DNA from: Nitrospinota bacterium
GTDB lineage: Bacteria; Nitrospirota; Nitrospiria; Nitrospirales; UBA8639
Length of the DNA stretch: 47,341 bases
Assembly: GCA_022572725.1 (NCBI GenBank)
Contig: JACZVJ010000008.1
Coordinates: forward strand, 1-47,341
Reading direction: 5' to 3'
This document shows, piece by piece, positions 1 to 47,341 of the stretch. Under the pieces are notes generated by a model that was given only the letters and a program-made list of their open reading frames with translations, did not search any database and was not told the origin of the DNA. Numbering within the stretch: position 1 is the first letter of the stretch; each line of letters opens with the position of its first letter. The position numbers and the translations under genes were made by a program.

Positions 1-27
1 TCAGGGTCTCACTTAATCACAAAGAGA

Positions 28-68
28 AGGGCCACAATCCCCTCTGTTTATGAGGGAATCGTAGCCCT
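28..68. other. Imperfect nested hairpin at the left edge
   Basis: Outer arms AGGGC (28-32) and GCCCT (64-68) enclose inner arms CCCTC and GAGGG around an AT-rich loop. No T-run follows on either strand, so it is not a clean intrinsic terminator. It lies directly upstream of the tRNA-Lys 3' fragment and could be the end of whatever element lies left of the window. Confidence 0.3.
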
Positions 69-107
69 CCGTCGTACTCCATCTCATTCAATCGTTATCG
101 CCCTCGT

Positions 108-157
108 TTGCCCTTTTAAGGCGAGGGTCCCGGGTTCGAATCCCGGGCGGCTCACCA
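108..157 (+). pseudogene. 3' half of a tRNA-Lys(UUU) gene, 5' half missing
   Basis: The sequence folds as the 3' part of a tRNA: anticodon stem TTGCC/GGCGA around the loop CTTTTAA (anticodon TTT, Lys), a five-base variable loop, a T arm CCGGG-TTCGAAT-CCCGG, the 3' acceptor strand GCGGCTC, discriminator A and an encoded CCA at 155-157. The matching 5' acceptor strand (GAGCCGC) and a D arm are absent upstream. Such 3' remnants with CCA are typical of attachment sites used by tRNA-targeting integrases, or of decayed tRNA genes. If it is an attachment scar, the element and the intact tRNA would lie to the left of this window. Confidence 0.7.
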
Positions 158-303
158 GTTCCTTCCATAAGGATACTCTCTGCCTGGCTCGCCCCTTTCT
201 GGATGATTTCCCTCCTCAGGTTGCTTCCCTTTTGTCCATTCATCTCCGTTTTAGGTTGGTGCCCTTCATCCATACTTCGCACGGGGGTTTCTATCAATTA
301 TTA

Positions 304-513
304 GCAGGATGTTGAAAAAGTCCGCCAGCTTTGTTCTCGCGACGCTTGGAGGCTCGACGTACCGAACAGGGTAACACACCTCGCGCCTCCTCGCTTGCTG
401 CGGCTGCGCTGGACGGCATTCTTGACTCTCCTGCTGGCTATTCTGATGCCGTCCCTGATCTCCTAGGGTGCTGTGTTGCCCCTGTGCCAAAAGGGTTTTT
501 CAACAACCTGTTA
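304..513. repeat. MITE-like repeat, copy A (about 210 bp)
   Basis: The element starts GCAGGATGTTGAAAAAG and ends CTTTTTCAACA-type sequence reading ...TTTTTCAACAACCTGT, giving imperfect terminal inverted repeats of about 17 bp. Both outer edges are TA. Its reverse complement is strongly similar over its whole length to the copy at 37039-37244, with the same internal blocks (for example TTCGGTACGTCGAG). It has no convincing coding capacity: the open frame crossing it recurs in the other copy only because the repeat is conserved. Confidence 0.8.
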
Positions 514-536
514 GAGGACCCAAGGAACATCCAGGC

Positions 537-974
537 TTACTTTTTACACCAGTCCGGTTTTTGATTCCCCTCCTTATGGGGGACCGCGAACTTTCGTTTA
601 ATAAGTTGTTCGGATAAATTTTTCCCGTTGGCGACGACTCGCGCGACGAGGTTGAAATGCTCTCCCCGTTCCAGATCATACAGGTCGATTTCCCTGGCAT
701 TGAAAAGAACCGTATTGACATAGTCCCTGGCTTTCTTCGCGAGTTGCTTTTCCTGTTCACATTTCCCGAGGATCTCAGGTGTGTCAATGCCGGCAAGCCG
801 AATGAGGAGGACGTCCCCGAATATGGATGGGAGGCCAGGGATCGAGACGAAGCAACTATGGGCGTGATAACACCGATGATACGTGACGTTATGGAAATGT
901 GCAGCGGTCTCGGCCGTCGCGAGTGGGGGGATTAGGACCCAAAGGAGAAGGAAGGCAAGGGCCATTCGCTTCAT
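537..974 (-). CDS. Exported staphylococcal-nuclease-like (thermonuclease family) protein
   Basis: The 145-residue product has a signal peptide (residues 1-21, hydrophobic core ending PLATA) and an SNase-like fold. The block RLAGIDTPE (59-67) contains the equivalents of S. aureus nuclease Arg35, Asp40 and Glu43. The later block around VARVVANGKNLSEQLI matches the strand where the second catalytic arginine (Arg87) should sit, but here the residue at that place is Asn108 (context EHFNLVARV), so full nuclease activity is doubtful. The start ATG at 974 is chosen over the one four codons upstream because it gives a normal signal peptide (MKRMALAF). Cys71 and Cys143 could form a disulfide in the envelope. 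It stands alone on the minus strand between two repeat elements. Confidence 0.75.
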   Translation of the reverse strand: MKRMALAFLLLWVLIPPLATAETAAHFHNVTYHRCYHAHSCFVSIPGLPSIFGDVLLIRLAGIDTPEILGKCEQEKQLAKKARDYVNTVLFNAREIDLYDLERGEHFNLVARVVANGKNLSEQLIKRKFAVPHKEGNQKPDWCKK

Positions 975-1257
975 GTCTGCCTCCATGAGGGAAACGTCCA
1001 GAAATTCCGCGGAAGTCTATCACAAAGCCATCCTCTCAGAAATAGACATGGAGCTTGGTTGGGGCCCGCATCCAGGGATGGGCCCGACATGGTTTGGCCT
1101 GGGGTCCCTAGTTTTGGCGAGGAGAAGGGGCCAGAACCGTTAAGTTTTTGTCTGTTCTGCCCGAAAAATAGAGAAAAGTTCTCGCGTGGAACCCATGTGA
1201 GCCTTAAATTTCGACCATCTAGGGGTCTCATGAATCTCTCTTTTCAGTTCGACGATT

Positions 1258-1372
1258 CCCCATAGCAAGCTATGGGGTTTCCCTTATTTCCCTCGCCCCT
1301 GGCGGGGAGGGGGGGTAGGGTGAGGGGGAGATGAACATCCTCTTCATCCATACCCTGTAGCTTGCTGCAGGG
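1258..1372. repeat. REP-type composite: two 9+2+9 hairpins flanking a pyrimidine/purine-rich block
   Basis: Perfect hairpin CCCCATAGCAAGCTATGGGG at 1258-1277 and a related one at 1353-1372 (CCCTGTAGC, TT, GCTGCAGGG, one wobble pair) flank a stretch with CCCTCGCCCC...GGCGGGGAGGG and TAGGGTGAGGGGG. This arrangement resembles REP/BIME intergenic units mobilised by RAYT (TnpA-REP) proteins. It fills most of the gap 975-1437, which otherwise shows no gene. Confidence 0.6.
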
Positions 1373-1437
1373 GGTTGATTCACAAAGAGGGCCTTAACAG
1401 AAAGCTTTCCAGGTCGTTCTTTCCGCTTGGGGGACTT

Positions 1438-2325
1438 ATGCGTAATAGAATTTCGTGTTCCGCTAAAAAATTAAGCCAGCTCGAACCCAATATGGTTCAA
1501 TCTGTTGTTGGCGGACATGTCTTTAAGCTGGGCAATCAATATCTCTCCGAAAATCGTGTCCGCATCCTTGAATCCGGTGTGGAACACATTTCAGCAGAAG
1601 TGGATGGAACCTATGGTGTCTATTCCCAGTCCATTCGATTAAAAGCGGGGACGCTCACCACAAAGTGTTCGTGTCCCGCAAGCGAACAACCTTTTTGTCG
1701 TCACTGTGTGGCGGTGTTGTTGGAGTATAGCAAGAGTCAAGTCGTGGAGACGCCGGAGCTTCCCAAAGAGATCACGCAAAATGACTCAAATGACTCAAAG
1801 GGCTCGGTAGAGGAGATGAAACAATCTTCTTCGCCCACTGGGTTTAACTTCCATGAAGTGACCCTTTTCATCGATTGGGTGCAATCCACGGTGGTCGCCC
1901 TGAAACAAAATTCTCCTCTCCCTTCCTTGTCGGACCTTGGAGCTGGTGAAGTCCGGCATTGGGCTGAAGCCATTCACAACCTTCGAGACCGGTTTCAGCA
2001 AAGTGAGGAGGACCGGGGTCGGGCCGAATCCGAGTTAGAGAAATGTCGAAATCGGATTGGGACTCTGACTCAGGACCTTGACCAGTCAACTCAGGAGGCA
2101 AAGGAATTAAAGGTGAAGTGTGATGACCTTCGGCAAGAACTCGTGAGTTGCCAGGATATGCTCGAACAGCATGCTGAAGTGGTGAAAGAGCGGGATCGAT
2201 ACATTGATCAGCTCAACGGCATGCGCGGGGAGTTATTGAGGAAAGGCGCAGAATTGGATACCCTGGCGGCGTCACTTAAACAGGTTTCAGCTGCTCTCCA
2301 AGCTATCACTCCCTCTCCTCGCTAG
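1438..2325 (+). CDS. SWIM zinc-finger protein with C-terminal coiled coil
   Basis: The product is 295 residues from the ATG at 1438, which follows a GGGGGA Shine-Dalgarno-like run; an upstream in-frame codon at 1375 would read into the REP element. Residues 77-89 carry the SWIM signature C-x-C-x(7)-C-x-H (CSCPASEQPFCRH). It is preceded by the usual beta-rich SWIM lead-in (GGHVFKLGNQYLSENRVRIL and VDGTYGVYSQ). Residues from about 170 to 280 are rich in E, K, R, L and Q with heptad-like spacing and predict a long coiled coil. SWIM fingers occur near Snf2 helicases and in DNA- or protein-binding factors; no helicase is fused or adjacent here. Function beyond zinc-dependent binding is unknown. 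Confidence 0.75.
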   Translation: MRNRISCSAKKLSQLEPNMVQSVVGGHVFKLGNQYLSENRVRILESGVEHISAEVDGTYGVYSQSIRLKAGTLTTKCSCPASEQPFCRHCVAVLLEYSKSQVVETPELPKEITQNDSNDSKGSVEEMKQSSSPTGFNFHEVTLFIDWVQSTVVALKQNSPLPSLSDLGAGEVRHWAEAIHNLRDRFQQSEEDRGRAESELEKCRNRIGTLTQDLDQSTQEAKELKVKCDDLRQELVSCQDMLEQHAEVVKERDRYIDQLNGMRGELLRKGAELDTLAASLKQVSAALQAITPSPR

Positions 2326-2496
2326 TGGATTCGCCTCTTTCCTTCTTCTTTGCCGGATAAAGAAATCTGCTTTTCCGGGCTCACGCGGGTTTTTTTGACC
2401 CAGGGACCCCTGAATCCGGTCTTCACGGCTTGCCCCAGGCTTTCTGGCTGCAAACACATTCAAGCTGAGGGTTCAGGAGTTTAAGCGGGTGGGACC

Positions 2497-3423
2497 TTAT
2501 CCCACGCGGCTCTTGACTGACCATGCCGGAGAGGGGGAAGGGTCGGACTCCAGCCAGCGTACCAGGGTGCCCGTGATCTGACTGAAGGCAATAGAGGCCG
2601 GTGAGTGAGAGGCGTACTCGACCACAGGCAGGTATTTTCGAATAGATTGTTCGACAGCTTTGTCTTCGGGTATTTGTCCGAGCAGCAGCAGGTCGGCACC
2701 GATGTACTGCTGGATCATTTTTTGTAATTGAAGGGTATTCACCTTTGATCCCCCACCCATCCTGTTGAGGATGAGGCAGGGTTTGAAGGTGTGTAGAGCG
2801 GCTTCTGCCACAGCTTTTCCAGCTTCATTGGTCTCCCCCACCGTCTCTAGGACTTCCTGCACACTTTGAAAGTCGCGGCTTAGGAGGGCTTCGGCTACGG
2901 GGTCCCGTGCGAGGAAGGCCGATACGACCTTGCGGATTGCTGCTAGTTTAATGAATCGGTAAAGGTCCAAAACCGATGTTGGCTCGGGGGTGGTCACGGT
3001 GAGATACCGGTCGGCAAAGAGAAAGAAATCTAGGGTATGGAGACTGGTTCCAGCCCCGACATCCACAAAAATGATATCGGACTCAAGTTTTCGCAGATTA
3101 TTGATGAGGCGCTTTTTCTTGGCATGTGGTAAATTGGCGGTGAGGAGCGTGTCTCCCGTCCCGGGAATAAGGGAGAGGTGTGGGCAGACGGAGATAGGTT
3201 GAAGGATGGCCTGAAGATTTTTTATGCGACGGTCAAGGAAATCTGTTAGGGTTGCCGTGGGATGAAAGAGGCCAAAGAGGATGTGAAGATTTGGCCCCCC
3301 GGTATCAAGGTCCACCAAAATGACCTGAATGCCGCGTTTGGCTAGAAGCAGGGCGATATTGCTCGCAACCATGCTTTTACCAGCTCCACCTTTTCCTGAT
3401 GCAATGGAGATGATTTTTGGCAT
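2497..3423 (-). CDS. MinD/ParA/FlhG-type P-loop ATPase
   Basis: The 308-residue product begins MPKIISIASGKGGAGKS, the deviant Walker A (KGGxGKS, residues 11-17) of the MinD/ParA/FlhG family, followed by VILVDLDTGGPNLH (A' motif) and IIFVDVGAGT (Walker B region). The C-terminal part (VEQSIRKYLPVVEYASHSPASIAFSQI) resembles FlhG/FleN-like orphan ATPases more than chromosomal ParA. No ParB, MinE or flagellar gene is adjacent, so its cargo cannot be told from context. Possible roles are positioning of a polar structure or of a membrane complex. It is divergent from the rimP operon and convergent with the SWIM gene; no clear terminator separates the two ends. Confidence 0.85.
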   Translation of the reverse strand: MPKIISIASGKGGAGKSMVASNIALLLAKRGIQVILVDLDTGGPNLHILFGLFHPTATLTDFLDRRIKNLQAILQPISVCPHLSLIPGTGDTLLTANLPHAKKKRLINNLRKLESDIIFVDVGAGTSLHTLDFFLFADRYLTVTTPEPTSVLDLYRFIKLAAIRKVVSAFLARDPVAEALLSRDFQSVQEVLETVGETNEAGKAVAEAALHTFKPCLILNRMGGGSKVNTLQLQKMIQQYIGADLLLLGQIPEDKAVEQSIRKYLPVVEYASHSPASIAFSQITGTLVRWLESDPSPSPAWSVKSRVG

Positions 3424-3605
3424 GGCGCCTTAGAGGAAGCTGAGGATTCTTCCCCTGCAGGGGGGCGCCAGAGGGTGGGAACCGGTCCGCAAGGATGTGA
3501 AATTCCTTCCCATTCTCAGCATCTTAGTTGAGGTGGCTATGCAGTGTAGCATATCGGTCAGTGAGGGCCTATCTTTTTTGTCATGGCAACGGAGGACTTG
3601 GTATG

Positions 3606-3667
3606 AAAATGGGGACAGGCACCGGCGGGGACTGTCCCTCTTCTATGCCGGATCCAGTCCCCATTTT
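3606..3667. repeat. REP-like palindrome
   Basis: Perfect outer arms AAAATGGGGAC (3606-3616) and GTCCCCATTTT (3657-3667) enclose CCGGC/GCCGG and a central GGGAC/GTCCC hairpin. The motif resembles REP units associated with RAYT transposases. It lies in the 450 bp gap between the ATPase gene and rimP; a short open frame over it is only a by-product of the palindrome. Confidence 0.65.
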
Positions 3668-3820
3668 CTAAGCAGTCGAGGATGAAATAGGATGGCAATG
3701 CTCACGGGTTGGACGACTTCTGGCCCCTTGGACAAACCCTCTCCGAATCATGAAAAATCAAAAAAGCCATGTCCCTAAGACCTTGCGTTTGGAAAGGGGA
3801 AGTGGTAGGGTGAATGAGTG

Positions 3821-3848
3821 AAAAGTGGGCCCAGGCCCACTTTTTTTT
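3821..3848 (+). terminator. Intrinsic-terminator-like hairpin in the rimP operon leader
   Basis: Arms AAAAGTGGGCC (3821-3831) and GGCCCACTTTT (3834-3844) are perfectly complementary around a 2-base centre, and the T-run extends to 3848. The neighbouring gene upstream runs in the opposite direction, so on the plus strand this hairpin can only act on transcripts started in the 3424-3820 gap, that is, on the rimP-nusA-infB leader. It may act as an attenuator. Confidence 0.65.
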
Positions 3849-3874
3849 GCTTTGCTGCTCCTGGAAATTCGACA

Positions 3875-4363
3875 GTGGAAAGGACGGGATTGGGTCCGAG
3901 GGATTTGGGGAAACAGATTCAGGAAATTGCGAATCCCATTGCCAAGGGACTTCGCCTTGATCTGGTCGAAGTGACGTGTCACGGGAGTGGGCCGGGGTCA
4001 TTGGTCCGGGTGATCCTAGATAAGATGGGGGGTATTGGGATCATCGATTGTGAGCAATTTCACCATTCTCTGAGCCGGGCTCTGGACGTAACTGATCCTG
4101 TTCCCCATTCCTACAGGCTTGAAGTTTCCTCACCTGGCCTGGATCGACCTCTAAAATCCTTCGAGGATTACCAGCGGTCAGTGGGGAAATTACTCCGAGT
4201 GAAATTGCGGGAGTCGGTTCATGGTCAAGGGACCTACCTTGGCCGGTTGGCCGAGGTCCATGAGCATGGGATTAGGCTGGTTCTGCGTAAGCCCAAAGCC
4301 AGAGATCCTATAGAGGTACCGTGGGAGCTAATTGACGAAGCAAAGCCTGAAGTTGAATTTTAA
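3875..4363 (+). CDS. rimP: Ribosome maturation factor RimP
   Basis: RimP is needed for maturation of the 30S subunit. The product (162 residues from the GTG at 3875) shows the family pattern: IANPIAKGLRLDLVEVTCHG, then LVRVILDKMGGIGIIDCEQFHHSLSRALD, then YRLEVSSPGLDRPLKSFEDYQRSVGK and a C-terminal SH3-like domain (GRLAEVHEHGIRLVLR). An upstream ATG at 3818 would put the leader hairpin inside the gene and add about 19 residues foreign to the family, so GTG 3875 is preferred; its ribosome-binding site is weak. It is the first gene of the nusA-infB operon, with nusA 75 bases downstream. Confidence 0.9.
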   Translation: MERTGLGPRDLGKQIQEIANPIAKGLRLDLVEVTCHGSGPGSLVRVILDKMGGIGIIDCEQFHHSLSRALDVTDPVPHSYRLEVSSPGLDRPLKSFEDYQRSVGKLLRVKLRESVHGQGTYLGRLAEVHEHGIRLVLRKPKARDPIEVPWELIDEAKPEVEF

Positions 4364-4438
4364 GAACCCGGTTATGGCAGGGTTGTCCAAAAGGGTAAGG
4401 CGGTTGGTCAACGGTTTCCACTCGAAAAGGGGATTTCT

Positions 4439-5674
4439 ATGAAGCGTGAGCTCATGACCGTCATTGATCAAATTGGGCGAGAAAAAGGTATTGAGAAGGG
4501 AAAGGTGCTTGCCGCTGTCGAGTCTGCCCTTTTGACTGCTGCCAAGAAACGATATGGAAATAGCGAAAATATACAGGTTCAGGTCGATCCGGATACGGGT
4601 GACATTTCGATTGTCTCCCTCAAAACCATTGCCGATCCCGTCACGGATACCAAATCTCAAATTTCCCTAGAAGAGGCTCGCACGATTGACGCGGAAGCCG
4701 AGCTCGGGGATGAGATTGGTTCGCTCATTGAAATGGAGGAGTTCGGTCGGATTGCGGCTCAAGCGGCCAAGCAGGTGATTTGTCAAAAAGTTCGGGAGGC
4801 TGAATGGGAAGCGGTTGAGCGTGAATATACGAAGAAAGAAGGAGACTTAGTCCATGGGGTGATCATGGGGCAAGAGCGCCGCAATTATTTGGTGGAAATT
4901 GGCAAAACGGAAGCCGTTCTGCCCATCCATGAGCAAATTCCTCGTGAAACCCACCGTCGGGGTGATCGAATTCGGGCCTTACTCCTTGAAGTTCGACGCA
5001 CGCCGAAAGATGTTCAGGTGATTCTTTCCCGTTCGCATCCTCAGTTCGTCGTGAAGTTGTTCCAGTTGGAGGTGCCGGAAGTGACTGAAAAGATCGTGGA
5101 AATCAAGGGTGTTGTTCGGGAACCCGGGGATCGCACCAAAGTCGCCGTCGCCTCCAGGGACAAAGCGGTGGACCCGGTTGGGGCCTGTGTCGGTATAAAG
5201 GGGTCTCGGGTACAGGCGATTGTGCGAGAACTCCGGGGAGAAAAAATTGACATTATTCCTTGGACCACGGATCTCAGAGTCTTTATCGGTGAAGCATTGA
5301 ATCCGGCTTCCATTGAGAAGGTCGGAATCGACGAGCAAAAAAAGGCGGCGCTGGTGGTGGTGGCGGATTCCCAGCTTTCCTTGGCCATTGGGAGGAACGG
5401 GCAGAATGTTCGGTTGGCGGCGAAACTCACAGGCTGGAAAATTGATATTATTAGCGCCAGCCAGTACGAAAAGGAAAAGCTGGAGAGGGACCGTGATATT
5501 AAAGCCGCGCTGGCCGAAGAAGCCGCGGCCCTTCGTCAGCAGGATGAGGCAAACGAAGTGTTGGCTGATAGTCTTGAAGGGGAACAGGTGGGTAAGGAGG
5601 GAGAGCCCCGAATAGAACCTCAAACACCGGGAGCGGAAGCCCAAACAGAGGAATCTTCGGAACCCTCGAATTGA
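4439..5674 (+). CDS. nusA: Transcription termination/antitermination factor NusA
   Basis: The 411-residue product has the NusA architecture: N-terminal RNA-polymerase-binding domain (1-125), S1 domain (about 135-200, starting GDLVHGVIMG), KH1 (GIKGSR, 252-257) and KH2 (IGRNGQNVRLAAKLTGW, 317-333). After residue 345 there is only an acidic Glu/Ala-rich tail and no C-terminal acidic repeats of the E. coli kind. NusA modulates pausing and intrinsic termination, and in E. coli it controls its own operon, which makes the hairpin ahead of rimP interesting. ATG 4439 follows an AAGGGGAT-like site. infB starts 14 bases after the stop. Confidence 0.97.
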   Translation: MKRELMTVIDQIGREKGIEKGKVLAAVESALLTAAKKRYGNSENIQVQVDPDTGDISIVSLKTIADPVTDTKSQISLEEARTIDAEAELGDEIGSLIEMEEFGRIAAQAAKQVICQKVREAEWEAVEREYTKKEGDLVHGVIMGQERRNYLVEIGKTEAVLPIHEQIPRETHRRGDRIRALLLEVRRTPKDVQVILSRSHPQFVVKLFQLEVPEVTEKIVEIKGVVREPGDRTKVAVASRDKAVDPVGACVGIKGSRVQAIVRELRGEKIDIIPWTTDLRVFIGEALNPASIEKVGIDEQKKAALVVVADSQLSLAIGRNGQNVRLAAKLTGWKIDIISASQYEKEKLERDRDIKAALAEEAAALRQQDEANEVLADSLEGEQVGKEGEPRIEPQTPGAEAQTEESSEPSN

Positions 5675-5688
5675 CCATGGGTTGACTT

Positions 5689-8265
5689 ATGAGAGTCCAT
5701 GAATTGGCCAAACAGCTCGGGATAGAAAGCCGAAAGCTCATCCCCGAGCTTGCTCGGATTGGTATTCAGGTGACTTCGCATAACAATGCCCTGGCCGAGG
5801 GTGACGTCCAAAAGGCGTTGAATAATTTATCGGGTCAGGGCCAGGCGAAGAGTCTCGAGGAGGCACCACCCAAAGCCAGGCGGACCCCTACCGGTGAAGC
5901 CACACTTCCGAAAAAGCCCCAGGCACGAGGCTCGAAAGGCCGGGAAGGGGCAAAGGGTAAGAAGCTGGCCTCTTCTGCTGTTGTTAAGGAACCTCCGAAA
6001 CCTGAAAAGAGACATATTCTGATAAAGCGAAGGAAGGAGGTAGAAGACTTAGCTCCACTTCCTGAAGGCCTGGAGGTGGTGGCGGAGGGCGTTCCCTCAA
6101 TTCCTTTCAGCCCACCCCCGTCTGAGTTGGTTGAAACCCCACCTGTTGTGGAACTGCCATCGGGTCCCGATGTTGTGGTCGTTCCCCCCGTTATGGGTCC
6201 CCCCACTTCCCTGGAACAGGCCTTATCACCTCCCACCTTAGCCCAGCCTCCTGGTGTTTCCGAAGCTGAGCGAACTCGGATACATTCTGAGAAGAAGGAG
6301 GGTGAGCAGGCCATTGATAAAGGTGAGGAAAAACAACGAAAAGCACGGAAGCCTGGGAGGCCGCGCGATGCGGATCTCTTCGCCGAAAAGTATGAAGATG
6401 CTGCTCGATGGCAGGATCTTCGTTCCCTTCCCACTCTCCGGAGAGAAGAGCGAGTTCGGCATGCACAACCTACAGCATCTACCGAGGTCACCAAGCCGCG
6501 GAAGAAAACGGTGAAGCTGACTCCAGGCATCACCGTCAAGGAATACGCCGAGTTGTTGGGGCAGCGTCCGGCTGAGATTGTCCGGAAGTTAATAGAAGTG
6601 GGGCTTCCATTGACCTTAAACCAGCCTATGAATTTGGATGCGGGTGTGTTGATTGCGGAAGGATTTGGGATCACCACCGAAGTTTCCGGAGAGAAGGAGG
6701 GGGAAGCCCTCCTGGAGGAGATTCTTGAGTCCGTTGGTGAACCCCAGTGGGATCCAAGGTGTCCAGTCGTCACCATCATGGGCCACGTGGACCATGGCAA
6801 GACCTCATTGCTCGATGCCATTCGGAAGACCAAAGTGGCCGAACAGGAGGCGGGTGGGATCACCCAACATATCGGGGCTTATACGGTCAAGGTCGGGGAT
6901 AAAGGGATCACTTTCCTGGATACCCCTGGCCATGAGGCATTTACGGCCATGAGAGCACGTGGGGCACAGGCCACGGATATCGTGGTGTTGGTCGTGGCGG
7001 CGGATGATGGGGTGATGCCTCAGACGGTGGAAGCAGCTCATCATGCCCAAGCAGCGAACGTGCCGATTATTGTCGCGGTCAATAAAATTGATAAGCCCGG
7101 AGCTAATACGGAACGGGTGAAGCAAGGATTGTCCGAGCATGGGCTTATCCCTGAATCCTGGGGGGGGCAAACCATTTATGTGGAAGTATCCGCGAAGCAG
7201 AAATTAGGGCTGGAGGCTTTGCTGGATATGATCCTTCTCCAGGCGGAAGTATTGGAACTGAAGGCCGATATTGGCCGATTAGCGAAGGGGATCGTACTCG
7301 AGGCAAAGTTGGACCGCGGCCGAGGACCTGTGGCGACGGTGCTTGTCCAAAACGGGATCCTCAGAGTGGGGGCCACATTTGTGGTTGGGACAACGAGCGG
7401 GCGGGTGCGGGCGATGGTATCCCACGATGGGAAAAAGCTCGTGGAGGCCAGGCCCTCAACCCCGGTGGAAGTCGTGGGGCTGCTTGGGATGCCTGCCGCA
7501 GGTGATCAATTCGTCGTGGCCAAAGATGAACGGGTGGCCAGGGACATTGCCCAGGCACGGAAGCACAAGCAACGGGCCGCTGAGCTCAGCTTGAGTGGGC
7601 GCCGTCTTACATTGGATGATTTATATGCCAGGGGTCAGGAAGGTAGAATGAAAGAGCTTTCCGTGGTGATTAAGGCGGATGTTCAGGGGTCTGAAGGAGC
7701 GCTGCGAGAGTCCGTGGAGAAGGTTTCTACTGAATCCGTCAAGGTGCAAGTGATTCACAGTGGAGTGGGCGGAATCACTGAATCGGATGTCTTGCTGGCC
7801 TCGGCTTCCGGGGCCATGATCGTTGGGTTTTACATTCGGCCGGAACCGAAGGCCGCTGCTTTGGCGGAGCGTGAGGGAGTCACCATCCGGATGTCCACCG
7901 TTATTTACAATGTCATCGCGGACATCAAAGCGGCCGCCGAAGGACTCCTGGATCCGACGATTACGGAGCGCATTTTGGGGCGAGCCGAAGTGCGGCAGGT
8001 TTTCACCCTACCCAAGATTGGAACCATTGCCGGTTGCTATGTCAGTGATGGACTGATCACTCGATCAAGTGAAGGTGTCCGGGTTCTTCGAGACCTTGTG
8101 ACAGTCTACGAAGGCAAAATCGGGTCGCTTCGGCGGTTCAAAGATGATGTGCGGGAGGTCCAACAGGGATATGAATGTGGGATCGGAGTTGAAAAATTTA
8201 AGGACATCAAAGTCGGCGATGTTATTGAAGTCTACGTGCTTGACAAGGAAGCGGCCAGGCTTTGA
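5689..8265 (+). CDS. infB: Translation initiation factor IF-2
   Basis: The GTPase delivers initiator tRNA to the 30S subunit. The 858-residue product has an N-terminal IF2_N helix-turn domain (1-52), a long Pro/Glu/Lys-rich linker (about 60-270), a second IF2_N-like segment ([22 protein letters not shown]), then the G domain: GHVDHGKT at 365-372, DTPGHEAF from 411, NKID from 465 and VSAK after it. Domains II to IV follow to the end ([22 protein letters not shown]). Length is usual for the family. It sits between nusA and ylxP in the expected order. Confidence 0.98.
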
Positions 8266-8299
8266 CTTAGATCTGTAGCCCCTCTGGGTTACCAAAGAT

Positions 8300-8581
8300 A
8301 TGGTTATTGGAGTCTGTACGGTCGAACTTCACCTGCCTGATGGGCATTCATTAAAGGCCAAACGTCAAATCCTTTCCAGCCTCAAGGCTCGCCTGTGTAA
8401 CAAATTCAATGTGTCAGTTGCAGAGGTTGGGGATCATGATCTTTGGCAAAAGGCCGTCCTTGGGATTGCGTGTATTGCCAATGAGTCGCGCTATGTCAAT
8501 CAGGTTTTGGATCAAGCGCTCAACGTGATACGATCGAACCCAACATTGGAATTGCTCCAAGCTCGTATCGAATTGCTGTGA
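8300..8581 (+). CDS. ylxP: YlxP-like protein (DUF503)
   Basis: This is a 93-residue protein of the DUF503 family: MVIGVCTVELHLPDGHSLK at the start and KRQILSSLKARLCNKFNVSVAEVGDHDLWQKAVLG-type core, which is the characteristic pattern. In many bacteria it lies between infB and rbfA, as here, and is thought to take part in 30S assembly. ATG 8300 is 34 bases after infB. No enzymatic motif is visible. Confidence 0.9.
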   Translation: MVIGVCTVELHLPDGHSLKAKRQILSSLKARLCNKFNVSVAEVGDHDLWQKAVLGIACIANESRYVNQVLDQALNVIRSNPTLELLQARIELL

Positions 8582-8609
8582 ATCTTCCAATCCTTGGGGG
8601 TTCTCCCTC

Positions 8610-8993
8610 GTGGCAAAGCCAACCTACAAGCGGGCTGAGCGGGTTGCCGACCAAATTCGCGTGGAGGTGGCGGATATTCTTGCTCGAAAATCAAAGGATC
8701 CCAGGCTGGCTTCAGTCACAGTCACGAATGTGAAAGTCACCAATGATCTGAGGATCGCTCGGGTTTATGTGACCACTTTCCGCGATGGCTCGGAGGCTCA
8801 GGAGGTCCATAAAGGGCTGGAACGTGCGAATGGTTTCATTCGGGCGGAACTGGGACGTCGATTGGGCTTACGCTACACCCCTGAAATAACTTTTAGACCG
8901 GATTTAAGCGAGGCCGGTACGGAGCGAATTTTGCAACTCCTTGATGAGTTACGGCCCCGGGAGGAAACCCAGGGAACCCCAGGACTGGGTTAG
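8610..8993 (+). CDS. rbfA: 30S ribosome-binding factor RbfA
   Basis: The 127-residue product has the KH-like RbfA fold: KRAERVADQIRVEVADIL at the N-terminus, DPRLASVTVTNVKVTNDLRIARVYVT in the middle and the C-terminal RLGLRYTPEITFRPD block. It acts in late 30S maturation and 16S 5'-end processing. The start is GTG (8610), the only in-frame start that keeps the conserved N-terminus (AKPTYKRAERV). It lies 28 bases after ylxP and just before truB. Confidence 0.95.
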   Translation: MAKPTYKRAERVADQIRVEVADILARKSKDPRLASVTVTNVKVTNDLRIARVYVTTFRDGSEAQEVHKGLERANGFIRAELGRRLGLRYTPEITFRPDLSEAGTERILQLLDELRPREETQGTPGLG

Positions 8994-9023
8994 TCGCACC
9001 ACTGGGTGGTCAGGAAGGTTATG

Positions 9024-10013
9024 ATGAGTATTGCGGAGCCAATCCAAATCGGCCAGGCTCTCAATCGGGATGGTGTGCTCAACCTGAATAAGCCGGCAGG
9101 GTGGACCTCCCATGATGTGGTGGCCAGGTTGAGGAAGGTCCTCGGGGTTCGCAAGATTGGGCATGCGGGGACATTGGATCCTCCAGCCACCGGGGTTCTC
9201 CCCATTCTGGTTGGCAAGGGGACAAGGGTTGCCGAACTGTTAATTGATTGGGATAAGGAGTATGAAGCCGTGTTACGACTCGGTCAGGTCACGGAAACCC
9301 AGGATGGTACGGGAACTGTGGTCCTCGAGCGTTCCACTCAAAACCTGAAGGAGGAGACTATCCGATCGGTTGTTGCCCAGTTCCAAGGGAGACTTCGGCA
9401 GATTCCACCGATGTATTCCGCGATTAAAATCGGGGGAACCCCCCTTTACAAAATGGCTCGGGCCGGCCGAACCGTGGAGCGCCCAGCCCGCTGGATCACA
9501 GTTCAACAGATTGAAATTCAGTCCATCCAAGGCCGCGATGTCTCTTTTAGGGTGGCCTGCTCTAAAGGAACATATATCCGGACGTTATGCGACGATATCG
9601 GCGAACGATTGGGTGTGGGAGGACACCTGCTTCACCTCGTGCGAACCAGGGTTGGGCCCCTCCATGTGGGTCAAGCCGTCTCCCTCGATGACGTAGAAAG
9701 GGAATCTGCCTTGAGTGAGGGGTCTTTTTCCTTTCTGAGCCTTGATGTGGTATTGGGAAGTCTCCCCGCAGTAGTTGTGGACCCAGAGGCTGTCCCCCGA
9801 GCCTTGAATGGTGCTTTGGTTCCTGTCTCGGCGTTGTCGGGCGAACTTGGTCGGATTCTGCCAGATGCGACTGAAGGGAAAATGTTTCGTGTCAAGGATG
9901 AGGGTGGCCGGTTGCTTGGGCTCGGAAAAACATCCTTGCATGCCCGGGATGACTGTGAAAGTGCCGGTTGGTTTTCAATGGTCAAGGTGTTCGTGGCGAG
10001 GTCAACCTCGTGA
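9024..10013 (+). CDS. truB: tRNA pseudouridine-55 synthase TruB
   Basis: TruB converts U55 in the T loop of tRNAs to pseudouridine. The product shows GVLNLNKPAGWTSHDVV and HAGTLDPPATGVLP, with the catalytic aspartate at residue 52 from this start, then YEAVLRLGQVTETQDGTG, the TPLYKMARAG segment and CSKGTYIRTLCDDIG. ATG 9024 is chosen because GGAAGG ends 5 bases upstream; ATG 9021 and GTG 9006 are possible alternatives. It continues the infB-rbfA block and is about 330 residues, the normal length. Confidence 0.96.
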   Translation: MSIAEPIQIGQALNRDGVLNLNKPAGWTSHDVVARLRKVLGVRKIGHAGTLDPPATGVLPILVGKGTRVAELLIDWDKEYEAVLRLGQVTETQDGTGTVVLERSTQNLKEETIRSVVAQFQGRLRQIPPMYSAIKIGGTPLYKMARAGRTVERPARWITVQQIEIQSIQGRDVSFRVACSKGTYIRTLCDDIGERLGVGGHLLHLVRTRVGPLHVGQAVSLDDVERESALSEGSFSFLSLDVVLGSLPAVVVDPEAVPRALNGALVPVSALSGELGRILPDATEGKMFRVKDEGGRLLGLGKTSLHARDDCESAGWFSMVKVFVARSTS

Positions 10014-10046
10014 GTGCGGTTGTGCTTTTGAACTCCGGGGCCTCCC

Positions 10047-10062
10047 AGGCTGTTGAAAAACC
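10047..10062. repeat. Remnant of the MITE terminal repeat
   Basis: AGGCTGTTGAAAAACC, 33 bases after the truB stop, matches the terminal repeat seen at 30651, 304 and 37039. No second end is found nearby. The surrounding gap (10014-10261) also holds CCCCTTTCGAGGGG and GGCCTGGTGGGCC hairpins before rpsO, which could be leader structure; no gene is seen there. Confidence 0.5.
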
Positions 10063-10261
10063 TGTATGGGGTATGCCTATTTCGAGAACGTTGGGGGGTG
10101 TTCCCCTTTCGAGGGGTCAGGGACCCGGCCTGGTGGGCCGTCTTAGGGCGTAAGCCACTGGGAAAGCGAGGTGTTGGGGTTTTGCATGGCCCTACTAGGA
10201 GCTAGGTGGGCGCTCTTCAGCGAATGAATGAGAATGATTAAGTAAGAAGGAGGACGGGTGA

Positions 10262-10531
10262 ATGGGGCTTACAAAGGCAGCAAAGACGGATATTGTCCGT
10301 CCGTTTCAACACCATGATCGTGATTCGGGGTCTTCTGGAGTGCAAATTGCCGTGTTGACGAATCGGATTAATTATTTGACTGAACACCTTAAATTGCACA
10401 AGAAGGATCACCATTCCAGGCATGGCTTATTGAATATGGTCAGCCGGCGTCGGCGATTACTTGATTACCTCCACCGGGTTGACCCAGCGAAGTATCGGGG
10501 GCTACTCACAGCTTTGGGATTAAGAAAGTAA
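10262..10531 (+). CDS. rpsO: 30S ribosomal protein S15
   Basis: The 89-residue product is a typical S15: [34 protein letters not shown], the [25 protein letters not shown] core that contacts 16S helices 20-22, and a C-terminal LGLRK. The start ATG follows a strong AAGGAGG about 9 bases upstream. rpsO directly precedes pnp, as in many bacteria. S15 often regulates its own mRNA, and the structured 248-base leader would be the place for this, but I cannot identify a known element. Confidence 0.98.
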
Positions 10532-10681
10532 CTAAGGGACAGTCGGCTTATTGGCCGCTGGAATTCACGAACTGGGTTGTTCGGAACGGAAAATTGTCCA
10601 GCAAGGGATGCTTGTGGGGCGTGAAGGGAAAATGTGGCTGTGGTTGTAAGGACCAGTGGGAGAGGCAGGGAGGAGTGAAAG

Positions 10682-12787
10682 ATGGTGAATGTTGTTGAAA
10701 TGGAAGTGGCAGGGCGTCTGCTACGTTTAGAGACGGGACGGATGGCCAGGCAAGCGGATGGGGCGGTGTTGGCCTCCTATGGGGATACAATGGTATTGGC
10801 TACGGCTGTCGCCTCAAAGACTTTAAAGCCGGATAGGGATTTTCTTCCCTTGACGGTCAACTACCAGGAAAAGGCCTACGCGGCCGGTAAAATTCCAGGT
10901 GGATTTTTTAAACGGGAGGGAGCCCCGTCAGAAAAAGAAGTCCTGACGAGTCGGTTGATCGACCGTCCTGTGCGTCCGTTATTTCCGGACGGTTACTATT
11001 ATGAAACGCAAGTCATTGTTTCGGTGCTTTCTGCTGATCAGACCATGACCTCGGATATTGTCGGTATCACTGCTGCGTCGGCTGCCTTGGCTATTTCTGA
11101 TATCCCGTTTGGCGGCCCTTTGGCGGGCATAAGGGTTGGCCGAGTGGGTGGGGAATTTGTCATCAATCCCGACATGCAGACCTTAGCCCGAAGTGATCTT
11201 GACCTTGTGGTGGCTGGGACCGAGGAAGCGATCATGATGGTGGAAGCCCAGGCTAATGGGCAACCAGAGGCTGTGATAATCGAGGCTCTTGGGTTGGCCC
11301 ATGTGAATATTAAGAAGATTGTGGCGAAGATTTTGGAGCTTAAAACTCTAGTGGGGAAAGTGAAGCGGGTTGTTGAGGTTGAGCCGATCAATGAAGATCT
11401 ACGGGCTGAGGTCAGACAATTGGTGGCCAGTCCGATTCGGGAAGCGATCTTGATACCGAATAAAATCGACCGTCAGGAACGTCTTGATCAAATCCGCCAA
11501 GAAGCAGTGGAGAAATTGGGGGGAGAGGAACCCGACAGGAGCCGCCAGGTCAAGGAAGTGTATCATTCCCTCGAATATAGCGAAGTCCGGGAAATGATCC
11601 TTAGTCGCCAGGTTCGCGCAGATGGTCGGGGCCCGACGGATATTCGTGTGATTACTTGCGAAACGGGCATTTTACCCCGAACCCATGGCTCGGCATTATT
11701 TACCAGAGGGGAGACACAGAGCCTGTCAGTTGTCACATTGGGGACGACCGACGACGAACAACGAATTGATGCTCTCGAGGGGGAATACTTTCGAACGTTC
11801 ATGCTGCACTACAATTTCCCCCCCTTTAGCGTGGGGGAAACCAAGATGTTGCGTGGGCCGGGAAGGCGAGAGATCGGACATGGGAAGCTAGCCCGGCGCG
11901 CCCTAGAATCCGTCATTCCAAGCAAGGAATCCTTTCCCTACACCATAAGAATCGTTTCCGACATTCTGGAATCCAATGGGTCTTCCTCCATGGCCACCGT
12001 CTGTGGTGGGAGCCTGGCGTTGATGGATGCTGGAGTCCCCATCAAAAATCCAGTGGCGGGAATTGCCATGGGGTTAATAAAGGAAGGGGATCGGGTGTTG
12101 ATTCTCTCGGACATTCTAGGCTTGGAAGACCATTTGGGGGACATGGATTTTAAGGTTACCGGAACGAGGCATGGGGTCACAGCCCTTCAAATGGATATTA
12201 AGGTCTCCGGCATAACTCTTGATCTCATGCGGCAGGCCTTGGAACAAGCCCGTGAGGGACGCCTCCATATCTTGGACAAAATGTTTGAATCCCTTCCCAC
12301 CCATCGTCCGGATCTAGCTCCGTATGCTCCAAGGATTTTTACGCTTCAAATCAAACAAGATAAGATTCGAGATGTGATCGGACCAGGCGGGAAAGTCATT
12401 CGGGGGATTATCGCGGAATGTGGAGTCAAGATTAATGTCGAGGACTCTGGCCAAGTGACCATTGCCGCCGTGGATGGGGCATCGGCCAAGCAAGCCATGG
12501 AGATCATTCAACGGCTCACTGAAGAGGTGGAAATCGGAAAAATCTACCTTGGGACAGTCAAGAAAATTGTTGAATTCGGAGCTTTTGTGGAGGTTTTACC
12601 CAATTTAGATGGGCTGGTGCACATCTCCCAGCTTGCCCATCATCGGGTCAAATCCGTGGCCGACGAATTGGCTGAAGGTGAGCAAGTCCTGGTCAAGGTT
12701 TTGGACATTGACAGACAAGGGAAAATTCGTCTTAGCAGAAAAGAAGCCCTCGCCGAAGCCGGAGCCTCGGCTGGTGAACCTTCCTAA
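10682..12787 (+). CDS. pnp: Polyribonucleotide nucleotidyltransferase (PNPase)
   Basis: PNPase degrades RNA phosphorolytically from the 3' end. The 701-residue product has two RNase PH domains (first about 10-145; second about 310-545, with FPPFSVGETKMLRGPGRREIGHG), a KH domain with the GPGG loop near residue 567 and an S1 domain from about 618 (GKIYLGTVKKIVEFGAFVEV). The start ATG follows GGGAGGAG. It is 150 bases after rpsO; no terminator is evident between them, so co-transcription is likely. Confidence 0.98.
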   Translation: MVNVVEMEVAGRLLRLETGRMARQADGAVLASYGDTMVLATAVASKTLKPDRDFLPLTVNYQEKAYAAGKIPGGFFKREGAPSEKEVLTSRLIDRPVRPLFPDGYYYETQVIVSVLSADQTMTSDIVGITAASAALAISDIPFGGPLAGIRVGRVGGEFVINPDMQTLARSDLDLVVAGTEEAIMMVEAQANGQPEAVIIEALGLAHVNIKKIVAKILELKTLVGKVKRVVEVEPINEDLRAEVRQLVASPIREAILIPNKIDRQERLDQIRQEAVEKLGGEEPDRSRQVKEVYHSLEYSEVREMILSRQVRADGRGPTDIRVITCETGILPRTHGSALFTRGETQSLSVVTLGTTDDEQRIDALEGEYFRTFMLHYNFPPFSVGETKMLRGPGRREIGHGKLARRALESVIPSKESFPYTIRIVSDILESNGSSSMATVCGGSLALMDAGVPIKNPVAGIAMGLIKEGDRVLILSDILGLEDHLGDMDFKVTGTRHGVTALQMDIKVSGITLDLMRQALEQAREGRLHILDKMFESLPTHRPDLAPYAPRIFTLQIKQDKIRDVIGPGGKVIRGIIAECGVKINVEDSGQVTIAAVDGASAKQAMEIIQRLTEEVEIGKIYLGTVKKIVEFGAFVEVLPNLDGLVHISQLAHHRVKSVADELAEGEQVLVKVLDIDRQGKIRLSRKEALAEAGASAGEPS

Positions 12788-12802
12788 GCTAGTGGGTACC
12801 TT

Positions 12803-14071
12803 GTGACGCGGAAAGTGCTTTTGGACAATGGTGTTCGGGTCGTGATGGAGAGGATGTCTTCTCTCAAATCGGTGGCCATTGGGATTTGGGTTAACGCGGG
12901 AGCACGAGACGAAGGGGTTGGGGAAGAGGGCATTTCCCACTTCCTTGAACATATGATGTTTAAGGGGACTCGCCGACGCTCCGCAGCTCAAATCTCTCAT
13001 GAAATTGATACCCTGGGTGGGGAAATGAATGCGTTTACCACCCACGAATCCACGACTTTTTACATAAAAGTCTTGGACCAACAAATCGCTCAGGCAGTGG
13101 ACCTCCTTTCTGATCTCTTTCATCACTCCCGCTTTGACGCCAGGGAAATTAAAAAAGAAAAACTGGTGGTGCTTGAAGAAATCCGTACGGTTCGTGATGA
13201 TCCTGAGGATTTCGTTCAGGAACTTCATGCCCGGGATGTCTTTCGTCGGCATCCCCTGGGAAGGTCCATTTTGGGTAAGCGGGCAACCATGGAACGGATA
13301 CGTCGGCGGGATCTCCGACGGTACATCCAAACCAAATATCGTCCGGAACAGACAGTTATTGCCATCGCCGGAAATTTTAGCCTCAAAGATCTCATTCCAA
13401 GGTTAAATTCTTCATTTGGGTCATGGGCCGGCGCAGCACCTCCTGTTATTTCTTCAGTGCCTCGTCACCCTCCCAAAATTCACGGGGGGACTTTTGTGCA
13501 CACCAAGCGCCTGTTACAAACCCATTTGTGTTTGGGATTTAGGGGTCTTCCCTTGGGCCACCCCGATCGCTATGCTGCGAGTACCCTGAATGCCCTTTTC
13601 GGGGGCGGGGTGAGTTCACGGCTTTTTCAGGAGATCAGGGAAAAGCGGGGCTTGGCCTATACTATTTATTCGCACCTCTCGAGTTTTTCCGATGGGGGGA
13701 TGCTGACCGTCTACGCAGCCACCAGCGCAAAGGAAGCTCCATTGGTCATCGGCTTGGTCTGTCGGGAAATCCGAAAACTTCTGAAGGAAGGGGTAGTCCC
13801 CAAGGAACTTGAGCGAACTAAAAATCAGATGAAAGGAACTTTGATGTTAGGCTTGGAAGGGACCTACGGGCGGATGAATAAGTTGGCGCGAGATGAAATT
13901 TGCCAGGGCCGTCACGTCTCGCTTCAAGAAATGGTCTCCGAAATTGACCGGGTCTCCAGGCAACAGATTCAACGGCTTAGCCGGGAACTCCTGGATTTCG
14001 ACGCCATGGCGGTGACCGCACTTGGCCCAATTTCCAAAGGAGCCTTTTCGAACGGGTTTGGGGGTCCTTAG
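12803..14071 (+). CDS. M16 family zinc metallopeptidase (processing-protease-like)
   Basis: The 422-residue product carries the inverted zinc motif HxxEH as HFLEH (residues 46-50), in the context GISHFLEHMMFKGT, with the third ligand expected in LEEIRTVRDDPED (Glu125/126). The C-terminal half contains the usual FGGGVSSRLFQEIREKRGLAY segment. It is an active-type member of the pitrilysin/mitochondrial-processing-peptidase group. The start is GTG 12803, 15 bases after pnp; this pairing with pnp is common (E. coli lacks it, Bacillus has mlpA/ymxG). The substrate is unknown. Confidence 0.93.
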   Translation: MTRKVLLDNGVRVVMERMSSLKSVAIGIWVNAGARDEGVGEEGISHFLEHMMFKGTRRRSAAQISHEIDTLGGEMNAFTTHESTTFYIKVLDQQIAQAVDLLSDLFHHSRFDAREIKKEKLVVLEEIRTVRDDPEDFVQELHARDVFRRHPLGRSILGKRATMERIRRRDLRRYIQTKYRPEQTVIAIAGNFSLKDLIPRLNSSFGSWAGAAPPVISSVPRHPPKIHGGTFVHTKRLLQTHLCLGFRGLPLGHPDRYAASTLNALFGGGVSSRLFQEIREKRGLAYTIYSHLSSFSDGGMLTVYAATSAKEAPLVIGLVCREIRKLLKEGVVPKELERTKNQMKGTLMLGLEGTYGRMNKLARDEICQGRHVSLQEMVSEIDRVSRQQIQRLSRELLDFDAMAVTALGPISKGAFSNGFGGP

Positions 14072-14088
14072 GCTTCAAGGCCAGCCTC

Positions 14089-14117
14089 TTGACATCGTCA
14101 CCCTGGATGAGTAGCAT
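14089..14117 (+). promoter_or_regulatory. Predicted sigma70-type promoter for the exported-protein gene
   Basis: TTGACA (14089-14094), a 17-base spacer and TAGCAT (14112-14117) precede the gene at 14215 by about 100 bases. The -35 is perfect and the -10 matches four of six positions. Confidence 0.5.
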
Positions 14118-14214
14118 GGGGCCCTTGAAATTAGCCATTCGACCTAGAAAGCGAAAAAACTTGAGTCGTTCGTTGTTTTCATAATGTTATCTTTAAGTAT
14201 AAGGAGGGAGAAGA

Positions 14215-14781
14215 ATGAAGAAGTCATTATTCCATGGAGGAGTTGTTGCTCTCTTTGCCATCGGTTTGACTTTTGGATTCCTCGGCACAGCGGAGGCGGC
14301 AAAAAAGAGCATCTTTGGTCCCTGCTCGACCAGTAAAAAGTGCAAGGACACACCAATCGCACCCGCCACCATTGGCAGCATGACCCTGGCTGCCACGCCG
14401 GTGTCTAGCTTGAAAGGCCGAGTTTTTGGTCATTGGGCCGACAATGAAAAGGGGGAGATCATGTTTGGCATCCAGTATTGGAATACGTCGGAGCCCGCTG
14501 AAGTAGGCGTCAATGCCCCCGGCCGAGCCTCTGATGACCGGGACGTGAGCATTCCTGATCCGTTGACGGTGTGTTGTGCCTGGGGGTTTGAGGGAGGAGA
14601 GTCGGAGGTTAATAATGCTTACGCCGGATGGTATACTCCTCAAACCGTCGTTCGGTTGCGGGTGAAGGATGCGTCTTTAATGAATCAATTGAATGCAGCA
14701 ACCCAAAATTTGGTGGCTATAGAAGTGCAGTTGGATGGGAATACCGTCACGAGTTTCAAAGTTCTTAGTGGAGATGATTAA
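14215..14781 (+). CDS. Exported protein of unknown function (188 residues)
   Basis: A classical signal peptide (residues 1-28: MKKS, a hydrophobic core, then GTAEA-A) leads into a mature protein with Cys39 and Cys43-type paired cysteines (PCSTSKKCKD) and a Cys-Cys pair in VCCAWGF. Positions with G, W and Y recur (FGHWADNEKGEIMFGIQYW, AYAGWYTPQTVVRLRV), suggesting a small beta-rich periplasmic or surface protein. The ATG follows AAGGAGGGAG, a very strong ribosome-binding site, so high expression is plausible. I do not recognise a family. It precedes another exported protein gene in the same direction. Confidence 0.8.
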   Translation: MKKSLFHGGVVALFAIGLTFGFLGTAEAAKKSIFGPCSTSKKCKDTPIAPATIGSMTLAATPVSSLKGRVFGHWADNEKGEIMFGIQYWNTSEPAEVGVNAPGRASDDRDVSIPDPLTVCCAWGFEGGESEVNNAYAGWYTPQTVVRLRVKDASLMNQLNAATQNLVAIEVQLDGNTVTSFKVLSGDD

Positions 14782-14871
14782 GGACTAAAAACCAGCCTCC
14801 CCGGAATGGGGTTGGCAGGAATATTCTAGAATCAAATGTGGCCTTATCTTTTACAAGAGGAGGAAGCTATT

Positions 14872-15543
14872 ATGAAACTCCGGATGACAGGTTTGGTAGC
14901 ATTGGTTGCCATCGCCTTAGTGATTGGGCTGGTCTCCAGTGCTTTTGCTATTGAGGCTTTCCAAGAACGATTTGAGTGGGGAGACCTCAGTCAACCAACC
15001 ACTCTTCATGCTCGTATCTCCGTCGTGGACCCTTACGACAAAGCAGCCTGGATTAACGTCGCCGTGTTTGGGGGAAATTCAGAAAGCGGGCTTTACTGGC
15101 AGACATATTTTCCCGGGAAGAATTTAAAAGTTTATCCGGCAAACGATAAGGTTTGGAATCAACTCCAATCTCTTGGGACAGACCAACATGGACAAGCGGT
15201 AGGGGAAAAAACCCGTGGCTCAAAATACACCTTGGTTGAATTGGTGATTCAGGAGACTTCACAAAACCACCGGGTTGTGACCTCAATCAAGAAAATCAAG
15301 GAGGTTGCCGGTACTCCCGCTAACCCGAGGAGCATTCATAGCCTACGCACCATCAGCCAAGTTCAGGCGATGGAGGATGAGCATTGGCCAGCCAACAGCC
15401 GGATGAGGTATGATGTGATGATTCCTGGTGGACCTCCAATTGCAGGGTTTATTCCCAACTCCGACCAGAGCGCGCACATGTCCAAGCGCAGCCAAAACGA
15501 CGACGGGTTTGGACACGATACCAACTATAAATATAATAAGTAA
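14872..15543 (+). CDS. Exported protein of unknown function (223 residues)
   Basis: The start ATG at 14872 follows GAGGAGGAAG and begins a signal peptide (MKLRMTGLVALVAIALVIG...SSAFA, cleavage near residue 26); an in-frame ATG 12 codons upstream would spoil it. The mature part is polar, without cysteines, and ends in a His/Asn/Lys-rich tail (HDTNYKYNK). No domain is recognised. It follows the previous exported gene by 90 bases containing a weak C/G-rich hairpin, and both are closed by the strong terminator at 15572-15610, so they probably form one transcription unit. Confidence 0.78.
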   Translation: MKLRMTGLVALVAIALVIGLVSSAFAIEAFQERFEWGDLSQPTTLHARISVVDPYDKAAWINVAVFGGNSESGLYWQTYFPGKNLKVYPANDKVWNQLQSLGTDQHGQAVGEKTRGSKYTLVELVIQETSQNHRVVTSIKKIKEVAGTPANPRSIHSLRTISQVQAMEDEHWPANSRMRYDVMIPGGPPIAGFIPNSDQSAHMSKRSQNDDGFGHDTNYKYNK

Positions 15544-15571
15544 GATAGTCCTCAAAGGTTCGCGATCATTC

Positions 15572-15610
15572 AAAAGGCGGGGCTCGAATCACCGGGCCCC
15601 GCCTTTTTTT
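15572..15610. terminator. Strong bidirectional intrinsic terminator
   Basis: AAAA-GGCGGGGC (15572-15583) and GCCCCGCC-TTTTTTT (15596-15610) form an 8 bp GC stem extended by A/T pairs around a 12-base loop. It lies between the plus-strand exported genes and the end of mutS on the minus strand, whose stop codon it overlaps, and can serve both. Confidence 0.9.
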
Positions 15611-18239
15611 ATTCAGAATCCAGGCGACGTTGAAGGTCGGCTAAACGATTGAGGGCTTCCAGCGGGGTCATGGAAAACAGGTCCATTTGCTTCATCTCTT
15701 GAATGATGGGGTGGGGTTCAGGAAGTGTGGGATCACTGGCTTCAGGACAATTATCTATGGGAGTGGGCTCAGATGATTCTGACCGCTCCAATTGATTTAA
15801 GACTTCCTTGGCCCGGTGAATGATTTGAAGAGGGAGACCGGCCAGGGTCGCGACATGGATTCCATAGCTTCGGTCTGATTTTCCTTGAACAATCTTTCGA
15901 AGGAAAATGATGGTTTCGTTTTCTTCCTTCACCGACACGGTATAATTTTTGACCCCCCCCCGTAAGCTTTCCAACCTCGTCATTTCATGAAAATGGGTCG
16001 CAAAGAGAGTTCGTGCCCCAAGCTGGGTCCGGTCTTGAATGAATTCAGCCACTGCCCAGGCGATGCTGAGCCCATCATAGGTGCTGGTCCCCCGACCGAT
16101 TTCATCGAGGAGAATTAAGCTTCGGGGTGTAGCAGCTTCCAATAATCTGGCGGTTTCCGTCATTTCCACCATGAAGGTGCTTTGCCCTGCTGCCAGATTG
16201 TCAGAGGCCCCCACGCGGGTGAAGATTCGATCGACCAACCCGATTTGTGCCTTGGAAGCCGGGACAAAGCTCCCCAGATGAGCCATGAGGACAATGAGGC
16301 CGGTTTGTCGGAGATAGGTGCTCTTCCCGGCCATATTTGGCCCAGTAATCAGCAGAAGACGGTTGGTGTCCAGGTCAAGGTATGTATCATTTGGAATGAA
16401 CCCCCCTGGAAGATTCATCCGTTCAACTACCGGGTGCCGGCCATCAAGAATACTGATCGTTCCTCTTTCATCAATTTCTGGACAGACATACCGATTCAAC
16501 GCGGCAGCCTCTGCGAAGGCGGTGATCACATCGAGTGTGGCCAGGCGTCTGGCCATGGTTTGAGTTCGGACGGTTTCCTTGGCCACCTGCTGTCGAATGC
16601 GGGAAAAGAGGTCTTGCTCAAGACTACGAAGCTTCAGGTTGGCTCCCGTCACTTGATCTTCCAGCCTCTGCAATTCCTCGGTGGTGAACCGCTCGGCATT
16701 GGCCAAGGTTTGCTTGCGAATAAAGTCTTCGGGGACCCGCCCCAGTTTGGTTTTGGTCACCTCAAAGTAATACCCAAACACCTGGTTGAATTTGACCTTT
16801 AACGATTCGATCCCGGTCCGCCTTCGTTCCCGGTTCTCTAAATCAGCGATCAATTTCATGCCGTCTCTTGCGGCTTGGCACAGGCTGTCGAGCTGGGGAT
16901 CATACCCATCCCGAATAATTCCTCCCTCCCGCATTGAGTGTGGGGCATCTGGCAGAATGGAGTTCTCGATGAGAGCCCGGATATCGTCGAGATTGTCCCA
17001 TGCAGCACAGAGGTTTTTGAGAAAAGGACATTGGACCGATTCCAAAAATGACCAAACCTTAGGCAGCGTTTGAAGGGACTGTTTTAAGGCCAGAAGTTCT
17101 CGAGGGCTAGCGGTGGCCATGGAAACCCGGCTGGTAAGACGTTCAAGATCTTGAACTAATTTAAACGTGGTCCGGAGTCCTGAACGCATGGGTAAATTTC
17201 GAGTTAACTCCGAGACGGCATCGAGCCGCGCTTGAATTGGGGTAACTTCAACCAAGGGGCGGATGATCCACTGGCGCAGGAGGCGGCTCCCCATAGGGGT
17301 CACGGTCCGGTCAAGAACCGAGAGGAGGGTCGCACAGTCCTGTCCCTCCAAGAGAGGATGAATGAGTTCTAGATTCCGAATGGTCATGCTGTCCAAGAGC
17401 ATTTCTCGATCGGGCCGACGAACATGGGGCCGCTGAACGTGGTGGTGGCTTATGGTGGGCTGGGTTTCCCGGAGATACTGCAAAATAGCGCCCGCAGCTT
17501 GCACGCTGACGGTTAGGGTCTGTACACCCAAATCCTTCAAACTGGCGGTCTGGAATTGCTTTTGAAGAAGATGGGAGCAATTTTCCCAATCGAACCAGGA
17601 CGGATCCTGGCCTGCGACACGAGGAAACTTTAACCCAGCCATGAGCTCTCGGAATTCTGGGGGAAGCCCCTCCGACCCGTCTGGGAAAATCAGTTCCTGG
17701 GGAGCCACTCTAATGAGCTCATCGATGGTGGCTTCCTGGGCGTGCCTACCCGAAAATTCAGAAATGGAAAATTCCCCTGTTGAGAGATCGAGTATGGCTA
17801 GTCCGAATTGCCTCCCCTGAGTCGGGGTTGGTTCGGAGCAGCACACAGCCGCCAGAAAGCTGGATTCCTTGGATTCAAGCAGTTCGGCATCGAACAGGGT
17901 TCCGGGAGTATACAGGCGGACCACCTCACGCCTGACTAACCCTTTTGCCAGTTTGGGATCTTCTACTTGTTCACAGAGAGCCACGGTTCGACCGGTTTTG
18001 AGCAGTTTTGAAATGTAGCCTCCTGCAGCATGGTAGGGAACACCACAAAGGGGGACGGGATGAGCGCTGGTCTTTTCCCGGGAAGTCAGGGCGATATTCA
18101 GAATACTCGACGCCTCTTCCGCATCCTCGAAAAACATTTCATAGAAGTCCCCGACTCGAAAAAACACAATGGCTTCTTGGTAGGTCCGTTTAATTTCACG
18201 GTACTGGAGCATTAAAGGAGTGAGGTCCGACTCAGTCAT
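15609..18239 (-). CDS. mutS: DNA mismatch repair protein MutS
   Basis: MutS recognises base mismatches and starts methyl-independent or methyl-directed repair with MutL. The 876-residue product has the mismatch-binding motif FFRVGDFYEMF with Phe32-Tyr33-Glu34, connector, core and clamp domains, and a C-terminal ABC-type ATPase: Walker A GPNMAGKS at 633-640, Walker B LILLDEIGRGTST and the ATHFHEMTRL switch. Length fits the family (E. coli 853). It is transcribed alone on the minus strand; mutL is not in the window. Confidence 0.98.
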   Translation of the reverse strand: MTESDLTPLMLQYREIKRTYQEAIVFFRVGDFYEMFFEDAEEASSILNIALTSREKTSAHPVPLCGVPYHAAGGYISKLLKTGRTVALCEQVEDPKLAKGLVRREVVRLYTPGTLFDAELLESKESSFLAAVCCSEPTPTQGRQFGLAILDLSTGEFSISEFSGRHAQEATIDELIRVAPQELIFPDGSEGLPPEFRELMAGLKFPRVAGQDPSWFDWENCSHLLQKQFQTASLKDLGVQTLTVSVQAAGAILQYLRETQPTISHHHVQRPHVRRPDREMLLDSMTIRNLELIHPLLEGQDCATLLSVLDRTVTPMGSRLLRQWIIRPLVEVTPIQARLDAVSELTRNLPMRSGLRTTFKLVQDLERLTSRVSMATASPRELLALKQSLQTLPKVWSFLESVQCPFLKNLCAAWDNLDDIRALIENSILPDAPHSMREGGIIRDGYDPQLDSLCQAARDGMKLIADLENRERRRTGIESLKVKFNQVFGYYFEVTKTKLGRVPEDFIRKQTLANAERFTTEELQRLEDQVTGANLKLRSLEQDLFSRIRQQVAKETVRTQTMARRLATLDVITAFAEAAALNRYVCPEIDERGTISILDGRHPVVERMNLPGGFIPNDTYLDLDTNRLLLITGPNMAGKSTYLRQTGLIVLMAHLGSFVPASKAQIGLVDRIFTRVGASDNLAAGQSTFMVEMTETARLLEAATPRSLILLDEIGRGTSTYDGLSIAWAVAEFIQDRTQLGARTLFATHFHEMTRLESLRGGVKNYTVSVKEENETIIFLRKIVQGKSDRSYGIHVATLAGLPLQIIHRAKEVLNQLERSESSEPTPIDNCPEASDPTLPEPHPIIQEMKQMDLFSMTPLEALNRLADLQRRLDSE

Positions 18240-18383
18240 GAGAGCGATTCGCTGCGTAATGGAACCTTAGCCCTAAAGGCATGGGGGCCTTGCCTCTTGG
18301 TCGTGGGAACATGTGATTGAGCAAAGCGTTGGGTGATTTGGTGGTGAGCTGGGTCGCCTTTTCTCACATGGGGGGTGACATGG

Positions 18384-18875
18384 CTAGGAATCCGCATGGC
18401 GTATGACTTTGATCAGGAGATCAGCACTTTGGGGTCCGGTAGCCTGAAGGGAAGCAACTCGAGAGCGGCGTCCTGAATAATTCAAATGGATGGAGAGGTG
18501 ATCAGGAGGCAGGAGAGTGAAGGCCCGATCCGCCCATTCAATCGCCACAGACGCCTGACCGTTGAAATAGTCCTGGAGGCCAATTCCCACGATTTCCTTC
18601 TCGCCTTCAATTCGGTACAGGTCAACGTGGACCAGAAACACTCGGCCATGATATTCCTGGATGAGGGTAAAAGTCGGGCTGATGACCGAATCTTGAGGCA
18701 CGCCTGCACCACCGGCAATTCCACGGACCAAGGAAGTTTTTCCGACCCCCAGTTCTCCGATCAACGCTAAGATCTCCCCTCCTACGAGGGATTGCCCAAT
18801 GGCTTTCCCGAGTATATCGGTCTCTCTTGGTGATCGAAGTTGTCTGACCCACCTCTGAACATCTGTTCTCGCCAA
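18384..18875 (-). CDS. tsaE: tRNA threonylcarbamoyladenosine biosynthesis ATPase TsaE
   Basis: TsaE works with TsaB and TsaD in t6A37 modification of ANN-decoding tRNAs. The 163-residue product has a Walker A GELGVGKTS (40-48), the conserved SPTFTLIQEY (66-75) and HVDLYRIE (83-90), and AIEWADR. Length is typical. It is 32 bases after nnr in the same direction, a very common bacterial pairing, and tsaB is not adjacent. Confidence 0.95.
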   Translation of the reverse strand: MARTDVQRWVRQLRSPRETDILGKAIGQSLVGGEILALIGELGVGKTSLVRGIAGGAGVPQDSVISPTFTLIQEYHGRVFLVHVDLYRIEGEKEIVGIGLQDYFNGQASVAIEWADRAFTLLPPDHLSIHLNYSGRRSRVASLQATGPQSADLLIKVIRHADS

Positions 18876-18907
18876 CGGACCACCGCAAGGTATGGGTTTT
18901 GGATGAA

Positions 18908-20470
18908 TCAGATCCGGTCTTCTTGTTGTACCTGAACGATGGCATGGGGAATACAGTCAAGGAGGTCTCCGGCAATCATGCCAGCTTGTCCAAGGTCCTG
19001 GGCAGCCAAGTCGCCGGCTAATCCGTGGAGGAATACCCCAGCCCGCGCCGCATCCCAAGGAGACAACCCCTGAGCCAGAAGTCCCACAAGCATTCCCGTC
19101 AGCACGTCCCCCATTCCGGCGGTGGCCATGCCGGGGTTGCCTGTGGGGCAGATGGCGGCGAGACCGTTGGGTCCGGCAATGATCGTCCGGGCGCCTTTCA
19201 ACACCACCATGGTGCCGTGAGCTTGAGCAAAGCGAAGAGCGACACCAAGGCGGTCATTGTTGATGGATCGCGAGTTGGATTGCCCAATCAGCCGGGCCAT
19301 TTCTCCGGGATGGGGGGTCAGAATGGGCATGCTTTTGCACACCCGCAGCAGGTCCGTATGCCCAACGAGAGCATTGAGCCCGTCGGCATCCACGACGAAG
19401 GGGTGCTCAAGCTGGGGAATAAACGAACGGACGACCTCGGTGGTTTCGGGATGGGTAGTCAATCCTGGGCCAATGGCGATAGCGCTTCTGGTCTTGGCAA
19501 ATTCGCGCATCTGAGTTAATGCCGCGTGAGACACTGTGCATTCTTCCGTTTCTGGTAATGGTGCCGTCATGGCTTCCAGCACCTTCGCTTCAAGAGTGGG
19601 GTTGACGCTTGAAGGTGTTCCGACTGTTACCAAGCCTGTGCCAACCCGAAGGGCGGCGATCGCCCCAAGAGCGGCAGCTCCGGTCTTTCCAGGCGATCCA
19701 GCAATGATTCCGGCATGACCGAATGTTCCCTTGTGGGAAGACATGGGTCGGGAGGGAAGAAGATTCCTGACTTCCGTGGCCGTGATGAGGTGGCTTTTGA
19801 CCTCCAGGTCTTCGATAAAGTGATCTGGTATTCCTATGTCAACACAGTGGATTTGACCGACGAAATCAATGGCGGGTCCCAAATATAAACCCAGTTTCGG
19901 GTAGCCGAATGTCACGGTGAGGGTTGCGCGAACAGCCGATCCCAGGATGGCTCCGGTATCAGTGTGTATTCCCGAAGGGAGATCGACAGCGACGGTTGGG
20001 ACCCCGGAATCATTAATGGCCTCAATGGCGGTTCGATACCGCTCTTTCACCGGAGAAGAGATCCCTGTCCCCAGAAGAGCATCCACCACCACATTACTTT
20101 TTCCTAACATGGCCCATATGGTTTTTTCCGAAGGATTCACTTGAACTTTCGATCCAGGGGAAGATTTGGTGAATCGTGTGTACATCAGCTTGGCGTCTCC
20201 CTTGAGTTCAGCGGGATTTCCCAAGAGGCACACCTGAACCGTAGCATGTTTTCGACGCAAGAGCCTGGCAACCACAAAGCCATCGCCGCCGTTGTTGCCC
20301 TTTCCGCAGAAAATACTGATTGTTTTTCCGCTTGGAGAGCCAAAAATGGCTTCCAGGGTGGAGACGACACCAGTTCCGGCTCGATTCATCAAGGTGGCCC
20401 CACGGACCCCGGCCTCTTCGATGGTTCGGCGATCGAGCTCTTGCATTTGCGCAGCGGTGACGATTTTCAT
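18908..20470 (-). CDS. nnr: Bifunctional NAD(P)H-hydrate epimerase / ADP-dependent NAD(P)H-hydrate dehydratase
   Basis: The enzyme repairs hydrated NADH and NADPH. The 520-residue product combines the N-terminal YjeF epimerase domain (GKGNNGGDG at 56-64; VDALLGTGISSPVKERYR) and the C-terminal ribokinase-like dehydratase domain (SHKGTFGHAGIIAGSPGKTGAAALGA-type start near residue 240 and GNPGMATAGMGDVLTGML near the end). Both catalytic halves look intact. tsaE follows directly. ATG 20470 is supported by the conserved MKIVTAAQMQELDRRTIEE start. Confidence 0.96.
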   Translation of the reverse strand: MKIVTAAQMQELDRRTIEEAGVRGATLMNRAGTGVVSTLEAIFGSPSGKTISIFCGKGNNGGDGFVVARLLRRKHATVQVCLLGNPAELKGDAKLMYTRFTKSSPGSKVQVNPSEKTIWAMLGKSNVVVDALLGTGISSPVKERYRTAIEAINDSGVPTVAVDLPSGIHTDTGAILGSAVRATLTVTFGYPKLGLYLGPAIDFVGQIHCVDIGIPDHFIEDLEVKSHLITATEVRNLLPSRPMSSHKGTFGHAGIIAGSPGKTGAAALGAIAALRVGTGLVTVGTPSSVNPTLEAKVLEAMTAPLPETEECTVSHAALTQMREFAKTRSAIAIGPGLTTHPETTEVVRSFIPQLEHPFVVDADGLNALVGHTDLLRVCKSMPILTPHPGEMARLIGQSNSRSINNDRLGVALRFAQAHGTMVVLKGARTIIAGPNGLAAICPTGNPGMATAGMGDVLTGMLVGLLAQGLSPWDAARAGVFLHGLAGDLAAQDLGQAGMIAGDLLDCIPHAIVQVQQEDRI

Positions 20471-20750
20471 CGTTTTCCTCGCCGGCGCATCCTTGCTGAG
20501 TAAGCGGGAACTTTATAGCAAACAGCTCGCATTGTCCGTGTGAATGAAACGCCTAAGGTGGAGAGATGGAGAAAGGGAAAGCGCCGGGCCACGAAAGTAC
20601 CTTTTGGATGATGGATTCTAAAAAGTCTAGCTATGGGTAAAAGGATTTCCCGTGATGATCAGACAACCATTTTCAGGGAATGGCGAAAACCCTTTCGCTC
20701 TTCTGGTCCTCATGGTCACATTTCAGTCATGCTCAGGGGAAAGAAGGGAA

Positions 20751-21464
20751 TTAGACAATGAGGGCCTTCATCTCTTGAACAGCTCGCTCAAGCCCAACCA
20801 GGACGGCACGTGCGATAATACTATGGCCGATGTTAAATTCCACAATTTCGGAGATTTGAGTCAGCCGCTTCACGTTGTGATAGTGTAATCCATGTCCGGC
20901 GTTCACTTCTAACCCTAGCTTGTGGGCTAATTGGGCGCCTTGAACCAGCGCCTCAAATTCTACCTGTTCTGCATCACTGTGTTTGGCATTGGCATACCGA
21001 CCGGTATGGAGTTCAATAGCATCGGCCCCTACCTTGTGGGCGGCTTTAATTTGGGCAGAATCTGGATCGAGAAACACGCTGACGGGGATATGGCCGTCGT
21101 GGAGAACCCGGATCATAGCTTTGATGCGCTCCCGCTGCTGCGCTACGGCAAGGCCCCCTTCAGTGGTGAGCTCCTGACGTCGTTCAGGCACGAGGGTAAC
21201 CAGATCGGGCTTGACCTTCAGAGCGATTTTGGCCATCTTCTCTTCAGCGGCCATTTCAAGGTTCAATTTGGTCTGAACAATCTCTTTAAGAAGAGTGAGG
21301 TCGCGGTCCTGGATGTGCCGGCGATCTTCCCGAAGGTGCACGACCAGGCCGTCGGCACCCCCCAGCTCAACCAGCACGGCGGCTGCGATAGGATCGGGCT
21401 CGTGCCCACCCCTCGCCTGTCGGAGGGTGGCTACATGGTCTACATTGATTCCAAGCCGCCGCAT
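20751..21464 (-). CDS. pdxJ: Pyridoxine 5'-phosphate synthase PdxJ
   Basis: PdxJ condenses 1-deoxyxylulose 5-phosphate and 3-amino-2-oxopropyl phosphate in the DXP-dependent vitamin B6 pathway. The 237-residue product begins [20 protein letters not shown], then [41 protein letters not shown] and VNAGHGL, all family hallmarks. ATG 21464 is preferred to TTG 21485 because AAAAGGA precedes it at good distance. It is 280 bases from nnr, with nothing recognisable in that gap, and is divergent from the amino-acid operon. Confidence 0.96.
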
Positions 21465-21566
21465 TGCGGTCCTTTTCAACCTCAATGAAGATAGGGTTTC
21501 AGGGTATGCTCCAGTGAAGGGGAAGGCATTATGTCAGAAAAAGAAAACTGCCTGCAATAAAAGGTG

Positions 21567-21584
21567 ATCACCAGACCTGGTGAT
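21567..21584. promoter_or_regulatory. Perfect inverted repeat, candidate operator
   Basis: ATCACCAG-AC-CTGGTGAT is an 8+2+8 perfect palindrome in the divergent pdxJ/alaC intergenic region, about 50 bases upstream of the predicted alaC -35. The size and symmetry suit a dimeric regulator. No T-run follows, so a terminator is unlikely. Confidence 0.45.
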
Positions 21585-21635
21585 AATCCCTCACTGGCTG
21601 CCCCCTATTTCCCGTGGTAGGTTTCGGTTGGAGAA

Positions 21636-21664
21636 TTGACTGGCCTCCAGACCTCAACTAAAAT
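21636..21664 (+). promoter_or_regulatory. Predicted sigma70-type promoter of the amino-acid operon
   Basis: TTGACT (21636-21641), a 17-base spacer and TAAAAT (21659-21664) lie about 70 bases before the alaC start. Five of six positions match in each box. Confidence 0.6.
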
Positions 21665-21735
21665 AAAAAAATTCCCATGAAAACGAAGGTTTTGGCGGAT
21701 TTGCGAATCTGTAGGTAGGAGTCCTGGAGAAAGAG

Positions 21736-22917
21736 ATGGAAAAATTTTTCCGCATTCAACGCTTGCCACCCTATGTGTTTGGCGAGGTCCAAACCCTTAA
21801 GCTGGAAGCCCGTCAACGAGGTGAGGACATCATCGATCTGGGAATGGGCAACCCTGACCAGGCCACCCCCCAACATATCGTCGATAAACTTGTTGAGGCG
21901 GCGCGAATGGGAAAGAACCACCGCTATTCCGCCTCTCGCGGAATCACCAAACTCCGGCATGCCATTTGCGCGTGGTATGGACGTCAGTATGATGTCGACC
22001 TTGACCCCGAAACCGAAGCCATTGTCACCCTGGGAGTTAAAGAAGGGCTCGCCCATTTGATCCTGACCATCGTGGGTCCGGGCGATGTGGTGCTCACTCC
22101 GACCCCAACCTATCCCATCCATATGTATAGTTCGATTATCGCCGGAGGGGAAGTCCGTGGAGTCGAACTTGGCCCAACGCAAGACTTTTTTGAAAACGTC
22201 ATCCGCGCGTACCGCCAGACCCAGCCTCGCCCCCGCGCGCTCATCATGAGCTTTCCCCATAACCCAACCACCAGTGTGGTGGATTTGGAGTTTTTCAAAA
22301 AGGTGGTAGGTTTCGCTAGAGAACATGGTCTCATTCTGATCCATGATCTGGCCTATGCGGATTTGGTGTTTGATGGGTATCGTGCACCCAGTTTGCTCCA
22401 GGTTCCGGAAGCGAAGGAAGTGGGAGTGGAGTTTTACTCGCTTTCCAAAAGCTACAATATGCCGGGTTGGCGGGTAGGGTTCTGCGTTGGGAACCGTGAA
22501 ATCATCGGTGCCTTAACCAAAATCAAAAGCTATCTCGACTACGGGATGTTCCAGCCGATTCAAATTGCCAGTATCATTGCCCTGAACGGGCCGCAAGATT
22601 GTGTGAAGACGATTGTGAGCGGCTATGAACGGCGCCGGAACGCCTTGGTGGCCGGACTCAACCGAATCGGTTGGGCGGTCGACTATCCACGGGCGACCAT
22701 GTTTGTGTGGGCGCGAATCCCGCCGTCTTATTCGGGCATGGGGTCTCTGGAATTTTCCAAGCTGTTGCTTAGGGAAGGAAAGGTGGCCGTTTCTCCGGGT
22801 ATTGGCTTTGGGGAAGGCGGGGACGAATACGTGCGGTTTGCGCTCGTCGAAAATGAGCATCGTATTCACCAGGCGATTCGGGGAATCAAAGCGGCACTCA
22901 AGCTTCAGGCTTCATGA
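21736..22917 (+). CDS. alaC: PLP-dependent class I/II aminotransferase, AlaC-like
   Basis: The 393-residue product is a fold-type I aminotransferase with the key residues in place: PHNP (Asn176), D204 with LAYADL (Tyr207), the PLP lysine K238 in [11 protein letters not shown] and Arg246. The opening [11 protein letters not shown] resembles AlaC-type alanine/glutamate-pyruvate aminotransferases and LL-diaminopimelate aminotransferase relatives, so the substrate could be alanine or a lysine-pathway keto acid. It is the first gene of the operon; its stop TGA overlaps the hom start (ATGATGA). ATG 21736 is preceded by GGAGAAAGAG. Confidence 0.9.
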
Positions 22918-24233
22918 TGAAAACTCGCGTAACAGTTGGGTTAGTTGGTTTTGGCACAGTGGGAACGGGTGTCGCCAAGGTTCTCCTCCGAAACGCAGAA
23001 GTCATTGCACGGCGAGTCGGCATACCGGTTGATTTGGTCCGAATTGTTGATCTCGATGTGACCACTGACCGTGGGATGCCCTTGCCCGATGGTTTATTGA
23101 CCTCTGATCTCAATTCTGTTCTGAACGATCCATCGATTGATATGATCATTGAGCTCATCGGTGGCTATGATGCCGCCAAACGGCTGATCCTGGATGCTAT
23201 GGCCAAAGGGAAGCATGTGGTCACGGCGAACAAGGCGCTTTTGGCTGTCCATGGGGAGGATGTGTTTGAAGCGGCTTCACGAGCCGGTGTGGATTTGGGC
23301 TTCGAGGCGAGTGTGGGCGGAGGTATTCCCATCATCCGGTCACTCACGGAAGGGTTGGCAGCCAACAACCTGTCGTCGATCGTGGGGATCATGAATGGAA
23401 CCTCCAATTATATTCTGACGCGTATGACGCAGGAAAAGCAGGAATTTAGGGAGGCCTTGGCGCAGGCTCAAGCCGCCGGTTATGCCGAAGCCGACCCCAC
23501 GTTCGATGTCGAAGGCGTTGATTCGGCCCACAAGTTAGCCATCCTGGTGAATCTGGCATATGGGACGCCTGTGAATTTCAAAGAAGTGTATACGGAGGGC
23601 ATCACAACATTGACGCCGCTCGACATTAATTATGCGTTGGAGTTTGGCATGACGGTTAAGCTCCTCGGGATTGCCAAGTTTCGTGATGGAGAAGTCGAGG
23701 TGCGGGTCCATCCAACGATGATTCCCCAAACCTCCACACTTGCCCGTGTTGATGGGGTCTACAATGCCATTCATCTGGTGGGGGACGTGGTAGGGGACAT
23801 TGTGCTCTATGGACAAGGTGCCGGATCCTTACCCACGGCGAGTGCGGTGGTCAGTGATGTGATAGCTATTGCGAGGAATCTCAATAAAAAGGCTCCTGGC
23901 CGAGTGCCCCCAACCTCATTTCAGCCGGATCGTCGAATTCCCCTACGGATTCGACCCATAGATGAATTGACCAGCCGATATTATTTACGGTTTATGGTTC
24001 CTGATAGACCCGGAGTTCTCTCTCAGATTTCCGGTGTCTTGGGGTCCCATGAAATAAGTATTGCCTCGGTCCTTCAGCGGGAGCGGCAGAAGGACCAAAC
24101 GGTCCCCGTGGTCATTATGACCCACCGAGCGTCGGAACGGTCTATCCAAACCGCGCTGCGGGATATCAATCGCATGGCCTCAATTATTTCCGAACCTACG
24201 ACTCTGGTTCGGGTGGAAGATGAGGAAATATAA
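22914..24233 (+). CDS. hom: Homoserine dehydrogenase with C-terminal ACT domain
   Basis: The enzyme reduces aspartate semialdehyde to homoserine, the branch to Thr, Met and Ile. The 439-residue product has the Rossmann motif GFGTVGTG (12-19), VTANKALLA, the conserved [14 protein letters not shown] and the [14 protein letters not shown] catalytic segment. Residues from about 360 form an ACT domain ([20 protein letters not shown]), expected to bind threonine for feedback inhibition. It overlaps alaC by 4 bases, suggesting translational coupling. Confidence 0.97.
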
Positions 24234-24320
24234 CAGCCTCCTAGAACGTTCGGTTCAAAGGGTCAGAGAGTATCTCGGGGAAGGAACGAGAAAGCAGCGG
24301 GAAAGGAGTTCGTTGAGACT

Positions 24321-25379
24321 ATGGTGCCTTGGCGAGGCGTGATTGAGGAATATCGAAAATTTCTTCCGGTGACGGACCAGACCCCGATTGTTTCCCTGAA
24401 TGAGGGGAACTCCCCTCTGGTTTCTGCCCAACGACTGGGGAAAAAGATTTGCCCTCAGGTTCACCTCTTACTGAAGGTCGAAGGGGCGAATCCTACGGGC
24501 TCATTTAAGGATCGGGGTATGACCCTGGCCGTTTCCAAAGCACTTGAAAAAAACGCACATGCTCTCATGTGCGCCTCAACCGGGAATACCTCGGCGTCCG
24601 CCGCGGCTTATGGGGCGAAGGCTGGATTGGCGGTCTATGTGTTGATCCCCGAAGGAAAAATCGCGTTAGGCAAGTTGGCCCAAGCCATGATGCATGGAGC
24701 GACCGTGATTGAAATCGAAGGGAATTTCGATCAGGCGCTTACCATTGTCAAAGAGCTCTGTTCGGGAGGTGAATTTGAATTGGTCAATTCCCTCAACCCT
24801 TTCAGGTTGGAAGGCCAAAAAACGGCCGCCATGGAAGTGTGCGATCAACTTGGAGGTCCTCCGACCATCCATGTGCTTCCTGTCGGGAATGCCGGAAATA
24901 TTTCAGCCTACTGGAAAGGTTATAAGGAATATTATACGGCTGGCCAGATTTCTCACCTTCCTAAAATGGTCGGTTTCCAGGCGGAAGGTGCGGCCCCGAT
25001 TGTCCGTGGTCATGTGATTGAAGATCCTCAGACGGTGGCGACGGCCATTCGAATTGGCAATCCGGCAAGTTGGAAGTTAGCCCTTCAAGCGGTGGAAGAG
25101 TCCGGCGGAAGCATTGATGTGGTAACGGATGAGGAAATTCTGGTCGCCTACACGAGCCTTGCCAAGGAGGAGGGGATCTTTTGCGAACCGGCCTCAGCTG
25201 CCTCAGTGGCCGGGGTGAATAAGTTGAGTGAGGCAGGATTACTACCTGAAGGCGCGACGGTGGTCTGTACCTTGACAGGACACGGGTTGAAGGATCCGGA
25301 TACCGCCGTGATGTCCTCAACCAAGCCTCGGAGGGTCAAGGCCACCCGGGAAGAGGTATCAGCCTTGTTGGGGATATAG
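24321..25379 (+). CDS. thrC: Threonine synthase
   Basis: ThrC converts O-phosphohomoserine to threonine with PLP. The 352-residue product contains GEGNSPL-like NEGNSPLV, the PLP lysine K63 in GSFKDRGM, the CASTGNTSASAAAYG phosphate/serine loop and the LPVGNAGNISAYWKGY stretch. It is the shorter, class-II-like form common in bacteria. It lies 87 bases after hom and before the mutase-like gene. A classical GHMP homoserine kinase (thrB) is not in this operon, although ThrC needs its product. Confidence 0.97.
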   Translation: MVPWRGVIEEYRKFLPVTDQTPIVSLNEGNSPLVSAQRLGKKICPQVHLLLKVEGANPTGSFKDRGMTLAVSKALEKNAHALMCASTGNTSASAAAYGAKAGLAVYVLIPEGKIALGKLAQAMMHGATVIEIEGNFDQALTIVKELCSGGEFELVNSLNPFRLEGQKTAAMEVCDQLGGPPTIHVLPVGNAGNISAYWKGYKEYYTAGQISHLPKMVGFQAEGAAPIVRGHVIEDPQTVATAIRIGNPASWKLALQAVEESGGSIDVVTDEEILVAYTSLAKEEGIFCEPASAASVAGVNKLSEAGLLPEGATVVCTLTGHGLKDPDTAVMSSTKPRRVKATREEVSALLGI

Positions 25380-25444
25380 CCGAGGCCGTGCGCTAGGCGT
25401 GGTTTTTGGGGCTGGGTGAATCAGCCCATCAGCAAAGTCGAGGA

Positions 25445-26680
25445 ATGAAAACGCTCATTCTGCAAGGGGATGGAATAGCCGGTCTTCCCAGCCCGGAGTT
25501 GGAGGGAAGAACCCCGCTTCAGGTTGCCTCCACTCCTGGACTGGACTTTTTAGCGGGGCACGGGGAATACGGGGTCCTTAAACTTCCCAATGACGCTTCT
25601 GACCTCTCCGGCGCCATGATCCACTTGGCCTTGTTGGGATATGACTCACGGAAGTATTACACCGGTCCAGGCCCCTTTGCCGGAACGCATATGGAAGTCG
25701 TGCTTGGAACACAGGATGTGGCCTTCCTCTGTAGTTTAGTCACCCTGGGGTCTAGGACTGGCCGTGCCGATGGCAAGAAGCTTGGGCCGCAGGTGGTCAT
25801 GGAAGATGACACTAGCGGTGGGATTGGAACGGAAGAGGCCCGAGAGTTAATTGGTGCCATCAATGAGCAGATCGGGTCGGAGACGATTCAGTTCTATGCC
25901 GGGAACGCTCATCGTCATTTGATGGTCTGGGTAGGAGGAGCAACACGGGTGATCTGTCAGGATCCTCATATGGCGTTAGGCCAGGTGGTTTCGGCCTACC
26001 TTCCAGTCGGAGACGGATCCGTTGTGGTCAAGGAGCTGATGGAAGCGTCCCGAGTCGTCCTTCGGGACCACCCTATTAATCGGGAACGAGAAAATGCTGG
26101 GTTGAAGCCTGCCAACTGTCTCTGGTTATGGGGACCTGGCAAGACGGTGGATTTACCAAAGATGACTGAACGGTATGGAATTTCTGGCGCAATGGTCTCC
26201 AACTCCGACCTGCACTTGGGAATTGGTCTTCGTGCAGGGTTGGAGGCCATCGATGCGAGCCAGGACCCAAACGCGGACGAATCTGTGTTCATGAAATATC
26301 CCCAAGTCACCGAAACGCTTTTCCGCCGTTACGACCTGGTCTACCTTCACATTGAAGAAAAACCAAATTCCTCACCGGGCTACGTGAAGGAGAAGGTCAA
26401 GCGGATTGAGGAGTTTGACCAACGGTTGGTGAGCCGGCTCCTTGAGAGCCTACCAACCTTTGGGGACTATCGTGTGGTGGTCGTGTGCAATCACTGGAGC
26501 CCCCTTTCTGAAGGTTCTGGAGCCCAGCCGACCCCATTTGCTTTTTTTGAAAGCACCAATCTTAAAAATATGGGTTACGCTGTCCAGTACAGTGAGGTCG
26601 AAGCAGGAGCGTCCCCCATAGGGACTAGAGATGCGACACGAATCTTGGATCGGTTGTTCGCCAACGCCAGGGTTTCATGA
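25445..26680 (+). CDS. Divergent archaeal-type phosphoglycerate-mutase-like protein in the homoserine-kinase position
   Basis: The 411-residue product (ATG 25445 after CGAGGA; a TTG 13 codons upstream is less likely) belongs to the alkaline-phosphatase superfamily branch of cofactor-independent phosphoglycerate mutase and proposed homoserine kinases: QGDGIAGLPSPELEGRTPLQ at the start, LLGYDSRKYYTGPGPFAG, HPINRER and WLWGPGKTVDLP. Most metal or catalytic motifs are altered. The usual GSD before the LGYD block reads SGA; D-x-x-GH reads NSSPGY (no Asp or His); DH of the last motif reads NH; the third His motif is absent. Only the first GDG remains. It may be a pseudoenzyme, a scaffold, or an enzyme with another metal site. 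It overlaps lysC by 4 bases, so it is kept in frame within the operon and is not a decaying gene. Confidence 0.85.
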   Translation: MKTLILQGDGIAGLPSPELEGRTPLQVASTPGLDFLAGHGEYGVLKLPNDASDLSGAMIHLALLGYDSRKYYTGPGPFAGTHMEVVLGTQDVAFLCSLVTLGSRTGRADGKKLGPQVVMEDDTSGGIGTEEARELIGAINEQIGSETIQFYAGNAHRHLMVWVGGATRVICQDPHMALGQVVSAYLPVGDGSVVVKELMEASRVVLRDHPINRERENAGLKPANCLWLWGPGKTVDLPKMTERYGISGAMVSNSDLHLGIGLRAGLEAIDASQDPNADESVFMKYPQVTETLFRRYDLVYLHIEEKPNSSPGYVKEKVKRIEEFDQRLVSRLLESLPTFGDYRVVVVCNHWSPLSEGSGAQPTPFAFFESTNLKNMGYAVQYSEVEAGASPIGTRDATRILDRLFANARVS

Positions 26681-27903
26681 CCTTAGTCGTACAAAAGTAT
26701 GGGGGAACCTCGGTTGGGACCCTGGAGCGGATTCATCGCGTTGCGGAGAAGATCGAGAAGGCGCATCGGGATGGAAACCGGATAGTTGTTGTGCTTTCGG
26801 CCATGAGCGGGGAAACCGACCGGCTCTTGCGATTGGCCCATGAGATTACCGCCAACCCCGACGAGCGGGAGTTGGATGTGCTGTTGTCCTCTGGGGAACG
26901 GGTGACCATTGCCTTGTTGGCCATGGCGCTTCGGAACCTGGGGGTGAGTGCTCGATCGTTTACCGGCCGGCAGGTCGGGATTGTCACGAACAGCACCCAT
27001 ACCAAAGCCCGAATTGCCAAAGTCATGACGGATTCCCTTCAAAGGGCCTTGGCTGAAGGGGTCGTTCCCATTGTGGCGGGGTTTCAAGGGATCAATGAGC
27101 GGTCGGATGTCACGACATTGGGGCGAGGGGGGTCGGATTTGACCGCTGTGGCCTTGGCGGCGGGGCTCAAGGCTGAGCGGTGTGTCATCTTCACCGATGT
27201 TGATGGGATCTACACCGCAGATCCCAATATCGTACCCTCGGCGAGAAAGATTAAAAAGCTTTCGTATGAAGAGATGCTGGAACTGGCCAGTTTGGGAACC
27301 AAGGTCCTGCAGGCGCGATCCGTGGAGTTTGCCGCCAAATACGGGGTTCCCATCGAAGTCAAATCAAGCTTCCGTGAGGGGGAAGGAACACTCGTGACAC
27401 ATGAAGATGCCGACATGGAACGGGCGGTGGTGTCCGGTGTGGCCGGCGACCGCAACCAAGCCAAAATCACCGTAGTTGGGGTGCCTGACCGTCCTGGCAT
27501 TGCCGCGAGTCTGTTTAGCGCGGTGGCAGGTGCAGACATTTTGGTGGATATGATTATACAAAACGTTGGCTATGGGGATGACCTTGCGGACATCTCCTTT
27601 ACAGTTCCGCGGAGCGATTTACCCCGAGCCATGGGTTTGGTTCAACAGATCGCCGAAGAGATCAAGGCCCGAACCGTTGAGGTCAAGGAACAGATCGCCA
27701 AGGTCTCCTTGGTCGGGGTGGGGATGCGGTCCCACTCCGGAGTCGCTTCTCGGATGTTCCAGGTGCTCTTCAGAGAAGGGATTAACATCATGATGATCAG
27801 CACGTCCGAAATTAAAATTTCCTGCGTGCTGGAGGAGAAAGACCTTGACCGAGCGATCAAGGCGTTGCATAAGGAGTTTGATTTAGAAGAGAATGCCTCG
27901 TGA
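26677..27903 (+). CDS. lysC: Aspartate kinase
   Basis: Aspartokinase makes the first step of the aspartate family (Lys, Thr, Met, Ile). The 408-residue product starts with the signature KYGGTSVG (7-14), has VPIVAGFQG, TLGRGGSDLTAVALA and FTDVDGIYTADP in the kinase domain, and two ACT domains from about residue 265 (VVGVPDRPGIAASLF and LVGVGMRSHSGVASRMF), implying allosteric control by lysine and/or threonine. Start ATG overlaps the stop of the preceding gene. Confidence 0.98.
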   Translation: MTLVVQKYGGTSVGTLERIHRVAEKIEKAHRDGNRIVVVLSAMSGETDRLLRLAHEITANPDERELDVLLSSGERVTIALLAMALRNLGVSARSFTGRQVGIVTNSTHTKARIAKVMTDSLQRALAEGVVPIVAGFQGINERSDVTTLGRGGSDLTAVALAAGLKAERCVIFTDVDGIYTADPNIVPSARKIKKLSYEEMLELASLGTKVLQARSVEFAAKYGVPIEVKSSFREGEGTLVTHEDADMERAVVSGVAGDRNQAKITVVGVPDRPGIAASLFSAVAGADILVDMIIQNVGYGDDLADISFTVPRSDLPRAMGLVQQIAEEIKARTVEVKEQIAKVSLVGVGMRSHSGVASRMFQVLFREGINIMMISTSEIKISCVLEEKDLDRAIKALHKEFDLEENAS

Positions 27904-28011
27904 ATATTCTACGTGGGGCACCCAGGAGTTGGGAGCCTTCCACGGGCGGAGGCAGCCGTCGGTAAATGGGATGTCCTCCTTGTGGCCCCATGTGGTGGGT
28001 GGAACTAAAAG

Positions 28012-29589
28012 ATGAGTGAAGACCAAGTCGCGCTGGAAATCTACGACACGACGCTTCGGGATGGAGCTCAGGCGGAGGATGTGAGCTTTTCCGTCGATGA
28101 CAAGGTGAGGATCGCCAAAAAATTGGATGATCTGGGAATTCACTACATCGAAGGTGGATGGCCGGGTGCCAATCCACGGGAGATCGAATTTTTCCAGGCC
28201 GTCAAGACTGTCCCGCTGCATCAGGCGAAAATTGTGGCCTTTGGATCCACTCGGAAGGCAAACCATTCGGTGGAGACCGATCAAAACTTGCAGGCGCTCC
28301 TCGAAGCCGATACCAAAATTATCACCCTTTTTGGAAAAAGCTGGCCTCTTCATGTCACCGATGCCCTGGGCACGTCACTCGACATCAATTTGCGGATCAT
28401 CGGCGATTCGATCGCGTTTCTTCGCTCTCAAGGAAAACGGGTGTTTTATGATGCCGAGCATTTCTTTGATGGCTATAAAGCCAACCCCGATTATGCTCTG
28501 GAAACGTTGAAATGGGCGTCGGAGGGTGGAGCAGAACGCATCATTTTGTGCGATACCAACGGGGGGACCATGCCCTGGGAGGTGCAATCCATTTGGGAGA
28601 AGGTTAGGCAGGTCTGCGACGTGCCCCTTGGAATCCATGCTCACAACGATGCCGAGATGGCCGTGGCCAACACTTTGGTGGCGGTTCAAATGGGTGCGCG
28701 CCAGGTTCAAGGGACGATCAATGGAATTGGGGAGCGGTGTGGGAATGTGAATCTCTGCTCGGTTCTGGCCAACCTGGAGCTGAAGATGAACCGGCGGATC
28801 TTGGGAGAGGGGCGGCTTGGCCAGCTCCGGAACGTGTCGAATTTTGTGTCTGAAATTGCGAATCATTTGCCTAACAAGCGGCAACCTTACGTCGGTGATT
28901 CCGCCTTTGCCCATAAGGGTGGGGTTCACATTCATGCCGTCCAAAAAAATCCGGTTACCTACGAGCACATCCAACCTGAGTTGGTCGGGAATCGCCAACG
29001 GATGTTGGTGTCGGACCATACCGGACGAAGTGGGGTGGTGGGAAAGATCGAAGCGTTTGGGGTTAATCTTGCAAAGGATCATCCCCGCCTTCAAGAACTA
29101 TTGGCCAAGCTCAAGGAGCTTGAACGGGATGGGTATCAGTTTGAAGGGGCCGAGGGGTCCTTTGAGCTCATGGTGCGAAAGGCCCTTGGGTCCCATCGAC
29201 CCTCGTTTGAGCTCCTCGGCTTCCGCGTCATCGTCGAGAAACGTCATGCCCAGGAGACCCCGATCACGGAGGCCACCATTATGGTGAAGGTGGGCGATGT
29301 GGTCGAGCACACGGCGGCTGTCGGTGCTGGTCCCGTGAATGCGCTGGACAATGCCTTGCGAAAAGCCCTGGAAAGCTTTTACCCGCAATTGAAAGAAGTG
29401 AAGCTGCATGATTATAAAGTTCGGGTCCTGGCTGGCAATCAAGGGACGGGGTCAAAGGTCCGTGTGTTGATCGAGTCCGGTGATCATAAGGAGAAGTGGG
29501 GGACGGTCGGGGTTTCGGAAAACATTATGGAGGCGAGTTGGCAGGCCCTAGCCGATAGTATTGAATATAAGCTCTTAGAAGGAGAGTGA
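28012..29589 (+). CDS. cimA: (R)-citramalate synthase
   Basis: CimA condenses pyruvate and acetyl-CoA to citramalate, giving 2-oxobutyrate for isoleucine without threonine deaminase. The 525-residue product has an HMGL-like TIM barrel (YDTTLRDGAQAEDVSFS, IEGGWPGANP, HAHNDAEMAVAN, INGIGERCGN) and a C-terminal LeuA-type dimerisation domain. The EGGWPGANP and DTNGGTMPWE signatures fit the CimA type (TIGR00977) better than 2-isopropylmalate synthase or homocitrate synthase. It is 108 bases after lysC and probably in the same operon; isoleucine feedback is expected. Confidence 0.94.
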   Translation: MSEDQVALEIYDTTLRDGAQAEDVSFSVDDKVRIAKKLDDLGIHYIEGGWPGANPREIEFFQAVKTVPLHQAKIVAFGSTRKANHSVETDQNLQALLEADTKIITLFGKSWPLHVTDALGTSLDINLRIIGDSIAFLRSQGKRVFYDAEHFFDGYKANPDYALETLKWASEGGAERIILCDTNGGTMPWEVQSIWEKVRQVCDVPLGIHAHNDAEMAVANTLVAVQMGARQVQGTINGIGERCGNVNLCSVLANLELKMNRRILGEGRLGQLRNVSNFVSEIANHLPNKRQPYVGDSAFAHKGGVHIHAVQKNPVTYEHIQPELVGNRQRMLVSDHTGRSGVVGKIEAFGVNLAKDHPRLQELLAKLKELERDGYQFEGAEGSFELMVRKALGSHRPSFELLGFRVIVEKRHAQETPITEATIMVKVGDVVEHTAAVGAGPVNALDNALRKALESFYPQLKEVKLHDYKVRVLAGNQGTGSKVRVLIESGDHKEKWGTVGVSENIMEASWQALADSIEYKLLEGE

Positions 29590-29636
29590 TCGCTCGATCC
29601 CCCACCTCGTGCGGAGTCCGCTGTTCCGTGTTTTCC

Positions 29637-29665
29637 TTGACAACAGGATGGCCTCTCAGTACTTT
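29637..29665 (+). promoter_or_regulatory. Predicted sigma70-type promoter for the IHF gene
   Basis: A perfect TTGACA (29637-29642), a 17-base spacer and TACTTT (29660-29665) lie 71 bases before the IHF start. It is followed by three AACCGG motifs that could be a binding site. Confidence 0.55.
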
Positions 29666-29736
29666 GGCTAACGACCATAGGGGCAGAAACCTTTACGAAC
29701 CGGGGGGTAAACCGGCTAACCAAACCGGGGGAAGCG

Positions 29737-30012
29737 ATGCGAAAAGCAGACATTGCCAATCAAGTTTGTGAAAAGGTCGGTGTCTCCAAGACGGAGGCAA
29801 TGGAACTGGTTGAATATGTTCTCGATTGCATGAGAGGCGTTCTCCAAAATGGAGAGCCGGTCAAGATTGCAGGTTTTGGGAATTTCCTAGTCCGAAACAA
29901 GGGGCAGCGGAAAGGAAGAAATCCCCGTACGGGCGAGGAGATTGCGATTACCCCAAGACGGGTGGTGACCTTCAGAGCAAGCCAGATCTTTAAAAAGTAT
30001 GTGAATTCCTAA
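29737..30012 (+). CDS. ihfA: Integration host factor alpha subunit / HU-family protein
   Basis: A 91-residue DNA-bending protein: MRKADIANQVCEKVGVSKTEAMELVE, the GEPVKIAGFGNFLVRNKGQRKGRNPRTGEEI arm with the intercalating Pro in RNP, and RVVTFRASQIFKKYVN at the end. The sequence pattern is IHF-alpha-like more than HU. ATG 29737 follows GGGGGAAG. A MerR-type regulator follows at once, an arrangement shared with many bacteria where ihfA precedes such a gene. Confidence 0.93.
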   Translation: MRKADIANQVCEKVGVSKTEAMELVEYVLDCMRGVLQNGEPVKIAGFGNFLVRNKGQRKGRNPRTGEEIAITPRRVVTFRASQIFKKYVNS

Positions 30013-30037
30013 GTCTCGGGTAGAAAGCGTTTTGGAG

Positions 30038-30394
30038 ATGGAAGCAGGACCCAGACTTGGAGAGAAAGCCTTTTATAAGATTGGTGAAGTCAGCGGGATC
30101 ACCAAATTGCCTGCGTCGGTTCTTCGGTTTTGGGAGTCGGAGTTTAGTTTTCTACGACCCCGAAAGAGTCAAGGGAGACATCGGGTTTATGACCACCGCA
30201 CTATCGAAACGGTCCTAGAAATAAAACGGATGCTTTACGAAGAAGGCTATACCATTATGGGACTGAAGCGGTATTGGCGGAGACGGCGAAACTCGGTAAA
30301 GATGCCCTTCCCCCCCGACCGCTTCGACCAGGTTCGGACCGAACTGGAAGGTATTCTGGGGATTCTCGATTCCTATGGGAACAAAGTAAGCTAG
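30038..30394 (+). CDS. MerR-type HTH transcriptional regulator
   Basis: The 118-residue product has an N-terminal MerR helix-turn-helix: FYKIGEVSGITKLPASVLRFWESEF, then GRHRVYDHRTIETVLEIKRMLYEEGYTIMG. It has no cysteine sensor and no long effector domain, as in the small MerR proteins found after ihfA. ATG 30038 or TTG 30032 are both possible starts, neither with a good ribosome-binding site. The stop TAG lies in the tip of the adjacent repeat (TAGCAGG). Confidence 0.88.
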   Translation: MEAGPRLGEKAFYKIGEVSGITKLPASVLRFWESEFSFLRPRKSQGRHRVYDHRTIETVLEIKRMLYEEGYTIMGLKRYWRRRRNSVKMPFPPDRFDQVRTELEGILGILDSYGNKVS

Positions 30395-30424
30395 CAGGCT
30401 GTTGGGGTTGTTCAATACCCTGCT
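30393..30424. repeat. Collapsed MITE: two terminal repeats back to back
   Basis: AGCAGGCTGTTG at the left and TTGTTCAATACCCTGCT at the right form a short palindrome, flanked by CTAG on the left side and CTAG on the right. It looks like a copy of the 210 bp repeat reduced to its ends. It supplies the stop codon of the MerR gene and can fold into a hairpin at the end of that transcript. Confidence 0.55.
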
Positions 30425-30501
30425 AGGGGGGAGGGTAAGCCATCATGAGAATGAAAATAATTAATGAGAAGGGCTTCAGAGTCAGAAAAAAGTGAATTCG
30501 T

Positions 30502-30578
30502 CGGGGCGTAGCGCAGCCCGGTAGCGCACTCGCTTGGGGTGCGAGAGGTCGGCCGTTCGAATCGGCTCGCCCCGACCA
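30502..30578 (+). tRNA. tRNA-Pro (anticodon GGG)
   Basis: A complete cloverleaf: acceptor CGGGGCG/CGCCCCG, D arm GCGCAGCCCGGTAGCGC, anticodon stem CTCGC/GCGAG with loop TTGGGGT (anticodon GGG, Pro), T arm with GTTCGAAT, discriminator A and encoded CCA at 30576-30578. Total 77 bases. Confidence 0.96.
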
Positions 30579-30650
30579 CTCTTCCCGCCGGGTTTCCAGC
30601 AACCAGCCAATTGCCTAAACACCCAGGTCTCACGAAATACCGTACGCTCT

Positions 30651-30869
30651 AACAGGCTGTTGAAAAACTCAAAATTTAGTTCTGATTTCTCCAGAAGAAC
30701 CCAACAAACAACAAGAGCTGAGCAGGATGTTCAAAAAGGCCCGTCCAGCAAGGCCGCAGGCCGCGAGAAGCCCGAGGCGTACAGAGAAGGACGTTGAGGG
30801 AGCAAGCCGCGAAAAGCGACTTGCTCAACAATAACCAACGCCGCTGGTGGACTTTTTCAACATCCTGCT
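30651..30869. repeat. MITE-like repeat, copy B (about 219 bp)
   Basis: It begins AACAGGCTGTTGAAAAAC and ends GGACTTTTTCAACATCCTGCT, with TA outside both tips. The right half is like copies A and C; the left interior is different, and an internal tip (AGCAGGATGTTCAAAAAGG near 30720) suggests a nested or recombined copy. The right tip supplies the stop codon of the gene at 30868-31116. Confidence 0.75.
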
Positions 30870-31116
30870 AGGCCTGTAAGTCTTCCTCGACCAATTCCTC
30901 GCTATCCGGCATCCCGTACGCTACGAATTTGGCATACGACAGGTAAATCCCACTACTGTCTCGCATGGCCCTGGATCCTGCCAGCATACGCTCCAACTTG
31001 TGGGCGTCGGTACCCTCATCGGTCTGGAGGGCCGCGACATATTCTTCTAGGACATCATTGTAATTCTGCATGGCGTGTTCGATTGCAAGATAAGCCTCCA
31101 TAATCCGGTCCATCAT
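30868..31116 (-). CDS. Small hypothetical protein, 82 residues
   Basis: A helical, acidic protein (MMDRIMEAYLAIEHAMQNYN...EEYVAAL...ELVEEDLQA) without signal peptide or known motif. The start ATG-ATG follows GGGGAGGTAAAC on the minus strand, a good ribosome-binding site. The TAG stop lies inside the tip of repeat copy B, so the native C-terminus may have been longer. It is divergent from the DUF1295 gene (150-base gap). Function unknown. Confidence 0.65.
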   Translation of the reverse strand: MMDRIMEAYLAIEHAMQNYNDVLEEYVAALQTDEGTDAHKLERMLAGSRAMRDSSGIYLSYAKFVAYGMPDSEELVEEDLQA

Positions 31117-31266
31117 AGTCTGTTTACCTCCCCGAAATGCGATTCCGGATCACCATACACGAGCGTATAGGGAGGGTCAACGTGACTGGGCGGAAGGGTA
31201 AAGAAGGAATGGGTCTCCCCCGATTCGCCGAACCACCGGGGGAATGAACACAAAGGTCTCAGGTTC

Positions 31267-32046
31267 ATGGCTCTGGATCTTGTTCTGCTCGCATGGATGA
31301 TGACGGCCCCTATCATGCTCCTGCTCTGGTTTGTACAGCGGGTGCAGGGGAATGCGGTGATTGGAGATGTGGGGTTTTGTATTGGGTTTGGACTGGTGTC
31401 CATTGGTTACGGACTATTAGCCCAGGGGAATCCGACTCGGCAAATCCTGGTCGCTGCATTGGGAGCCATATATGCCTTGCGTTTGGGAGGGCACGTATTC
31501 GTGGACCGTGTCCTGGGAAAACCCGAAGACCCACGCTATCAAGGTCTGCGTCGTAGGTGGGGAAGCCGGGCCCAGGCATATTTCTTTTTATATTTTCAAG
31601 GCCAGGCTGTGGCGGTGGTCGTTTTTTCTCTCCCGTTGCTGGTGCTCATGGTTAACCCGGCGACCACGTTCAGCTTCTGGGAATGGGCGGGGGTTCTGGT
31701 GTGGGCGGTAGGAATTGTGGGGGAAGCCGTTGCCGATGGGCAGTTAGTCCGCTTCCGGACGGACCCGCTCAATAAGGGGAAAACCTGCCGGCAGGGCCTG
31801 TGGCGCTACTCACGCCATCCCAATTACTTCTTTGAAGGTGTTCACTGGTGCGCGTATGTGGTCATGAGCATTGGAGTGGCCTATGGATGGATCACCCTCG
31901 TGGGTCCGGTGTTCATGATCTGGGCCCTTCTAAAGGTGAGCGGGGTTCCCTTTGCCGAAGCGCAGGCTCTGGCCAGCCGTGGAGATGATTACCGCGAGTA
32001 TCAACGAACCACCAACGTATTTATCCCCTGGTTCCCCAAAAAATAA
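31267..32046 (+). CDS. DUF1295 / steroid 5-alpha-reductase-like membrane protein
   Basis: The 259-residue product has about six to seven hydrophobic segments and the DUF1295 signature LRLGGHVF, DPRYQGLRRRWG, then KGKTCRQGLWRYSRHPNYFFEGVHW, a motif shared with isoprenylcysteine methyltransferase and 5-alpha-reductase relatives. It acts in the inner membrane; substrate unknown, possibly a lipid or isoprenoid double bond. It starts at ATG 31267, divergent from the small gene on its left. Confidence 0.88.
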   Translation: MALDLVLLAWMMTAPIMLLLWFVQRVQGNAVIGDVGFCIGFGLVSIGYGLLAQGNPTRQILVAALGAIYALRLGGHVFVDRVLGKPEDPRYQGLRRRWGSRAQAYFFLYFQGQAVAVVVFSLPLLVLMVNPATTFSFWEWAGVLVWAVGIVGEAVADGQLVRFRTDPLNKGKTCRQGLWRYSRHPNYFFEGVHWCAYVVMSIGVAYGWITLVGPVFMIWALLKVSGVPFAEAQALASRGDDYREYQRTTNVFIPWFPKK

Positions 32047-32179
32047 CTCGGATCTTCTGAACTGTCCTTCATCTCTCTTCCCTCTTCCCACCGCCCTCCA
32101 CTCCAGGTTTTTCCCTATCCAGCCGATAAAGTAATAGGCGCGGAAGATCCGAGCCTGACCAAAGCCTAGGAGGTGACAC

Positions 32180-32650
32180 ATGGAGAGGTCCCTTCGCTTG
32201 ACCCTCAGGTCGGGTATATTGGTCGGCACGACCGTGCTGGTTCTCTGCCCCGCTCTTCCCGCTTTGGCCTGCCAGTCTCAGCCCAATCCAATTGCGTTTA
32301 AAGTGCCCTTACCAGGCGAAGCTATTCTCCTCCCCAATGGAATGATGGCGTTGACATATGTGAACCGAAGCGGGGAACACACCGTTCACGTGACCGTCCA
32401 CCGGGTCTTCATGATCTTGCGGGGCCTCCATCCGCTGCTTCCCGAAGCCAAGGATCCCAGGTATAGGGTGTTGGAGACGGAGGGGACCCTGAATCCTATG
32501 ACCTACCTCATCGCAGCCAATCCGCTTTATTACGGGATTGGTATCGATTCCCTTGGGTTTCCCACGCAGACCTGGATTGACCCGGAGGAGGACGGGCTCA
32601 ACGGGAACGAGCATCCCACCTATCAGAGATCCGGGCCCCCATCTCCCTGA
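32180..32650 (+). CDS. Exported hypothetical protein, 156 residues
   Basis: The ATG follows AGGAGGTGACAC and begins a signal peptide of about 31 residues with cleavage likely at PALA-C. The mature part (KVPLPGEAILLPNGMMALTYV, VHVTVHRVFMILRGLHPLLPEA) is unlike any family I know. No membrane segments besides the signal. It stands between the DUF1295 gene and a gap of 428 bases. Confidence 0.7.
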   Translation: MERSLRLTLRSGILVGTTVLVLCPALPALACQSQPNPIAFKVPLPGEAILLPNGMMALTYVNRSGEHTVHVTVHRVFMILRGLHPLLPEAKDPRYRVLETEGTLNPMTYLIAANPLYYGIGIDSLGFPTQTWIDPEEDGLNGNEHPTYQRSGPPSP

Positions 32651-33078
32651 CGGAAAGTCGTCTCTTTTACTCAATTTTTCTGGCCAGAATCTCCATTGTG
32701 ATTGAATCCGAAATGGCCGGCTCCCTTTTCCCCATTTGGGGATGGTCGCCTTATGGCCTGCGCAAAACCCAAAAGAGCTTGATGAGAACAGGCACCTGAT
32801 CGGAGGGAGCTCTTTCCTGGAGAGATCTCACCCAGCCGGCTCATGAAGTGGTGAGGCCGGAAATGACTGAGGGTTCGAGGCGGTTCCAGGATTTGCAGGG
32901 ATGAGGGGTTCTCGTGCACGATGAACCTCAGAGCTTGTGGGGGTGGTGTGGCCAAGCCGGCGATGACGTTCATCCAGCAATCAACCTCCAGAGAATAAGG
33001 CACGCGTTGGTCAGGCCATAGGAAAGACCAGAGAAAAAAGGGAGCGGGTTCCATGAGAAAGCCTTCAAAAGGAGTGGT
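32651..33078. other. Gene-poor gap of 428 bases
   Basis: A 127-residue minus-strand open frame spans most of it (32671-33054), but it has no domain, no signal peptide and Pro/His/Ser-rich composition, so I do not support it as a gene. An AAAAGGAG site at its right end belongs to the next gene. Nothing else is evident. Confidence 0.4.
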
Positions 33079-33729
33079 GTGTCCCTCATGAAAAGAATGG
33101 GCCGAAGAGGGCTGGGCTCCATCTTCCTGGGCATCGCTCTAACCCTGGTCCCCGACCCCGCTGCGGGGCAGGGGCCGGTGACCGACCAAGTGTCTGTGGT
33201 TGTATTTCGTGAGAGAGTGTTGGGGGTGACCCCGGGTGGTGGGTTAATCCCGGTCAGGTTAACGGCGGGGGAAACGGTGTTGGCCAAGAAGGCGAAGGGG
33301 ATCAATGCCTTCGTGCATACGACCGATCGCCTGCTTGGATTTTCGGGCCCACTCCACAGGTGGAGAGTGCTGGGCCTGGACGTAACGGAGCGGGTGATTA
33401 CATTCTCGGTTACCCCTCGACTGATTCTGGTCCAAACGGATAAGCGCCTCTACGGGTTTCAAGGTCCCGTCGGCCGGTGGAAAGTACAGGACCTGGGGGT
33501 GCAAGAGATCACGGGTCAGGTCATCGTGGAGGATCACGTGGCGGTGGTGGTGACGGACCGACGGGTGTTGGCCTTCTCGGCCTTCACCGGTGGGTTTTTC
33601 CCGGAAGACTTGCAGGCTGATGAGGTGGTGAGCCAGGTGGAAAAAAATGACAATATTATAATCCTGACGACCCCGGCGCGGCGACTGATCTTCCGCTCGC
33701 AACTGGCCGTGTGGAGGGAGTTGCAGTGA
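33079..33729 (+). CDS. Exported repeat protein, beta-propeller-like
   Basis: The 216-residue product starts at GTG 33079, 4 bases after AAAAGGAG; an ATG three codons on is also possible. After a signal peptide (to about residue 30, ending DPAAGQG) come three similar blocks of about 45-50 residues: DRLLGFSGPLHRWRVLGLDV, DKRLYGFQGPVGRWKVQDLG and DRRVLAFSAFTGGFFPEDLQ, each followed by a Val-rich strand. This looks like blades of a small beta-propeller or beta-sandwich repeat in the envelope. Function unknown. Confidence 0.7.
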   Translation: MSLMKRMGRRGLGSIFLGIALTLVPDPAAGQGPVTDQVSVVVFRERVLGVTPGGGLIPVRLTAGETVLAKKAKGINAFVHTTDRLLGFSGPLHRWRVLGLDVTERVITFSVTPRLILVQTDKRLYGFQGPVGRWKVQDLGVQEITGQVIVEDHVAVVVTDRRVLAFSAFTGGFFPEDLQADEVVSQVEKNDNIIILTTPARRLIFRSQLAVWRELQ

Positions 33730-34068
33730 GGGACGGGTTTTCCCTGTTGTAAAAGAAGGAGAGATAGCCGGCTTTATGAATGGGGTCATCAATTAAACAA
33801 TGGCAATTGCGTGATCCCCTACTGAATTGATTGGCCGTCCCCTTCCCAACCATGAGAAGATTCTTGGAATTCCCCGACTGGGAGTTTCCCTGCTCCGATC
33901 CAAAGCCCTGTCGTGCCGCTCTCAGGTGTTTCCACCCTTGCCCTCGCATGGTAAATTGAAGAGCCCGTCCGTTCCATCGAGGAATGGGCTGGGATCGCTC
34001 ACCACTACAGCGGTATTTTGGAATTGAACGGTGAGCAGGCCACCAAAGAAATTCATCCTTTAGGCGCT
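33730..34068. other. Gap of 339 bases
   Basis: It contains an imperfect GGGGTCA...TGATCCCC inverted repeat near 33785-33825 and no supported gene. It precedes the truncated AsmA-like gene and may hold its former promoter. Confidence 0.35.
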
Positions 34069-34569
34069 ATGAGCGATTCCGAAGAGGACCTTCACTTTCC
34101 AGAGGAAATTCAACCTGTCCGAAGGCAAAGGGGCCTGCGATGGCTGGCCATTCTGTGGGGATTTCTACTCTTTTTGGTTTTTTGCCCCACTCTCCTTCTC
34201 ACGTATTGGTTCCCTTCTGAGTTGGTGCGCCCGGAGCTCGAGGCGCAGCTCTCTGAGCTGTTGGAAGGCGTGGTGAGGATTCGGTCTTTATCTTTTAATC
34301 TTTTGACGGGCTTGGAGCTGACTGATGTCGAGTTCACCAGACAGCAAGAACCTTTGGTGAAGTTGGGAGGGCTCACCCTGGATTACAGTCTTTGGGAGTT
34401 GCTCCAACAGCGGCTCAGGGTCAAGGAAGTTCGGATCGAGGGCGTGACCGTATCCTTGAACTTGCCTGGAATCCAAGTCGTGCCGGCACCACCCCGCGTT
34501 TTTTTGTGTTCAGGGCGTTATTTGTACAGAAAAGTACTTTCCTCCTCAATGACCGGACTCGTGAGTTGA
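34069..34569 (+). pseudogene. AsmA/DUF748-like protein, N-terminal fragment
   Basis: From ATG 34069 the frame encodes a cytosolic acidic start, a single membrane segment (WLAILWGFLLFLVFCPTLLL) and the typical AsmA lead-in: LEAQLSELLEGVVRIRSLSF, GLELTDVEF, LTLDYSLWELLQQRLRVKEVRIEGVTVSLNL. In full-length relatives several hundred residues follow. Here the similarity ends near 34480 and the frame runs into unrelated sequence that also encodes the end of the minus-strand DUF11 gene (overlap 34518-34569). It is probably the left part of a gene cut by a rearrangement. The gene may still be expressed as a short membrane protein. Confidence 0.65.
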
Positions 34570-36737
34570 TCCGCATTCATCTCCACTCTAAAACGGGCAT
34601 CCCCCGGCTGGACGGCTCGGATCGTCACCGTGTACGTCAGCTTCTCTTTGGGTGGTAGGCTGGCAATCGGGTCAAAGTTGACTTGCCGTCCCAGTACAAC
34701 CAGCCTTCCAGTTGAGCCGGTGGAGGACTCGTATTTCATCCCCTCGCCCAGGGTGGCTGTCACCTTCAGTTGTGTCGCCGCCGCGGTCCCTTGGTTGGTG
34801 ATCTCAATGGTATAGGTAGTGGTCGTGCCGATTTCCACCGGGTCAGGGCTGTCCGCCACTTCCAGCAAAAGGGCCGTCAGCCCCTTCACGACCGTACAAG
34901 CTTCGGCATTTTCCCGAAGTCCGCGTTCGGTCCTCACGGTCACCACATTGCAGTGACGGCCTTCAGATACTGCGCGCCCCGAAACTAGGAGTGTTCGGGA
35001 TTCTCCTGGATCTACGGACCCGAGATTCCAGGTGATCCCCTTGGTGGTAGAATTATACGTCCCCTCGGGGGTTGAGCCTTCATACCGAATGCCCGCTGGC
35101 AACGTATCATTGACCACCACACCTGTAGCAGAAGCGCTCCCGGGGTTGCTCACCTCTATGGTGTAGGTCGCCGTCGTGCCCAAAAACCGGTTTGGAGGGC
35201 CGCTCTTTTGAATGGCAATGCTGGGTTGTTCAATCACCGTGTCACAGGCCGCTTGGTCAAGCAGGTCATTATCTGCGACCACTTTCGCCGTGTTCGTGAA
35301 CGTGCCTAGTTCATCTGCCACAAAGACAAACGTTTCAGACACAGAGGCACCGGCCTCAAGGATCCCGATTGGACGAGCAATTTCCGGCTGACCCGAGGAA
35401 TGGTGCATGCCGGCTGGCACGGTGTCCGTGATTTGGACACCCCTCGCCTCACCCGTTCCGGTATTCAGCGCGGTGACTGTGAAGGTCAATGTGTCTCCCA
35501 CGATTCCCTTGTTCGGGCACCTCTTCGTTATCGAGAGGACGGGTTCCCCCACCAGGACGGAACAGATCGATTGGGCCTGGGCCCCGTCCTCTGACCTCGC
35601 CTGGGCTTCATTCGTAAAGGTTCCGCTGCGTGCGGGCTTGAGCGCGAAGGAAATGGATTGAGTCGACCCACCCGGGAGGTCTCCCAGATTCCAGATTAAC
35701 GTTTGCCCCTTCATTGTTGCGGGGGGATCCGACCGGATGTACTTGAACCCGGCAGGCAACGGGTTCTGAACGATCACCTTGCTGGCATCAACTTTAGAGG
35801 TATTGCGCACCACAATGTTAAATCGGCCGGTATCCCCGAGGAGAATCGAGGGAGGACATTGCTGGTCGAGGGCGATGGATGGCGCGTCCCACTGAACGGT
35901 GGTAGTCCCCCGTGCGAGAACTCCGCTGACAGGAGGGCAACACTCGGTTCCCGGTTGTTCAGGTTTGACCACCAGCACGTCTACGGTGGTTTCCCCGGCC
36001 TGGGGATTTCTTTGGACCAATGTAACACTGACGGCTCCGTTTTCGTCCGTCTCCGTCAAAACCTCGGTTTGCTCGGTTTCTTCAAAATAAGCGGGTGGAC
36101 CTGAGGTCACGTTCCATTTGACTTGGTACTTCGGCAGAGGCTCTCCGGTGGAGGCCTTTACCACGGTGGTGGTCAGGGTCCGTGCCGTGCCTACCTTTTG
36201 AGCACCATCTGGGGGAAACTCCCATTGGGCGTCCAGCCACTTCATGAGGGCGAAGGCGCTTTTCTTGGATTTCTCTTTAATAGTCGGGACCACGGCAATG
36301 AGATGAGTGGTGCCCTCACGAACCGAGGTGATCGTGATGGTCGCTTCTCCGTTCCGGTCTGCTCCCGAAATCGCAAAAGTATTTGTCATCTTCAGTTCCC
36401 GCATGAGGGGATCTTGGCCAACTTCCACGATGTCACCGACAGCCCCCGTGCTCCGGGCCAATATCCATTCTACCAACGCATTGGAAACGGGCTGGTCTTT
36501 GGCGTCTTTGACAAGGGCTGTGAAAGTCTGCTGGGTTTTGATTGGGGCGGTATGAAGGGCTGGTTCGACTGTGACTGTTGCAGGAGGAGAAGCAGGTTTG
36601 GAAAGGGGTCTGCCGTACTTGGAAACCTGCTCCCCGTACTGGAGGCCAGCGCATCCCCCGGCTCCCATCATTATTCCCGCAAGGAAAAGAAGGAGATGAA
36701 CAACACCAGAGTTCCTACTCGTCTGTGCACTTCTCAT
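34518..36737 (-). CDS. DUF11-repeat envelope protein, probable lipoprotein
   Basis: The start ATG at 36737 follows GCAGGAGGAAATC; an upstream in-frame ATG at 36803 lacks this. The 739-residue product begins with a signal and a marginal lipobox (GAGGC, Cys29). Two Big_1-like Ig domains come next (about 55-140 and 165-260, each ending in an NGEATITIT or ENGAVSVTL strand), then four DUF11 repeats from about residue 285, each with the core TFTVTALNTGTGEARGVQ-type strand, D-x-x-PAG and a TF-TN-A ending. The design resembles chlamydial OmcB and other surface scaffold proteins, but cysteines are fewer. It is probably anchored in the outer membrane. It has no partner genes nearby. Confidence 0.85.
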   Translation of the reverse strand: MRSAQTSRNSGVVHLLLFLAGIMMGAGGCAGLQYGEQVSKYGRPLSKPASPPATVTVEPALHTAPIKTQQTFTALVKDAKDQPVSNALVEWILARSTGAVGDIVEVGQDPLMRELKMTNTFAISGADRNGEATITITSVREGTTHLIAVVPTIKEKSKKSAFALMKWLDAQWEFPPDGAQKVGTARTLTTTVVKASTGEPLPKYQVKWNVTSGPPAYFEETEQTEVLTETDENGAVSVTLVQRNPQAGETTVDVLVVKPEQPGTECCPPVSGVLARGTTTVQWDAPSIALDQQCPPSILLGDTGRFNIVVRNTSKVDASKVIVQNPLPAGFKYIRSDPPATMKGQTLIWNLGDLPGGSTQSISFALKPARSGTFTNEAQARSEDGAQAQSICSVLVGEPVLSITKRCPNKGIVGDTLTFTVTALNTGTGEARGVQITDTVPAGMHHSSGQPEIARPIGILEAGASVSETFVFVADELGTFTNTAKVVADNDLLDQAACDTVIEQPSIAIQKSGPPNRFLGTTATYTIEVSNPGSASATGVVVNDTLPAGIRYEGSTPEGTYNSTTKGITWNLGSVDPGESRTLLVSGRAVSEGRHCNVVTVRTERGLRENAEACTVVKGLTALLLEVADSPDPVEIGTTTTYTIEITNQGTAAATQLKVTATLGEGMKYESSTGSTGRLVVLGRQVNFDPIASLPPKEKLTYTVTIRAVQPGDARFRVEMNADQLTSPVIEEESTFLYK

Positions 36738-37038
36738 GATTTCCTCCTGCTCCGCAACCAAACAAAATGCCCTGTCATCTCCAAAGGGCTCCGAATATAC
36801 CAAGGTTCAGGTGGAAGAAAGCAACCCCGCCATTCGGAGGATTTACGAAAATTCCCCCTCTTTCACCCTGATGCCTCCCACGAAACCCTAGTGTCTTGTA
36901 ATCGGGCCGAATTTTTCCAGGGCCGGCCTCGGTGTGCCTCCAGAGTGAGCGACTGGAAGAACTTTAAACCGGCATGGGAAGTTAGCCCCTGTTCAGGAGC
37001 CATGGCATGGGGAGAATCTTTGCACCAGGACAGACTTT

Positions 37039-37244
37039 AGCAGGTTGTTGAAAAACCCTTTTGGCACAGGGGCAACACAGCACTCTAGGAGATCAGGGAC
37101 GGCATCCGAGCGGCCCGCAGGATGGTCAAAAAGTCCGTCCTAGCGCGGCCGCAGCAGGTGAGGAGGTGAGGCGTACTCTGTTCGGTACGTCGAGTCTCCA
37201 AGCGCCGCGAGAACAAAGCTGGTGGACTTTTTCAACATCCTGCT
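37039..37244. repeat. MITE-like repeat, copy C (about 206 bp)
   Basis: It begins AGCAGGTTGTTGAAAAACC and ends CTTTTTCAACATCCTGCT with TA outside both tips. It is the inverted counterpart of copy A, over 36 kb away, and similar over the whole length by eye. It lies in a 786-base gap (36738-37523) between the DUF11 gene and the small acidic gene; the rest of that gap shows no gene. Confidence 0.8.
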
Positions 37245-37412
37245 AGGCTTGAGGGCCTGGCTGCTTAGGTAAAAGCGAGGCATCGTAACACTCTGGCTTT
37301 TGACATACAAGGCGAGGAGTCGTTTGTCTCTCCGGTCGGGGATTTGCCAAAATAGATTGTAGAGACCAGCAATCGAGAATTCGCTGTTGGTAGGCTCCCT
37401 CTCCCACGAGCC

Positions 37413-37428
37413 GGCTGTTGAAAAAACC
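37413..37428. repeat. Remnant of the MITE terminal repeat
   Basis: GGCTGTTGAAAAAACC matches the conserved terminal repeat. No partner tip within 250 bases. It sits in the same gap as copy C. Confidence 0.45.
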
Positions 37429-37523
37429 CAAGGTGGGGGATGCGGGAAGGGGAAGCAAGGTATGCGGGGGAGTCTTGAAAAGGAATGTGTAGGTAAAGGT
37501 AGGGCCCTTGAAAAGGGGATCGC

Positions 37524-37733
37524 TTAATCGGCTTCGGGTTCAGAACTTCCGTGCTGGTGGGTGACTTTGTCCTCTGCGAACAACTCTTCCATTTCTTCCG
37601 CAATCATTTCCTCATCACTGGGGATAGAGACAACATTTAGTTCTTTCCGTACTTTGGGACTTTTGTCACCGGTGGAGCTTCCGGGGGGGTCACCGGGGTT
37701 TTCGGTCGGAGGCTGTTTTTCCGTGGTACTCAT
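37524..37733 (-). CDS. Small acidic hypothetical protein, 69 residues
   Basis: A Pro/Ser/Thr-rich N-terminus followed by an acidic helix (DEEMIAEEMEELFAEDK) and no hydrophobic segment. It begins 35 bases after the zinc-ribbon gene on the same strand, so the two are likely co-transcribed. Low complexity makes it hard to prove as coding, and no family is recognised. Confidence 0.5.
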   Translation of the reverse strand: MSTTEKQPPTENPGDPPGSSTGDKSPKVRKELNVVSIPSDEEMIAEEMEELFAEDKVTHQHGSSEPEAD

Positions 37734-37768
37734 GGTGAAATTGACAAGGTGTCTTCGCTTCCTGCGGC

Positions 37769-38146
37769 TTATTCAAATGACTCCAGTGAAGACTGTTCTG
37801 GAAATTGATGGTGACAGGCTTTACAGGTCACAAAATATATGGACTCCCGCACTGACATCACGATACGGAAATCTAGATCGACTCCGTAGGTTTCACAGTG
37901 TGGGCAACCAATCTCCCTGAGATGGTAGGGAATATCGGGCTGAGTCCGAAGATAAAACTCCATGTCAGTATGCACTGGGAAGGTATAATAGCACCCCAAG
38001 CACGTGCCTTTCCACTCCCCACCATCCTGAGCTGTCCGACTGTCAATGCCAAAGCGGTTGGACTTACAAATGGCGCACTTGACCTGCCCCAACCGCTCTT
38101 CCACCTGTTTGACGGGTAAGCCTGACATCAGTAGTGCCTCGTCCAT
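37769..38146 (-). CDS. Zinc-ribbon-type hypothetical protein, 125 residues
   Basis: Four CxxC motifs occur in order, CAIC, CLGC, CPHC and CKAC, making two potential four-cysteine zinc sites. The two halves show a similar plan: CxxC, about 22 to 30 residues with FG/GVD, then CxxC and an HFP/TFP-like end (YYTFPVH and HHQFPEQ), suggesting an internal duplication. No enzyme motif. It may be a nucleic-acid or protein-interaction module; function unknown. Confidence 0.75.
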   Translation of the reverse strand: MDEALLMSGLPVKQVEERLGQVKCAICKSNRFGIDSRTAQDGGEWKGTCLGCYYTFPVHTDMEFYLRTQPDIPYHLREIGCPHCETYGVDLDFRIVMSVRESIYFVTCKACHHQFPEQSSLESFE

Positions 38147-38381
38147 TCATCAAGATTCTACCGATAGTATAGGACCCTTCCCCCTGTTCCGCAAGATGGC
38201 GGGAGGCGAAGAAAGAATAGGGGGTTGGAAAGGGACATCACCAAGGCCGATTTTCTTTCCCCACCCTTCCTCCCGGAATCGGGTGGCGATCCTTCGTGCA
38301 TACTCTCACTTCGAGTGTTTAAGGCGCCCATGACCGCCACTTTCCGTAACGTAATTCATCGACTCACTGAGCTAGAGGATC

Positions 38382-39212
38382 ATGCCTGAGCTGCCTGAAG
38401 TAGAGGTCGTGGTCCATCAGCTCCGACTCCATATTCTCGGAGCTACTGTTAGGAAGATTTGGATTGGCCGTGAGGATATCATTCGTCAAGGCCTTTCCAC
38501 CCTGGGCTGGTATCAGGGTGTCACCCTCACGGACATTCAAAGGTGTGGCAAATGCATTGTGATGACCTGTCTGCGTGGAACCCAACCAAGATACCTGGTC
38601 GCGGAGCTGGGAATGACGGGATTGCTGGTATTCCACAAGCAGGCGATTCCTGATGAAAAGCATACGCATATGGTCTTGTCCTTGGATGGAGGGCGCGTTC
38701 CCGAATTGCGTTATTGGAATGCCCGTCGATTCGGACGGTTGTACTTCCTGGATCAGCCAGGGTTGGACACATTTCTTCGGCGGCGGTTTGGCCTTGATCC
38801 TTTTTCCGCCAGCGAGAACCAGTTTGTCTCCCTGGTCAAATCCTGTCGCGGTCGGATGAAGGCGCTCCTGCTCAACCAGCAAAAGATTGCGGGAATTGGG
38901 AATATCTATGCGAATGAGATTCTGTATCGTGCAAGGATCCACCCCCATGCCCAGGGGGCACGCCTATCAAAGGCAAGGATTCACCAATTGTACGGCGCCA
39001 TGCGGGAAGTGCTTAAAGAAGCCATACGCTACGGAGGATCGACTATCCGGGATTTTCGTGCTCCGGATGGAACCCCCGGGAGGTTCCAAGAGCGACATCA
39101 GGTGTATCAAAAGGCCGGACTTCCCTGCCCACGTGGGTGTAAGACCCTTCTCCGACGCCTCGTCACCGAACGCAGCTCGTTTTACTGCCCCACCTGCCAA
39201 GGGCGGAGTTAA
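38382..39212 (+). CDS. mutM: Formamidopyrimidine-DNA glycosylase
   Basis: MutM/Fpg removes 8-oxoguanine and cleaves the abasic site. The 276-residue product begins MPELPEVE, with the catalytic Pro2 and Glu3, and contains the GMTG loop (AELGMTGLLVF), RRFGRLYFLD, the helix-two-turn-helix region (LLNQQKIAGIGNIYANEILYRARIHP) and a C-terminal zinc finger ending FYCPTCQ. In the finger the first pair reads CPRGC instead of the usual CxxCG, so the second cysteine is displaced by one residue while the overall length is kept. ATG 38382 follows GAGG. It is a single-gene unit. Confidence 0.95.
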   Translation: MPELPEVEVVVHQLRLHILGATVRKIWIGREDIIRQGLSTLGWYQGVTLTDIQRCGKCIVMTCLRGTQPRYLVAELGMTGLLVFHKQAIPDEKHTHMVLSLDGGRVPELRYWNARRFGRLYFLDQPGLDTFLRRRFGLDPFSASENQFVSLVKSCRGRMKALLLNQQKIAGIGNIYANEILYRARIHPHAQGARLSKARIHQLYGAMREVLKEAIRYGGSTIRDFRAPDGTPGRFQERHQVYQKAGLPCPRGCKTLLRRLVTERSSFYCPTCQGRS

Positions 39213-39250
39213 CCCCCAGCGATTACCGATCCACCAACCTAATGAATTCA

Positions 39251-39274
39251 AACCAGGGGCTAAGTCCCCTGGTT
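39251..39274. terminator. Strong hairpin downstream of mutM
   Basis: AACCAGGGG (39251-39259) and CCCCTGGTT (39266-39274) pair perfectly around a 6-base loop, 39 bases after the mutM stop. There is no U-run, so it could be a Rho-type or RNA-stabilising 3' end, or a repeat. Confidence 0.4.
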
Positions 39275-39551
39275 CACCATCTAAGAGGGGAAAAACTGCA
39301 AGATTGGATCTAGCCACATAATAGCCTCGCCCAATTTTGCCTTTTGTTGGGTCAAGACGGACTCTGCCTAAAAGTTTTCTAAGCAACAAGGCCGCCAACC
39401 GTCTGAGCAAGAAGCTTCGCGACTTTCGGTACCAAGGCCAGCCCGGTCGGATAATTAAATGAATGGAGCAACAACTTTACCCCGCCGAACCGGCTCCCTC
39501 GTCCTCATTTCAGGTAGGGGCTACCAGCCTCCCACTAACAGGTAATAGGGG

Positions 39552-39815
39552 ATGGTGCTTAGGTATTTATTAAGCGATGCATGCGGCTTCAAGAATCAAG
39601 CAACTTCCTATTCAATAAACAAAAATGCTGTGCCTTTTTTTGCGGCATTGGTCGCCATCGTGACCCTTTATAATCCAGTGATGGCCGCTGATTCCCAAAA
39701 ACCCAACATCCTCGTCATTTGGGGTGATGACATCGGCCAATCGAGCATCAGGGCCTATACGAAGGGCGAAAGAGGAGGAGGGGGGTACGCTCCCGACGGT
39801 CAAACGCCAACGTGA
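39552..39815 (+). pseudogene. Arylsulfatase, N-terminal fragment
   Basis: The frame has a signal-like segment (FFAALVAIVTLYNPVMAAD, residues 29-47) followed by KPNILVIWGDDIGQSSIRAY (50-69), the opening strand of type I sulfatases with the metal-binding Asp-Asp pair. The sulfatase Cys/Ser-x-Pro-x-Arg motif and the rest of a roughly 500-residue enzyme are missing; the frame ends at 39815 after a Gly-rich stretch. It is a remnant of a larger gene. Confidence 0.7.
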
Positions 39816-40104
39816 CAGGCTTATCACTTCCAAGACCGCCGAACACAATGGCCGGATCGTCAAGAGAGAGTCATTTCTGACGGAAGAAGTTTTGAGATAG
39901 GGGGGTTAGGATTGGTAGGGCAGAAATCCCACCTAAAATTCCGGACGGGTCACCCAAGAGATTGTGGCCAAATTGTGACCAAAAATTTCACAAAGGATAG
40001 AATTCTTATAATGATCAGAATCAATAGAAGCCACGCAAGGTGTTGAATTTACAAAAAAACGGGAAAACCAACCGATAATCAGGCAGTTAAAAAAACCGCT
40101 ACCC

Positions 40105-40154
40105 TTGTCTTGCCATGGCGAGAGTCGGGGGTTCGAATCCCCTTTCCCGCTCCA
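40105..40154 (+). pseudogene. 3' half of a tRNA-Gly(GCC) gene
   Basis: Anticodon stem TTGTC/GGCGA around the loop TTGCCAT (anticodon GCC, Gly), a five-base variable loop, T arm GGGGG-TTCGAAT-CCCCT, 3' acceptor TTCCCGC, discriminator T and CCA at 40152-40154. The end TTTCCCGCTCCA is the same as in E. coli tRNA-Gly(GCC). An imperfect 5' acceptor (ACGGGAA, 40059-40065) lies too far upstream (39 instead of 19 intervening bases) and no D arm is seen. It is a possible attachment-site scar or decayed tRNA. Confidence 0.65.
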
Positions 40155-40465
40155 ATCTTTTCAATAGGTTACAACAAATTTCCGCCGGCCCAAGAACTCA
40201 GTAATTTCCTCTTCCAACACTCGCTGCAGGAAGACTTGCGCATGTTTCCTTACCCACGCTTCCAGATTCTTCCATTTGACCCTTTATTCACCATTCCCCT
40301 TTGGGTTCTCCTCCTCATAGCAGTGCCTCCTTTTTGGAGCCGGGCCGCAGCACGGTGGGTTATGATCACCCGAGAGGATCCATCGCCTTTCTTTTGTTTC
40401 CACACCTTTGACGAACCTCTGTCCCTCTTTGAAAATAGCCATACGATGGGATAGTACAGGCCAGT

Positions 40466-40660
40466 TCAGGCAGGTTGCTCTCTGGACAGGGCTAGGAGGG
40501 TTTTGAAATATTCGAGTTCGTCCGGATGCAAAAAAGGCGCTATATCCTCGTATTTGGGCAACGAGGGAAATTGGCAAAAACAGAAATGAGCCCTAAACGC
40601 TTCTTGAGCTCTTTGGAGCGTGCATCCACCCACATATTGTTTCCCCAACAAATCAGACAT
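40466..40660 (-). pseudogene. Possible N-terminal fragment of a 4'-phosphopantetheinyl transferase
   Basis: The 64-residue frame contains PSLPKYEDIAPFLHPDELEY, resembling the segment before the core of Sfp-type phosphopantetheinyl transferases (LHPDE...F), but the GR-x-x-AK core is missing and a stop follows at once. Assignment rests on a short match from memory and is weak. Interest comes from the acyl carrier protein cluster 5 kb to the right. Confidence 0.25.
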
Positions 40661-41071
40661 TTCTCCCTTTCAGGGAAAGTCCCATGCGAAAGATCGCACA
40701 GTCCTGATCTTTAGGCTAGGGTCTAAGCAGGGTGTTTTCATTCCTCGAAATCGAGACCAGGATCCAATACCTTCCTCATTAAGGCCATGCTGGACATTCT
40801 AAAATAAAGTTTGAAAGACCACCAAGATCAGGAAGACAGTCCTAGGCGGAAATTTTAAGGATCGAAACTGACCCCCTATTCGGTTCACTAATCAGATCAT
40901 AAGTAAAACGACGGAGACTTCATCATTTCCGCTGGTTTCGTCATTCACTCGAAACCCGGATTCCAGGGTAATGCCTAACTACCTGGATGCCCATCCGTCA
41001 GGCATGACGGATGATTTACTGAAAGAAACAGCCTCTCGGCGACGACGTTATGGTAAGTCCGGCTTTTCCTT

Positions 41072-41539
41072 TCAATACCCAAGCTGGATATCCACTTTCG
41101 TGATAGCTTTGTCAATTCGAAAAGCTGCTTCGGCATGGCCAGGGGGGAGCAAAAATATTTCCGGGCTGTTTGAAACACCGAACCCTTCGATGGGGATACC
41201 AATCCAGTTTTTATCAAATTTTTTATTTCCGTTCTCGTCATGATAAGCGGCAGCGGCATAGACACCCGGCTTAGACACCGCCAAGCAGAACCTTACGATT
41301 CCGTTCAAGGCTGGAGAACGTTTTCGTAAGAGTTTCCTGCCTTTTACCAAGAAGTCGTCCGGATCGGACCCATAAAGGACGACGGTAATATTCCCATCAT
41401 CGCTACGTACGCCATGCACCATGACAGAGATGGCATAAGGTTCCTTATTGCAGCCTCCATCGGTCTCGGCTGCTGAGGCAAACGCATCAGGCATCAAAAG
41501 GGGGATTCCAAAAATTAAGAACCACCGGAGGGTGCGCAT
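41072..41539 (-). CDS. Exported DUF2141 domain protein
   Basis: The 155-residue product has a signal peptide (to about residue 24, DAFASAAE) and the DUF2141 plan: ISVMVHGVRSDDGNITVVLYG, then KPGVYAAAAYHDENGNKKFDKNWIGIPIEGFGVSN and a final strand KVDIQLGY. The DENGNKKFD loop looks like a calcium-binding type turn. The family is periplasmic or outer-membrane associated with unknown role. No partner genes. Confidence 0.88.
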   Translation of the reverse strand: MRTLRWFLIFGIPLLMPDAFASAAETDGGCNKEPYAISVMVHGVRSDDGNITVVLYGSDPDDFLVKGRKLLRKRSPALNGIVRFCLAVSKPGVYAAAAYHDENGNKKFDKNWIGIPIEGFGVSNSPEIFLLPPGHAEAAFRIDKAITKVDIQLGY

Positions 41540-41918
41540 TGTGCTTGTGTTAAAGGGACCCTAGGAGTACGTCACGTAGTACTAATTAGGTGTAACTGCC
41601 AGGCACCATTTGCTTTCCGCCCTCTGGATTAAACCACATCACGGCTGCTTCTCCTCATCTGCCACATCGCCCCCCTCCCCCAGGTCCTTGCTGGAAGTCC
41701 CCCTTTCCCTTTGCAGCCCCTCCAGGAGAACCCGACGAAATCCCCCTCACAGCTTGATCGAGCCAAAGACCGACCAAGCGAGAATGCGTGAGTTCGGGGC
41801 TATCCTTATCAACACCGGACTTTACAGGATAATTGAGCACCCGAAAGGCAGGCCCACGAGATGTTCTCCGAGACTCAATATGGGGGCAATCCATTAAAGC
41901 TCTGGATTCTAGGCCGAT
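41540..41918. other. Gap of 379 bases
   Basis: No gene, no strong hairpin and no promoter that I can defend. It contains the upstream region of the DUF2141 gene on the minus strand and the 3' side of the ABC transporter. Confidence 0.35.
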
Positions 41919-43730
41919 TCAACCGGGGGGGGTTCGGGTCGGTTCATCCCCCACATCGCATGGCACCGCTGAGTCTGACACTCCGTCCGCCACCAATGTC
42001 AGAGCACCTTTTTCCAAACGGTACACCCGGTCCGCCGCCTCAACGAGTGCAGGTTGGTGGGAAACGGCCAGGATTGTCATCCCTCCACGAAGCTGCTGGA
42101 GGGTACGGCAGATCGCTACCTCGCTCTCACGATCCAAGGCATTCGTGACTTCGTCCAGAATAAGGAGCCTCGGTCGGTGCACGAGAGCCCTCGCGATCGC
42201 AATTCGTTGGCGCTGCCCTCCAGAGAGAGCAGCCCCTCGTTCCCCCACCGAACTGCGCAAACCCTGATGCCTCTGGGTGACAAAATCCCAGGCACCTGCG
42301 GCGCGCAACGCGGCCTCCGCATCTGCTTCGTTCATTCCTGGATCGCCGAGCGTGACATTATTCAGCACCGTGTCGTGCAGGAGCAACGTCTCCTGGGGTA
42401 CGTAGCCAATCATCCGCCGCCAATGCTTCAGGTCGATCTTCTCAAGGGCCACGCCATCGACCTGTATTTCCCCCTGCTGAGGACACAACAGGCCCGTAAT
42501 TAAGTCTATGATCGTCGTTTTCCCAGCTCCAGAAGGGCCGATGATCGCCACGAAGGAACCAGCTGGAATTGTCAGGGATGCATTCCACAACACCGGGGTC
42601 TTATCGAAGGTGAAGCTGACATGCTCCAGGCAGACGGCTTTGTGCAGTGATGGAAGCAGACCACCTGGTTCACTCTCGCGTGCCTCCCGCGCATCCTGAA
42701 TCGCCCGTTGTAATGACCAGAACGCACTCTCATAGACCCGCATCCTCTGATAGTAACGCTGAGCCTTCGCCAGTAAGCCCAGCAGCCGTGCCAGCAAGAA
42801 GGCCAGGACAGTGACAGCCGCAAAAGGTAGGCCCCATTGCGTCATCGCCAAATAGATCCCAACCGCGATGACTGTCGCCAGTAGAGGCTCCTGCAGGGAG
42901 CCCAAGGCCTCCGTGCTCAATACTTCGCGTCGCAGGGCACGATTGAGTCTGCGGTTCTCCGACTCAAGTACAGTTCCGACCAGTTCTTCCTTTGCCATGG
43001 CCTTGAGTGGTTTCACGGACTGCAAGCTATCCGTGAGGCGGGTCAAGAGAGATTTCAACGATTGGGTTTGACGGACCCCGGCCCGTTGCGCCATACGAAT
43101 AAGAAGATTCAAAGTGTAGAGAAGGGCAGCGCCGGCAGCCAGGGCACCTAGGGCAACCTTCCAGTCGATGATGAGAGCGACTGCGGAGTAGACCATCGCC
43201 TGGGTCAGCACGGCGAAGCCTGCCGTCCCCTGGAGATAGGCGTTGGAGACCCGAATGGCCTCAGTCCCTACGGCGTTGGCCAGACTCCCAACCGGTTGAT
43301 GGAGGTAGTACTCCCACCGCGCCGCAAGCAGGGAGCGCAGGAGCGTCAGACGCAAATCCGTCGTGACGTGTGCGACTGTGTACCCAACCTGGGTCTTGGC
43401 CAGCAGGAGGAAGGCGCCCTTCAGCACCAGGCAGCCCACGATAACCAGCAGCAACGCACCAAGGGTGGGGGTAATACCTAGTGCAACAAGCCCCCCCAAA
43501 AGGGTACTGCCCGTTCCCGAGAGGGGGGTCGCAGCCCCCTGGGAGGACTCCCCAGTCACCGTATTGAGCACAGGGAATAAGAGCGAAAGGCCAATTCCTT
43601 CCACCAGCCCCGCCAAGACCATGGCGAGGAGGGTCATGGCGGTTCGCAAGGGATAGGCCCGGGAGATAGTCAATAGGAATCGCATGTAGGAAGTTGGAAC
43701 CGGCCTTAAGTCGGCCGTTTCCTTTTCCAA
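41919..43730 (-). CDS. MsbA-like ABC exporter (membrane and ATPase domains fused)
   Basis: The 603-residue product has about six membrane segments in residues 25-320 (TLLAMVLAGLVEGIGLSLLF is the first) and an ATPase domain: Walker A GPSGAGKT at 398-405, Q-loop YVPQETLLL, signature ALSGGQRQRIAIARAL, Walker B LLILDEVT (Thr/Asn following, DEVTNALD) and the H-switch SHQPAL. It is a half-size exporter of the lipid or peptide type working as a dimer in the inner membrane. The frame starts at TTG 43730; ATG 43685 is an alternative, neither with a clear ribosome-binding site. It lies 430 bases downstream of the oxoamine-synthase operon on the same strand, so it may export the product lipid, which is inference. 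Confidence 0.9.
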   Translation of the reverse strand: MEKETADLRPVPTSYMRFLLTISRAYPLRTAMTLLAMVLAGLVEGIGLSLLFPVLNTVTGESSQGAATPLSGTGSTLLGGLVALGITPTLGALLLVIVGCLVLKGAFLLLAKTQVGYTVAHVTTDLRLTLLRSLLAARWEYYLHQPVGSLANAVGTEAIRVSNAYLQGTAGFAVLTQAMVYSAVALIIDWKVALGALAAGAALLYTLNLLIRMAQRAGVRQTQSLKSLLTRLTDSLQSVKPLKAMAKEELVGTVLESENRRLNRALRREVLSTEALGSLQEPLLATVIAVGIYLAMTQWGLPFAAVTVLAFLLARLLGLLAKAQRYYQRMRVYESAFWSLQRAIQDAREARESEPGGLLPSLHKAVCLEHVSFTFDKTPVLWNASLTIPAGSFVAIIGPSGAGKTTIIDLITGLLCPQQGEIQVDGVALEKIDLKHWRRMIGYVPQETLLLHDTVLNNVTLGDPGMNEADAEAALRAAGAWDFVTQRHQGLRSSVGERGAALSGGQRQRIAIARALVHRPRLLILDEVTNALDRESEVAICRTLQQLRGGMTILAVSHQPALVEAADRVYRLEKGALTLVADGVSDSAVPCDVGDEPTRTPPG

Positions 43731-44160
43731 GTCAATGAGGTAGGCCGCTGGGTTTGGTTTATGAGGTCACGCAGTCCTCACACTGCCACTTCATCCAACA
43801 GAGACTGGCATCCAAACTTGCGCGTGTGGAACCGAGCAGCATCACGGAAGCAACTGTGTGGGAGATGGCCAGAAACCCACGGTACCTCTGTCTACCTCAC
43901 AAAGAGCTTTGCGAGGTCAATCAAATACACCTGATCCACACATCATTACAAAATGCCAGACCGGACCCTTGCGCGAAGTGAGGCATGACAAAGCGGTACT
44001 TCGTGAATCTCGTCGCCCAGGGTTTTGGTCAAAGCCAGCCAAAGCTTTGCAAACACAGTCTTCGAAGGAACAAAGGGCATGGATTCTCACCAAACTTTTA
44101 CCAGAGGCCAGGCGTTTGACGACGGATCAGTCTGGGGCGGGCAAACCCTTCAGCTCTAGC
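43731..44160. other. Gap of 430 bases between the lipid operon and the ABC exporter
   Basis: Overlapping short frames exist but none has a domain or a ribosome-binding site. No intrinsic terminator is obvious, so read-through from the operon into the exporter is possible. A promoter for the exporter cannot be pointed out with confidence. Confidence 0.35.
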
Positions 44161-45360
44161 TCATGCCTCTCGAGAGGTGAACACGGATCCGCTGACGGAG
44201 GAAAATGCCTCACAAATCTGATCAACCTGCTTGGTGGTATGAGCGCCACTGACACTGCAGCGAAGCATGCTATCGCCGTTTGGAGCCGCAGGCGGCAGGA
44301 TCAGGTTCACGTAGACACCGCACTCAAGAAGCCCCATCCAAAACGCGATGGCCTCCTCCTTACTTGAAAGCCTGGCTGCGACGATTGGGCTGACCTCTGG
44401 GCCTAACTTTAACCCTATGCCCTGCAACTGCTCATACAGGCGATGGGCGTTTGCCCACAGTCGGGAGCGCAAGTCAGGGCGCTCCTGGAGGATTTTGAGA
44501 GCAGTACGGGTAGAGGCAACGACCGAGGGAGAAGGTGAGGCAGTAAAGATATACGGACGGCTGATGTAGCGAGTCAGTTCCAACTCAGGGTGATTGCTCA
44601 CGCAAAAGCCTCCCGTCCCTCCAAGACTCTTACTGAAGGTCCCAACAATAAAATCCACCCTCTGCTCAACGCCTGCTTCCTCAGCCAGTCCCCGCCCTCG
44701 TTTGCCAAGGACACCCAAGGAATGCGCCTCATCCAAAAGAAGATAGAAACCGTATTCCCGTTTCAGAGCCGAGATTTCCGCTACCGGCGCACGGTCACCC
44801 AGCATGCTGTAAATTCCCTCGATAATGATCAGGGATTTCGAGGTTTGGTCACCCAATCGTCGAAGTCGCTTGTCCAGATCACCCACATCGTTATGTCGGA
44901 ATCGAATGACTTCAGCCCCGCTTAGCCTGCATCCATCATAGATGCTTGCATGGCAATCGGCATCCAACAAAATGACATCACCCGGCCCTGTAAGAGCTGA
45001 TAGGATTCCAAGGTTGGCCAAATACCCGGTCGAGAACACGACGGCAGATTTTCGCCCGAAAAAGTCCGCCAGCTCGCGCTCTAACGCCATATGACCTGCA
45101 AAAGTGCCATTGGCCATTCTCGATCCAGTAGTCCCGGTGCCCTGTTCTCGGACAGCAGTCAGCGCGGCTTCGATACATTGAGGGTCAAAGGTAAGGCCCA
45201 AGTAGTTGTTAGTGCCGGCAAGTATGGTACGCCGCCCGTTCACCACCGCTTCGGTAGGTGAAATCACACGTTCGACAACAACCTTGAAGGGATCGCCACC
45301 ACCCTCTCCAAGAGCTTTTTGGGCCTCGGCAAGCTGATGGAATTTTCGCAGGAGGGCCAT
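44161..45360 (-). CDS. Alpha-oxoamine synthase, probable serine palmitoyltransferase
   Basis: The 399-residue PLP enzyme has the family motifs GTNNYLGLTFDP, GSRMANGTFAGHMALE, DADCHASIYDG (His137 stacks on PLP), RFRHNDVGDL, IIIEGIYSMLGDRAP, LLLDEAHSLGVLG (Asp210, His213) and the PLP lysine K244 in GTFSKSLGGTGGF. This group includes 8-amino-7-oxononanoate synthase (BioF), KBL, ALAS, CqsA and serine palmitoyltransferase. The RFRHND and EGIYSMLGD pattern and the neighbouring acyl carrier protein, epimerase and acyl ligase favour the bacterial serine palmitoyltransferase; biotin genes are absent here. ATG overlaps the ACP stop by one base (TAATG), so translation is coupled. Confidence 0.82.
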   Translation of the reverse strand: MALLRKFHQLAEAQKALGEGGGDPFKVVVERVISPTEAVVNGRRTILAGTNNYLGLTFDPQCIEAALTAVREQGTGTTGSRMANGTFAGHMALERELADFFGRKSAVVFSTGYLANLGILSALTGPGDVILLDADCHASIYDGCRLSGAEVIRFRHNDVGDLDKRLRRLGDQTSKSLIIIEGIYSMLGDRAPVAEISALKREYGFYLLLDEAHSLGVLGKRGRGLAEEAGVEQRVDFIVGTFSKSLGGTGGFCVSNHPELELTRYISRPYIFTASPSPSVVASTRTALKILQERPDLRSRLWANAHRLYEQLQGIGLKLGPEVSPIVAARLSSKEEAIAFWMGLLECGVYVNLILPPAAPNGDSMLRCSVSGAHTTKQVDQICEAFSSVSGSVFTSREA

Positions 45361-45608
45361 TAGCGTGGAATGGTCAAGTGGTGAATTTGCCCAGCCAAAT
45401 CTCTCACAGTACGGACCTCGGGGAGAATGTTTAACGGAATCGATATATCGAATCGGTCCTCGGCCTCCAGCAGAAGCTGCATGGACTTCATGGAATCAAG
45501 CCCAAGATCTGCAACCAGCTCCGTTTCTTCATGGAGAACCTGACCATCACCCGCGTACGGCTTAAGGACTTCATAAAGCCCAGCAAGGGTATCTTCGTAG
45601 CCCGGCAT
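45360..45608 (-). CDS. Acyl carrier protein
   Basis: An 82-residue carrier protein with the 4'-phosphopantetheine serine at residue 39 in DLGLDSMKSMQLLLEAEDRFDI. The sequence differs from housekeeping AcpP (DSMKS in place of DSLDT/V), which marks a specialised carrier. In the Caulobacter ceramide locus an ACP of this kind feeds acyl chains to serine palmitoyltransferase. ATG follows GGAGAGGG 10 bases upstream; it lies 24 bases after the epimerase gene. Confidence 0.9.
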   Translation of the reverse strand: MPGYEDTLAGLYEVLKPYAGDGQVLHEETELVADLGLDSMKSMQLLLEAEDRFDISIPLNILPEVRTVRDLAGQIHHLTIPR

Positions 45609-45632
45609 TAAACAAAAACCCTCTCCATACCG

Positions 45633-46610
45633 TTATCCCTGAGCCAAAGCGGAGCCAGCGATGGCTGGCCCCAAACCTAGAGTGCGTCGCAAACCCTCTT
45701 CCAGGGAAAGCTGAGGAACCCAGCCGGTCGCACGGTAAAATTCATCATTGTCGCATACCCAGTTGGGATGCTGCAGTTCCCGAACCTTCCCTGGCGTGAG
45801 CATCGGAGCGTATCGGAACACCCGAGATAGCAGGGTGTTGGCCTTTGCCAGCAGATCGAGCACAGGGACAGGGACTCTTGCATGGAGCACCCTTCTTTCG
45901 CGCACCTGAGCGACGGTGTTAGCGACTTCACCCCAAGTATACCCATTTGGGTGTCCGTCGTGCAGTTCAAATGTCTGCCCGGCGAACACCCCACCTTTCA
46001 GACATCGCAGGACAGCATCGGCTAGGTCCTCGACATGTAGCAATGAGAACCGCATATTGGGTGGTCCTAAGATTAGAGCCACACCTCTTCCCATCCAGCC
46101 AAACAAGCTATCCAACGCCCGATTCCCGAGGCCATACACTGCCGGCGGCCGTAATATCGTCCAACCCATGCCAGCTGCCCCAGACGCGAGTGCCATCTCA
46201 CCTTGACGTTTACTGGAGGCATAGGGAGAAATATCTGGTTCACGCGCCGCCAAGGAAGAGATCAACAAGAAACGCGGCAAGGGCTTTTGCTTGGCAGCAA
46301 CTTGAGCCAGCCTCGCCACCCCACCAACGTTCACACGAATGAAATCGGCCTTAGAGGATGCTTGAACGAGACCTGCACAGTGGATCACGATGTCCACACC
46401 AGCGATGAGTCGACAGAGGCTTTCGCTGTCCTCTAGGGTCCCGTCTATCCACTCCGCCGCTAGGCTATCTTTACGGGCTTTTGAGGACGCTGGACGCACG
46501 AGTGCCCGAACACGCCACCCTTCAGCCGAAAGTCGGCGTGCCAGCACGCTTCCGATAAACCCTGTTACCCCGGTTAAAGCAACGGTGCCGGTCATCGACT
46601 CAAGAGCCAT
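45633..46610 (-). CDS. NAD-dependent epimerase/dehydratase-type reductase, CerR-like
   Basis: The 325-residue extended short-chain dehydrogenase has the Rossmann motif GVTGFIG (14-20), Ser118/119, Tyr130 and Lys134 (SPYASSKRQGE) and the substrate-domain segment RPPAVYGLGNRALDSLFGW. In the Caulobacter sphingolipid module a protein of this class (CerR) reduces the 3-keto group; sugar epimerase activity is the other possibility. ATG 46610 is 6 bases after the ligase stop; ATG 46595 is an alternative. Confidence 0.85.
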   Translation of the reverse strand: MALESMTGTVALTGVTGFIGSVLARRLSAEGWRVRALVRPASSKARKDSLAAEWIDGTLEDSESLCRLIAGVDIVIHCAGLVQASSKADFIRVNVGGVARLAQVAAKQKPLPRFLLISSLAAREPDISPYASSKRQGEMALASGAAGMGWTILRPPAVYGLGNRALDSLFGWMGRGVALILGPPNMRFSLLHVEDLADAVLRCLKGGVFAGQTFELHDGHPNGYTWGEVANTVAQVRERRVLHARVPVPVLDLLAKANTLLSRVFRYAPMLTPGKVRELQHPNWVCDNDEFYRATGWVPQLSLEEGLRRTLGLGPAIAGSALAQG

Positions 46611-46616
46611 TAGCCA

Positions 46617-47341
46617 TCAAGCCATGTTCGCTGAATGGCTATCTCTTGATACAATGACGGTCTGAGCCAGATCTTGCCAATCGACCCGGTTCAGAAAATC
46701 CTCCCGTGACTTCGAGCGCGAAAGTTTTCCGGAAGAGGTCCGTGGCAAGGTACGAGGCGGGACTAACTCGATCACACAGTCAACGCCAAGGTCTCGGCGT
46801 ATCAGACTCTGTAAGCACTCTATGAGGTCGGCGCGCTTGATGGAATCAGACTCTCGGCTCTGGACAACCATGACCGCAAAATCCTCTTCATTCGGGCCTG
46901 CCACAGAGAACGCACACGCGTCACCAGGCCGCACCTCGGCCACCAGTTCAGCTAAATCCTCGAGGTCCTGCGGCCAAATGTTCCGACCGTTAATGATGAT
47001 CAAGTCTTTCTTTCTACCAGTAACCACGATGTGGTCCTGGATCTGATAACCAACATCTCCGGTATCGAGCCATCCTTCCGGAGAGAGGACCTTCTCGGTT
47101 TCCAACGGATCCGAGAAATACCCAGGCATGACACTTGATCCCCTCACGTAGATCGTACCGCAGTGCCGATCCGGCAGTTCGCGCCCCTCACCATCCCGAA
47201 TCACCACCGCGACGTTCGGGAGGGGCTTCCCACATTTAATAAATGTGGTGGTGTGCTCTTCCCCCCCAATGCTGCATTCACTGCCTAATGGCAGGGCTTC
47301 CTCGTTCATAGCAAGGTGGCTTTTATTCACGCGATCTGCCT
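46617..47341 (-). CDS. AMP-dependent fatty acyl ligase, C-terminal part (5' end outside window)
   Basis: The frame is open to the window edge, so the N-terminal part is missing. Visible are GTIYVRGSSVMPGYF, GWLDTGDVGY (Asp of the ribose contact), the hinge VTGRKKDLIIINGRNIWPQ and the C-terminal lysine in PRTSSGKLSRSK. The NIWPQDLED segment resembles FAAL and acyl-ACP synthetase proteins. It would activate a fatty acid and load the adjacent acyl carrier protein. It is the first gene seen of the operon. Confidence 0.9.
   Translation of the reverse strand, partial: ADRVNKSHLAMNEEALPLGSECSIGGEEHTTTFIKCGKPLPNVAVVIRDGEGRELPDRHCGTIYVRGSSVMPGYFSDPLETEKVLSPEGWLDTGDVGYQIQDHIVVTGRKKDLIIINGRNIWPQDLEDLAELVAEVRPGDACAFSVAGPNEEDFAVMVVQSRESDSIKRADLIECLQSLIRRDLGVDCVIELVPPRTLPRTSSGKLSRSKSREDFLNRVDWQDLAQTVIVSRDSHSANMA

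Follow-up and report, generated by a model that had tools for sequence, protein, structure and literature searches.

Can a bacterium related to Nitrospira make sphingolipids? Much of the nitrite oxidation in soils, waters and treatment plants is due to Nitrospira-type bacteria, and the genome considered here encodes a full-length homologue of NxrA, nitrite oxidoreductase subunit A (1556 bits to 7b04), in agreement with an earlier labelling of the organism as a nitrite oxidiser and making a Nitrospira relative with this metabolism the probable host. The question is raised by the right end of the window, the whole stretch of DNA that was analysed, which is a 47,341-bp contig (C121), one of 221 in a 3.17 Mb assembly with a completeness of 98.96%. 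A sequence-only reading had recognised at 44161-47341 a probable minus-strand operon for ceramide synthesis consisting of an acyl-AMP ligase, a reductase, an acyl carrier protein (ACP) and an alpha-oxoamine synthase. All four genes are present (Table 1).

Table 1. Genes of the putative sphingolipid cluster in the window, with the evidence for each assignment
Feature	Position	Strand	Evidence
spt, serine palmitoyltransferase, 399 aa	44161..45360	-	NF047599, Spt clade, catalytic residues
acpR, specialised acyl carrier protein, 82 aa	45360..45608	-	PF00550, BL21 AcpR identity
cerR, NAD-dependent epimerase/reductase, 325 aa	45633..46610	-	PF01370, BL21 CerR identity
aasR, last 240 codons, fatty acyl-AMP ligase / acyl-AcpR synthetase	46617..47341	-	NF006624, relative's AasR
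ABC exporter, fused TM + ATPase, 603 aa	41919..43730	-	PF00005/PF00664
DUF2141 protein, 155 aa	41072..41539	-	PF09912, 98.3 bits

The direction of transcription is aasR, cerR, acpR, spt, ABC exporter, DUF2141, with spacers of 6 bp between ligase and reductase and 24 bp between reductase and ACP, and with the stop of acpR and the start of spt sharing one base (TAATG), the overlap that had been described. The four core genes therefore stand as proposed, while the gene set as a whole is larger than claimed, extending downstream to the ABC exporter and DUF2141 genes and, on a second contig (C193), to CPG-type genes. The grouping of aasR, cerR, acpR and spt is far beyond chance: of 88 related loci, most have these families next to spt as well (AasR in 73, CerR in 78 and AcpR in 63). 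Scans for promoters and terminators gave matches no more numerous than in shuffled sequence. Since C121 ends at 47341, the assembly truncates aasR and the contig offers no sequence further right; about 367 codons from the 5' part of the gene are lost, and a search across the rest of the assembly found the missing part nowhere.

The identity of the synthase is supported by several lines of comparison. It passes the NCBI equivalog model for serine palmitoyltransferase, NF047599 (SerpalmtaseBetaP), with 634.6 bits where 500 are required, and falls below the cut-offs of the bioF model (336 bits, cut-off 426.45), the CqsA-type model (200 bits, cut-off 428) and the models for glycine C-acetyltransferase (KBL) and 5-aminolevulinate synthase (ALAS). 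Its best solved structures are the serine palmitoyltransferases 2x8u (459 bits) and 2jg2 (438 bits), with the best 2-amino-3-ketobutyrate ligase structure far below them at 218 bits. In an IQ-TREE phylogeny of 62 sequences the window synthase groups with 2x8u, 2jg2, the Spt of E. coli BL21 and alphaproteobacterial Spts with support of 100/100, and BioF, KBL and ALAS fall outside this clade. The catalytic residues H137, D210, H213, K244 and R367 correspond to H159, D231, H234, K265 and R390 of the Sphingomonas paucimobilis enzyme, where K244 is the PLP lysine, H137 the stacking histidine, D210 and H213 the Asp/His pair and R367 the carboxylate-binding arginine. The synthase is predicted on these grounds to be a bacterial serine palmitoyltransferase forming 3-oxo-sphinganine from L-serine. 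We rejected BioF, KBL and ALAS on scores below the curated cut-offs and separate tree placement, CqsA on its score below the model cut-off, and a sulfonolipid (cysteate) synthase on the 193 bits reached by the solved cysteate acyltransferase, compared with 459 for serine palmitoyltransferase.

The neighbouring genes have matching assignments. The ACP matches PF00550 at 40.8 bits, carries the phosphopantetheine motif DLGLDSMK and passes none of the housekeeping ACP models. The cerR product (PF01370, 96.9 bits) is a putative reductase of ceramide or 3-oxo-sphinganine. The surviving part of AasR matches the fatty acyl-AMP ligase model NF006624 at 257 bits over the C-terminal part and is 54% identical to positions 368-594 of the 606-residue AasR of a relative.

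The bacterial ceramide synthase, bCerS, had been reported as missing from the window, and this is correct: it is encoded in the same genome on C193 (locus L151; 10,763 bp) at C193:759-1916, where it is the only match for the N-acyltransferase that adjoins spt in relatives (57% identity over C193:780-1910). The protein is 48% identical to YghO, the acyltransferase orthologue of E. coli BL21 (PMC9386255), and 43% and 41% identical to cluster proteins of Roseomonas and Sphingomonas, respectively. Further genes on C193 code for LptF and LptG, for an NTP transferase and a phosphocholine-cytidylyltransferase-like protein, and for a metallophosphoesterase, a lipid kinase of the DAGK family, a CDP-alcohol phosphotransferase and a Tam41-like protein. 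Pfam matches above cut-off are PF00781, PF01066, PF12804 (two) and PF00149, and the Tam41 match, at 22.6 bits, lies just under its cut-off of 24. Each of the 6 CPG-type genes has a homologue in the cluster of Roseomonas haemaphysalidis, at 33-50% identity. In Caulobacter, CerR, bCerS and the CPG genes are needed for sphingolipid synthesis, as others have shown; CC_1160 is a proven ceramide kinase, and 6 non-transport genes take part in CPG2 synthesis (PMC11324152).

At its left end C193 carries the initial 36 codons of a small gene that lies between bCerS and aasR in relatives; the fragment is 71-78% identical to the Nitrospiraceae copies. We call it HIT-like after the Roseomonas annotation, as no Pfam domain was detected in it. 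Because of this edge fragment and the layout of the relatives, the analysis suggests that the left end of C193 adjoins the right end of C121 across about 1.6 kb, which we infer to hold the rest of the HIT-like gene, a spacer and the first ~367 codons of aasR. A fatty acid hydroxylase gene next to bCerS is intact in relatives and present here only as a remnant, which means that one or more tailoring genes have decayed.

Taken as predicted functions, the genes on C121 and C193 make up a complete Caulobacter-type (phospho)sphingolipid set, split between two contigs, in a Nitrospiraceae nitrite oxidiser, and their content strongly predicts that the species is a sphingolipid maker. The locus in the window very probably represents the first half of the pathway known from Caulobacter and E. 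coli BL21; the Spt model and tree, bCerS on C193 and the BL21-like gene order and overlap all bear out the ceramide-biosynthesis reading. AasR would spend ATP to attach a free fatty acid to AcpR, and Spt would condense the acyl-AcpR with L-serine to 3-oxo-sphinganine; in bacterial ceramide synthesis, acylation has been argued to come before reduction (PMC11087976). The kinase, Tam41-like cytidylyltransferase, CDP-alcohol transferase, 2 NTP transferases and phosphoesterase of C193 could then build a ceramide-phosphoglycerate-like lipid. Its passage across the inner membrane may be the task of the ABC exporter encoded behind spt, and LptF2/LptG2 may help to transfer it to the outer membrane.

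The closest parallel in gene order is E. coli BL21(DE3), in which ECD_02851-02854 show the same aasR-cerR-acpR-spt arrangement and the same one-base acpR/spt overlap within a system that comprises ECD_02850-02854 (yghO, aasR, cerR, acpR, spt). Identities to the BL21 proteins are 42% for the AasR part, 44% for CerR, 43% for AcpR and 55% for Spt, and the E. coli AasR/AcpR/Spt trio forms 3-oxo-sphinganine in assays (PMC9386255). Both genomes have a bCerS orthologue and LptF/LptG homologues, whereas no counterparts of the DAGK, CDP-alcohol and Tam41-like genes of C193 came to light in the BL21 stretch examined. Caulobacter crescentus CC_1168-CC_1152 (PMC11324152) contains domain-level homologues of aasR, cerR, acpR, spt and cerS, and C193 corresponds to CC_1153, 1152, 1155/1156, 1158, 1159, 1160 and 1161 by domains compared with descriptions only; in contrast to Caulobacter, the genes here lie on two contigs, with an ABC exporter behind spt and a DUF2141 gene. 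The alphaproteobacterial plasmid cluster of R. haemaphysalidis (L159) has homologues of all the C193 non-transport genes, an Spt at 53% and a DUF2141 protein at 46% identity and weakly similar LptF/LptG, but its gene order differs and the stretch contains no ABC exporter. In clusters of other Nitrospiraceae, such as L126, L131 and L135, the same core adjoins bCerS, NTP transferases and LptF/LptG. Their fatty acid hydroxylase gene is intact, and nonulosonic-acid genes often come after spt, whereas here the hydroxylase is a remnant and the ABC exporter follows spt; no nonulosonic-acid genes lie beside spt, and NeuB genes are found on C60 and C46 instead.

How securely do these genes point to classical ceramides? 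A BioF-, KBL- or CqsA-like enzyme, in an operon for biotin precursors or an alpha-hydroxyketone-type signal, would share the alpha-oxoamine synthase fold and would fit the 336 bits to BioF-like models, but we give it next to no weight: only the Spt model was passed, the tree places the protein in the Spt clade, and the genome has bCerS and CPG-type genes. The sequence-only reading had kept a BioF- or CqsA-like product as its alternative and would have looked for clustering inside BioF and for biotin genes nearby; the synthase lies outside BioF, no biotin genes stand beside spt on C121, and a dedicated BioF is encoded on C59 (495.8 bits to the bioF model). A synthase using alanine, glycine or another amino acid, and so producing not classical ceramides but 1-deoxy-sphingolipids or some other long-chain amino lipid, is unlikely, although Arg378 of the S. 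paucimobilis enzyme is replaced by Leu355 in the window Spt. Deoxy sphingoid bases lack the 1-hydroxyl that the CPG-type genes of C193 require, and the remaining active-site positions all agree. Acceptance of alanine by Spt is pointed out in PMC11334938, with further amino acids suggested, but the Spt of BL21, which also has Leu at this position, is active with labelled serine (PMC9386255).

The contig itself might be mis-binned or a recent foreign import, and so uninformative about Nitrospiraceae. The assembly is divided into many contigs, the window Spt shares a clade (support 98/93) with Methylomirabilota and one Nitrospirota MAG, and the ABC exporter and DUF2141 proteins have their best matches in the same group. 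This explanation is nevertheless very improbable. The infB gene on C121 is 68% identical to that of the Nitrospiraceae genome G018 versus 58-59% to Methylomirabilota, and C121 therefore belongs to the genome; the C193 edge fragment has the 71-78% identity to Nitrospiraceae copies given above, the hydroxylase remnant lies where Nitrospiraceae have an intact gene, relatives assembled in few contigs (G020 and G029) carry the same cluster, and the AU test (p 0.125) does not reject one common clade for the Spts of Nitrospiraceae. The tree suggests a possible horizontal gain from Methylomirabilota, but by the AU test the Nitrospiraceae sequences may still form one clade. Across 49 Nitrospiraceae genomes, spt above cut-off occurs in 25 and bCerS in 26, with both in 24 and neither in 22 (Fisher p 1.2e-10, uncorrected for relatedness), and both genes are limited to genera g1, g6, g7, g8 and g10. 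In a scan of a genome collection, close relatives appeared in Nitrospirota, Methylomirabilota, Thermodesulfobacteriota, Gammaproteobacteria, Acidobacteriota and others.

The pathway is already known. Sphingolipids in a Nitrospira-like oxidiser had been singled out as notable; the novelty is lower than assumed because the NCBI model by itself assigns the synthase its name, and PMC11334938 reports Spt-like proteins in 40 phyla. For this lineage, open-access searches turned up no title or abstract dealing with a sphingolipid, ceramide or serine palmitoyltransferase pathway in Nitrospira. What makes the case interesting is the organism, together with how complete the gene set is and with the exporter. 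Should ceramides be made by about half of the Nitrospiraceae sampled here as genomes, ideas about the outer membrane of these bacteria and about their response to polymyxin-type peptides and phages would need revision, the lipid trace of Nitrospiraceae in sediments would have to be reconsidered, and environmental sphingolipids would gain one more abundant source.

The locus also offers a concrete candidate for a bacterial sphingolipid flippase, which as of 2024 had not yet been identified (PMC11087976). The ABC exporter is the next gene behind spt, and in 25 of 89 cases a member of its family occupies this position, encoded on the strand of spt. A Wzx-like protein (PF01943) stands in its place in 8 of 88 loci, none of the 88 having both; a Polysacc_synt-type (Wzx-like) protein is also encoded near the clusters of R. 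mucosa and of BL21, in BL21 in place of the ABC exporter found here. Against the MsbA model TIGR02203 the exporter scores 236 bits, below the cut-off of 602, while a true MsbA on C205 reaches 634.7 bits and LpxC is encoded in the genome. Because of this separate MsbA and LpxC, the exporter is unlikely to serve as LPS flippase; a role as sole MsbA and a replacement of LPS by sphingolipid were rejected on the same two genes, respectively. We infer a sphingolipid as its cargo, and tentatively, at somewhat less than even chances, propose a dedicated inner-membrane ceramide(-phosphate) flippase in the place of the Wzx-like protein, with CPG-type lipids made beside ordinary LPS. The DUF2141 protein is a possible accessory member of the cluster, as its homologues are encoded inside two Roseomonas clusters (46% identity) and in the Methylomirabilota locus L046.

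Genes shortly behind spt differ among the 88 related loci compared here, with NeuB-like genes following it at 25 and NeuA-like genes at 23, several phyla being represented. These nonulosonic-acid genes hint at sphingolipids bearing a sialic-acid-like sugar at the loci concerned; the arrangement is absent from the window locus. Another protein, of about 811 residues, immediately follows spt in Nitrospiraceae, with orthologues at the loci L126, L128, L129, L131-L133, and L138-L142. Its Mito_fiss_Elm1 domain is confined to the C-terminal half and is the only Pfam domain present. The Roseomonas mucosa sphingolipid cluster likewise holds an ELM1/GtrOC1 putative glycosyltransferase.

At 2 Nitrospiraceae loci, another alpha-oxoamine synthase lies near spt, and in the tree it clusters with the BioF of the window's own genome (99/94) and not with Spt. 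In one single-contig relative spt appears divided, whether through an erroneous frameshift or because the gene is broken.

In Nitrospiraceae relatives, an intact fatty acid hydroxylase gene adjoins the ceramide synthase gene bCerS, whereas the same place on the bCerS contig of the window's genome holds only a remnant. What is left are about 30 residues following position 42 and the final 32 or so, in different frames, with about 170 central residues missing. In the window itself, between 34018 and 36803, a DUF11-repeat gene and an ORF weakly similar to GspN are convergent and share about 50 bases.

Features in the window, on the bCerS contig (L151), and at related spt loci (other L-numbers)
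Feature	Location	Strand	Remark
761-residue protein with DUF11-type repeats	window 34521-36803	−	
ORF	window 34018-34569	+	weak GspN-like similarity
NeuB/NeuA-like genes	L126, L129, L131, L133, L138-L142		near spt; Nitrospiraceae
NeuB/NeuA-like genes	L049, L050, L058, L062, L072, L082, L087, L097		near spt; further loci
Second alpha-oxoamine synthase	L053 13964-15142; also L056		few genes from spt
~811-residue Mito_fiss_Elm1 (PF06258) protein	L134 11088-13550		immediately behind spt
Fatty acid hydroxylase remnant	L151 (contig C193) 480-666		PF04116 gene in relatives
spt in two pieces	L142 (G028:C1:65000-84900)		254 + 172 residues
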